From: Methanosarcinales archaeon | Lineage (GTDB): Archaea; Halobacteriota; Methanosarcinia; Methanosarcinales; Methanocomedenaceae | Assembly: GCA_021108405.1 (NCBI GenBank) | Contig: JAIOQW010000211.1 | Span: 1 to 50,118 of the forward strand | Reading direction: 5' to 3' | Length of the DNA stretch: 50,118 nucleotides | Part shown: in pieces, positions 1 through 50,118 of the stretch | How the letters are laid out: each line of letters starts with the position of its first letter | How positions within the stretch are numbered: the stretch's first letter is position 1 | Translations under genes and position numbers: made by a program | The notes under the pieces: model-generated | Database searches by the model: none | Told to the model about the DNA's origin: nothing | The model's input: the letters and a program-made list of their open reading frames with translations, nothing else

Positions 1-2
1 TA

Positions 3-68
3 GGCAAGGTTCTTACAAAAACTGTGAAGATGATCTTTGTAGAAGATGTCTATCCAGGCGCTGTTTGA
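3..68 (+). CDS. possible C-terminal end of an upstream gene (partial)
   Basis: An open frame enters from the window's left edge and ends with TGA at 66-68, giving about 21 residues ending in VEDVYPGAV. The alternating hydrophobic pattern looks like real protein, but it is too short to identify. Frame 2 is also open to 103, so the choice of frame is uncertain. If real, it would lie 47 bp upstream of the racemase gene on the same strand. Confidence 0.25.
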   Translation, partial: GKVLTKTVKMIFVEDVYPGAV

Positions 69-115
69 TATCGGATGATCCTGGTCTGGAAGGTTTTATA
101 TAATACAGGTGTTTC

Positions 116-811
116 ATGAAGAAAATTGGAATTGTTGGTGGACTCGGACCGGAATCAACCATTGATTACTATAAAGGAATTATCAATGCTTTCAGGCAGC
201 GTCAAGTTGGTTTGGCAACACCTGAGTTAATAATCTATAGCACAGATGTGAGCAGACTTTTAGAATTGGTTGAAGCTAAGGAATGGGATAACCTTGTGGA
301 TTGGCTGGCTAAAATGGTAAACGCTCTTCACAGTGCAGGTGCAGAGTTCGCTGTAATCGGGTCAAATACACCACACATAGTTTTTGATAAAGTTGAATCG
401 AGGTCCCCTATACCTATGCTTAGCATAATTGATGAAACATGCAAAAGGGCATTAAGCATGAGGGTGAAAAAACCTGGTCTCATGGGGACAAAATTCACGA
501 TGGAATCAGACTTTTTTCAAAAGATATTTCACAATGTGGGTATATCTATAATAGTCCCGGCAAAAGATGAGCAGCAGTACATTCACAATAAATTAATATC
601 AGAAATTGAGTTTGGTATTATCAAAAATTCAACTCGACAAGAACTCTTGTCTATTGCAAAACGAATGATAGACGAAGATTCTATTGATGGCTTGATCCTT
701 GGTTGTACAGAACTTCCTATGATTCTCGAAAAAGATGAATATGGTATTCCTTTCTTAAATACAACAGCTATTCATATCGATAGCATTGTGGATTATTGCA
801 TTAGAAATTAG
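116..811 (+). CDS. aspartate/glutamate racemase family protein
   Basis: The 231-residue protein has the usual length and opening glycine loop (IGIVGGLGPEST) of the cytosolic, PLP-independent Asp/Glu racemase family, which inverts the alpha carbon with two opposed acid/base residues. The second catalytic site is present (LGCTELP, Cys197), as is the aligned N-terminal site, but the first cysteine of the usual CNT motif is replaced: the sequence reads GSNTPH with Ser83. From memory, an E. coli relative (YgeA type) has Thr at the equivalent position and acts stereospecifically on L-Asp/L-Glu, so the protein may still be active in one direction. The ATG at 116 is chosen because AGGTG (107-111) precedes it and the glycine loop follows at once. 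No partner gene is nearby. Confidence 0.85.
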   Translation: MKKIGIVGGLGPESTIDYYKGIINAFRQRQVGLATPELIIYSTDVSRLLELVEAKEWDNLVDWLAKMVNALHSAGAEFAVIGSNTPHIVFDKVESRSPIPMLSIIDETCKRALSMRVKKPGLMGTKFTMESDFFQKIFHNVGISIIVPAKDEQQYIHNKLISEIEFGIIKNSTRQELLSIAKRMIDEDSIDGLILGCTELPMILEKDEYGIPFLNTTAIHIDSIVDYCIRN

Positions 812-955
812 AAAAATGAGCCTCCATTCAGGAATAAGATGATTGGATGGAATGGGAAGCTGCTGAGAACATGCTGAAAGTCTGGAAAAAGGCTACCGGC
901 GGGACTGGTATAAGTTCATAGGTTTCAAAAGTCACAACGGAGCTCCCACACCACT
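812..955. other. intergenic stretch with possible gene remnant
   Basis: No complete gene is visible. A short + strand frame from ATG 847 to TAG 921 (24 residues, rich in W, K and E) looks protein-like, but there is a stop codon just upstream at 835-837. It may be the tail of a decayed gene. This is inference only. Confidence 0.2.
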
Positions 956-1105
956 TCACGATCCATGTTTGAATTCTTCAAATTTTCTTAATTCATCCAG
1001 ACGTTTCAAAATCCCGGCTTTCATTACTTCGTTCCATTTAATATCCGGGAATTCTTTTTTTATCTCATTGAATCTATCAGGCATTGAAACTGTTAAAGAA
1101 GCCAT
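956..1105 (-). CDS. orphan VapB-like antitoxin (small)
   Basis: This 49-residue protein begins MASLTVSMPD, a beta strand followed by two helices with the phrase IKWNEVMKAGILKRLDELRK. That is the layout of archaeal VapB-type antitoxins, which dimerise to bind their operator and whose C-terminal tail blocks a PIN-domain RNase. The ATG at 1103-1105 is chosen over an upstream in-frame ATG at 1144 because GGTGA sits 4 nt before it (complement of 1110-1114). The expected VapC toxin is missing. The frame that overlaps the stop codon (MDREVVWELRCDF, then stop) does not resemble a PIN domain, so the antitoxin appears orphaned. Confidence 0.6.
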   Translation of the reverse strand: MASLTVSMPDRFNEIKKEFPDIKWNEVMKAGILKRLDELRKFEEFKHGS

Positions 1106-1518
1106 GGAATCACCACAATAATATATTGTACAATACTCATGCATGGCACTGTACCATTTTCCAGTTATTTTTCAGACACGGATTTACACGGATTAACACC
1201 GATTTGATTTTGATCAAATACCTTCTATCACAAACTTAATGGAATCCTATGATATCGACCACAACAACCTTAAATCCGTGTAAATCTGTGTTAATCCGTG
1301 TCTATGAAATTATCGATTTAAATAATCCTCTATTGAAATAACTGGTTTTTAGGATAGTGCCCTCATGAATATAAATATTTGCATTCACAGATATCTGCAA
1401 TAACACAGGGCATAATAGATCATAAATTGATTTTGACAGGTTATTCTCAAGTAAGCCCTAAGCTTATTCCCGATAAAATCGCAAAGACTTTAACTTAATG
1501 CTTTTAATGAGTTAACAA
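1106..1518. other. gene-free stretch with an inverted repeat pair
   Basis: There is no credible gene in these 413 bases. The stretch holds the antitoxin's upstream region, two inverted copies of the ATCCGTGT-type dispersed repeat (1169-1206 and 1271-1303), and AT-rich sequence leading to the next gene. Confidence 0.6.
1169..1303. repeat. inverted pair of ATCCGTGT-type dispersed repeats
   Basis: The arm at 1169-1206 (core ACACGGATTTACACGG) and the arm at 1271-1303 (core ATCCGTGTAAATCTGTG) are nearly perfect reverse complements over about 32 bases, separated by about 65 bases. Each arm is itself a chain of ACACGGATT-like units. Single copies of the same motif recur at 10205-10240 and 45173-45198. 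Similar sequences are common between genes in Methanosarcina-type genomes, to my recollection. Confidence 0.75.
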
Positions 1519-2130
1519 ATGACCCAAAAACCCACAAAGAACAGCACACTACCACCCCCCAAAATCGCAATGAATAAGCAGGTCCTTGATAACGTCAGCA
1601 CCGAGCATGCTTATGAAATCCTGGAAAGACTTGCTGATGAGGATGCGAATATCTCGAAAAGGATACAAGAGCTTGCCCTTGAATACCTTACCAGAGTCGA
1701 TCCGGATGATATCGCAGAGGATGTCTTCTATGATCTGGACATCCTTGATGTTGAGGATGTCTGGAAAAACTCAGGAAGCACGAGATACGGGTATGTTGAT
1801 CCTTATGAACTGGCCTTTGAGATGTTTGAAGAAGTGCTGGAGCCTTATATTGACGATCTCAGGAAATGCCAGAAGCTTTCAATGGATGAAGAGGCAAAAC
1901 TTCACTGCATGGGGATATTGAAAGGGATTGATAAGTTCGAACAAGAAGCTACTACAGAATTTAAGGATTGGGCTGTCGATGACCCTCATGAAAATTTCAT
2001 ACAGGTTTTTGAGGAGTGGAAGAAAGAGAACAGGAATCCTGAAAATTTGGAAGAGATGGATGAGTTCATAAAGAGAAATTTTCCCAAATGGTATGGAAGT
2101 GTTATGAAAGAAGAACAAAATCCTCGCTAA
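1519..2130 (+). CDS. uncharacterised acidic protein
   Basis: I do not recognise this 203-residue protein. It is strongly acidic and predicted mostly helical, with no signal peptide, membrane segment or cysteine motif. The N-terminal 20 residues are proline-rich and probably disordered. No clear ribosome-binding site precedes ATG 1519, so a leaderless transcript is possible. The last five residues (EQNPR) and the stop codon are encoded by the left end of a hairpin repeat (2113-2276), so the original C-terminus may have been replaced. The next gene (2300) is on the same strand beyond that repeat. Confidence 0.6.
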   Translation: MTQKPTKNSTLPPPKIAMNKQVLDNVSTEHAYEILERLADEDANISKRIQELALEYLTRVDPDDIAEDVFYDLDILDVEDVWKNSGSTRYGYVDPYELAFEMFEEVLEPYIDDLRKCQKLSMDEEAKLHCMGILKGIDKFEQEATTEFKDWAVDDPHENFIQVFEEWKKENRNPENLEEMDEFIKRNFPKWYGSVMKEEQNPR

Positions 2131-2276
2131 CGCTGGAATTTTCTTGACCGACATTGCAGAGAAATGGAGGATTAGAAAATGTGAACAAAGTGAGCATTTT
2201 CGATACTGAAGCTCCGAAGGAGTTGAAGATTAGAAAATATGAAGTATTTTCGATTCAAGTTATACTTGATATACTA
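2113..2276 (+). repeat. modular hairpin repeat, copy a
   Basis: It opens with GAACAAAATCC, pairing with GGAATTTTC, and closes with a CAAGT-TAT-ACTTG hairpin and TTGATATACTA. In between lie short hairpins: GAAAATG/CATTTTC, GCTCC/GGAGT and GAAAATA/TATTTTC. Hairpins are joined by the linker GATTAG. The same modules, in another order, occur at 13257, 16844, 46444 and 47844. Function is unknown. Confidence 0.75.
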
Positions 2277-2299
2277 AAATAAATGTGAGGTAATAAATA

Positions 2300-3325
2300 A
2301 TGAATATTGACAAGTCACCCTCTCTCCAGGAATGGAAAAACCTCTACAAAGTAGCGATTGGGTTCAAGAAACTGGCTCCCTGGAACTGGATGTGCGACAG
2401 CGACATTTTCGGGGTTAAAGACCCGGTAAGCGGTGAAATAGGATATTGCTGCATCATGGGCGCTATAGGCGAGCACTATGCTCTCGGGCTATATTTAGGC
2501 TCTGAGGGATTGTATGGGTTATCGAGTATATTATCAGGTGATTTTTCAGAGTCCAAAGATGAGGCTCTGTTCGTTCAGAATTGCTTAATGGCGTCATTTG
2601 AGGATAGAAAACACCTTCGGAAGCAGGACCTCCGGCAGATAAAAACCCTTGGTTTAAAGTTTAGGGGACGTAATGCATGGCCTCTGTTTCGGAATTATTT
2701 GCCGGGTTTTTTTCCATGGTATCTGAAAAGTGATGAGGTAAGGTTCCTCACAATTGCCTTGCTGCAGGCAATGTACGTTTCCCTGCGCTTCAAAAAGGAT
2801 TCGGAGCTGCTTGATCATCCATCTACGAATCAATTTTTTGTACGTGTGCCTGATAAGTCGGGCGAGAACATAACATGGGAAGACAAGTGGTTGAAACCTA
2901 CGCCTCTGACAGTGGGAGATATTCCGATGATCTCTATTGAAGAAGCTACTATAAACAGGCTGATAAAAGCACGATTACAGCGAGAAGGCATCTGGGAGTT
3001 CGATTTTTTCTATGTACCAACTGTTTTACAGGAAAAGGAAGAAAGACCGTATTATCCTTACATGAGTCTACTGGTCGACCACGATTCTAGCTTTATTCTC
3101 AACTTCCAGTTGGAGAAAGAGGCTGATTGTAAATCATCATTCCCTGTGAAATTCGCCGATTTTATCGAGCGTGCAAAAGTCATGCCTGATGAACTGCTTG
3201 TTAAACGCTATGATGTATATAGAATCATGAAGCCTTTATCTTCTGAATTGGGAATTGAAATAAGTATGGTCGAAAGCCTTCCTGCGTTGGAGTATGCCCA
3301 AAAAAGCATGGAGGACTTTATGTGA
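2300..3325 (+). CDS. uncharacterised protein, DUF7309/DUF6930-like
   Basis: A 341-residue cytosolic protein. The N-terminal region (about 1-150) carries the phrases LAPWNWM, DIFGV, GEIGYCC and GEHYALGLYLG. I associate these with uncharacterised bacterial proteins annotated DUF7309 plus DUF6930, sometimes fused to plasmid pRiA4b ORF-3 domains; this assignment is from memory. The C-terminal part (about 210-341) has a separate alpha/beta pattern. ATG 2300 is supported by GAGGT at 2287-2291. It is convergent with the gene at 3533 and not clearly part of an operon. No function can be given. Confidence 0.65.
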   Translation: MNIDKSPSLQEWKNLYKVAIGFKKLAPWNWMCDSDIFGVKDPVSGEIGYCCIMGAIGEHYALGLYLGSEGLYGLSSILSGDFSESKDEALFVQNCLMASFEDRKHLRKQDLRQIKTLGLKFRGRNAWPLFRNYLPGFFPWYLKSDEVRFLTIALLQAMYVSLRFKKDSELLDHPSTNQFFVRVPDKSGENITWEDKWLKPTPLTVGDIPMISIEEATINRLIKARLQREGIWEFDFFYVPTVLQEKEERPYYPYMSLLVDHDSSFILNFQLEKEADCKSSFPVKFADFIERAKVMPDELLVKRYDVYRIMKPLSSELGIEISMVESLPALEYAQKSMEDFM

Positions 3326-3469
3326 TCGATTGGTAAATTCACCCAAATTTCAAAGACGCATTATTCTATTATCCTCACTACTCTTTTCCAACGTCTATAG
3401 AATAGAAAGAAATCTTGATAGAGTCCAAAAGTGTATCCACTTCAAATTAGAGGGTAGAAATAAATGATA

Positions 3470-3528
3470 GTCACAGAGAAAACTTAAGAACACAGAGTTT
3501 TTCTTCTAAAGTGTCCTCTGTGCTCTGA
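3470..3528. repeat. CACAGAG-type inverted repeat between convergent genes
   Basis: The sequence CACAGAG near 3473 pairs with CTCTGTG near 3520 across an AACACAGAG direct echo and a T-rich loop. This is another common dispersed motif. It lies between the 3' ends of two convergent genes, where it could act as a bidirectional terminator (inference). Confidence 0.5.
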
Positions 3529-3532
3529 TATA

Positions 3533-4420
3533 TCATGAATAGATTGAATTGATCATATCCAGTCTTTCATCCAATATACCATCAATGGTCTTCTTTGAAT
3601 CATTGAAATCAGTAAATCCATCATAAGTCCTGTCCAATCGTTTTTCCCAGTTATCCTTTACCATGAACAAAGTTTGGGAATATTTCTTCAGCATATCAAA
3701 TCTTTCACGCTCGAATTTTTCCGCAGCATCAGCATTATTAAAAAATTCGGCGTATAACTTATTAATATCTTTGAGTTTATCAGGATCATCTGATAGTTTG
3801 TTAGTGATTGAAGTATTATACTCAAATAGTTTTGAAGCAACATTATGCATATCGGTCATAAGGTCCCATATCTGGTATACAACCTGTTCAGCATCTTTAT
3901 TTCTTGTAGAATTAGTCTCCTCTACCAGTATATTTGCACCTGATTCATTCTTTTGTATGCCAAAGTGGGTGGCTCTCCATTCAGTTTGAAAATCAGCAGC
4001 AAAACGTGCGATTTTATCAAGATAAAAGCACACATTAAATATATTATCCGGAAGTGTCCCCATTTTTCCTTTTAGTTTCATACCCGGGTTTTCATGGAAC
4101 TCCTTATCTAAATAAGATAATAATTGTTTATTCCCGTTCATTTTCTGGGCCTGGTTGTAATCCTCTAACCAGTTTTCCCAGAAACATTTCATTCTGGAAA
4201 CGTTATCATGTAAAAATATAAAATCTTTCTCCTTTTCAGTAACCAGACCTTTGGGCAATAGTAGGCCATTAATAAGGTCTTCAAAGAATTTTTCAACCCG
4301 CTCTTGTTCTTGTCTTCTTTTTTCTTGTCGTGCTTTTTCAGCTTTCCACCGCCGTGGGTTTCCATCCAGATAATCCGGAGCATCCGGTGAACTTGCATCA
4401 ATTAATCCTGAATCAATCAT
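3533..4420 (-). CDS. uncharacterised helical protein
   Basis: I do not recognise this 295-residue protein. It is highly charged and appears almost entirely helical. A KARQEKRRQEQERVEKFFE segment near residue 30 is probably coiled coil. There is no signal peptide, membrane span or nucleotide-binding motif. The ATG at 4420 is well supported by AGAGGT (complement of 4428-4433) seven bases upstream. It is transcribed divergently from the gene at 4677, sharing a 256-bp AT-rich control region. Confidence 0.65.
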   Translation of the reverse strand: MIDSGLIDASSPDAPDYLDGNPRRWKAEKARQEKRRQEQERVEKFFEDLINGLLLPKGLVTEKEKDFIFLHDNVSRMKCFWENWLEDYNQAQKMNGNKQLLSYLDKEFHENPGMKLKGKMGTLPDNIFNVCFYLDKIARFAADFQTEWRATHFGIQKNESGANILVEETNSTRNKDAEQVVYQIWDLMTDMHNVASKLFEYNTSITNKLSDDPDKLKDINKLYAEFFNNADAAEKFERERFDMLKKYSQTLFMVKDNWEKRLDRTYDGFTDFNDSKKTIDGILDERLDMINSIYS

Positions 4421-4676
4421 TATTCAAACCTCTTTAGTGTATTATATTAGTACCTTTTTTCAATAAATGTTAATAAATTTTTCTTTTTTAATGTACAGAA
4501 CAGGACATCCTTTTAAAAATATTCCTTCTCTATCGAATTTTGAGTTATTATAAACGATATATTAATTTATCTGACAGGTGCTTTATCTAATATCATATTA
4601 AAATAATATAGTGCACATTATTGTTTATGATCGTGGCATTAATACTATATACTATAATAATGATATATAAATATAG
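4421..4676. promoter_or_regulatory. AT-rich divergent promoter region
   Basis: This region separates the divergent genes at 4420 (-) and 4677 (+). It is strongly AT-rich with several TATA-like stretches, including one around 4645-4672 directly before ATG 4677, where no ribosome-binding site is visible. No protein-like frame was found. Confidence 0.45.
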
Positions 4677-6182
4677 ATGGAAAGACGAAATATTACCTTA
4701 GAAAAAAAACATCTGGATATTCTATTACCATTACTTGATAAGAACGACGGGAATATCAGTGCAAGTATCAGGGAATTGATCGATTTTGCAGATATGATGA
4801 TCAAAAGCCATGGAAGCATTGAGAATGCCATGATCGATACATTTTCAAGTGATAGGCTTGAGAAAGACCGTGTGCTGGTTGATCAATTTATCTGGCAGTG
4901 GCTCCTTGAAACAAATCGTGGTATGATCCCGGATAAAGGCATCCTGGATTGTCTTTTTGAATCATTTCCCATAAGTGATCTTAAAGAGTTCCATGATATA
5001 ATGAATGATCTTTGCATCAGGTTGGGCTGGAAGACAAGGATCGAATATAAAGAACCTATGATGTATCACCTTATAGGTGGAAGCGAAAGCCAGCGTGAAC
5101 TTATTTTAAAAATAATTTGTCTGTACTTTATAGACCGGAAAATAGGCATTAAAGACATATTTACCAGTTTTTCTACTACAACCATCCGGTTTATTAACAG
5201 GAATAATGAGGTTGAAGCATATGATGACTTTATAAGGCTTCTTGGCTACATGAACAAATCCATAAATGAGATCAGGTCAAAACCCAATTTCTGGAACATG
5301 CTAATAAACTCCCACATCAATACCGGATATCACATGGTTACTATCCCGAAAAAAAGCTATGAAGAGTTGATATCAAAAAATGTATCTGTAGATACTGAAT
5401 TCTTTTCCATTTTAACAGAACAGCCCTGTAAGGATATCAACTTGCAGCGACTTCTACCTATGATAAAGATAGTATATGAAACATCAGGGATGGTTGACAG
5501 AATACATATCGACCAGGATATGATAAAAATATTCCATTCATATACTAATAAAACTGCTATTAATACTATAAGCCAGTCCATATTGAATATCCTCAAAATG
5601 AACGGATATCATTATGAAGCTGTAGAAATTTCAAGTATCATTGTACTTGCACATAAGACAGAGATTGAAGGAAGGATCACAGAATTAGTAGATAACCTAT
5701 TGAGTGCTAGGGCAGGTTTTGATCATGAATTGATGACTTTTTTAATATTTCTCGATGGTATTAAAGAAAAAAGTGATATAAATGTGGCTGTCGAAAAATT
5801 AGGGGAAAGAATGGGTGAACAGATCCTGAAAGAATATGAAAGAGAAAATAACATTAAAAAATGGGATATGGAACTATTCAAGGATGCCTTTTCAGATATC
5901 GACATAAAGTTAGGTAGAGAATCAAATCTGGAACTGATAGACCCTAATGTAATGCACTATGTTGTAAAAAAATGCCAGATAGTTCACCAGCAAGGTAAAT
6001 TTAACAGACATCTGTGTAATCTTACACACTGGTTATTAAAAGGTGCAGTTGAATTTGTTTTTAAGGGTGATGCAGTAATTAAATCCATGAAAATGATCGG
6101 GTCGGGAGATGAATACTGCGAGTTCTTTATTGTACTTACCACAAGGGTTCGAATGCCTGACAGTACATCATATGACCTGTAA
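4677..6182 (+). CDS. ribbon-helix-helix plus V4R-like protein, putative regulator
   Basis: A 501-residue protein. The first about 50 residues (RRNITLEKKHLDILLPLL then NISASIRELIDFADMM) fit a ribbon-helix-helix DNA-binding domain. The last 80 residues end with GSGDEYCEFFIVL (GDEYCEF at 477-483), the signature end of V4R (4-vinyl-reductase-like) small-molecule-binding domains. The 400 residues between are helical and unrecognised. This suggests a ligand-responsive transcription factor (inference). It heads a same-strand cluster with the PPC protein (6259) and the membrane protein (6729). No ribosome-binding site precedes the ATG, consistent with a leaderless transcript. Confidence 0.6.
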   Translation: MERRNITLEKKHLDILLPLLDKNDGNISASIRELIDFADMMIKSHGSIENAMIDTFSSDRLEKDRVLVDQFIWQWLLETNRGMIPDKGILDCLFESFPISDLKEFHDIMNDLCIRLGWKTRIEYKEPMMYHLIGGSESQRELILKIICLYFIDRKIGIKDIFTSFSTTTIRFINRNNEVEAYDDFIRLLGYMNKSINEIRSKPNFWNMLINSHINTGYHMVTIPKKSYEELISKNVSVDTEFFSILTEQPCKDINLQRLLPMIKIVYETSGMVDRIHIDQDMIKIFHSYTNKTAINTISQSILNILKMNGYHYEAVEISSIIVLAHKTEIEGRITELVDNLLSARAGFDHELMTFLIFLDGIKEKSDINVAVEKLGERMGEQILKEYERENNIKKWDMELFKDAFSDIDIKLGRESNLELIDPNVMHYVVKKCQIVHQQGKFNRHLCNLTHWLLKGAVEFVFKGDAVIKSMKMIGSGDEYCEFFIVLTTRVRMPDSTSYDL

Positions 6183-6258
6183 AGGAAATACTCATTAAGT
6201 ATAAAGGAGAAATTAACATATCAATAATTTACGACTATGATATTGAAAGTGCTTGGAA

Positions 6259-6696
6259 ATGGATTATACAAAAGGTAACATGGGACGCGTATTCGTAGCG
6301 CGTATAGATCATGAAGAAGATCTATTGAGTGAATTAAATGACCTTGTAAGAAATGAGAATATCAAATCCGGATTTTTTTTCATCCTGGGTGCGACCGGTG
6401 GTGCTCTTGTTGTAACAGGTCCTAAAAAAAAAAGTGTTCCTCCGCAGATTAACACAACCCGGTTTGATGATGCAAAAGAATTACTGGGTATGGGCAGTAT
6501 TTTCTGGGAATCAGGTAGCCCCAGGATACACTTACATGCAGCAGCAGGCAGTAATAGTGGTTTTGTTATGGGCTGTTTCAGGGAATATACCGAAGTATTC
6601 ATGGTAATAGAAGTGGTAATATATGAGATCGAAGGGATCACAGCCGAGAGAATACCAGATAAAAAGTTGGGTTTTTCTCCGATACATTTCTTTTAG
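6259..6696 (+). CDS. PPC (DUF296) domain protein
   Basis: The 145-residue protein is a single PPC/DUF296 domain, the fold shared with plant AT-hook proteins and found as small trimeric proteins in archaea and bacteria. The diagnostic HLHAAAG (His91, His93) is present along with IKSGFFFILGATGGA. Biochemical roles are poorly known; the histidines bind metal in some structures. ATG 6259 is preferred to an in-frame TTG at 6253, and an in-frame stop at 6244-6246 excludes a longer protein. No strong ribosome-binding site is seen. It probably shares a transcript with its neighbours at 4677 and 6729. Confidence 0.8.
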   Translation: MDYTKGNMGRVFVARIDHEEDLLSELNDLVRNENIKSGFFFILGATGGALVVTGPKKKSVPPQINTTRFDDAKELLGMGSIFWESGSPRIHLHAAAGSNSGFVMGCFREYTEVFMVIEVVIYEIEGITAERIPDKKLGFSPIHFF

Positions 6697-6728
6697 ATAA
6701 ATAAACAGGTAAGTAAGGAATAGAGGAA

Positions 6729-7766
6729 ATGAATAAAGGATTATTGATATTATTTGCCTCATTCTTAATTTTATTAGCAACTACTTATGCTAATGCACAG
6801 CCCATTCCTCCTAATATCTGGGAATTTTCACAGGACTATTATGATGTGATAGGTGAACCATTGTTATCTGCCTCAATTGTAGGAAATCCTGAATATGAGA
6901 GTGGTGAGACATCAACAATATTTATCCAATTGATGAATGATGGCCTGATCTATGGTTTTGATACTGAGCAAACACCTGTAGGTACGAATGAGACAAAAGA
7001 TGCCCAGAAAGAACTGGACCTGGAATATGATGTAAACACTGCAATAAATATTCGCTCGATCCTTACCAGCAGTAATAAAACCCCCATTAGAGTAATTAGT
7101 GGACTTGCACAGGGAGGTTCGCTTAGAAGCGGTGAGATATCCCAGCCAATTGCATTTGATATTGAGATATACAATAATGCACATCCGGGGATTTATGAAC
7201 TGGTCTTGAACCTTACATACCAATATCAATATGACGTGAAAGTAGAAGGCTATCCTGACCAGAAAATTGATTATTTATTTGTAACAAAAAACCAGACCAT
7301 TCCTATCAATATTATAATAAAACCCAAAGCTTTTTTTGAAATTACAAATGTAAGTTCCCATTTAATACCAGGTGAACAGAACATTCTTTCTATTACATAC
7401 AAGAACACCGGAAGTGAAACAGCTAATGATGCAGTTGCCAGGATAAGTGTTACTGACCCATTCAGTACCAATGATGACCAGGCATTTCTGGGTACCCTAA
7501 AGCCTGATGGATCATACCAGGCCCAATTTACTCTAACAATAGATGATGATGCACTTCCCAAGGTATACGGGATTAATACTGAAGTAAAATATAGGGATAA
7601 GCATGGTGATATTAAAATATCTGATGTGATGAAGGCATCAGTACAGGCATTTGAGCCTGTGTCGTTAAGTGAAAAGATCGGGACAATGGGATATTTTGTG
7701 ATAATTGTTGTAGTATTGGTTGTGTTCGGATTATTTATTTATAGTAGAAATAAGAAGAATTCGTAG
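6729..7766 (+). CDS. secreted, membrane-anchored CARDB (COG1361-type) protein
   Basis: A 345-residue surface protein. Residues 1-23 form a signal peptide ending ANA, and residues about 315-337 form a C-terminal membrane anchor followed by a short basic tail (RNKKNS). An Ig-like CARDB domain lies around 205-310 (phrase YKNTGSETANDAVARISV). The N-terminal half contains beta-rich segments that I cannot assign. N-glycosylation sequons are frequent. Such proteins are common in archaeal envelopes as adhesins or S-layer-associated scaffolds. It follows the PPC gene by 32 bp. Confidence 0.75.
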   Translation: MNKGLLILFASFLILLATTYANAQPIPPNIWEFSQDYYDVIGEPLLSASIVGNPEYESGETSTIFIQLMNDGLIYGFDTEQTPVGTNETKDAQKELDLEYDVNTAINIRSILTSSNKTPIRVISGLAQGGSLRSGEISQPIAFDIEIYNNAHPGIYELVLNLTYQYQYDVKVEGYPDQKIDYLFVTKNQTIPINIIIKPKAFFEITNVSSHLIPGEQNILSITYKNTGSETANDAVARISVTDPFSTNDDQAFLGTLKPDGSYQAQFTLTIDDDALPKVYGINTEVKYRDKHGDIKISDVMKASVQAFEPVSLSEKIGTMGYFVIIVVVLVVFGLFIYSRNKKNS

Positions 7767-7795
7767 TGGATACCAATTCTCCTATCCAATCTCAA

Positions 7796-7806
7796 TTTTT
7801 TCTTTT
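7796..7806 (+). terminator. T-rich archaeal terminator candidate
   Basis: A TTTTTTCTTTT run 30 bases after the stop codon at 7766 fits the oligo-T terminators of archaeal RNA polymerase. It lies in the convergent gap before the AOR gene. Confidence 0.4.
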
Positions 7807-7893
7807 AAATCCTTCGAATAATATAGGGTATTCTTCTTCCATTATCCAGGGGTTGTAATAATTGTGGGTTTTTGGAATGGCATCCAGAATATT

Positions 7894-9630
7894 TCAAACC
7901 CCGGTCTTCTCCCTATATAGAGTGAGCATATTATCTATTGTCTCAGGTGTAATTTTACCAAGCTGGGAAACTGTCTCATAGAACCGTGACGGTACTTTCA
8001 CCCTGCCTACATCAAACCCTTCCTGTTTCTTGAATTGGTACTTTGCAAGGAAAATCTCCTTACCCAAAGCTTCCAGTTCATCTCTTGTTTTTATAATACC
8101 TACACTCGCAAGAGAATCAATCATAATCTGCTCGCTATAAACGCCTCTGGCAAAGAGACAGCATACGAGACTGTTGTTGACCATACGCCAGTAATCCTCA
8201 TAGATGATCTTATCTACCATCTTTTCCTCTGTTAACTGCTGGCTGGAAGCTTTCTGGTCAATGCTGTAACCGCCATTATCCAGATGTGAATGCCGTACAC
8301 CCACTATCTGGCCAATTATCGAGGCAGGACCAGTATGATATCCTGCGATCTCAACTCCAGCCAGATTAATAGCATAGTCCTCTCCGCCGTATTCAGCCGC
8401 AGCCACAGCAGTACCTTTTGCCAGTGCCTGATAGAACTTATTTGGCATCTTTACGATCTGGTCAAGAGCTTTTAGATACTTGTCAGTATCTCCCCATCTT
8501 AATGCGATCCCCAGAGTATCCGAAGGAGTGATAAGATCACGTTCATAGGCCTCAGTGGCCCATGCCAGTACACCGCCCACACTAAGGACATCCAGACTAT
8601 AGCGCTCGCACCTATCGATCAGACGCAGTACGTCTTCTGCTAGTGTAATGCCCAGGTTGGTACCAAGAGCATAAATAAGTTCATAATCATAACTGATATT
8701 ACGGAACTCAAACTCATGCCCCTTGTGGAACTGTGTCTTTAGCATGGCAATATGGATGCACCCTATAGGGCAGTTACTGCATGCGATCTTACGAAAGAGA
8801 AGATTATCTGCAAAATATTCACCTGATAAGCTCTCTGCATTTTCAAAATGTGATTGTTTAAGGTTCTTGGTAGGCAGTCCTTTTAACTGGTTCAATACAC
8901 TGATATTAGCTGCTGTCCCAAGGTCATGGTATTTATCCATAACATCAGTATCCACAACCGAATTATAGAGTTTATTATACATTTTCTTAAAAGCTGACAT
9001 ATCAGGAATATCAATCTCTTCAGTTCCTGATATTACCATAGCTTTGAGGTTTTTGCTTCCGAATACAGCACCCAGCCCAAGCCGTCCGAAATGCCGGTAG
9101 GTATCAACATTCACATTAGCATACCTTACCTGGTTCACACCACCTTCTCCGATACGCATAATGCTGCGTCTGCCTTTCCCGGGCTCTACATTTCGAAGTA
9201 TCTGCCCTGTCACTTCAATTGACGAGACGTCCCAAATACTGGCAGCGTCCTTAATCTTTACTTCTTCATCATGTATGGAAAGATAGGACGGTTTATCCGA
9301 ACGTCCCTTTATAACAATACTATCATATCCGGCAAACCGCATAGCCATTGCCAGCCTACCGCCTACATGGGATTCGCCCATTTCATTGGTAAGAGGTGAT
9401 TTGAACATTGATACTGCTTTTGATGCACACGGAAGAAGTGCGGTCAGTGGTCCTATACTTAATATTATAGGAGCTTGTGGTGATAGCGGATCAACACCGA
9501 TGGGACACTCTTCAAGCAGCAACTGTGTTGCTACACCTGTTCCTCCAAGATATTTATCAAACAGATCAGCACGATCGCGAATAGTATGTTCACCTGTATC
9601 CAGGTCAATATATAATACATTAGACCACAT
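7894..9630 (-). CDS. aldehyde ferredoxin oxidoreductase (AOR family)
   Basis: A 578-residue cytosolic tungsten/molybdopterin enzyme of the AOR family, which oxidises aldehydes to acids with ferredoxin or a partner Fe-S protein as acceptor, or runs in reverse. The N-terminal cofactor domain has LGGTGVA and SIGPLTA. The [4Fe-4S] ligands Cys284, Cys287 and Cys291 are in CSNCPIGC, and the distal cysteine is one of Cys490/Cys491. GRLGLGAVFGSKNLKA (about 182-197) is a family hallmark. Substrate cannot be inferred; the carboxylate-forming FOR/WOR/AOR subtypes were not separated. It lies 2 bp downstream of its four-cluster ferredoxin, so the two form an operon. Confidence 0.93.
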   Translation of the reverse strand: MWSNVLYIDLDTGEHTIRDRADLFDKYLGGTGVATQLLLEECPIGVDPLSPQAPIILSIGPLTALLPCASKAVSMFKSPLTNEMGESHVGGRLAMAMRFAGYDSIVIKGRSDKPSYLSIHDEEVKIKDAASIWDVSSIEVTGQILRNVEPGKGRRSIMRIGEGGVNQVRYANVNVDTYRHFGRLGLGAVFGSKNLKAMVISGTEEIDIPDMSAFKKMYNKLYNSVVDTDVMDKYHDLGTAANISVLNQLKGLPTKNLKQSHFENAESLSGEYFADNLLFRKIACSNCPIGCIHIAMLKTQFHKGHEFEFRNISYDYELIYALGTNLGITLAEDVLRLIDRCERYSLDVLSVGGVLAWATEAYERDLITPSDTLGIALRWGDTDKYLKALDQIVKMPNKFYQALAKGTAVAAAEYGGEDYAINLAGVEIAGYHTGPASIIGQIVGVRHSHLDNGGYSIDQKASSQQLTEEKMVDKIIYEDYWRMVNNSLVCCLFARGVYSEQIMIDSLASVGIIKTRDELEALGKEIFLAKYQFKKQEGFDVGRVKVPSRFYETVSQLGKITPETIDNMLTLYREKTGV

Positions 9631-9632
9631 AA

Positions 9633-10043
9633 TTATAGCACCTCTACTTTTATTAATTCAAGTACATCATGACTGCAGAATTTTGAGCATACACCACAGT
9701 GTGTACATATTAATGGTAATCCCGATCTATCAAAATGTATAGCACCAGGCAAACATGCCTGAGCACATGCTTTACATCCATCACAGAGGTCCTTATTAAA
9801 CACAACACCACCACCATCTCTGGGAGTTAATGCCCCGGTCGGACATGCTCTGGCGCATGGAGGATCATGACATGCGCGGCATACGATAATCTCAAACGCG
9901 CTTTCAAGTCCACCTGAAGTCCTTATATCTATTGCACTGTCTATCAATGATACTGAATTTACATTTATACGGCTGCAAGCAAGCATACAGCTAAAACATC
10001 CGATGCATCTATTCGGATTAGCAACTTTGATTCTTGAAGGTAT
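9633..10043 (-). CDS. AOR-associated ferredoxin with four [4Fe-4S] motifs, apparent ATA start
   Basis: An electron-transfer subunit with sixteen cysteines in four cluster motifs: CIGCFSCMLAC, CRACHDPPCARACP, CDGCKACAQACLPG and CTHCGVCSKFC. It resembles the Fe-S partners of bacterial and archaeal AORs and DMSO-reductase-type enzymes, and should carry electrons between AOR and the ferredoxin pool. The first ATG (9986) lies inside the first cluster motif and would destroy it. The frame upstream stays open for about 50 codons without ATG, GTG or TTG. A GGGGG-containing ribosome-binding site (complement of 10053-10057) lies nine bases before ATA at 10041-10043, which gives I-P-S-R-I-K-V-A-N-P-N-R-C, the expected N-terminus. 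A sequencing error in the A5-G5-A5 run is the alternative. Confidence 0.85.
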   Translation of the reverse strand: MPSRIKVANPNRCIGCFSCMLACSRINVNSVSLIDSAIDIRTSGGLESAFEIIVCRACHDPPCARACPTGALTPRDGGGVVFNKDLCDGCKACAQACLPGAIHFDRSGLPLICTHCGVCSKFCSHDVLELIKVEVL

Positions 10044-10204
10044 AGAATTTTTCCCCCTTTTTATATCTGTATAGTTAAATTGATGTTCACAGTATTTATG
10101 AGTTTGGTGTTTAGGAAGAAGACTTAATATTATTTTAGTATGTTAGAGACATAACACTAAAATCCAGTTATTTCCATTGATATATTAGATGCAGATGCAA
10201 CCAT

Positions 10205-10240
10205 TAATCTGTGTAAATCCGTGTAAATCTGTGTCTGAAA
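10205..10240. repeat. ATCCGTGT-type dispersed repeat
   Basis: AATCTGTGTAAATCCGTGTAAATCTGTGTCTGAAA-type sequence matches the arms at 1169-1303. It lies in the divergent gap between the ferredoxin and SepCysS genes. Confidence 0.7.
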
Positions 10241-10293
10241 AATGATACCGTGTTTATATTTATATTTCCGAATTCAACCTGATCGGATTATAG

Positions 10294-11486
<1,193 letters not shown>

Positions 11487-11498
<12 letters not shown>

Positions 11499-12662
11499 AA
11501 ACGGCATTCTGGCATCTTTAGGTATAGTATGGATATATTTAGCCCTAAATCCCGGGTCACGCATCAGGCAACTTGGAGCACTTTTCTTATATACAGGTTC
11601 TTTACCTATGCGCTTCCAGATATCCTTTAACGGTTCATTTCTAACATTCCCGAAACTCAGAGGTGTATAAGCACAGGGCAGCACATCACCACCTGACGTT
11701 ATATGTATCCAACGTTTGCCAGCAAAACATCCGAACATATCAGGGCCCATGAAATATGGGAAAGCAGTAACCCTTGGCCCGTCCTTGAGTTTATTTTTTT
11801 CCTGCTGGAACCTGGCCAGTCTGGTTACATCATTAGAATTGATAGTCTCATCTTCATGATCAAGCCACCGTCCTACTGCTATGATTTCATATAGTGATAT
11901 CTCATGTATCCCTTTAGCCTGCGCAAAGTTATAGAACTCTTCAAGATCATCAATATTATCAGGTGTGACCACTACGAATAAACCTGTCAATAGACCTGCA
12001 CCAAGGGCATTATCGATACCATTCATGACATCCTCATAACAGCCTGTCCTGCCCCTTATCCGGTCATGCTCTTTAGGGTCAGGACTATCCAGGCTTACCA
12101 GGACTGCATATAGTCCGGCATTTTTCAATTCTCTTGCTTTTTCAGAGCTCAGTCCGTACCCTGAAGTAAAGGAAATAGCAATAGCCTTGCTTTTATCCAC
12201 GTGTCTTACCATATCTGCAAGGTCGCTCCTGAGCATGGGTTCACCGCCATCAAAAGAGATCAGGTATGTACCCAGTTCAATTGATTCATCGATAATTCTA
12301 TTAACCTCATCCAGCGTAGGTTCAGGGCCTTCTATAATATCAGCAGCGCCGCAATGTATGCAATTATTCGGACAGCGCATTGTGATCCCAATAGAAGCCT
12401 GATCAGGAACACGTTTTTTCATAACTGCCGCTATCTGGGCTGATATCAATCTGTCAAACGCAGTACTTGGCACCGGAGGTGCCCAGGATGAAAAGATGAT
12501 CTGGTCCTCAACTGAGATCGGCTTTTCTTCTAGAAATATTTTATTGATCCGTTTTATGATGGGTCTGGCTACTTGAGATAGAGTACCTTCCGGAATAAGC
12601 TGTACTTTACCGTTCTCGATCTCGGCATTGATCTTTACATATGATTTTTCATAGACTCTCAT
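11487..12662 (-). CDS. radical SAM protein with SPASM-like C-terminus
   Basis: A 391-residue radical SAM enzyme. The cluster motif CPNNCIHC (Cys97, Cys101, Cys104) binds the [4Fe-4S] used to cleave S-adenosylmethionine, and FDGGEPML is the usual GGEP loop. The C-terminal third has further cysteines (MFGCFAGKRW, DVLPCAYTP, APSCLMRD) and the phrase GNVRNEPLKDIWK, typical of SPASM auxiliary-cluster domains. The N-terminal 90 residues are an extra segment that I do not recognise. It starts one base after the ccmE stop, so it belongs to the ccmDE operon. A role in haem or cytochrome maturation is suggested only by this context; it does not look like AhbC or AhbD at its N-terminus. Confidence 0.85.
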
Positions 12663-12663
12663 G

Positions 12664-13035
12664 TTAAATCCCGTATTTAGATGGACATCCCATTACCAAA
12701 AAATTGGCATCTACTCTGTCTTCCGAAACCAGGATTCCTCTGACAGATACTTTTGCGCCTTCTGCTAATTGCGGAACGATCTCACCACGATAATGAACAT
12801 CAATATCTGAGATGTTGTCAGTTAAAATAAAAAAAGTCTGTGTTCCTTCAATGCTAAGGGTGTCCGGTTTTACATTACCTGTAATCTCTACAGGTCGGTT
12901 AATATAAACTGATGCATTCATTTTAATGTCAGTGACTGTTAGGTATTGGGATGAAAAATCGAGTCCCCACATTCCAACAATTACTACAAGTATAATGCCG
13001 ACTAATACTATTGCGATCTTATCTTTTTTTCTCAT
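12664..13035 (-). CDS. ccmE: CcmE-like haem chaperone, Cys-type
   Basis: A 123-residue membrane-anchored OB-fold protein of the CcmE family, which carries haem covalently to apocytochromes c on the outer face of the membrane. Residues 7-24 form the single N-terminal membrane span. The soluble beta-barrel includes VEITGNVKPDTL and VSVRGIL. Instead of the usual haem-binding His (HDENY), the C-terminus reads MGCPSKYGI: Cys117 and Tyr121 in a C-x3-Y motif, the variant known from Desulfovibrio and archaeal Ccm systems. It follows ccmD by 22 bp and precedes the radical SAM gene by one base. The other ccm genes are not in this window. Confidence 0.85.
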   Translation of the reverse strand: MRKKDKIAIVLVGIILVVIVGMWGLDFSSQYLTVTDIKMNASVYINRPVEITGNVKPDTLSIEGTQTFFILTDNISDIDVHYRGEIVPQLAEGAKVSVRGILVSEDRVDANFLVMGCPSKYGI

Positions 13036-13057
13036 AAGAGAACCTTTATTATTATTA

Positions 13058-13207
13058 TTACTGTTTTTTTAATAAATCCATCTGTCTGCATAGCTTTTTT
13101 CTCGTTTGGAGGAGTCTGAAAATATATATTAAAAAGACTATCCATACAATGCCAAATGCTAATAATAAGGATTTGGAATATATCAGGTTTGATATTAATG
13201 TTTGCAT
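13058..13207 (-). CDS. ccmD: CcmD-like small membrane protein
   Basis: A 49-residue protein with one membrane span (about 13-31, LLAFGIVWIVFLIYIF) followed by a basic, coiled-coil-like tail (LLQTRKKLCRQMDLLKKQ). This is the pattern of CcmD, which helps haem-loaded CcmE leave the CcmABC complex. Its place directly before ccmE supports the call. The ATG at 13207 is chosen because the open frame further upstream runs into a hairpin repeat and is not protein-like. No clear ribosome-binding site is seen. Confidence 0.65.
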   Translation of the reverse strand: MQTLISNLIYSKSLLLAFGIVWIVFLIYIFRLLQTRKKLCRQMDLLKKQ

Positions 13208-13520
13208 AGTAGATATCTTATACGTTAGTTCATATATTAAGATAGTGTTAATAATTGAACAAAATCTTCCATTCGGTCGGATTTTCTTGACTGAAGCTCC
13301 GTAGGAGCTGAAGATTAGAAGATTCGCAGAATCTTCACCTGACATTCCAGAGGAATGGAGGATTAGAAAATGTGAATGAAGTGAGCATTTTCGATATATC
13401 AGGTTATACTTGATATACTAAGACAAATAATAAATTACATATAATTCATAGGTATATATTAATAAATAATTGATATGATATTAATTCACAAGATCATTAA
13501 GAAAATAGGGGATTTCCATA
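13208..13520. other. gene-free stretch dominated by a hairpin repeat
   Basis: This gap between divergent genes contains hairpin repeat copy b (13257-13420). The rest is AT-rich sequence with the ribosome-binding site of the next gene at 13507-13512. No protein-like frame was found. Confidence 0.6.
13257..13420 (+). repeat. modular hairpin repeat, copy b (fullest copy)
   Basis: In order it shows five hairpins: AAAATC/GATTTT around TTCGGTC; GCTCC-GTA-GGAGC; AAGATT-CGC-AGAATCTT; CATTCC-AGA-GGAATG; and AAAATG/CATTTT. It then ends in TATCAGGTTATACTTGATA and TACTA. The linker GATTAG follows the second and fourth hairpins. It matches copy e (47844-48007, opposite strand) almost throughout. Confidence 0.8.
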
Positions 13521-14768
13521 TTGAGGGTAGATCATGTAGTAAGATGTAACTTAATCTTAATAATTATACTGATCTTATCTATCAGTACTGCAAGTGCATT
13601 CAATAGATATGATGAAAATATATACAAGGGAGACGGTTACCAGATCAATAATTATTTTATTGAAGTATTTAGTATTAAATCATATGAGGATAACCGTTTG
13701 TTAACAATTAATATATATAAATTGAAATCTGATGGTACTTATGAGGAATTAATTGTCACACGTGAGATAATATCAAACAAAAAAATAACTAAATACCAGG
13801 ATGGTATAGTTGAAATAATCGTAAAGGAAAAGAACTGTACATCTACAATTGCTACTGTGGATATCACTGCATTGGGTATAGATGTAGAAAATTTTCAGCC
13901 TGTAAAAGGAGGAGTTCTAAAAGCTAAATTCATAGGCGAACCTTCACTATTACTCACAAAAGAGGTAGATAAAACCAATGTTGAGATAGGAGATACCATC
14001 AGAGTGACCATCAAAGCAAAGAATGTAGGAACTGGTCCGGCAAAAGGAATTACCCTTAATCATGGTACCACTCCGGGTTTTACTTTCAAGTCAGCTATCT
14101 ACACTACATATCCCGAGGAATTGGCTGCAGGTAATCCAGATTATACGCAGATGTATATCTATGAGATGGAAGCTGCCCAGAGCGGTACTTTTACTCTTAT
14201 TCCGGCAACTGTCACATATTATTGTTCTACATATGATAGTGAATATACCTCTAATTCCAATTCCCCTGTTATTACAGTAGCCAAGGAAGCTGTTGAGACT
14301 TCTATTCTTGAACTTACAGTCACACCTGATAAGACAGAATTACGACGGGGCGAGAAGGTTACTTGTACTGTATCCGTAAGAAATACCAAGGATGTACCTG
14401 CTTCAACTATCCGGTTAGATATGATATACCCATATAACCTGACATATGAATCAGGATGTAAGGATATCAAGATCATCGATAATAAACCAGTCATACAGGA
14501 AAGCGTTTATGGAGCCAGGTATGAGAACGAATATGATTATACCTTTTTGGCCAATGAAGTGGGGATATTTAATATAACAGCAAAAGTATCATATAAGGAT
14601 GGTGTAAATAATATAATTAATGAAACAACTTCAGATATGATCTATGTTGTAGAAGGCGAATATGATTATTTAAAGGAATATCCACTTTACGTTTATATTG
14701 CACCGATCATTATAATTTCCGTTATAGCCGGATGGTTATTCTGGAGAAGAAACCAGTTCAAAATGTAG
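13521..14768 (+). CDS. secreted, membrane-anchored surface protein with CARDB/DUF11-like repeats
   Basis: A 415-residue envelope protein. The N-terminal signal (LILIIILILSISTASA) ends near residue 26, and a C-terminal membrane span (about 388-408) is followed by RRNQFKM. Two Ig-like repeats lie at about 140-255 (TKEVDKTNVEIGDTIRVTIK) and 262-378 (TPDKTELRRGEKVTCTVSVR). The start is TTG at 13521, preceded by AGGGGA at 13507-13512 with 8-base spacing. It lies 22 bp before the tubulin-like gene and probably forms an operon with it. The role may be as surface scaffold or adhesin; this is inference. Confidence 0.75.
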   Translation: MRVDHVVRCNLILIIILILSISTASAFNRYDENIYKGDGYQINNYFIEVFSIKSYEDNRLLTINIYKLKSDGTYEELIVTREIISNKKITKYQDGIVEIIVKEKNCTSTIATVDITALGIDVENFQPVKGGVLKAKFIGEPSLLLTKEVDKTNVEIGDTIRVTIKAKNVGTGPAKGITLNHGTTPGFTFKSAIYTTYPEELAAGNPDYTQMYIYEMEAAQSGTFTLIPATVTYYCSTYDSEYTSNSNSPVITVAKEAVETSILELTVTPDKTELRRGEKVTCTVSVRNTKDVPASTIRLDMIYPYNLTYESGCKDIKIIDNKPVIQESVYGARYENEYDYTFLANEVGIFNITAKVSYKDGVNNIINETTSDMIYVVEGEYDYLKEYPLYVYIAPIIIISVIAGWLFWRRNQFKM

Positions 14769-14790
14769 AATAAATAAAGGGGAAGATAAA

Positions 14791-15894
14791 TTGCTAAATA
14801 TTCTAATTGTCGGAGCCGGACAGTGTGGTAACAGGATACTTGATTCGATCAATAACAAAGCATTTGGCGGTGGAAGATTCTCGAAATATTATTCAAAACA
14901 GAAATTTCCATCCCGTGTTGAGACCATTGCTGTCAATACAGCTATTAATGATCTAAAAGAAATGCAATATACCAAAGCAAAGGATAGATTACATATCCCT
15001 CATTTACATGGTGTTGGTGCAAACCGGATTGTAGGTAAGCAATGTTTTATAGATAATAAAGATCTGATCATGAGAACGATCTCAGAGAGAGGAAATTTTG
15101 ATGTGGCATTTGTTATTACCTCTTCTTCAGGAGGGACAGGATCATCATTTAGTCCATCGCTGATCAAGGAATTAAAGAACGAATATGACTTTCCTGTTTA
15201 CGGTGTTGTTATATTACCATTCAGGGAAGAAGGAACTATATATCTCCAGAACTCTGCTTTTTGTCTAAAGGAAATGCATAACAGTGGAACTGATGGGATA
15301 ATCCTGGGTGATAACCAGTTCTTAAAATATGCAGGGACAGATATTCAGAGTGCATATGATGGCATCAATTCAATGGTGGCAGAGAGAATGTTGTTCTTAC
15401 TTGAAGCTCTGGATAGCGAGATGATGATGGTCACAGACCTTGGTGATTTCAAAACAGTTATGTCAGGCGGGGCTGGTATTGCTACTATAGGATTTGCTAA
15501 GGGTGATGGAAATAATTCTATTAAGTCAATTATTCAGGAGAGCCTTTCTCCAAATGGTTTATTGTTTTCATCAAATATATATGAAGAAGGCAGCAGAGCG
15601 ATGATCATTCTTCGTGGTGATAGAAAATATTTAAATATTGATGACATTTCAGGTCAGATAGATAAATTGTCATCCCATATTGGTCATGTGTTCAAAGGAG
15701 TTATTATTCGAAGTGGAGAAATCCCTAAAGTACTATCTGTTATAACACTGGAAAACACTGTAGAACTTGAATCCCTGTATACGCTTGCAGTAGAGGCTAT
15801 TCAAATGGAAAAGGAAAAGCATGACCGAATGGCTCTACAAAAAGAAACAGGTACGGCCTTCTCAAAAATTGACGGATTGGAACCCCAATATTAA
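14791..15894 (+). CDS. divergent tubulin/FtsZ-superfamily GTPase
   Basis: A 367-residue cytoskeletal GTPase. The GTP-binding loop reads GAGQCGNRI (8-16), closer to tubulin's GQCGN than to FtsZ. The signature loop is SSGGTGSS (112-119), with Ser where FtsZ/CetZ have the last Gly. The catalytic T7 loop is VTDLGDFKTVMSGGAG (214-229), with Asp216 and Asp219. It lacks an FtsZ C-terminal tail. It is neither canonical FtsZ nor clearly CetZ; it may be one of the archaeal non-canonical FtsZ-like families. TTG 14791 is preceded by AAAGGGGA (14777-14783). Its operon partners are a surface protein and a Ca2+ exchanger, suggesting envelope-linked work rather than division (inference). Confidence 0.85.
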   Translation: MLNILIVGAGQCGNRILDSINNKAFGGGRFSKYYSKQKFPSRVETIAVNTAINDLKEMQYTKAKDRLHIPHLHGVGANRIVGKQCFIDNKDLIMRTISERGNFDVAFVITSSSGGTGSSFSPSLIKELKNEYDFPVYGVVILPFREEGTIYLQNSAFCLKEMHNSGTDGIILGDNQFLKYAGTDIQSAYDGINSMVAERMLFLLEALDSEMMMVTDLGDFKTVMSGGAGIATIGFAKGDGNNSIKSIIQESLSPNGLLFSSNIYEEGSRAMIILRGDRKYLNIDDISGQIDKLSSHIGHVFKGVIIRSGEIPKVLSVITLENTVELESLYTLAVEAIQMEKEKHDRMALQKETGTAFSKIDGLEPQY

Positions 15895-15909
15895 TTGTGA
15901 TCTGAAACA

Positions 15910-16833
15910 TTGATATCTGATATAATAATTTTCATCATCTCATTAGTTATCCTGATCTTTTCCAGTGAAATATTTACTGTGAATGCAGTAAAATTGGCCA
16001 GGTCAATGGGTGTATCACAATTTTTCATTGGTACTACTATAATAGGTATTGGGACTTCACTGCCTGAGATACTGATCACAGATTATGCATCACTTAAAGG
16101 AGAGTGTGGAATTGTTCTGGGTAATGTGCTTGGTTCAAATGTCACTAATATCGCCCTTGTACTTGGCCTTGCGATTTTCTTAAGAAGCACGGTTATCACT
16201 AATGATAATCTGCTAAAGGATAGTATTATTCATTTTCTTGTTCTGTGTACGGGATGTCTCTTCATACTAAGTGGGAATAGCGTTGGCAGGATTGAAGGTA
16301 TGGTCCTGATCGGAATGTATTTTTTATATATTTATTATTTATTAAAAACTCACACGATAGAGAGAAGTGATGATAATGATATTAAGAATACGTTCAATAT
16401 TCGGATTGTGCTTTATACTATTCTCGGACTGGTGGGAGTTGTTGGCGGAAGCAAATTATTAGTTGATTCGGCTGTTGTTATAGCCAGCGAGTTGGGAATA
16501 CCAAATATGGTTATCGGTCTTACTATTATAGCTTTGGGCACATCCCTTCCTGAACTGGCAGTATCTGTATCTGCTGCAAAACGGGGGTTTATAATGTTGA
16601 TCTTCGGTAATATCATAGGATCTAATATCACTAATATGAACCTGGCAACCGGAACTGCTTCCGTGATCAATAAAGTAACAGTTGATAATATTAATTTGAT
16701 CAATTTCAATCTTCTATACTTGCTACTGCTATCAGCTTTATTGATTATTATTGTTAAAAAAGGAGTTATTTCCAGCTGGTGGGGGGGGTTATATCTGTTG
16801 ATGTATGTATTTTTTATAATATTTAATTTATAG
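15910..16833 (+). CDS. Na+/Ca2+ exchanger family (CaCA) antiporter
   Basis: A 307-residue membrane antiporter of about ten spans, expected to export Ca2+ in exchange for Na+ or H+. The two inverted alpha repeats are clear: GTSLPE (48-53) with GSNVTN (75-80), and GTSLPE (210-215) with GSNITN (237-242). Length is normal for YrbG-type exchangers. The start is TTG at 15910, 15 bp after the tubulin-like stop, with only a weak GTGAT element before it. It closes a three-gene operon in which every gene starts with TTG. A hairpin repeat follows the stop codon. Confidence 0.9.
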   Translation: MISDIIIFIISLVILIFSSEIFTVNAVKLARSMGVSQFFIGTTIIGIGTSLPEILITDYASLKGECGIVLGNVLGSNVTNIALVLGLAIFLRSTVITNDNLLKDSIIHFLVLCTGCLFILSGNSVGRIEGMVLIGMYFLYIYYLLKTHTIERSDDNDIKNTFNIRIVLYTILGLVGVVGGSKLLVDSAVVIASELGIPNMVIGLTIIALGTSLPELAVSVSAAKRGFIMLIFGNIIGSNITNMNLATGTASVINKVTVDNINLINFNLLYLLLLSALLIIIVKKGVISSWWGGLYLLMYVFFIIFNL

Positions 16834-16843
16834 GAATATATAC

Positions 16844-16965
16844 TCAAGTTATACTTGATATACTATTAAATATAAGAAAATGTTCACTCTGTTCACATTT
16901 ACTTGAGATATATTTTATAAAATATATACGGGAACAAAATCCGAGCATTAGCGAGGATTTTGTTC
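16844..16965 (-). repeat. modular hairpin repeat, copy c
   Basis: Read on the minus strand, it starts with GAACAAAATCCTCGCTAATGC, pairing with GGATTTTGTTC. It continues with AAATGTGAACAGAGTGAACATTTTC and ends with TATATCAAGTATAACTTGA. It lies just downstream of the antiporter gene. Confidence 0.75.
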
Positions 16966-16970
16966 AGTAT

Positions 16971-16997
16971 ATAATCCTATGGATTATATATAAAAAA
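16971..16997 (+). promoter_or_regulatory. palindrome with TATA box before the Kef gene
   Basis: TATAATCC-TAT-GGATTATA is an 8-bp-arm palindrome whose right arm runs into TTATATATAAAAAAG. The TATA centre is about 24 bases before ATG 17013, and no ribosome-binding site is visible, so the transcript may be leaderless. The palindrome could be an operator (inference). Confidence 0.4.
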
Positions 16998-17012
16998 GTC
17001 CTTTAGTAATAC

Positions 17013-18998
17013 ATGGAAATCCCCTTACTGAAGGACATCGTCATTATATTCGGATTATCGATTGTCGTTATCCTGCTATTCCACAAAATTCGAGTGCCAA
17101 CAATAATAGGTTTTCTACTTACCGGAATGCTGGCAGGGCCTTATGGACTGAAGTTAATAGACTCGATCCATGGAGTTGAATTGTTAGCTGAAGTCGGGGT
17201 AGTGCTGTTACTTTTTACTATCGGGATCGAGTTCTCAGCTAAAAACCTGATACAAATAAAAAAGTCAGTCCTGATGGGTGGCTCACTTCAAGTGTTTCTA
17301 ACCACCCTGAGTATTTTTTTCATAGCCCGGGTCTTTGGTCTTTCCTTTGCAGAAGCGGTCTTTGTAGGATTTCTCGTAGCCCTTAGCAGCACGGCTATTG
17401 TTCTTAAACTGGTCCAACAACAAGCACAAGTTGATACACCCCATGGAAGTACTACTCTTGGTATTTTGATCTTCCAGGATATCATTATTGTTCCGATGAT
17501 ATTAGTTACCCCTATACTTGCCGGAACAACTCAGAATGTAGGTGGATCCCTTCTCGTTCTTGCAGCTAAAGGAATTGGTATTATAGGATTAACGATCATC
17601 GGTGCCAAATGGATTGTACCATATATATTATTCCATATTGCACAAACGAGAAGTCGAGAACTCTTTTTATTAAGCATTATTCTAATTTGTCTTAGTGTGG
17701 CGTGGATAACTTCCAATGCAGGTCTTTCTCTTGCCCTTGGAGCATTTTTAGCAGGATTGATCATTTCAGAATCCGAATATAGTCATCAGACACTGGGGGA
17801 TATCCTCCCTTTTAGGGATGTCTTTATGAGCTTCTTTTTTATTTCGATTGGTATGCTGCTGGATGTGGATTTTCTATTTCAACATCCAGTCATAATTATA
17901 CTGGTCGCTATAGGTGTTATATTGTTAAAATCCATTATTGCCGGTTCTGTTACCCTTTTAATGGGATTTCCACTTCGTATAGGGATTCTGGTTGGTCTTG
18001 CACTCTGCCAGGTTGGTGAATTTTCTTTTATTTTATCCAGGACAGGTATTGAATATGGTTTACTTGATGGGTATATTTACCAGATGTTTTTAACTTCTTC
18101 TGTGCTTACCATGGCAGCGACACCATTCATTATGACCCTAGCACCACGTTTAGCTGATAATATCCTGAAGTTGCCACTGCCGAAAAGGCTAATATTAGGT
18201 TATTATTCTTATCCCCGGATAAAGGTTGAAGTTAAAAGAGATCACCTGATTATTATCGGTTTTGGAGTGAATGGTAGAAATGTAGCACGAGCTGCCAAAG
18301 CGGCAGGTATCTCATATGTTATCATTGAAATGAATCCTGATACAGTTAGAAGCGAACAGGCACAGGGTGAGTCAATATACTATGGAGATGCTACTCATGA
18401 AGCTGTACTTGCACACGCAAATATCAAAGATGCGAGAATTGGTTTAATTGCCATTAATGACCCGGCAGCTACCCGTAGAATTACCGAGGTATTTCGAAGA
18501 CTCAATCCGAAAATTCATTTGATCGTTCGAACCCGTTTTCTCCAGGAGATGGAGCCTCTGTATGAATTAGGAGCTGATCAGGTGATCCCTGAAGAATTTG
18601 AGACATCGGTGGAACTCTTTTCCCGTGTTCTGGCATATTATCTAATACCCAGGGAGGAAATTGAAAAGCTAGTCTTTGAAATACGGTCTGACGGATACGA
18701 AATGTTTCGAAGTCTTTCAAAGGAATCGACTTCTTTTTCGAATTTATCATGTCAACTGCCTGATGTTGAGATTGTTACTTATAAGGTATCCGGGAAATCA
18801 CCTGTAGTCAATAAAACGTTATCTGATATTGATCTGAGAAAGAAATATGGTGTTACCCTGTTGATAATACGCCGCGATTCGCAAATAATATCAAATCCTG
18901 ATGGGAGTGAGCATCTTTATTCAGGTGATGTGCTAATTGTGCTTGGACAACCGGAAAAAAATGCTTTGGTTATGGGGTTATTTCAAAGTTCAACATAG
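17013..18998 (+). CDS. Kef-type K+/H+ (cation:proton) antiporter with RCK domain
   Basis: A 661-residue CPA2-family antiporter. Residues 1-385 form about twelve membrane spans of the Na+/H+-exchanger fold, with [11 protein letters not shown] and [17 protein letters not shown] typical of KefB/KefC. Residues 409-525 are an RCK/TrkA-N domain with the nucleotide loop GFGVNG (about 416-421), and 565-655 are a TrkA-C domain ([11 protein letters not shown]). It should move K+ or Na+ against protons, gated by nucleotides. Its 3' end overlaps the opposing kinase gene (stop at 18983) by 16 bp. Confidence 0.93.
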
Positions 18999-20122
18999 AA
19001 CGTAGCACCCTTATTAACCTGTGCCTGTGCCCACACACGTCCCGTGTGGTTTTTTATGATCATGTGAACAATTGCAAGTCCTATACCAGTACCCTCATAA
19101 TCATCTTTCAACTGCAGACGCGAGAACCCGTCAAATATTTTATCATGATATTTCATATCAAATCCGATTCCGTTATCCCTTATTATAAATCCTGGTCTTT
19201 TATCGGAAAGCGGTAATATTTCAATAACAGGGTGCTTGATATCCCTGGTGTATTTTAAAGAATTGGAAATTAATTTTTCCATTACTATCCTGATCAGGTC
19301 CCTGTCACATTCGACCTCGGGAAGTCTATCTATATTCCATTTGATCTCTCTATCTGCATTAGAAGACTCAAAATTACTTATTACCTCATCAATAACCTTA
19401 TTTAATTCCACAGGCCTGATCACCAGCTCCTTTAGCCCGATCTCAAGTAGTTCTAAAAATTCATCATTGAGAACTCCCATATAAACAGAGCCTTTACGTA
19501 TCTTTTCCAGGTATTCAAGTGCATCCTCTGGCAGTAGATCCTTATATTTGTTTATTATAATATCAGAGTATCCACCCATATGCCGCAGCGGACCACGCAG
19601 ATCATGTGCTATTGAGTAGGTAAATGCCTCTAGATCCTTGTTCTTTGCATTTAGCTCAGCCGTACGCTCAATTACGCTGGCCTCGAGCTTCTCGTTCAAT
19701 TCACGGAAATTTTTCTCACTCTTAAGCAGTGCATCATGCATATACTTAATGCGCAGCAGTGATCTTACACGTGCTTTAAGTTCTTCTTTATTAATAGGTT
19801 TTGTAAGAAAATCATCTGCTCCAGCCTCTATTCCACGTATTTTGTCTTCTCTTTCAGATAAGGCAGTAACCATCACTATAGGTATGAACTGGGTTTTAAC
19901 ATACGATTTAATTATTTTACACACTTCAAATCCGTTCATACCAGGCATCATTACATCAAGAAGGATCATATCAGGTTCTTCACTTGGTATTTTATCAAGC
20001 GCCTCTTCACCACTATATGCTGTGATGATCTCATAATCAGGGCATAGATGTCCTTCCATCAGTTCAACATTAAACGGCTCATCATCCACTACAAGTAATT
20101 TTGATCTGTTTTCCTTATTCAT
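18983..20122 (-). CDS. receiver-histidine kinase (REC-HisKA-HATPase)
   Basis: A 379-residue cytosolic hybrid with the receiver at the N-terminus: phosphoacceptor Asp56 (LLDVMMPG) and Lys108 (FLTKPI). A short coiled coil ([16 protein letters not shown]) leads to HisKA with His173 ([12 protein letters not shown]). The HATPase has an N box (LISNSLKYT), DNGIGFD and GTGIGLAIV. With no sensor domain, it is likely controlled through its receiver, so it can act as an intermediate in a phosphorelay. It is the last gene of the minus-strand signalling array, 2 bp after its upstream neighbour. Confidence 0.92.
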
Positions 20123-20124
20123 AT

Positions 20125-21330
20125 TTACCCATTGTTCAACTCCACATAAAATGTCGCACCATTATCAACCTGCGACTCTCCCCACACATGGCCTTTATGT
20201 TTTGCTATGATCCTGTATACTGTTGCAAGCCCCACACCTGTCCCTTCATAATCTTCTTTTTGGTGCAGGCGCTGGAACACATTAAATATTTTATCATTAT
20301 CCTTCATATCAAACCCGATGCCATTATCCTTAACCACAAATCCTGGTTTGCCATTGGGCAATGGCGATACTCCTATTACCGCATGCTTCTTTTTCCCGGT
20401 AAACTTCACTGCATTCGAAAGAAGGTTTGTTATTACTATCTTGATCATGTCAGGGTCGCACTTTATATCGGGAAGCTTGTCTATTTTCCATTCAATATCC
20501 CTGCCTTCCATATCAGGCTCTAATTCCTGCATTACCTCATTGAGAATTGTGTTTGGGTCTACCAGGTTAACATTCATCTCCCTGCGACCAGCCCTTGATA
20601 GTATCAATAATCCACTAATAAGGTTGTTCATATTTGCCACACTATCGTTGATCTTTTGCAGATACTCCTTTGCCTCATCCGGAAGTTGATCAGCATATTT
20701 GCTAAGTACAATGTTATTAAAACCGTTGATATGACGAATAGGTGCCTGAAGATCATGCGATACCGAGTAAGTAAAGGCATCAAATTCCTTATTAACAGCC
20801 TCCAGTTCGGCTTTACATTTAGCTATATGTTGATTATCATTCCCGGTTTGCTGCTTATCTCCTTGTCCATGATTATCCCTTAACTGTTTTTCATGGAGGA
20901 TACGTGATACTTCAAGTGGCAGTTTGATAAGATTATCCTTAAGAATATAATCAGAGATCCCTTCTTTTAAGCAGTCGACTGCCCGTTCATCTCCTACCGC
21001 ACCGGTCACAAGAAGCAGGGGAGTATCATCATCCATTTCTTTTAACATCTTGTATGCATCCAGACCGGTCCAGCCAGGCAGTTGAAAATCAGCAATAATG
21101 ATATCATATGTATTTGTCTCTATACAATCTAGAAAATCAGGTTCCTGATCAACACAGTCATATTCAAGTTCATAACCACTTTCATTTAGATTATATAAGA
21201 TTAATTCCAGGTCATTGGGTTCATCCTCAATAAATAATACATGCAGTAAGTTCCTGTCAGGATTCAGATCCTTGTTCTTATCAGGTAAACTTTGGTCCAT
21301 TTTTGGCTTATTAAATTTAGGTAAACGCAT
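20125..21330 (-). CDS. receiver-histidine kinase (REC-HisKA-HATPase)
   Basis: A 401-residue cytosolic protein with a receiver (Asp81 in [10 protein letters not shown], Lys131 in YILKDN), HisKA with His192 ([13 protein letters not shown]), and a HATPase with DNGIGFD and GTGVGLATV. The receiver's ILKDN is a variant of the usual KP motif. Start ATG 21330 is preferred to GTG 21342 because GAGGTG (complement of 21340-21345) sits nine bases upstream. It overlaps the end of the single-domain response regulator by 14 bp, so the two are translationally coupled. Confidence 0.92.
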
Positions 21331-21766
21331 CCTCGGGTACACCTCTGTTAAATTTCAGCCAGTACAGTCCCAATTCTTTAATGATTTCCTTGAATTGTTT
21401 AAAATCCACCGGTTTCTGGATATAGCTATTAGCACCTAACTTATATCCGCATATAACATCCCGGTCAAGTACGGAAGATGTAAGTATGACCACAGGTATG
21501 GCTTTTGTGTACTCGTTATTTTTTAACTGCCTGAGTACCTCAAGACCGTCTATCTTTGGAATTTTGAGATCCAGCAGTACCAGATGAGGCTGGTGGGCTT
21601 TATCCCTTGAAGAATACTTTCCCTGGCAAAATAAAAAATCAAGAGCCTCCTCGCCGTCTCTTGCTACCTGGACATGATTTGCAATTTTATTCTCCTGTAG
21701 TGCAAATAATGCAAGTTCCATATCAAGGGGATCATCTTCTATTAATAGTATTTGTGTTTCAGTCAT
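21317..21766 (-). CDS. single-domain response regulator (Rcp1-like)
   Basis: A 149-residue stand-alone receiver: acidic pair Asp11/Asp12, phosphoacceptor Asp66 (LLDLKIPK) and Lys118 (YIQKPVDF). The long alpha4 loop and the ending (IIKELGLYWLKFNRGVP) match the Rcp1 group that partners phytochrome-like kinases. It has no output domain, so it should shuttle phosphate between kinases or act by protein contact. ATG 21766 has AAAGGTG upstream. It is one of two free receivers in the array. Confidence 0.93.
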   Translation of the reverse strand: MTETQILLIEDDPLDMELALFALQENKIANHVQVARDGEEALDFLFCQGKYSSRDKAHQPHLVLLDLKIPKIDGLEVLRQLKNNEYTKAIPVVILTSSVLDRDVICGYKLGANSYIQKPVDFKQFKEIIKELGLYWLKFNRGVPEDAFT

Positions 21767-21786
21767 TTATTACACCTTTGAATAAT

Positions 21787-22929
21787 TTAATTCCTATAAG
21801 GCAGCGCCACAAAAAATGTCGCACCTTGATTAATTCGGGCTTGTGCCCAGATATGACCATTATGCCTGGCCACTATCCTGTGAACTGTTGCCAGACCGAT
21901 CCCTGTTCCCTTTAACTCATCCTTCTTATGCAGTTGCTGAAATACATTAAAAAGCCTATGGTAATCCTTCATATCAAATCCAACTCCATTGTCGTGTATC
22001 TTGAATCCTGATCTATCATCAGACAGAGACTCTATTGTGATGACCGGATGATCGCATTCACTTGTGAACTTAACAGCATTCATCAAAAGGTTATCAACTA
22101 CAATCTTTATGAGGTCAGGATCGCAATCCACATCAGGAAGCTTCCCGATATTCCATTCTATACTATGGCCCGATATGTCGAACTCCATCTCCCGGATGGT
22201 ATCATTTATAATACCGTTTAATTCAACTGATCTGATATTCAGTTCCTTTCGTCCAACCCTTGATAGAATTAACAGCCCGTTGATAAGACCATTCATATTT
22301 TTTATACTCTTATTTATCCTGTCTATGTAGTTCTTTGCATCATCAGGCAACTGATTAGAATATTTACTAAGTAGGATATGAGAGAATCCGTCTACATGAC
22401 GAAGTGGTGCTTTAAGGTCATGTGAGACCGAGTAGATAAATGCCTCAAGTTCTTCGTTCGATGCTTCTAGTTCGGCTGTCCGCTGCGCAACACGAGCATC
22501 AAGTTGTTTGCTAAGATCGCGGTATTTTATCTTTTCTTTTTCTAATACTTCTTCCATCTGGCTTTTATGTAGAGCTATCTCAATAGATGCATACAGTTGT
22601 TTCTCCTGGAACGGTTTGATAATGAAACCGTCTGCTTGCGTATTTTTAGCTTTATCTATCAGCATGAAGTCAGAATGTGCAGTTAAGAAGATAATAGGAA
22701 TATTCAGTTTATCCTTGATCTCACAGGATGCATCTATACCATTAGTATTTCCTTTCAAGATAATATCCATTAATATCAGATCCGGTTTTAATTCGATTGC
22801 CATATTAACAGCATTCTTTGCACTGCCAGTACGTCCTACGACTTCATAACCAAGATCAATGAGAACATTTTCTAGATCATCGGCAACAATGATCTCATCT
22901 TCTACAATCAAAATTTTTATACTTTCCAT
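21787..22929 (-). CDS. receiver-histidine kinase (REC-HisKA-HATPase)
   Basis: A 380-residue cytosolic hybrid. The receiver has Asp55 (LILMDIILKG) and Lys105 (FIIKPFQEKQL), of the type seen in archaeal REC-PAS-kinases. A coiled coil (ARVAQRTAELEASNEELEAF) leads to HisKA with His170 (YSVSHDLKAPLRH). The HATPase has DNGVGFD and GTGIGLATV. Its kinase half is close to those at 20125 and 18983, which suggests these three arose by duplication. It lies 20 bp upstream of the free response regulator. Confidence 0.92.
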   Translation of the reverse strand: MESIKILIVEDEIIVADDLENVLIDLGYEVVGRTGSAKNAVNMAIELKPDLILMDIILKGNTNGIDASCEIKDKLNIPIIFLTAHSDFMLIDKAKNTQADGFIIKPFQEKQLYASIEIALHKSQMEEVLEKEKIKYRDLSKQLDARVAQRTAELEASNEELEAFIYSVSHDLKAPLRHVDGFSHILLSKYSNQLPDDAKNYIDRINKSIKNMNGLINGLLILSRVGRKELNIRSVELNGIINDTIREMEFDISGHSIEWNIGKLPDVDCDPDLIKIVVDNLLMNAVKFTSECDHPVITIESLSDDRSGFKIHDNGVGFDMKDYHRLFNVFQQLHKKDELKGTGIGLATVHRIVARHNGHIWAQARINQGATFFVALPYRN

Positions 22930-23001
22930 CTAACCCTAACCACATTATCTATATATTAAATTCCATATTAAATGCAGTACCATATTTACTGATACTTATA
23001 A

Positions 23002-24492
23002 TCACATTTTTATTTCAGCAGGAATGGTGAAGTAAAAGGTTGAACCGTTACCTGGTTCTGATTCCATCCGTATTTGTCCCCCATGATGCTCAACAATCCG
23101 GCTGCAGACTGCCAGCTCAATACCGGATCCGGGGTACTTCTTAGTATCGGACAGTGGTGCAAAGACAGTGAATATGCACTCAGCATACTCAGGATCGATG
23201 CCAATACCATTGTCATGTACCAAAAAGACCCATTCTTCCTCTTTTTGCTCGGCAGAGAAATGAATATGTGGAGGTTCTTCTGACCGGAATTTGATGGCAT
23301 TATCAATAAGGTTTCCAAACAACCTGATAAGCTGTATATCATCACCAAACACAGTAGGGAGCTTATCATGGGTCACGACAGCTTCACTCTCATTAATCAC
23401 TGTCTGCAAATTCGTGAGTGCCCTGTCCAGTACTATATCACATGAGACTGGCATAAACTCCTTATCCTGTATTTTCAGGTTGGAATATGTCAACAGATCA
23501 TCGACAAGCATCTTTATCTGGCTGGTACCGTCCCTGATACGGGTAATATATTCATCGGCATTCGCATCCAGTTTATTCCCATAACGCAACTTGAGCAATT
23601 GCGCATTTTCGCTCACCATATGCATCGGCTCTGTAAGGTCATAAGATGCAAGACTGGCTATCTTTTCCAGATTGGTATTTAATTGTGTCAGATTTGAAAT
23701 TGTTTGTCTTAATTTTTCTTCTGATCGTATTTCCTCTGTGATATCAATGGCTGCGCCTCGATAACCGTGGAGGCTTCCGTTTTTACTAAGTATGGGAACT
23801 CCACTTGATAATAGCCAGATCGTTTGTCCGTTCTTGTGTATATTCCTGTTTACGAATTCCCTAAAAGGCCACTTTTGAGTGAATAGTCCGAATAACATAT
23901 TCTTATCTTTTTCCCGGTCTTCAGGATGGAACAGATCATAAAAATGATTGTTAAGTACATCCTCTGGTCTGTATCCTAACACCTTCTCGACACCAGGGCT
24001 TGTATAAGTGTACTTTCCATTTGCATCTACCTCCCATATCCACTCCAGGGTATTCTCTGCAATACTTCGAAACCGCTCTTCACTTTCTTTTAATCTCTTT
24101 TCTATCTTATTTTTATAGAGACTCATTTCAATGGATGCAAGCAGTTGCCTCTCCTGGAACGGTTTGACAATATATGCATATGGTTCGGTGGCCTTGGCCT
24201 TATTTAATAACTCAACATCAGAATATGCAGTCAGGAATATAATAGGAATATCAAGTTTCTCTTTTATTACTCTAGATGCATCTATACCGTTTCTCTTACC
24301 TTTAAGGACAATATCCATTAATATCAGATCAGGCTTAAGTTCGGTCGCAGCATTTATGGCATCCTTTGCACTGACAGCACGTCCTATTGCATCATAACCA
24401 ATTTCCTTAATCGCATTTTCCAGATCAACAGCTACAATAGCTTCATCTTCTACAATCAGTATTCTTCCTTTCTTCAGACTAATCTCCCCCAT
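23002..24492 (-). CDS. receiver-PAS-kinase-like protein lacking the phosphoacceptor histidine
   Basis: A 496-residue protein. The receiver (Asp60, Lys110) is intact, and a PAS domain with PAC tail spans about 140-255 (YTSPGVEKVLGYRPEDV, then GYRGAAIDITEE). The HisKA segment is clearly homologous to its neighbours, but ASHDL has become ASYDL, so Tyr284 replaces the phosphoacceptor His. The ATP-binding part keeps NLIDNAIKF and DNGIGID, yet the G2 box is GSGIELAVC with Glu for Gly. It is probably a pseudokinase that cannot autophosphorylate and may scaffold or sense. Its start overlaps the upstream kinase gene by 14 bp. Confidence 0.88.
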   Translation of the reverse strand: MGEISLKKGRILIVEDEAIVAVDLENAIKEIGYDAIGRAVSAKDAINAATELKPDLILMDIVLKGKRNGIDASRVIKEKLDIPIIFLTAYSDVELLNKAKATEPYAYIVKPFQERQLLASIEMSLYKNKIEKRLKESEERFRSIAENTLEWIWEVDANGKYTYTSPGVEKVLGYRPEDVLNNHFYDLFHPEDREKDKNMLFGLFTQKWPFREFVNRNIHKNGQTIWLLSSGVPILSKNGSLHGYRGAAIDITEEIRSEEKLRQTISNLTQLNTNLEKIASLASYDLTEPMHMVSENAQLLKLRYGNKLDANADEYITRIRDGTSQIKMLVDDLLTYSNLKIQDKEFMPVSCDIVLDRALTNLQTVINESEAVVTHDKLPTVFGDDIQLIRLFGNLIDNAIKFRSEEPPHIHFSAEQKEEEWVFLVHDNGIGIDPEYAECIFTVFAPLSDTKKYPGSGIELAVCSRIVEHHGGQIRMESEPGNGSTFYFTIPAEIKM

Positions 24493-26422
24493 TATCCTCT
24501 ATGTCAAATTCTATTATTAAAGTTGTTCCTTGATCGCTTATAATCTCAAGGTTTCCCTGTAGTTGGTCTTGTGTGAGGATCTTTACAAGACGAAGGCCAA
24601 GTGATTTGCTGGTATCGATATCGAATCCGTGAGGTAGTCCGATTCCATTATCACTTATCTTCATATTTATCCTGCCATTATCTAATGTACTAAGACAAAC
24701 CCTGATCTCACCTTCCTCTCTTCCGATAAAGGCATATTTTATGGCATTTGAGAGCAGTTCATTAATAATTAATCCTACAGGCACAGCAATCGATACTGGT
24801 AATAGGCACATATCTACCCTGACTATCTGGGTAATTTTTGTTTCATTAACAGGATAACTCATCAGCAACTGTCCTAGCAATCGCTCTACAAACTCCTTTA
24901 TACTTATTTTTGATAAGTCTTTACTCTCATATAATTGGGTATGGATAAAGGACATAGCATTTATTCTGTCCCTGGATTCAGAGAGTATATCAATTATTTT
25001 CTTGTCTTTAAGACCACGTGCCTGAATATTGAGTAGACTTGAAATAACCTGAAGATTGTTCTTTACCCTGTGATGTATCTCACGCAGAAGTACCTCTTTT
25101 TCTTTTAGGGATCGTTCGATCTGGTCCTGTGCCTTCTTGCGCTCGGTAATATCAATCCCAACTGCCCATGAATACCAGTTTGGTATGGGGTATTCCTCTG
25201 ATATATTTGACCATAATATAGTCTTAACGTTGCCGTCTTTACAGGTAATATCCCATTCTATGTTGCGGAAATTGTGTCCATATTTCTTCAACATTGAGTA
25301 GATATATTCATTCATTTTTTTATCCGGGTAAAGTAATTCACATGCTCCAGGGTTGCCAATAATTTCATCTGAACTAAAACCTGTTACTTCTTCACATTCG
25401 GAATTCCAGACAATGATCTTTCCTTTTTCATCAAATGCATCTAACATAACAGGCATATTTTCTATAACCAATCGTAATCTTTCTTCACTCTGTTTAATCG
25501 CAATCTCAGCCTTTTTATGTGCCTTTTCCATCTCCCTGCCACGTAGAGCTCGCGCAATATCTAATGCCAGTTCTGCCAGGAGGGTTTTTTCCTCCTCATC
25601 AACCACGATACCGGATGGGAATGATACGGCAAGCAGTCCGAATAACCTCTCAGCATGTTTGACATGGATGATAGCAGTCTCACTACCCAAGTATACATCT
25701 TTTAAAAAGCAGTCTCCACATTTTTTTTCTTTATCCACGATCCGGACCGTTTCTTCACTCTCTAATGCATCCCTGATGCAAGGTGGATGATTCCTGGCCA
25801 TCACTTCCCTGCTAAAACGTGATATGTCTTTTTCAAATCCAGAACCTTTGACCGTAATAAACTTTCCATCATCCTTTATAATTCCGAACCATACAGCATT
25901 ATACCCTCTTGCATCGACCAGAATGTCACATACTTTTTGTAAGAAATGGTCTCTGCTGGTCTTTTGTGCGATTGTCTGGTTGATAGTCCTGATGGCTTTA
26001 AGGACACTATTTAAGTGATGGATATGCTTCTGGGCAGATTTACGTTCGATTGCATAACATATTGCACGTATTAACATATTGCTATCTACCTGACTCTTAG
26101 TTAGATAATCCTGTGCGCCCATGCGCACGCCCTCAAAAGCAACTGTTTTATCATCGAGACCTGTTAGCATTACGATTGGTACTTGCGGTGCTTTTGAATG
26201 CACTTTTTCAAATGTATCAAGCCCGGTACTGTCTGGCAATCCGAGATCCAGCAGTACTATATCAACCTCTTCTTTTGAAAGATATTCCATTCCATCAGAG
26301 AGTCGCTCAGCACACTCCAGATTAAAAGTAGTGTCACTCACATCTACAAGCATCTCTTCTATTAACCTTGCGTCTCCGGGATTGTCCTCTATCAACAGAA
26401 CATTTATTAATCTATCTTTCAT
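24479..26422 (-). CDS. receiver-GAF-PAS-histidine kinase (HisKA_2 type)
   Basis: A 647-residue cytosolic kinase. Domains in order: receiver (Asp59, Lys109 in DYLTKS), GAF (about 150-300), PAS (about 312-430), and a HisKA_2 phosphoacceptor (EIHHRVKNNLQVISSLL, His451) with HATPase (ELLSNAIKYAF, DNGIGLP). It is the only kinase here of the HisKA_2 class. The GAF domain carries Cys215, Cys235 and Cys238 in a C-x19-C-x2-C pattern shared with two other kinases in the array, which could bind metal or sense redox state. GGAG elements precede ATG 26422. A 119-bp gap with an AT-rich stretch separates it from the upstream operon, so it may have its own promoter. Confidence 0.92.
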   Translation of the reverse strand: MKDRLINVLLIEDNPGDARLIEEMLVDVSDTTFNLECAERLSDGMEYLSKEEVDIVLLDLGLPDSTGLDTFEKVHSKAPQVPIVMLTGLDDKTVAFEGVRMGAQDYLTKSQVDSNMLIRAICYAIERKSAQKHIHHLNSVLKAIRTINQTIAQKTSRDHFLQKVCDILVDARGYNAVWFGIIKDDGKFITVKGSGFEKDISRFSREVMARNHPPCIRDALESEETVRIVDKEKKCGDCFLKDVYLGSETAIIHVKHAERLFGLLAVSFPSGIVVDEEEKTLLAELALDIARALRGREMEKAHKKAEIAIKQSEERLRLVIENMPVMLDAFDEKGKIIVWNSECEEVTGFSSDEIIGNPGACELLYPDKKMNEYIYSMLKKYGHNFRNIEWDITCKDGNVKTILWSNISEEYPIPNWYSWAVGIDITERKKAQDQIERSLKEKEVLLREIHHRVKNNLQVISSLLNIQARGLKDKKIIDILSESRDRINAMSFIHTQLYESKDLSKISIKEFVERLLGQLLMSYPVNETKITQIVRVDMCLLPVSIAVPVGLIINELLSNAIKYAFIGREEGEIRVCLSTLDNGRINMKISDNGIGLPHGFDIDTSKSLGLRLVKILTQDQLQGNLEIISDQGTTLIIEFDIEDNGGD

Positions 26423-26541
26423 CCTCCACTCCCTTGCACTGGATGATCTGATTTTTTAGCAATTTTAATATTCTTTAGAATTTTGTTTTACTTCTTATAA
26501 AACTGTTTGGTATGATTATCTATGTTCATCTGAAGTTGTCT

Positions 26542-27927
26542 TCATTTGACCAGTCCTATAATCTCATCATAAGCCTGTTGGGCGGTTATTTCGTTGTCCA
26601 GCAGCTGCACGAGTACCTCGTTAAGATCATCCTGCAAAAGCCGGTTATCTTCTCCGAATATGTAGCCTGCATTTGCATTGTGATGGACATTTGCTCCATA
26701 TTTTTCAGTAATCTCTGCCTGGAATTGTTCAAACAGGTCATCTGCCGAATCAGAGGTGCTCACATGACCCACTATACCTGTAGGGGCTTTTGCGTAGCGC
26801 ACCCATTTCTCAGCAACAAGTGGCGTGCTCCAGAACATAAGAAGCCTGATTGCTTCCTCTCTGTTAGGAGCGTCTTTCATCACTGCCCATGTCGGGATAT
26901 AACCCCCCAGATAATAATCAACCTCCTGGAACACTGGCAGCTCGACCGGAATCATCTTTTTTGTCTTTTTTTCGTCTATCCCCATCCAGTGACTGTACAT
27001 CCAGACACCCCTAACGTCGAATAGACATTCTCCTTCCAATGGATAATGACGTGTTTGAAACCACGGGTTCGATCTGTGGGAATCTAGCAACGGATCATAG
27101 TTCCCCATCTCCTCAAAAGCCTGGAAAGTCTTCAAAAGAGCTGCGTTCTTCTCGTGGGAGCCAACCTCTTCCTTTGCTTTGTCAAAATCCTCCAGCTCTG
27201 ATTTGAACAGGTTCTGGAATAGTATTCCGGATGATAAGAAATCATTGCATTCATAGAATGCGTAAATATTCATGTCATGCTCCATGTTATATTGATTAAC
27301 AGCTTTAATATATGAGAGAAGATCATCGTAAGTCATACCGAGGTGCTTTATTTCGATACCTAGCTCTTGGGCGACATCTTTGTTGTAATACATTACATTG
27401 TAGTAACCCTCGATATAGGGACCAACGATCATTCCTCCGGTCTGTTCCCTATAAATAGGATCGTGTATGATAAAAGATTTCTGCGTTTGCTTAAAACCAT
27501 TCACCTCTTCGAAGTTCACAAGGTGTTTCTTGCCCCAGCCCGGATCTTCAAGTTCTTCGGCGACGTGCTGGTAAATGTGATCATCTATCCAGATAATATC
27601 CCATTTTATATCGCCGGTTTCTATCATCCTGACAATATATTTAGCTGTTTTTTGTTTACTGCGTACTCCCATTATCTGCTGCGGATACTTGAGATTGATA
27701 TCAATATCAGGATTCATCAGCTCGAAATCCTGGGCAACCTCTTGCACAAGGGTTTCTCGACCGTACTCAGTAAGCCAGTGCCCCATCCAGTTCACTTCTT
27801 TATCCGGAGGCGGGGATGATGTCGTATTAACGTTTATTCTCTTCTCAATGATTGGTTTTTCTTCACTAACGCATCCGCCAGAGATAAGCAGGAGTATTAA
27901 TAAAAAGAAGATCAGTCCTCTTTTCAT
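26542..27927 (-). CDS. solute-binding lipoprotein, paired with a histidine kinase
   Basis: A 461-residue extracytoplasmic protein of the family 1 (sugar-type) ABC solute-binding fold. The signal peptide ends in a lipobox (LISGGC, Cys19), so it is lipid-anchored on the outer face. The binding-protein core includes WDIIWIDD, GPYIEGYYNVMYYN and PVFQEVDYYLGGYIP. No permease or ATPase gene is nearby. Its ATG overlaps the stop codon of the kinase at 27924 (ATGA), so the two are coupled and it probably presents a ligand to that kinase (inference). It is a close paralogue of the lipoprotein at 29381; their ends are nearly identical and their middles differ. Confidence 0.85.
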   Translation of the reverse strand: MKRGLIFFLLILLLISGGCVSEEKPIIEKRINVNTTSSPPPDKEVNWMGHWLTEYGRETLVQEVAQDFELMNPDIDINLKYPQQIMGVRSKQKTAKYIVRMIETGDIKWDIIWIDDHIYQHVAEELEDPGWGKKHLVNFEEVNGFKQTQKSFIIHDPIYREQTGGMIVGPYIEGYYNVMYYNKDVAQELGIEIKHLGMTYDDLLSYIKAVNQYNMEHDMNIYAFYECNDFLSSGILFQNLFKSELEDFDKAKEEVGSHEKNAALLKTFQAFEEMGNYDPLLDSHRSNPWFQTRHYPLEGECLFDVRGVWMYSHWMGIDEKKTKKMIPVELPVFQEVDYYLGGYIPTWAVMKDAPNREEAIRLLMFWSTPLVAEKWVRYAKAPTGIVGHVSTSDSADDLFEQFQAEITEKYGANVHHNANAGYIFGEDNRLLQDDLNEVLVQLLDNEITAQQAYDEIIGLVK

Positions 27928-29384
27928 TCCTGTTCATCCCCTTTTATTGGAATTGTAAAGAAAAATGTCGTGCCTTCTCCTGACTCTGACTCCACCCATA
28001 TCCGCCCGCTGTGCCGCTCCACGATCTTTTTGCAGACCGCAAGTCCGATGCCTGTTCCGGTGTATTTTTCCCTGCCATGTAGACGCTGGAATATCACAAA
28101 GATGCGATCAAAAAATTCGGACTCTATCCCTATGCCATTGTCAGCAATAGAGAATATCCATTCATCTTTTTTTTGTTTGGCAGAAATATGAATATTTGGA
28201 ACCTCCTCACTCCTGAACTTGATCGCATTACTGATCAGGTTCTGAAGTAACATAACCAGTTGCGAGCCGTCAGCCATCACAGTAGGGAGAATACTATGGG
28301 TCACTTTAGCATCGCTTTCCATGATCGCTACCTCCAGGTTCATAAGCACTTCATTAAGCACAGTTTCGCAGTTGGTTTGTTTAAAAGGTTTACCCCGTGT
28401 GCCCACACGTGAAAAAATAAGCAAGTCATTGATCAGTGTCTGCATCCGCTTTGCCCCGTCTACGGCATAGCCAATGAAATCATCGGCATCGGAATCCAGT
28501 TTGCCTCTATAGCGACGTGCTAATAACTGGACGTAACTTGACACCATACGTAGCGGCTCCTGCAAGTCATGGGATGCCACATACGCAAACTGCTCGAGTT
28601 CAGTGTTGGAGCGCCTGAGATCGGTTACGGTCTGCTCCAGTTGTTCATTACGTTTGGCCAGTTCCCCTGCCATATTATTAAATGCCGATGCAAGGATCCC
28701 AAGCTCGTCATTTGATCTGATATCCAGCCGGTGTTGCAGGTTTCCTTTACTGATCATTAAGGACATGTCAGTCAACGCCTCAAGCCGGTTTATCACAATC
28801 CTCTGTAAGAGAAACCGAACCAGCAAAAACGAAGCAACCAAACCGCAGGCATTTAGAATGAGAATAAAGAACGTGTATTGTTTGATCCTTTCGTTTGACC
28901 TCTCAAAGGAAAGTTCAAGATGAAGGACTCCGACTACGGTTTCTTCGACGATAACAGGATATAATGAGATCAATACTGCAGTCCCGTTCTGCCTGGTGTA
29001 GGTAACAGCAAACCCATCGAAGGCTTTCTGGATCAGTTCGGGACCAACCTCATATTCGGGAGTGCCTGTGGCATAGACGACGCTTTTATCCCGCCCTATA
29101 AGCTCAGAAGAAATGACCCGCTCATCGAACATTGTTTCTAATTTTTCCTTTTGACTAATGCATTCAAAACTCAGATCGCCGCTTTCAAGTAAATTGACGT
29201 ATGAATCGATCCTGTTCAGGACAAGCTCCCTCTCATTCTGCGTCTTATCCTGGATGGTCAGTGCGCTTAAGACTATCAGGACCATAAGAAAAGGAATCAT
29301 GGTGAGTAGAATAATCTTCCAGCTCAGACTGAAATAGTGCTTCTTTTTTTTATACTCATGGTATTCTTTGTTCTCGCTTTTCAT
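27924..29384 (-). CDS. membrane histidine kinase with extracytoplasmic sensor and HAMP
   Basis: A 486-residue kinase. Membrane spans at about 21-43 and 170-193 enclose a Cache-like extracytoplasmic sensor of about 125 residues (SVVYATGTPEY, VVGVLHLELSF). HAMP follows at 195-247 (DELGILASAFNNMAGEL), then HisKA with His272 (YVASHDLQEPLRM) and a HATPase with DNGIGIE and GTGIGLAVC. It is the only HAMP-bearing member of the array. Its start overlaps the upstream lipoprotein gene by ATGA and its end overlaps the downstream lipoprotein by ATGA. The paired lipoprotein may contact the outer sensor, as in other binding-protein/kinase pairs. Confidence 0.93.
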   Translation of the reverse strand: MKSENKEYHEYKKKKHYFSLSWKIILLTMIPFLMVLIVLSALTIQDKTQNERELVLNRIDSYVNLLESGDLSFECISQKEKLETMFDERVISSELIGRDKSVVYATGTPEYEVGPELIQKAFDGFAVTYTRQNGTAVLISLYPVIVEETVVGVLHLELSFERSNERIKQYTFFILILNACGLVASFLLVRFLLQRIVINRLEALTDMSLMISKGNLQHRLDIRSNDELGILASAFNNMAGELAKRNEQLEQTVTDLRRSNTELEQFAYVASHDLQEPLRMVSSYVQLLARRYRGKLDSDADDFIGYAVDGAKRMQTLINDLLIFSRVGTRGKPFKQTNCETVLNEVLMNLEVAIMESDAKVTHSILPTVMADGSQLVMLLQNLISNAIKFRSEEVPNIHISAKQKKDEWIFSIADNGIGIESEFFDRIFVIFQRLHGREKYTGTGIGLAVCKKIVERHSGRIWVESESGEGTTFFFTIPIKGDEQE

Positions 29385-30766
29385 TCGACCAGTCCTATAA
29401 TCTCATTATAAGCCTTTTCTGCGGTTATCTCGCCATCCAGCAGACGTACGAGTAGCTCATTTAGATTACTCTGTAAAAGCCGGTTCTCTTCTCCGAATAT
29501 GTAGCCTGCATTTGCGCTGTAATGGACATTACCGCCATATTTTTCAGTGATCTCTGCCTGGAATTGCTCAAACACGTCATCTGCCGAATCAGAGGTGCTC
29601 ACATGACCTACCATTCCTGTCGGGGCTTTTGCGTAGCGCACCCATTTCTCAGCAACAAGTGGCGTGCTCCAGAACATGATAAGTCTGATGCCTTCTTCCA
29701 TGTTAGGGGCGTCTTTCATCACTGCCCATGTAGGGATGTAACCCCCCAGATAATAATCAACCTCCTGGAACACTGGCAGCTCGACAGGAATCATCTTTGT
29801 CGTCTTTTTTTCGTCTATCCCCATCCAGTGGCTGTACATCCAGATGCCGTGTATATAGAAAAGACACTCATCGTCCAGGACCAGATGCCTGGTCTGGTAC
29901 CACGTATTATTCTTGTGGGAGTCTATTAACGGATCGTATTTTCCAAGTTCTTCAAAACCCTGAAAAGTCTTTAATAGGGCTGCATTCTTCGCTGTAGAGC
30001 CTGTTTCTTCTTTGGATTTGTTAAAATCGCCGAGTTCTGATTTAAATAGGTTTTGGAATAATAGTTCCATAGTTATATAATTATTACATTCATAGAAAGC
30101 GGCGATATTTGTATTGTGCTCCTGGTTGTATTCATTGACTGCCCTGACATAACCCAGAAGATCATCAAAGGTCATGTTATATTGCTTTACTTCAATACCC
30201 ATTTTTTCTGCAACATCGTTATTACAATAAATCAAATAGTAATAACCCTCTATATACGGTCCTACTATGATGCCACCGGTCTGCTGTCTGTAAACAGGGT
30301 CATCTATGATGAAACATTTCTGTGTTTCATTGAAACCTTCTACATTCTCGAAATTCACAAGGTATTTTTCCCCCCATCCGGGATCGCCCAGTTCTTCTGC
30401 AGTATACTGATAGATGACATCATCCATCCAGACGACATCCCAGTCGATATCCCCGCTCGTTATCATGCGGGCAATATATTTGGCTAATGCTTCTTTACTA
30501 CGCAAGCCTATGATTTGCTGCGGATATTCAAGATTGAGATCAATATCAGGATTCATCAGCTCGAAATCCTGAGCTACCTCTTGCACAAGGGTTTCACGGC
30601 CGTACTCAGTAAGCCAGTGCCCCATCCAGTTTACTTCTTTATCCGGACCCTGGGCTGATGTCGTATTAATGTCCATTCTCTTCTCTATGATTAGTTTTTC
30701 TTCACTCACGCATCCGCCTGAGAGAAGCAGTAGTATCAATAAAAAGAAGATAAGTTCTCTTTTCAT
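29381..30766 (-). CDS. solute-binding lipoprotein, paralogue of the one at 26542
   Basis: A 461-residue lipoprotein with signal peptide and lipobox (LLSGGC, Cys19), the same length as its paralogue. The first 85 and last 150 residues are close to identical to it, while the middle (about 130-320), where ligands would bind, has diverged. This suggests a duplicated kinase-binding protein unit evolving a new ligand. It overlaps the upstream PocR kinase and the downstream HAMP kinase by ATGA at each end. There is no transporter partner. Confidence 0.85.
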   Translation of the reverse strand: MKRELIFFLLILLLLSGGCVSEEKLIIEKRMDINTTSAQGPDKEVNWMGHWLTEYGRETLVQEVAQDFELMNPDIDLNLEYPQQIIGLRSKEALAKYIARMITSGDIDWDVVWMDDVIYQYTAEELGDPGWGEKYLVNFENVEGFNETQKCFIIDDPVYRQQTGGIIVGPYIEGYYYLIYCNNDVAEKMGIEVKQYNMTFDDLLGYVRAVNEYNQEHNTNIAAFYECNNYITMELLFQNLFKSELGDFNKSKEETGSTAKNAALLKTFQGFEELGKYDPLIDSHKNNTWYQTRHLVLDDECLFYIHGIWMYSHWMGIDEKKTTKMIPVELPVFQEVDYYLGGYIPTWAVMKDAPNMEEGIRLIMFWSTPLVAEKWVRYAKAPTGMVGHVSTSDSADDVFEQFQAEITEKYGGNVHYSANAGYIFGEENRLLQSNLNELLVRLLDGEITAEKAYNEIIGLVE

Positions 30767-32406
30767 TCCTGTTCATCCCTTTTTATTGGTATTGTAAAGC
30801 AAAATGTCGTGCCTTCTCCTGGCTCTGATTCCACCCATATCTCCCCATCGTGCCGCTCCACAATCTTTTTGCAGACCGCAAGACCGATACCTGTACCGAT
30901 GTACTCCTCTCTGCTATGCAGGCGCTGGAATATTATAAAAATACGCTCAAAGAATTCAGGTTCGATCCCGATACCGTTGTCTGCAACCGAGAATTTCCAC
31001 TTATCACTTTTTTGTTTTGCCGATATATTAACATGCAGAGGATTATCACCACTGAACTTGATAGCATTCCCGATCAAGTTCTGGAGCAACTGAACCAGCT
31101 GAGAGGCATCTGCTATTACGGTAGGCAGTGAATCATAGGTAACTGTTGCATTGTTATCCTCAATAGCAAGTTTCAGATTAGCGAGTACCTTCTCAAGGAT
31201 ATCTTCACAGTCGGTCGGCTTAAAGGGCTTGCCACGTGTACCAACACGGGAATAGGTCAGAAGATCCTCGATTAATGTTTGCATCCGGTTAGCTCCATCT
31301 ACGGCATAACCAATGAAATCATCAGCATCCGGATCGAGTTTGCCCTTGTAGCGCCGTTCCAGAAGCTGTACATAGCTTGACACCATACGCAAAGGCTCCT
31401 GCAGATCATGTGATACGACATAGGCAAACTGTCCGAGGTCCTTATTGGAACGTTTCAGGTCTGTTAGAGCCTGTTCTAATATAGCTTCTGCTTTCTTGCT
31501 TTCTGTGATATCACGGACTGTCGCCTGTAAAAGTTTCTTATTTTGTAATTCTATCCTGTTTAATAAAACGATTGTGAAAAATTCAACCCCATCCATTCGT
31601 TGGTGTTTCCATTCAAACATATAAGAGCCATTTTCCATAGCTATTGCCATGTTTTGGTGAGCCTTTACCGAAGATAAGGTTCCATCCGGTTGATAAACAG
31701 GTGATAAATCAGCAGGATTTTTAGAAATAAACTCTCCTTCGCTTTTACATCCGAACATTTTTATAGCAGCAACATTTCCACCGAGATATCTTTCTCCAGG
31801 ACTCAATATCATGATAGCATCTTTGGAAGAATTATAAAGAGTTCTATATTTTATCTCACTCTCAACAAGAGCATTTGTGGCTTCCAACTGCCTGATTTGT
31901 TTTAAACCCATCTCACCTATAAATTCTGCATATCTTGTAAGAAAGTCTAAAATCGGCTTAATTCGTTCTTTTGATATAACAGGAACTTTAGATAACGCCT
32001 TAATGTAGGAAGTTTCATCAAATCCATAGTCATGAACTTGCTTACGGAAATATTCGATATCAGGTGGTTCGAATAAATATTGTCCGACAAAGAAATTTGC
32101 AATATGTTCTCCTTCGATCATAATAGGTGCTGCTGTATCTATTAAGCCATTCTGGCATTGATGAATAGCATATTTTTGTCCTTCAAGTAATTTATTTGCC
32201 AGGATTGTTTCGTTTTTTTTACACTTGAGATAACTTTGAGGATTAACTCGATGAAAATCCGTACATATTTTTTGCCATCCTGAGGCGATCAATATTGTTC
32301 CATTCAGGTCTATTATTGCTGATGAGACTCCAATAGCCTCACAAAAGCTGTCAGTGAGATATTGGATTTTATCCTTATTGATAATCTCGAATATTTTATA
32401 ATTCAT
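30763..32406 (-). CDS. PocR-PAS histidine kinase
   Basis: A 547-residue kinase with no membrane span. Residues 5-165 form a PocR-type sensory domain (GVSSAIIDLNGTILIAS, APIMIEGEHIANFFVGQYL) with conserved cysteines 48, 62 and 84. PocR domains bind small metabolites such as short diols or hydrocarbons in characterised or predicted cases. A PAS domain follows (about 185-305), then HisKA with His333 (YVVSHDLQEPLR) and a HATPase with DNGIGIE and GTGIGLAVC. ATG 32406 has AGGGGT eight bases upstream and overlaps the previous gene by 11 bp. The downstream lipoprotein starts within its stop codon. Confidence 0.92.
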   Translation of the reverse strand: MNYKIFEIINKDKIQYLTDSFCEAIGVSSAIIDLNGTILIASGWQKICTDFHRVNPQSYLKCKKNETILANKLLEGQKYAIHQCQNGLIDTAAPIMIEGEHIANFFVGQYLFEPPDIEYFRKQVHDYGFDETSYIKALSKVPVISKERIKPILDFLTRYAEFIGEMGLKQIRQLEATNALVESEIKYRTLYNSSKDAIMILSPGERYLGGNVAAIKMFGCKSEGEFISKNPADLSPVYQPDGTLSSVKAHQNMAIAMENGSYMFEWKHQRMDGVEFFTIVLLNRIELQNKKLLQATVRDITESKKAEAILEQALTDLKRSNKDLGQFAYVVSHDLQEPLRMVSSYVQLLERRYKGKLDPDADDFIGYAVDGANRMQTLIEDLLTYSRVGTRGKPFKPTDCEDILEKVLANLKLAIEDNNATVTYDSLPTVIADASQLVQLLQNLIGNAIKFSGDNPLHVNISAKQKSDKWKFSVADNGIGIEPEFFERIFIIFQRLHSREEYIGTGIGLAVCKKIVERHDGEIWVESEPGEGTTFCFTIPIKRDEQE

Positions 32407-34360
32407 TCTTGTTTACCCCTATTATTGGAATTGTAAAGAAAAATGTTGTGCCTTCTTCCGGCTCTGACTCTACCCATATCCGCCCGCCGTGCCGCTCCAC
32501 GATCTTCTTGCAGACCGCAAGACCGATACCTGTCCCGGAATACTCATCCCTGCCATGCAGACGCTGGAATATCACAAAGATACGCTCAAAAAATTCCGGT
32601 TTTATCCCTATGCCATTATCAGCTACAGAGAATTCCCATTCATCACCTTTTTGTTCTGCCGAGATGTGAATGCGTGGAAGCTCTTCGCCCTGGAATTTGA
32701 TCGCATTACTGACCAGGTTCTGGAGTAATTGGGTGAATTGCGAGCCATCTGCCATTATGGTTGGTAGAGGATCATGAGTAATCATTGCATAGCTATCCTC
32801 AATAGCCATTTTCAGGTTGGTGAGTACATGCTCAAGGACAGTTTCGCAGTTAGTCGGTTCAAAGGGCTTGCTTTGAGTACCTACACGTGAAAAGATCAGC
32901 AAGTCATCGATCAGTGTCTGCATCCGGTTTGCACCGTCTACAGCATATCCTATGAAATCGTCAGCATCGTGATCGAGTTTGCCCTCGTAGCGCCGTGCCA
33001 GAAGCTGTACATAGCTCGATACCATGCGCAGCGGCTCCTGCAGGTCATGGGATGCAACATAGGCAAACTGTTCCAGGTCCTTATTGCTGCGTTCCAGAGC
33101 AATGGTACGTTTCTGCAGTTCCTCCTCTGCAGCTTTGCGCTGGGTGATATCACGCACAACCACCAGCAGTCGTTCACATCCCCCAACGACCGCGCTTCTC
33201 ATACTTACTTCCACCCTGAATAGACGTCCGGATTTGTGTTTTCCCATCCATTCAAAGACCTGGGGTTCCCCCAAAGCTGTTTTCTTTATCCACTTGATAG
33301 CAACTTGCTGTGTATATGGTGCTTCGCCCATGCTTATGGTTTGCACGTCAAGTCTGCGGAGTTCCTCGCGGGTATATCCGTACATGTCACACGCCGTGTT
33401 GTTGACGTTAAGTATTGCTCCTGTCTCTATGTTATGAATAAAGACAGCATCATTGATCGAATCGAAAATCGTCCGGAACCTGTCCTCACTCTCCCGCAAT
33501 GCCACTTCGTTCTCACGCTGCCTACGTAAGAAGTTCGATGCTACCATTCCTCCTATCAGACAGGCAAGAATAAAGGCGCATCTTACAAAAAGTACATAAG
33601 GTGGGATATTCAATGCAAGTAGATCTAAAAAAGAACTCTCAGGATAGAATACCCATGAACCAATAAGACTATCAACAATCCAGAAGAGTACTCCTAACAA
33701 AAGCGATGTGCTTATGATATAGCCAGTCTTAGTCTGGTTAAGCTGCTCCTCCATTCTAAAGAATCTTCTCACAAATCCTAAGTTTAACAGCACATCAGCC
33801 AGTAATAAAATTATATATCCAACTACACACTGTTTGATAACAACAAAGGTGGAAAATTCCATAGGTATTATGCTGCTTGCACTACAAGCCCAATCCCATG
33901 GAGGCGGATTGTGTGTTATAGCCCATCTTGACAGTGTATACAGGTTTATCGTACTAAGTATCCGGAACGGAATCTCTACAACATACGCATTCAACCACCA
34001 TTCATTCCCCTGCCGTTGCCTGCGCACCTTAGCAAAGAATCCGTGCCACAATATCCATAATGTAAACGGTGGCACTACAAAGAATATAGCATAACCATTA
34101 CTGGGGCCCCATATCCACCACATGGACTGGCAGCCACCGGCTAAAGCTGATAATAATCCGTATCTCCAGCCCCATGCAAGGGTTATAAGGATCGGAAACA
34201 GGAGTCCTATCAGGATTGTTGCTGTATAGGGCGGGAAATATAAGTTAATGGATTGAAAGTTTACAACAAATCCAAGTAAGCCAAAGAGGATTGATATCGT
34301 GACTTTATAAGCCGTTATCTTCTTATCATCTATAGTTTTCTCTAACCAATCGTCTACCAT
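32396..34360 (-). CDS. multi-TM PAS histidine kinase
   Basis: A 654-residue kinase. Residues 15-275 hold about seven membrane spans with LITLAWGWRYGLLSALAGGCQ and PPFTLWILWHGFF, a membrane sensor shared with the kinase at 39535. A PAS domain (about 288-405) and HisKA with His438 follow, then a HATPase with DNGIGIK and GTGIGLAVC. The PAS and kinase parts are about 90% identical by eye to those of the kinase at 37274, whose N-terminus is entirely different, so this gene looks like a mosaic. ATG 34360 is chosen because AGGTGA lies eight bases upstream; it directly follows the stop of the previous gene. Confidence 0.92.
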   Translation of the reverse strand: MVDDWLEKTIDDKKITAYKVTISILFGLLGFVVNFQSINLYFPPYTATILIGLLFPILITLAWGWRYGLLSALAGGCQSMWWIWGPSNGYAIFFVVPPFTLWILWHGFFAKVRRQRQGNEWWLNAYVVEIPFRILSTINLYTLSRWAITHNPPPWDWACSASSIIPMEFSTFVVIKQCVVGYIILLLADVLLNLGFVRRFFRMEEQLNQTKTGYIISTSLLLGVLFWIVDSLIGSWVFYPESSFLDLLALNIPPYVLFVRCAFILACLIGGMVASNFLRRQRENEVALRESEDRFRTIFDSINDAVFIHNIETGAILNVNNTACDMYGYTREELRRLDVQTISMGEAPYTQQVAIKWIKKTALGEPQVFEWMGKHKSGRLFRVEVSMRSAVVGGCERLLVVVRDITQRKAAEEELQKRTIALERSNKDLEQFAYVASHDLQEPLRMVSSYVQLLARRYEGKLDHDADDFIGYAVDGANRMQTLIDDLLIFSRVGTQSKPFEPTNCETVLEHVLTNLKMAIEDSYAMITHDPLPTIMADGSQFTQLLQNLVSNAIKFQGEELPRIHISAEQKGDEWEFSVADNGIGIKPEFFERIFVIFQRLHGRDEYSGTGIGLAVCKKIVERHGGRIWVESEPEEGTTFFFTIPIIGVNKNEL

Positions 34361-34361
34361 T

Positions 34362-37241
34362 TTATTCATCACCTACTGACACAGGCATTGTAAAATAAAA
34401 AACCGTGCCCTTACCTGGCTCTGACTCTACCCATATCCGCCCACCATACCGCTCCACAATCTTCTTGCAGACTGCCAGACCGATACCTGTCCCGGAATAC
34501 TCATCCCTGCCATGCAGACGCTGGAATATCACAAAAATACGCTCAAAGAATTCAGGCTTGATACCGATGCCGTTATCAGCAACCGAGAATTCCCATTCAT
34601 CACTTTTTTGCTTTGCTGATATGTGAATGTGCAGAGGTTCTTCGCTGCGGAACTTAATGGCATTACCTACCAGGTTCTGAAACAACTGAACCAGTTGTGA
34701 AGCGTCTGCTATTACGGTCGGCAGGGCATTATGGGTCACCTCCGCACCACTATCTTCAATAGCTATCTTCAGGTTGGAAAGTGCCTGATCAAAGACTGCT
34801 TCACAATCAGTTGATTTGAAGGATTCGCCTCGTGTACCCACACGTGAAAAAGCGAGCAGGTCATTTATCAACCTCTGCATACGGTTTGCTCCTTCCACAG
34901 CAAAACCGATGAAATCGTCAGCATCGGCATCAAGTTTGCCTTTGTAACGCCGCTCCAACAACTGTACGTAGCTTGACACCATGCGCAGAGGCTCCTGCAG
35001 GTCGTGCGAGGAAACATAGGCAAACTGCTCAAGTTCAACATTAGAACGCTTAAGGTCCGCTACGGATTGTTTCAACTTTGCCTCCGCCCGGTTGCGCTGG
35101 ATAGCGTCAGCCAGCACGTTGGCCAGGGCTTCCATGAAATGCGCATCGTCTTTGGAAAACGGATGGGGCTGGTCGTGATGTGTTCCCAGGATGCCGAACG
35201 GACGATTCTCGCCGGGGATGGCAACCGTCAACCCGCACACCACGTTGTGTTCGATCAGCAGTGCGGGCGGAGAAAAGCGTTTCTCATGCCGGATGTCTTC
35301 GGATATCACTGGTTTAGTCCGCATAAGGGTGTATCCGCCCTGCGAATCGGTGCCGTCCGGAACCGACTTGTGGCCGACCCAGCCCTCCTTCCAGCCTACA
35401 CCCGCCCGTAGGAAAAGGACCCCCTCCTCGGTGCGATGCTCTAGTATTTTGGCGTACCGGGTTCCAAACGTCCGCGAAACGAGCGCCACCGCCTCCCCGA
35501 AAAGCGCATCGAGCGAATGTTCAGACAACGCCACCAGACCGAACTTGACCAGTTCTGCCTGCTGCCTAACGAGGATGGCTAAAGCCCCCTCCGCCTGCTT
35601 GCGCTGCTCGTCCAGTTCGATGTTGTACAGTGCGAAGGCGATATCTGACGAGATTTCCTCGAACAGGGACACCTCTTCATCGCCCAGGCCAAGACCGGCC
35701 GGGACTGAGACAGACAACAGGCCGTAGACCGTTTCCCCATGCTCCAATCGCAGAGTCATCGCCGCCTTACCGGCACACGTTTCAGCGAGGGGACAGTCGG
35801 TACAAATGGAGCGTGGGTCTTCGATTGTCACAACCCCCGGTTGCGCCAACGCCTTCCGGCCGCACCGCGGCAACTCACCGGGTTTCAGCAGTGGGAACAT
35901 ACGTGAGAAGTCCTCGCCCCACCCGGCCTCCATGGTCGTGACAAGCTCCCGTGCGTTGTCGACGAGGCCAACCCAGGCGCCGTGATAGCCACGCGTCTCG
36001 ACGAGGCTATCGCAAGCCCTTTGCAGCAGCCTGCCGCGGTCCTTTTCCTTGGCAATGAGTTGATTGACATTTCGGATAGCGTGCAGCACGGTATTGAGGT
36101 ATTTGATTCTCTCCTCCGCTCGCTTACGCCTTGCCCTATTCACAAGAAGACCAATGATGATCACCGTTTGAAACATTAAAATCGCAATTATACTCCAGAT
36201 CAGCACTTTGTTCTCTTCATAGAATGAATAAGGTTTATTGACAATAATACTGTCTTCGGGCAGGTCGGACTCCTTGATACCCCATCGTTTCATCTGCCCA
36301 TAATCAAACATATATTGGGTTTGCGGCTTTGTCAAAACAGGGATGTTCCGCACCTTTTCCCCCATCAGGATGCGTTGACTCATCTCTGCTGCGATTTGGC
36401 CATGATAAAAACCGCCAAACAGTTTACCACCAACGATACCATAAGGCAAAACCTGGACAGAATAGCCATACATTGGCCGCGCACTTGCTTTGGATACGCG
36501 CACGGCTGCTTCTCCGAAAGAGTAATACTTTCCCGATTTATCGCGATTGTATGTCCCAAAAAGCACTATGGTATCATCGGATAAATTGCTTACCTCATCC
36601 TCAATCTGCTCCATGGATAAACTGTCATCAATACGGGTCATCCTGACATCTTCGTAATATTTGAAAAGTTCTTGTACCTGGTCCCAGAGATATTTTCCCG
36701 TCGGTGTATTGTCAACAACAAAGACGATCTGCCTGGTCTCGGGATGCAATTTTAAACCAAGGTCTATTGTTTCTCTTATCGAATGAAGCTCAAGGATCCC
36801 TGTAAATTCTTCCGGGTCTATAAGAGCAGGTGCTTCAAGATTATTTACTCCGCAAAAAACAATCGGCGTGTCCGGGAACAGATCTTCATGATACTCACGG
36901 AGAAAATTGAATGCGTTATCATCCGAAGATATGATCAGATCAAATGTTTGGTTGCCGTATTTATACTTATACAAGTCATATAATTTCTCTTTGTACTGAC
37001 TATCATATTTTGTGGCTTTCGAATCCATGTATTCTATCCTAAGATCAATGTCGTTTTCTTCGGGTTTTAAGACAAATTCTACCCCATTTACAATTTCGTC
37101 AGTCTGAGCAAAACCCTTGTGATACGAGTTCAGCACATGCACACGCTTCAAATGCTCCTCCGGCGCATACACTAAAGGACTGCATAGCGAGAGGATAATA
37201 AACAGGGTGATGATAAAAATCGCTATTGGCTTACCTATCAT
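34362..37241 (-). CDS. histidine kinase with periplasmic-binding-like sensor and two GAF domains
   Basis: A 959-residue kinase. It has a signal peptide (1-26), an ABC-substrate-binding-like extracytoplasmic sensor (about 33-330; HVLNSYHKGFAQTDEI, VFCGVNNLEAP), a membrane span (about 346-368), GAF1 (about 400-545), GAF2 (about 565-715), HisKA with His746 (YVSSHDLQEPLRM), and a HATPase with DNGIGIK. GAF1 carries Cys460, Cys480 and Cys483. DNA coding for both GAF domains (about 35090-36060) is near 60% GC, against about 40% on either side, so they were probably acquired from another genome. ATG 37241 is preferred to 37277 because GGAG lies seven bases upstream and a signal peptide follows. Confidence 0.92.
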   Translation of the reverse strand: MIGKPIAIFIITLFIILSLCSPLVYAPEEHLKRVHVLNSYHKGFAQTDEIVNGVEFVLKPEENDIDLRIEYMDSKATKYDSQYKEKLYDLYKYKYGNQTFDLIISSDDNAFNFLREYHEDLFPDTPIVFCGVNNLEAPALIDPEEFTGILELHSIRETIDLGLKLHPETRQIVFVVDNTPTGKYLWDQVQELFKYYEDVRMTRIDDSLSMEQIEDEVSNLSDDTIVLFGTYNRDKSGKYYSFGEAAVRVSKASARPMYGYSVQVLPYGIVGGKLFGGFYHGQIAAEMSQRILMGEKVRNIPVLTKPQTQYMFDYGQMKRWGIKESDLPEDSIIVNKPYSFYEENKVLIWSIIAILMFQTVIIIGLLVNRARRKRAEERIKYLNTVLHAIRNVNQLIAKEKDRGRLLQRACDSLVETRGYHGAWVGLVDNARELVTTMEAGWGEDFSRMFPLLKPGELPRCGRKALAQPGVVTIEDPRSICTDCPLAETCAGKAAMTLRLEHGETVYGLLSVSVPAGLGLGDEEVSLFEEISSDIAFALYNIELDEQRKQAEGALAILVRQQAELVKFGLVALSEHSLDALFGEAVALVSRTFGTRYAKILEHRTEEGVLFLRAGVGWKEGWVGHKSVPDGTDSQGGYTLMRTKPVISEDIRHEKRFSPPALLIEHNVVCGLTVAIPGENRPFGILGTHHDQPHPFSKDDAHFMEALANVLADAIQRNRAEAKLKQSVADLKRSNVELEQFAYVSSHDLQEPLRMVSSYVQLLERRYKGKLDADADDFIGFAVEGANRMQRLINDLLAFSRVGTRGESFKSTDCEAVFDQALSNLKIAIEDSGAEVTHNALPTVIADASQLVQLFQNLVGNAIKFRSEEPLHIHISAKQKSDEWEFSVADNGIGIKPEFFERIFVIFQRLHGRDEYSGTGIGLAVCKKIVERYGGRIWVESEPGKGTVFYFTMPVSVGDE
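35090..36060. other. GC-rich block inside a kinase gene
   Basis: Base composition changes sharply inside an intact reading frame. The line at 35461-35520 is 37/60 G+C, whereas 34561-34620 is 25/60. The block coincides with the two GAF domains. Composition of this kind over about 1 kb suggests import of the GAF segment by recombination. Confidence 0.75.
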
Positions 37242-37273
37242 TATTTCACTCCTTTTTTCGTGATTCCTTTCGA

Positions 37274-39538
37274 TCATCGATCATCGATACCCGGTTCACG
37301 GTCACCGAGTTCAGGTCCTATATTTGGGATAGTAAAGAAAAAAGTTGTGCCTTTTCCTGGCACCGACTCCACCCATATCCGCCCGCCGTGCCGCTCTACG
37401 ATCTTCTTGCAGACCGCAAGACCGATACCTGTGCCTGAATACTCTTCCCTGCTATGCAGACGCTGGAATATCACAAAGATACGATCGAAAAATTCCGGTT
37501 TGATCCCGATGCCATTATCAGCCACAGAGAATTCCCACTCATCATCTTTTTGTTCTGCCGAGATGTGAATACGCGGAGTCTCATCGCCCTGGAATTTGAT
37601 CGCATTACTGATCAGGTTCTGGAGTAATTGGGTGAGTTGCGAGCCATCTGCCATTATGGTCGGTAAAGGATCATGAGTAATCATTGCATAGCTATCCCCA
37701 ATAGCCATTTTCAGGTTGATGAGTACCTGCTCAAGGACAGTTTCGCAGTTAGTCGGTTCAAAGGACTTGCCTTGAGTACCTACACGTGAAAAGATCAGCA
37801 GGTCATCTATCAGTGTCTGCATCCGGTTCGCACCGTCCACAGCATAGCCGATGAAATCGTCAGCATCATGATCGAGTTTGCCTTTGTAGCGCCGTGCCAG
37901 AAGCTGTACATAGCTCGAGACCATGCGCAGCGGCTCCTGCAGGTCATGGGATGCAACATAGGCAAACTGTTCCAGTTCCTTATTGCTGCGTTCCAGAGCA
38001 GTGGCACGTTTTAGCAGTTCCTCCTCTGCAGCTTTGCGCTGGGTGATATCACGTACAACCACCAACAGTCGTTCACATCCTCCAACTACTGCGCTTCTCA
38101 TACTTACTTCTACCCAGAATAGACGTCCGGATTTGTGTTTACCCATCCATTCAAATACCTGGGGTTCCCCTGCTGTTGTCTTCTTCATCCACTCGATAGC
38201 GTCTTCCAGGGTGTACGGCGCTTCGCCTATGCTTATGGTTTGCACGTCGAGTTTGCAGAGTTCCTCGCGGGTATATCCGTACATGTCACACGTCGTTTTG
38301 TTGACGTTTAGGATTGCTCCGGTCTCTATGTCATGGATAAAGACTGCATCATTGATCGAATCAAAAATCGTACGGAACCGGTCCTCACTCTCCTTAAGCT
38401 TATCCTCCGCTGCCTTGCGCCTTGACCGATTCACAACAAGAGCAACGATGATAAGCGTTTGAATGGCTATAAAAGCAATTATACCACAGATCAACCCTTT
38501 ATTCTCATTATAGAATGAATAAGGTTTGTTGACGATAATACTGTCTTCGGGCAGGTCAGACTCTTTGATACCCCACCGCTGTATCTGATTGTAATCAAAC
38601 ATGGGTTGGGTCTGCGGCTCTGTTATTACAGGAATATCCCGCACCGCTTCCCCCACCAGGATGCGCTTTGCCATCGTTGCTGCGACCTGGCCGTGATGAA
38701 CGCCGCCAATCAGTTTTCCTCCGACAATACCATAAGGCAGAACCTGGACAGAATATCCGTATACCGGTCGCACACTTGCCCGGCACACACGTGAGGCCGC
38801 TTCTTCGGAAGAGTAATATTTTCCGGATTTATCTCGATTGAATGGTCCGAAAAACACTATGGTGTCATCAGATAACCTGCTTACATTATCCTCAACATGT
38901 TCCATGGACAAACTGCCACTAATACAGGTCATCCTAATATTTTCATAATATCCGGATAGCCCCTGTATCTGGCTCCAAACCTGTGTTCCGGTAGGTGTGC
39001 TGTCAATAACAAAGACAATATCCCCGGTCTCGGGATGCAGGCTTAAAGCAATGTCTATAGTCTCTTTTTCAGACAGAAGCTCAATAACCCCTGTAAATAT
39101 ATCCCGGTCTACAAGATTAGGAGTCTCGAGATTATTCACCCCACAGAAAACTACAGGCGTGTCTGGAAATATGTCTTCATGATACTCACAAAGAAAATTA
39201 AATGCGTTATCATCGGTAGATATGATCAGGTCAAATGTTTGATTGCCGTACTTATATTTATACAGGTCATATAATTTCTCTTTATACCTGGCATCGTATT
39301 TTATGGATTTGGTATCCATATATTCTATCGTGAGTTCAATATTATTTTCTTCGGATCCAAAGACTGACTCAATCCCTTTCACAATGTTGTCGGTCCAGAG
39401 AAAACCCCTGTGATATGAATTCAGTACAAGTACATGCTTCGTCTGCTCCTCCTGTGCATATACCAACGAACCACTAAAAGAGAGGACAATAAGCAAGGCG
39501 ACAATAAGGATCATTATAAGCTTATTCCATATACTCAT
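37274..39538 (-). CDS. histidine kinase with periplasmic-binding-like sensor and PAS domain
   Basis: A 754-residue kinase. It has a signal peptide (1-28), an ABC-substrate-binding-like sensor (about 33-330; HVLVLNSYHRGFLWTD, VVFCGVNNLETP), a membrane span (about 348-370), PAS (about 383-500), HisKA with His531 (YVASHDLQEPLRM) and a HATPase with DNGIGIK and GTGIGLAVC. The outer sensor is paralogous to that of the kinase at 34362, but the rest follows the kinase at 32396, so the gene combines parts of both. The sensor family (ABC_sub_bind-like) normally serves transporters; here it is fused to the kinase. It overlaps the upstream gene by ATGA. Confidence 0.93.
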   Translation of the reverse strand: MSIWNKLIMILIVALLIVLSFSGSLVYAQEEQTKHVLVLNSYHRGFLWTDNIVKGIESVFGSEENNIELTIEYMDTKSIKYDARYKEKLYDLYKYKYGNQTFDLIISTDDNAFNFLCEYHEDIFPDTPVVFCGVNNLETPNLVDRDIFTGVIELLSEKETIDIALSLHPETGDIVFVIDSTPTGTQVWSQIQGLSGYYENIRMTCISGSLSMEHVEDNVSRLSDDTIVFFGPFNRDKSGKYYSSEEAASRVCRASVRPVYGYSVQVLPYGIVGGKLIGGVHHGQVAATMAKRILVGEAVRDIPVITEPQTQPMFDYNQIQRWGIKESDLPEDSIIVNKPYSFYNENKGLICGIIAFIAIQTLIIVALVVNRSRRKAAEDKLKESEDRFRTIFDSINDAVFIHDIETGAILNVNKTTCDMYGYTREELCKLDVQTISIGEAPYTLEDAIEWMKKTTAGEPQVFEWMGKHKSGRLFWVEVSMRSAVVGGCERLLVVVRDITQRKAAEEELLKRATALERSNKELEQFAYVASHDLQEPLRMVSSYVQLLARRYKGKLDHDADDFIGYAVDGANRMQTLIDDLLIFSRVGTQGKSFEPTNCETVLEQVLINLKMAIGDSYAMITHDPLPTIMADGSQLTQLLQNLISNAIKFQGDETPRIHISAEQKDDEWEFSVADNGIGIKPEFFDRIFVIFQRLHSREEYSGTGIGLAVCKKIVERHGGRIWVESVPGKGTTFFFTIPNIGPELGDREPGIDDR

Positions 39539-42500
39539 TCTTGTTTACCTCCTTCTATTGGCATTGTAAAGAAAAACGTCGTACCTTTTCCGGATTCAGA
39601 CTCCACCCATATCCGTCCGCCGTGTCGTTCCACGATCTTTCTGCACACCGCAAGACCGATACCTGTCCCAGAATACTCATCCCTGCCATGCAGGCGCTGG
39701 AATATCACAAAGATACGATCATAGAATTCGGCCTCGATCCCGATGCCGTTATCTGCAACCGAGAAAATATATTCACTTTCACTTCGTTTTGCAGATACAT
39801 GAATACGTGGTAGTTTCTCACTGTGGAACTTGATTGCATTACGGATCAGGTTTTGAAGCAATAGGATGAGTTGTGAGCCATCTGCCATTACAGTCGGTAG
39901 AGCATCGTGGGTTATCTCTGCACTGCTTTCTTTAATTGACACTTCCAGGTTTGTAAGTACTTTCCCAAGAACAGCTTCGCAATCAGTCGGCTCAAAAGGC
40001 TTACCCCGAGTACCCACACGTGAAAAGATCAGCAAATCATTGATCAGCATTTGCATCCGGTTCGCACCGTCAACAGCATAGCCTATGAAATCATCAGCAT
40101 CAGTATCAAGCCTGTCCTTATAGCGCCGCTGCAGTAACTGTACATAGCTCGAGATCATACGCAATGGTTCCTGCAGGTCATGGGATGCAACATAGGCAAA
40201 CTGCTCCAGTTCGGAATTGGATCGTTTCAGGTCAGCTACAGTCTCCTTCAATTTTACCTCAGCTCGTTCACGTTTTACGATTTCACGTGACTGCTGTATA
40301 TTCTGCAACCCCAGTAGAGAAATATTATTAGCCACACTCTCAAGGAAAGAAACAGCCACTTCAAATAATTCCTTAGAACCAGGCTCCAACTTATTCCCTG
40401 CTGCTGCAAGCTCATCCGGGTCAGCACCTATTTCCTCTGCATAACTGCGTATCTTTTCCTCCGGAAGATCACTGATTAAACGCTGTCCAATGCCCCAGGT
40501 AGCTACACGATTATCCCCTATGAATATTGGAACCGCAGCGTCCTGTATCTCTTTAAAATTCCTGCATGCAGTCAGTGCAAATGAGCCATCAGTCACTGCC
40601 GAAACAAGATATGCATCCGAAATTTCGCATCTTCTTTTACCCTTTTCAGTATCGCGAATTATCCGGCAGAACTCACTGAAGTTACCTGGTTTTGTTATTG
40701 GTTTACCTTCTTTATCAAATATAAGAGCGGCAACGCCGTAAGACTTAGCAAAATTATCCTGTAATTCCTGTAAAATATCAGTATCAATAATATCCTGAAG
40801 TTTTATATCACTTATCTCACCAACCGGTTGTGACAGTACAAGCAGTTTATGTTTCAGTGCTTCCTCTGTCTTCTTTCGCTCCCTCTCCAACTCGATGCTA
40901 TATAAAGCAAAAGCAATATCCTCAGCGACTTCTCTAAACAAGGCTTGCTCCTGGTTATCCGCAGCCAGTACCGCAGGAACTGCAACTGAAAGCAGACCAT
41001 AAACTTTTTCCCCGTGTTCCAACCGGATGGTCATTGCCCGTCTGCCTTCATACTGTTCCACCAGAGGACAATCGGTGCAGGTGGAGACAGGATCATCTAT
41101 TAGTATAACATCAGATCGTCTAAGCGCCTTCTTAGCGCATTCGATTAACTTTCCCTGCTTAAGTCGTGCGATCATTAACTCAAATATATCACCCAACCCT
41201 GCCTGGGCAGTTGTTACAAGCCTCCCGGATTCATCCAGTAAAGCTATCCAGGCATTATGATACCCGCGTGTTTCGATAAGATTATTACAGGCACCTTGAA
41301 GCAGCCTGTCACGATCTTTTTCTTTTGTAATAAGTTGATTAACATTTCGTATGGCACGCAGCACGAGGTTGAGATGTACCATCCTATCTTCCAGTCGCTT
41401 GCGCTCACTGATATCCTGGAGAGTTTCGATCGCTCCGATTATTCCTCCCTGATCATCTCTTAATGGTGTTGCAGTGAAAAAGACCCATTTGCCGCTATCT
41501 CCCATATCAGGGAAAAAATCCTCAACCTCATAAATTCCCTCTATGATGGTAGATTTTTGATACTTACCACCATAGTATCTGGATATTTCTTCTTCTAATA
41601 GTTCATCCACAATAACATCACCCATAACCGGTCTTTGTGTAGAATAAAAAGGTTTCCACGTATTTTTTGTGCCGACCATTTCACTCATAGAAGCACCGGT
41701 CAGATTCTCACACGCTTTGTTCCAGTGGGTGATCGTGTGCTCGTTGTCAAGTACTAAGGTAGCTATTGGACTCCCCTCAATGATCTGTGAGAGTTTTTTC
41801 TCATTCTTCTGCAGCTCTTCCTGCGCTTTGATGAGTTCCTCGCTTTTTCTTTTTACAAATACATTAGCAATACCATAAGTACAAAGAATCCCAACCATTA
41901 GTATTAATATCGAGCCAAGTATACGGGCTGCACTTTGAAAACCAGAATCCCAGAGTCCCCATATATATTTTTCACCTGCAAAACTGAAGATAAGTATTCC
42001 ACTAAGGATTACGGTATTTGTATAAATATAGAAAAAGCGTGGATCTGCTGTGCTCTTTGACAGCTTAAAGAATGCTCTTACAGAGTCTGAATATAGCAAT
42101 CCCTGTGCAAGAAAAATTATCAATAGCCCGTTCACTGCTTCTTTGAACACGATGGAATGTGTCACTTCCAGCGGCATGAAGATATTAGCAGGTGATGTGT
42201 TCAGTGTAAATATCCATCTGAATACCGTGTACAGCAGTGCAGTATTGAAAATACGGAATATCAATTCTACAAAATAGATATTATATTTGGTGCGTGAGAA
42301 CCAGCCGTGCCAGACAATCCATAAAGTGAAGGGAGGTACTGACACAAGCGGTGCATAACCACTTTGTGGCATCCACAGTATCCACATAGTCTGGCACCCA
42401 CCGCACAGAGCTGATAACAGGCCGTATTTCCAGCCCCATGCAAGCGTTATTAGCATAGGGAATACCAGGCCTAAAAGAAAACTAATCTTATATGAGCCGT

Positions 42501-42630
42501 AAAATACAAAATCCAGTGAATAGAAATTTACAGCAAATCCCATAAGTCCGAAGATGATTGAGATTATGGTTTTATATGCTGTAATATTCCAGATGATCTG
42601 CTTCAAATTTATAAGATCACTTTTGGACAA
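39535..42630 (-). CDS. multi-TM PAS-GAF-PocR histidine kinase
   Basis: At 1031 residues this is the largest kinase of the array. It has about seven membrane spans (18-260; LITLAWGWKYGLLSALCGGCQ), PAS (about 278-410), GAF (about 425-580; Cys498, Cys518, Cys521), PocR (about 608-775; Cys655, Cys668, Cys689), HisKA with His817 (YVASHDLQEPLRM) and HATPase. It thus integrates a membrane input and three cytosolic inputs. The start is taken as TTG 42630 because GGAGG (complement of 42636-42640) sits five bases before it; an in-frame TTG at 42648 lacks this. It lies about 50 bp downstream of the receiver-GAF kinase and begins the run of overlapping genes. Confidence 0.92.
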   Translation of the reverse strand: MSKSDLINLKQIIWNITAYKTIISIIFGLMGFAVNFYSLDFVFYGSYKISFLLGLVFPMLITLAWGWKYGLLSALCGGCQTMWILWMPQSGYAPLVSVPPFTLWIVWHGWFSRTKYNIYFVELIFRIFNTALLYTVFRWIFTLNTSPANIFMPLEVTHSIVFKEAVNGLLIIFLAQGLLYSDSVRAFFKLSKSTADPRFFYIYTNTVILSGILIFSFAGEKYIWGLWDSGFQSAARILGSILILMVGILCTYGIANVFVKRKSEELIKAQEELQKNEKKLSQIIEGSPIATLVLDNEHTITHWNKACENLTGASMSEMVGTKNTWKPFYSTQRPVMGDVIVDELLEEEISRYYGGKYQKSTIIEGIYEVEDFFPDMGDSGKWVFFTATPLRDDQGGIIGAIETLQDISERKRLEDRMVHLNLVLRAIRNVNQLITKEKDRDRLLQGACNNLIETRGYHNAWIALLDESGRLVTTAQAGLGDIFELMIARLKQGKLIECAKKALRRSDVILIDDPVSTCTDCPLVEQYEGRRAMTIRLEHGEKVYGLLSVAVPAVLAADNQEQALFREVAEDIAFALYSIELERERKKTEEALKHKLLVLSQPVGEISDIKLQDIIDTDILQELQDNFAKSYGVAALIFDKEGKPITKPGNFSEFCRIIRDTEKGKRRCEISDAYLVSAVTDGSFALTACRNFKEIQDAAVPIFIGDNRVATWGIGQRLISDLPEEKIRSYAEEIGADPDELAAAGNKLEPGSKELFEVAVSFLESVANNISLLGLQNIQQSREIVKRERAEVKLKETVADLKRSNSELEQFAYVASHDLQEPLRMISSYVQLLQRRYKDRLDTDADDFIGYAVDGANRMQMLINDLLIFSRVGTRGKPFEPTDCEAVLGKVLTNLEVSIKESSAEITHDALPTVMADGSQLILLLQNLIRNAIKFHSEKLPRIHVSAKRSESEYIFSVADNGIGIEAEFYDRIFVIFQRLHGRDEYSGTGIGLAVCRKIVERHGGRIWVESESGKGTTFFFTMPIEGGKQE

Positions 42631-42679
42631 ACTATCCTCCACTATCAAGTAAGATTGATTGTCGAATATTTATTATTAG

Positions 42680-44311
42680 TTATTCCATTACAGGAATGGT
42701 AAAATATAACATCGTACCCAGTCCGGGTTCTGGCTCGACCCATATACGTCCACCGTGCCTTTGTATGATCTTCTCCCCAAGAGCCAACCCTATACCCGAA
42801 CCAGGATAATCTCCACAGCCTATGTTATTATCACGCACACAAAATATCCATTCAGCTCCATTTTGCTCTGAAGAGATATGGATGTGAGGTTTCTTTACAT
42901 TAGAGAACTTAATGGCATTCTCAACGCGACAGCGGATCAGGTTGATTATTTGTGATGCATCTATCTTTATAGTGGGAAGTGCATCATTAGTAATTACTGC
43001 AGCTGTTTTTTCAATTTCATATTTAAGGTCATCACAAACCTGTACAACTATATCTTCGCAATTAACAGGTTCGAGCGGTTTCCCATTCGAGCTTACCTGT
43101 GACAGGTCATGCAAATAATTGATCATGGACTGCATATGTCCGGTTCCGTCCATGGTATAACCAACAAGATCCAAAATATCAGTATCTGATCGATCGTTAT
43201 TGTACTGCTGTTCGATAAGCTGTACTGTGTTTGAAACCATATGTAAAGGCTCTTCCAGGTCATGAGAGGTAGTATAGGCAAACTGCTCTAATGCTGCTGT
43301 AGATCGCTTAAGTTCTTCAGTCACAGCAGCAAGCTTCTCTGTTTGCTTCCTCACACGCTGTTTAAGTTCATTGTTGGCTTGTTGTTGTTCCTTTTGGGCC
43401 TTTTTGCGTGCCCGGGTAACTTCCATGTCATGTAGAGCAAGTCCGATATCACCTGCAACTTCCATTAACAGTTCTATCTCCTCATATTCAATAGCAACAT
43501 CAATTGCAAGCGAAACATAAAGCAGTCCGAATAGTTTATCATCATGCCTGATGCGGATGATCACAGTATCTCTATCAAGATAATCATTTCCTGAGATACA
43601 GGATTCATATTTGGAATATTTATCCACCAGCAAGAAAGGATCATTCCGGGAAAGTGCGTTTTTTATACAGGAAGGATAATTCCCGCTGATCATGTGTTCC
43701 CTAATACTTGTGACCTGATCCTTTGAACCTGACCCCAGTACTGTAGTAAATGTGTTTTCATCATGTAGAAAACCGATCATTACAGTATCATAACCACGTG
43801 TATCTATCAAAGTATCACAGGTTTTCTGTAGTAGATCGTCTCTTTTTTTTTCCATTACTATTAACTTATCTACATTGCGTACGGTTTCAATGATACGGTT
43901 TAATTGTGTGATATTACTCTCAGCTCGTTTTCGTTCCACTGCATAATACATTGAGCGTATCAAAAGGTTAGTATTCATCTGGCTTTTAACCAGATAGTCC
44001 TGTGCTCCACCTCGTACTGCCTTATAGGCAATTGATGTATCATCAAGACCTGTAAGAATAACAACAGGTACTTGCGGGGATTGAGCATGTACTTTATGGA
44101 ATGTATCCAGCCCCTGGCTATCAGGTAGTGCAAGATCAAGCAGTAACACATCGAAATATCCGGAAGCAAGACGCTCAAGACCCCTTGAGAGCCTATCAAC
44201 GCGCTCAGAAATGAATGGAGAACCTCCTGCTTCTAAAAGCATCTCCTGTATCAATCGGGCATCTCCGGAGTTGTCTTCGATCATAAGATATTTAAGCGAT
44301 GAATCAGTCAT
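42680..44311 (-). CDS. receiver-GAF-histidine kinase with a shortened ATP lid
   Basis: A 543-residue cytosolic protein: receiver (Asp59, Lys109 in DYLVKS), GAF (about 155-300), coiled coil, HisKA with His350 ([13 protein letters not shown]) and a HATPase-like end. The ATP site is abnormal: DNNIGCG stands where others have DNGIGI, and about 20 residues containing the F box and lid are missing before GSGIGLAL. The GAF domain has also lost the CxxC seen in its paralogues. Autokinase activity is doubtful. ATG 44311 has AAAGGTG upstream and overlaps the preceding response regulator by 8 bp. Confidence 0.88.
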
Positions 44312-44747
44312 TTCCAACACCTTTAGGCAGTTTTACAATTGAGAACCAGAAATCTTCTATGGACTTTATTACTGCAATGAACTGATCCAGATCAACTGGC
44401 TTGGTGATATAGCAATTTGCATATAGATCATAAGCTCTAAAAATATCCTCTTCTGCCTTGGAAGTGGTAAGTATTACTACTGGAATATGTTTTAAATCCT
44501 TATCTGACTTGATCTCCTCAAGCACTTCACGGCCGTCCTTTTTAGGAAGGTTCAGGTCAAGTAGAATAAGGTCAGGAAGTGGTATATCAAGATACTGTAC
44601 ATCTCTATTTAGTAATTTTATAGCTTCCACTCCGTCATTTACCACATGCAGGTTATTGGCCAATTTAAATTCATTGAACACTTCCTGTGTGAGGCGTACA
44701 TCACCTGGATTATCTTCGATTAATAAAATTTGAATTGGATCTGTTAT
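44304..44747 (-). CDS. single-domain response regulator, apparent ATA start
   Basis: A 147-residue free receiver with IEDNPGD acidic site, phosphoacceptor Asp in [10 protein letters not shown] and Lys in YITKPVDL, closely related to the free receiver at 21317. The first usable standard codon (GTG 44681) would remove strand beta1 and the acidic pair. The frame upstream encodes the missing start ([16 protein letters not shown]), which aligns with MTETQILLIEDDPLD of the paralogue, and the codon facing its ATG is ATA (44745-44747). GGTGA (complement of 44752-44756) lies just upstream. It is the first gene of the array. Confidence 0.88.
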
Positions 44748-44813
44748 ATTGTCACCCCCCCGGGAGTTATCAATTATATTATTTACCTATATTGTATTAC
44801 TATTATAGATAAC

Positions 44814-44855
44814 TTTTCTTATAGAAGTAATCAAGAAGTAATCAAGAAGTAATCA
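44814..44855 (-). promoter_or_regulatory. TATA-like box with three 11-bp direct repeats
   Basis: On the minus strand three exact copies of TGATTACTTCT (44823-44855) are followed directly by ATAAGAAAAG, so the last copy runs into a TATA-like box centred near 44820. Transcription would start near 44793, about 45 bases before the ATA start codon of the first array gene. Spacing of one helical turn is typical of binding sites for an oligomeric regulator (inference). Confidence 0.5.
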
Positions 44856-45172
44856 AATTAAAATTAAATATTGTGTTTATTTGAGTATACTATTATATCA
44901 TTCCGTAAGTATAATTTGGATCTTTAAATTAAATTTTATTAACAATCTGAGACCTTTTATTCTTCTTAAAATTACTTGGATTCATTTCAATTTAATTAAC
45001 CACAGATAAACGTATCATTATACCTTTCGGTTCGTTTTGTATATATCTCGTATATAGGATAGGATAAGTGCACCTGGTATTTATCAAGTGTTGCAACATA
45101 TTTGTTGAATGTAGGCTAAGAGAGATAGGCTACCATACATCCTTTATCTGTTCTCAACGAACCCATTAACAA

Positions 45173-45198
45173 ATCAGTGTTAATCCGTGTCTGAAAAT
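45173..45198. repeat. ATCCGTGT-type dispersed repeat
   Basis: AAATCAGTGTTAATCCGTGT followed by CTGAAA matches the copies at 1169-1303 and 10205-10240. It ends one or two bases from the stop codon of the PAS kinase at 45200. Confidence 0.65.
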
Positions 45199-45199
45199 A

Positions 45200-46303
45200 T
45201 TAAATACCATGATCCTTCTCCATCGGGAACAGCATAATGAAATTGCTTCCCTTTGTCTGATCACCTTTGATACGGTCCTCTACCCAGACCATTCCTTTAT
45301 AACTCTCTATGATATTTTTCACGATAGTAAGACCTAATCCGGAACCATGTGCATTCTCACCAGCTCTTTCCAGGCGGTTGAATATAGTCTTTTTATATTC
45401 ATCCTTAATGCCCTTTCCTTTATCCTTTAATTCAAGTTTCCAATACCGGCCATCATCAGACTGACTGATGTCAACATCAATTTCAACAATATCATGTTTA
45501 TCAAATTTGACAGCATTGGTCAGGAGATTTGAGAATACATTAAATAGCAGTGCATTCCCGTGGATGAAATAAGTTCCTTTAATAATATTTGAGTTTACCC
45601 TGACATTTCTTGAATGTGATCTTACCACATTAACCGCACTGGTAAAAGCGGGATATATATCGATCTTTTTCAAATCCAGGCCACCTGAATCAAGCTCATA
45701 GAGTGTTTTCACGTTGGATATAATTTCGGCACTTTTTATTACATAATCAAGAGCTATTCTGGTATAATTCCTGAATTTATCTGGAAAATCAGGCATAGAT
45801 AATATCATATTAAGATAACCCATTATGACCTGGTTAATATTGTTAATATCATGACCCATAAGATCTATATAGAACTCTGCACGACGGTATTCCTCTTCAA
45901 CACGTTTTTGATCTAGCTTTCGCCTGGTAATATCCCTAAAGATGGTTAATTTTAATATTGTGCCGCCTGTTCCATTCACTGGTGTTTCAATAAGGTCATA
46001 GGTCCTATTTGTCCTGGGCGAGTGCCACTCCCATCTTATTTTTTTCATGTTCATTATCTCTGATAATTTGCATAAAGGACAGGGTTTATCTCTCCCATGA
46101 AATACCTGGTAGCATATATCACCTACATGATCTCCGAATCTATCTCGCAAAGCCTTGTTCATGAATTGTATCCTTCGGTCCCCGGAGATCAAATATACAC
46201 CATCGATCATGCTGTCAAATATTAGATTTAGTTTATCTCTCTCATTTTTTATTTGTGCCTCTAACTCTGACACATTCTCACTTTTATTTTTATTATTATC
46301 CAT
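45200..46303 (-). CDS. PAS histidine kinase with CPLC cysteine motif
   Basis: A 367-residue cytosolic kinase. A PAS domain (about 22-128) contains Cys64 and then CPLC (Cys75, Cys78) after FHGRDKP, a motif common in archaeal PAS kinases and possibly metal- or redox-binding. The HisKA-like helix has His151 (DLMGHDINNINQVIMGYL), a different subclass from the array kinases. HATPase motifs are NLLTNAVKFD, DKGKGIKDE (a variant of DNGIGI) and GSGLGLTIV. There is no membrane span. It is transcribed in the same direction as the array but is separated from it by 450 bp. Confidence 0.9.
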   Translation of the reverse strand: MDNNKNKSENVSELEAQIKNERDKLNLIFDSMIDGVYLISGDRRIQFMNKALRDRFGDHVGDICYQVFHGRDKPCPLCKLSEIMNMKKIRWEWHSPRTNRTYDLIETPVNGTGGTILKLTIFRDITRRKLDQKRVEEEYRRAEFYIDLMGHDINNINQVIMGYLNMILSMPDFPDKFRNYTRIALDYVIKSAEIISNVKTLYELDSGGLDLKKIDIYPAFTSAVNVVRSHSRNVRVNSNIIKGTYFIHGNALLFNVFSNLLTNAVKFDKHDIVEIDVDISQSDDGRYWKLELKDKGKGIKDEYKKTIFNRLERAGENAHGSGLGLTIVKNIIESYKGMVWVEDRIKGDQTKGSNFIMLFPMEKDHGI

Positions 46304-46318
46304 TATGGGTATGCACCC

Positions 46319-46438
46319 CTATAGTAGATGGTAAAAATACTTTGCTTCTATCCGGTTTTAACTCCACTTAATTCATCCGCCGTAAAGCTACACTATCTTT
46401 ATACAAAGCACTAACCCTATGCCTGCAAAGTAATATTT
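46319..46438 (-). pseudogene. fragment of a histidine kinase C-terminus
   Basis: Read from 46438 down, the frame gives KYYFAGIGLVLCIKIV, then stop, LYGG, stop, IKWS, stop, NRIEAKYFYHLL, stop. This aligns without gaps to the end of the array kinases ([21 protein letters not shown], then RIWVESEPGKGTTFYFTIP), keeping GIGL, C, KIV, GG and FY. Three in-frame stops show that it is dead. Its upstream side runs directly into hairpin repeat copy d (46444-46480), and the rest of the gene is absent. Confidence 0.75.
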
Positions 46439-46443
46439 TATTT

Positions 46444-46480
46444 TAGTATATCAAATAAATCCGAGCGAGGATTTTATTCT
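46444..46480 (-). repeat. modular hairpin repeat, copy d (minimal copy)
   Basis: On the minus strand it reads AGAATAAAATCCTCGCTCGG, then ATTTATTTGATATACTA: only the opening AAAATCC/GGATTT hairpin and the closing TTGATATACTA remain, with all inner modules absent. It borders the kinase pseudogene fragment. Confidence 0.65.
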
Positions 46481-46524
46481 TACTATATAAAAGCTGTTCT
46501 ATTATTAGTTTGTTTCTAAAATTT

Positions 46525-47148
46525 TCAGTCCTTCAAACTTTTCATCACATTTACCAGGTTATCATAATCAACCTTAGTATCATAACAGCCATCATTTAGC
46601 AATGGGACTCCATAGGTCACTATTTTTTTGCTCTTCAATGAACGCATAACTTTATTCAACTCATAATTGCATGCAACAAGCAGAGCACCATCTGCAGATT
46701 GTTTTTTAATAATATGGCGTACATAGGATGAACCGGCAACAATATGTAAGTTATAATTATATTTTCGTGCATCTTCTTTCATCTGTGAGAATATACATTT
46801 TCCGCAGGACATACATTCGATCCCGAAACGCGTTGATGGCGCCGGACACTCAAGAGACCGCATACAGTGCGGAGTAAGCAGCAAACGGTGCTGTGTCTTT
46901 ATAAAATCAGACCTGTGGGCCGTGTTCTTTAGCGATACCATCCATTTGTCAAAAGTCCTGGTATCACCGAATTTGAAGAATAATGATTTGATCGGGAGAT
47001 AAAAAAAATCAAGGATATTGGCAAAAAAACCGGCAAGCCAGACATTCCGATTAAGACTAAGCCGGCCCATAAACAGAGCTAATAGGGCCAGTATTACAGA
47101 TATGATAATAATTAAAAATATGCCGAATCCGATCAGGTTATAGATCAT
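46525..47148 (-). CDS. DUF116 family membrane protein (second of two)
   Basis: A 207-residue protein with an N-terminal membrane span (about 5-27) and a cysteine-rich DUF116 domain: Cys95 and Cys101 (TPHCMRSLECP), Cys112, Cys115 and Cys118 (IECMSCGKC), then VACNYEL and NDGCYDTKVD. The spacing suggests one or more metal or Fe-S sites; function is unknown. The ATG overlaps the stop of the upstream DUF116 gene (ATGA). It lacks some cysteines of its partner (for example GALLVAC against GACLGVAC), so the two have diverged. Confidence 0.85.
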   Translation of the reverse strand: MIYNLIGFGIFLIIIISVILALLALFMGRLSLNRNVWLAGFFANILDFFYLPIKSLFFKFGDTRTFDKWMVSLKNTAHRSDFIKTQHRLLLTPHCMRSLECPAPSTRFGIECMSCGKCIFSQMKEDARKYNYNLHIVAGSSYVRHIIKKQSADGALLVACNYELNKVMRSLKSKKIVTYGVPLLNDGCYDTKVDYDNLVNVMKSLKD

Positions 47149-47783
47149 TTGTCACACATCTCCATTTTCTTAGACACTTCAACCAGATCTACTTTTGTGT
47201 CATAACATCCGTCTCGAAGCAGGCAGACCCCCTGAACAGGTACGATCTTTGAGACAGCCTGCATTGACTCTGTTAGCTCTCCGTGACATGCTACACCAAG
47301 GCAGGCCCCTGGTTTGTAGGACTTGAGGATCTTCCTGACAAAACTATCACCAGGTACGATAAACACTTTGAAATTATTCTTTTTTGCTTCATCAACTATA
47401 TGGCTTATATCACACATTTTGCATTGTTTGCATTCATAACCTATTATGGGGTCACACCGCGCCCTGCACTGCGGATGCCTCATGCATTGCGGCAGGATGA
47501 TAGCACGCCGTAAAGTTACATGCTTGAATTTCTCAAGCATTACTGCATTTTTTATCTCAATGAGTATCTCATCAACGAGCTGTTCCTTAACATAGAAGAC
47601 CCTGCATATCCACTTTGCTGGCGAGTAGAATAGATACAGCATAAAAAGAATAAAATTGGGGAATATAATTGTATGTTTTTTAAAACTATAAATACCCAAT
47701 ATTAAAGCCAATGTAATTATGAAAAAAAAAATAACAAAGAAAAAAACAAACAATTTTCCAAGTATTTCATAGAATATTTGCAT
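47145..47783 (-). CDS. DUF116 family membrane protein (first of two)
   Basis: A 212-residue protein with an N-terminal membrane segment (about 8-33) and a probable second hydrophobic stretch (about 40-55). A DUF116 domain follows: LPQCMRHPQCRARC, then YECKQCKMC, GACLGVACHGE, GVCLLRDGCYDTKVD. At least ten cysteines are clustered as in Fe-S or zinc proteins. DUF116 proteins occur widely in methanogens and some bacteria and remain uncharacterised. ATG 47783 was chosen; GTG 47798 is also in frame. It is coupled to the second DUF116 gene. Confidence 0.85.
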   Translation of the reverse strand: MQIFYEILGKLFVFFFVIFFFIITLALILGIYSFKKHTIIFPNFILFMLYLFYSPAKWICRVFYVKEQLVDEILIEIKNAVMLEKFKHVTLRRAIILPQCMRHPQCRARCDPIIGYECKQCKMCDISHIVDEAKKNNFKVFIVPGDSFVRKILKSYKPGACLGVACHGELTESMQAVSKIVPVQGVCLLRDGCYDTKVDLVEVSKKMEMCDK

Positions 47784-47843
47784 ATTTATTTCTATCACAC
47801 GAGGTAAATTCTCATACTATAATATATCTTTTCGTATTTTTTA

Positions 47844-48007
47844 TAGTATATCAGGTATAACTTGATATATCGAAAATATTCACTTCGTTCACATTTTCTA
47901 ATCCTCTATTCCTCTGGAATATCGGACGAAGATTCTATGAATCTTCTAATCTTCAGCTCCTTTGGAGCTTCAGTCAATAAAATCCGACCGAAGGGAGGAT
48001 TTTGTTC
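47844..48007 (-). repeat. modular hairpin repeat, copy e
   Basis: It starts two or three bases after the stop codon of the macroglobulin gene and runs through the same ordered modules as copy b: AAAATCC/GGATTTT, GCTCC-AAA-GGAGC, AAGATT/AATCTT, ATTCC/GGAAT and AAAATG/ATTTTC. It ends in TATCAAGTTATACCTGATA and TACTA. Compensating loop differences between copies b and e leave the stems intact. Confidence 0.8.
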
Positions 48008-48009
48008 TT

Positions 48010-50118
48010 CTAAACTACCATTATCTGTTGACCCTTAGACTCAGCTTTTATTTCCGGATCATAATATGAATAAGCACTGCTATCCGGTATCAGTGCCTTA
48101 ACCGGAAATACTGCCTCTACCTGAAGATCAAAGGTTAATTCTTTGTCTGCTGGCAGATCATCTACATACAATATGATCTTACGACCTGCTATTTCATACC
48201 TGCTAATGTCACCTTTTTTCTTTAATATTTCAAGTCCTGATACCACCGGAGTAAAACCTGTAGGTACAGCTACATCCATTATCAGCATTCCTGTGGAATT
48301 GGCAGAGCCTGTATATTTTATGTGTGCATGTACATCTACAATGTCATTCACAGCCACATTCGATGCGTCATATTCAACCTCAAACTCCATATCACTATAT
48401 ACAGGTATATCAGGTAGTATCACATTGAATTTCTTGACCAGTTGGTAATTGATATTGCCGTTTCCTGACATGCTAAGTGTCACATCGTTTGCCATTGCGG
48501 GGATCTCAATTATCTGCAGCACATCATAATTATCCTGGTTTATGTCTATTTCACTGATCTCTTCACCATCTGCATAAACCGTAATAGATGCATCAATATC
48601 CCGTGTTTGGGCAGCAGCTGCACTTATCAGTGCTTCAAATGCCACCACTGTATCCTGGGTGCTACAGTATCCGCCTTTACTGTTGCGCTGGGCTGATATC
48701 CATTTCAATACATCGTTGGCTCTTGCATCATTATGCTCGATAAGTACCAGTGCACCGTAGGATGATACTTCCACATTCTTGCCTGATGGAGGTTGCAAGT
48801 ATCTGTTATTTGTAGAGTTCCCGGGTTCCAGTTCCCAGTACATGCCATTCTCGTTTTGCCTGGCAAGTTCCATTAACATAGACAGTGCCTCATCTGCTTT
48901 ATTGCTATCTATCTTCTCCAATACCAGAGCTGCCAGTGCAAGAGCATAAGGGTCGTTTTGACAATCATCCAGATTATTTTCCAGATAACGCGAAGCACTG
49001 GTAAGAGCATTCTGTGCATTGCCATATTCGCACAGTGCCAGTGCAGTATAAGCAGTCAGGGAATATTTTCCCTGCATTCCACCCAGGATCTCCTGGTGAT
49101 GTACAAAACCTATCTGGTCCCAGGAACCATCCTGGTTCTGATGGTCTACTATCCAATCGGCTGCACTGTCAAGTACGTTCTCATCAATAGTGGTCACATT
49201 CCTGGCATTACCGAAACTCCTAAGAACAAAATCAGTTAGCCACAGGCTGCCTTCGGGGTCACTATCCCCGAATGCGGAGAATGAACCGTCCCTGTGCTGG
49301 AAGGTAAGCTGTCTCTGGTAGCCTGTGATGATGAACATTTCAGCTTTAGCCTGTATCTCAGGATTGGACTGACCTGTGGTCTTAAGGTAGCGCAATATCT
49401 CCACATCAGGAGCAAAGAACATCATATTCTGTTCTCCGCACCCGTACGGCATACCAAGCAGATCATCCAAACCGCTTATAGTCTGGGCTACAATCGATGG
49501 AGTGAAACTAAGCAATACTATGCCGGAATCATCAACTATATCCTGGGGCAGTAGAGCATCCAATGTAACATCCTCTCCCTGTATGACACCATTAACCACG
49601 ATCTCGCGTCGGGTCCCTTCAGGTTCTACGATCACCTGTTTCTTTACTGCATCTGCCCTGGATGTAGTTTGTCCGGTTATCTCCACTATCTGTGTGCCTA
49701 CCTGTGTGGGTTTTATAGTAAACCTTGCAGGCTGTACACTGTTTGCCGGGACAGTTACCTGTGTTTTATTTACTCCTATGATATCAAACCATCCGGAAGA
49801 GGAAAGGGTAATGCTTACCTGCTGTTCCTGGTCCAGGTAATTGTATACCTGGACAGTGACCGGGAATTCTTCGCCCCTGGTCACTGCATAAGGGAGGTCA
49901 GGATCAATAAAAAAGTCCTGGAACACTACCAGATCAGTTTCAGCCATACCAAAACCTTCAGAAGATGAGGATACGGCATGTAGCCTCCAGGTAGTTATGG
50001 AATCAGGAGCGACAATGGACACACTGGCCCTGCCGCTATCGTCAGTGACCATTTCAGGTTCCCATATCCATGTTTCAGGGAAGAACTGTCTAACATGCCC
50101 GACCTGCGCCAGAGTCCC
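48010..50118 (-). CDS. alpha-2-macroglobulin-like protein with thioester (5' end outside window)
   Basis: The frame is open to the window edge, so only the C-terminal 702 residues are seen; the first legible residues include VRQFFPETWIWEPEM, the standard macroglobulin segment before the bait/A2M domain. The thioester motif YGCGEQNM (codon for the Cys at 49438-49440) is intact, followed by a thioester-containing alpha/alpha domain with QDGSWDQIG and GMQGKYSLTAYTALAL repeats, and a C-terminal receptor-binding-like beta domain (from about 48420). Such proteins covalently trap attacking proteases on the cell surface in bacteria. No C-terminal anchor is visible; a signal peptide or lipobox would be on the missing end. 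Confidence 0.9.
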   Translation of the reverse strand, partial: GTLAQVGHVRQFFPETWIWEPEMVTDDSGRASVSIVAPDSITTWRLHAVSSSSEGFGMAETDLVVFQDFFIDPDLPYAVTRGEEFPVTVQVYNYLDQEQQVSITLSSSGWFDIIGVNKTQVTVPANSVQPARFTIKPTQVGTQIVEITGQTTSRADAVKKQVIVEPEGTRREIVVNGVIQGEDVTLDALLPQDIVDDSGIVLLSFTPSIVAQTISGLDDLLGMPYGCGEQNMMFFAPDVEILRYLKTTGQSNPEIQAKAEMFIITGYQRQLTFQHRDGSFSAFGDSDPEGSLWLTDFVLRSFGNARNVTTIDENVLDSAADWIVDHQNQDGSWDQIGFVHHQEILGGMQGKYSLTAYTALALCEYGNAQNALTSASRYLENNLDDCQNDPYALALAALVLEKIDSNKADEALSMLMELARQNENGMYWELEPGNSTNNRYLQPPSGKNVEVSSYGALVLIEHNDARANDVLKWISAQRNSKGGYCSTQDTVVAFEALISAAAAQTRDIDASITVYADGEEISEIDINQDNYDVLQIIEIPAMANDVTLSMSGNGNINYQLVKKFNVILPDIPVYSDMEFEVEYDASNVAVNDIVDVHAHIKYTGSANSTGMLIMDVAVPTGFTPVVSGLEILKKKGDISRYEIAGRKIILYVDDLPADKELTFDLQVEAVFPVKALIPDSSAYSYYDPEIKAESKGQQIMVV

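Follow-up and report, generated by a model that had tools for sequence, protein, structure and literature searches.

The window, by which we mean the whole 50,118-nucleotide stretch of DNA analysed here, belongs to a 363-contig MAG of an uncultured archaeon of the methane-oxidising type. Its minus strand carries a gene for a cysteine-rich ferredoxin, 2 nt upstream of the ATG of an AOR-family oxidoreductase gene (Table 1). The two genes are adjacent and co-directional in the window and in every archaeal relative checked, and an SD-like GAGGTG for AOR lies inside the 3′ end of the ferredoxin gene. From sequence and adjacency, the ferredoxin is predicted to serve a tungsten aldehyde oxidoreductase as its iron-sulfur partner. 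Its frame remains open, without frameshift or stop, as far as the TAA at 9633-9635. Divergent from the ferredoxin gene, a SepCysS-like gene (tRNA-dependent cysteine pathway, identified by eye from its sequence) occupies positions 10327-11478 of the plus strand; its listed GTG start is probably wrong, and an ATG is found two codons later.

Table 1. Features of the ferredoxin-AOR locus, in positions of the window.
Feature	Position	Strand	Remark
AOR-family oxidoreductase, 578 aa, ATG start	7894..9630	-	AFOR_N and AFOR_C domains
AOR-associated ferredoxin CDS read from ATA, 136 aa	9633..10043	-	16 Cys, four [4Fe-4S] motifs
Cluster motif 1, CIGCFSCMLAC	9975..10007	-	C13, C16, C19, C23
First in-frame ATG	9984..9986	-	codon 20, within cluster motif 1; implausible as a start
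ATA, presumed start codon	10041..10043	-	ATG in the HR1 sister
GGGGG Shine-Dalgarno (SD) core	10053..10057	-	9 nt spacer to ATA
Possible TATA box, CATAAATA	10093..10100	-	also in the sister

As the sequence-only reading had claimed, no ATG, GTG or TTG occurs in frame between the upstream stop and the ATG at 9986, and the conserved N-terminus can be reached from none of these codons. That reading had also placed the first cluster motif upstream of the first ATG, which is correct for C13, C16 and C19, but the ATG itself lies inside the motif and C23 follows it. A product begun there would retain only C23, and as three of the four motif 1 ligands would go, this ATG is not a credible start. Initiation elsewhere than at ATA is thus extremely unlikely, whether at ATG 9986, the sole canonical in-frame start nearby, or at a non-canonical codon such as the ATC four codons on, given that the SD spacing is best for ATA and that residues 2-19 are conserved across the order with synonymous changes. 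Two further candidates were rejected: the upstream GTG at 10090 is out of frame and its frame terminates at a TAA before the SD, and no upstream ATG could be joined by a frameshift, since none enters the reading frame and A5-G5-A5 indels create none.

The G-rich ribosome-binding site noted nine bases ahead of ATA 10043 was confirmed as GGGGG. The duplex energy of this SD, calculated with an assumed anti-SD tail (archaeal 16S rRNA was not found in this MAG), was -9.1 kcal/mol against -6.2 in the sister genome with ATG, a difference of 2.9 that comes from a single pair and is suggestive. Among 6000 ATA triplets sampled from the same genome (0.81 Mb), 1% had an SD duplex of -9.1 kcal/mol or lower at a usable distance, and two had GGGGG at the identical spacing; in the window, the ATA placed by the SD coincides with the start position of the orthologs. 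The possible TATA box would yield a leadered mRNA, with a leader of about 25-30 nt.

The closest genome of the same genus, which we take to be ANME-2 cluster archaeon HR1 from the matching GenBank contig MZXQ01000040.1, reads ...ATATAAAAGGGGAAAAACTTCT ATG CCTTCAAG where the window reads ...ATATAAAAAGGGGGAAAAATTCT ATA CCTTCAAG (the assemblies are 2.2 Mb and 3.67 Mb, respectively). As the sister ATG sits at the same base within nearly the same flanks, the ATA position is a real start site, in agreement with the earlier statement that homologous proteins begin at ATA 10043. An ATG or an indel at this place in relatives had been named as evidence against an ATA start. The sister does carry that ATG, though this shows where the start codon lies and does not refute it; an indel in the A5-G5-A5 tract gives no in-frame ATG, and base 10041 alone differs from the sister start codon.

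Coding constraint begins at the same point. In codons 2-19 of 14 Methanocomedenaceae orthologs, 3, 3 and 17 columns were variable at codon positions 1, 2 and 3, while the 12 codon columns upstream of the start in these genomes had 11, 11 and 12 variable columns and 14 stops, so that synonymous codon periodicity starts directly after the ATA position. This onset, the sister start and the absence of any other canonical in-frame start together support the ATA reading. Between the window genome and the sister, the ferredoxin has a dN/dS of 0.195 (rank 58 of 151 ortholog pairs; median 0.173) and is under purifying selection; the AOR value is 0.041. The start-codon survey covered 151 ortholog pairs from 0.81 Mb of the window genome and 0.57 Mb of the sister, and in about 95 of these pairs the start had SD support. 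The ferredoxin was the sole pair with an SD-supported non-canonical start in the window genome and no alternative nearby. Another apparent ATA/ATG pair, L182, was rejected, as start codons were present 3-4 codons upstream (GTG GTG in the window genome, GTG ATG in the sister).

The sister ferredoxin (L007/L036/L146) has Gly at the nearly invariant Cys90 of motif 3 (DGGKLC versus DGCKAC), which is either a real ligand loss or a MAG error and could mean relaxed constraint in the genus. In one other relative, a divergent ferredoxin copy (G013:C438, L022) contains internal stops. Such losses, and the faster evolution of the ferredoxin than of AOR, would fit a decaying ferredoxin that is poorly or not translated while AOR is kept, with the loss of the start codon as its mark. 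We regard this as very unlikely for the window, where all 16 of 16 Cys are intact without frameshift or stop, dN/dS is near the genome median and the strong SD is kept.

The same position was then compared in relatives, whose family, genus and species names we presume from matching GenBank contigs and general knowledge. The codon is ATG or TTG in Methanocomedenaceae (TTG in six MAGs) and ATG in Methanosarcina-type genomes. Ten genomes from three genera of Methanosarcinaceae, ANME-3 HMMV and Methanohalobium among them, have ATT, and two sequences of Methanosalsum have ATA. A strong SD is retained in all relatives with a weak start, be it TTG, ATT or ATA. Among the ten ATT sequences this codon never varies, whereas the third base does so in 17 of the 18 following codons; codon 2 shows CCA/CCG variation only, and the SD (GGGAG.TGAT, GGGGA..TGAT or GGGGG) lies 8-10 nt before ATT. 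An ATG two codons downstream of ATT, present in most of these sequences, is disfavoured as their start, since its distance from the SD is 14-16 nt and relatives have GCA or AAA in its place. In JAFGOO010000175.1 (L048/L127), a member of this group, in-frame ATG, GTG and TTG are absent before codon 19, which makes its ferredoxin gene a second unambiguous example with no canonical start, from an independent MAG. The start is ambiguous in Methanohalobium (L020/L117; ATT) and Methanosalsum (L021/L069; ATA), because an in-frame ATG that overlaps the SD lies five codons upstream. Judged from these alignments, weak start codons recur at the AOR-ferredoxin gene across relatives, and the invariant ATT in ten orthologs of other genera makes a genuine non-canonical start more likely in the window.

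The recurrence also bears on the main rival, in which the ATA is a consensus error or a minor-strain base in the MAG that hides an ATG shared with the sister. One base separates the two codons, the assembly is in 363 contigs, and base 10041 is known from one MAG consensus. Yet a random error would need to strike exactly this base in a ferredoxin gene and operon that are otherwise intact, and independent assemblies from other genera also have no canonical codon at this position; in particular, an error here cannot explain the ATT group. We therefore consider a consensus error or minor-strain base unlikely, albeit the foremost of the competing explanations.

The reading we favour, with a probability of roughly three in four, is near-cognate initiation at ATA 10043 with Met from the ordinary initiator tRNA, positioned by the strong SD and giving a low ferredoxin output. 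The GGGGG would place the 30S subunit at AUA, where the initiator tRNA-Met (CAU anticodon) could pair at two of three positions, and synthesis would begin with Met at low efficiency. An odd initiator tRNA was not seen: in 30 of 35 tRNA loci and two more, the Met-type anticodon was only CAU, and UAU was not found. The ATG was presumably lost through a single G to A change after the split from the HR1 sister, and in relatives the same position has drifted to TTG and probably also to ATT. That the gene stayed functional would be due to its strong SD and a small demand for ferredoxin, or else to a low output being suited to the ferredoxin:AOR operon, in which ferredoxin would be made in a lower amount relative to AOR.

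A further, more speculative proposal is that weak initiation at UUG, AUU or AUA is a selected control of AOR-ferredoxin throughout the order Methanosarcinales, keeping its output low or sensitive to aIF1 fidelity or growth state. This appears doubtful at present. Under such control, AUU would be ancestral in Methanosarcinaceae, and AUA would have arisen separately in the HR1 genus and in Methanosalsum.

To our knowledge, natural starts at AUA or AUU are very rare, with nearly all examples found in bacteria, in which near-cognate starts include those of infC, pcnB and ccpN. Archaeal initiation employs aIF1 and aIF2 in place of IF3. The occurrence of ATG, TTG, ATT and ATA in one archaeal gene family, Methanohalobium- and Methanosalsum-type sequences among them, would offer a natural system for studying how near-cognate codons are tolerated or used in IF3-less initiation. 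Gene callers limited to ATG, GTG and TTG truncate or shift such proteins, and here the cut falls within an iron-sulfur ligand motif.

Near-cognate initiation itself is already known. In S. aureus, AUA is the start codon of infC, ccpN and citZ, and AUU that of cvfC1, the first gene of its operon; extended SDs are reported for infC, ccpN and cvfC1, and ccpN, citZ and cvfC1 reporters gave about 10% of AUG output (PMC13009471). An ATT start was inferred from sequence, the one such case in Asgard archaea, for the tubulin AtubA of Kariarchaeaceae (PMC13394414). In archaea, aIF1 discriminates against near-cognate start codons (PMC6237735). A broad survey found that weak starts tend to accompany stronger SDs, and reported for annotated orthologs AUG to AUU at one of 61,358 ancestral AUG starts and no AUG to AUA (PMC5622118); this rarity counts against an ATA start, though annotation rarely allows such starts. 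What appears to be new here is the presence of other weak starts (TTG, ATT and ATA) at the same ferredoxin position in relatives.

As a protein, the ferredoxin resembles the small subunit of WOR5 and AorA (PDB 6x6u_B, 6x1o_B and 8c0z_C; also 9mqx_E) in sequence and in being a polyferredoxin beside a tungsten enzyme of the AOR family, whereas its best overall sequence matches are HycB3/HycB4 and other polyferredoxins, and its partner is a predicted one. As a start site, it shares with bacterial infC, pcnB, ccpN, citZ and cvfC1 an AUA or AUU placed by a strong or extended SD, but it would be read by an archaeal ribosome, encodes a metabolic ferredoxin, and varies among ATG, TTG, ATT and ATA between genera. 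Another parallel is AtubA (PMC13394414): both are archaeal MAG genes in which the homologous region reaches beyond the annotated start, upstream to a near-cognate codon that has a ribosome-binding site, and both starts were deduced computationally, but AtubA uses ATT and is a single gene.
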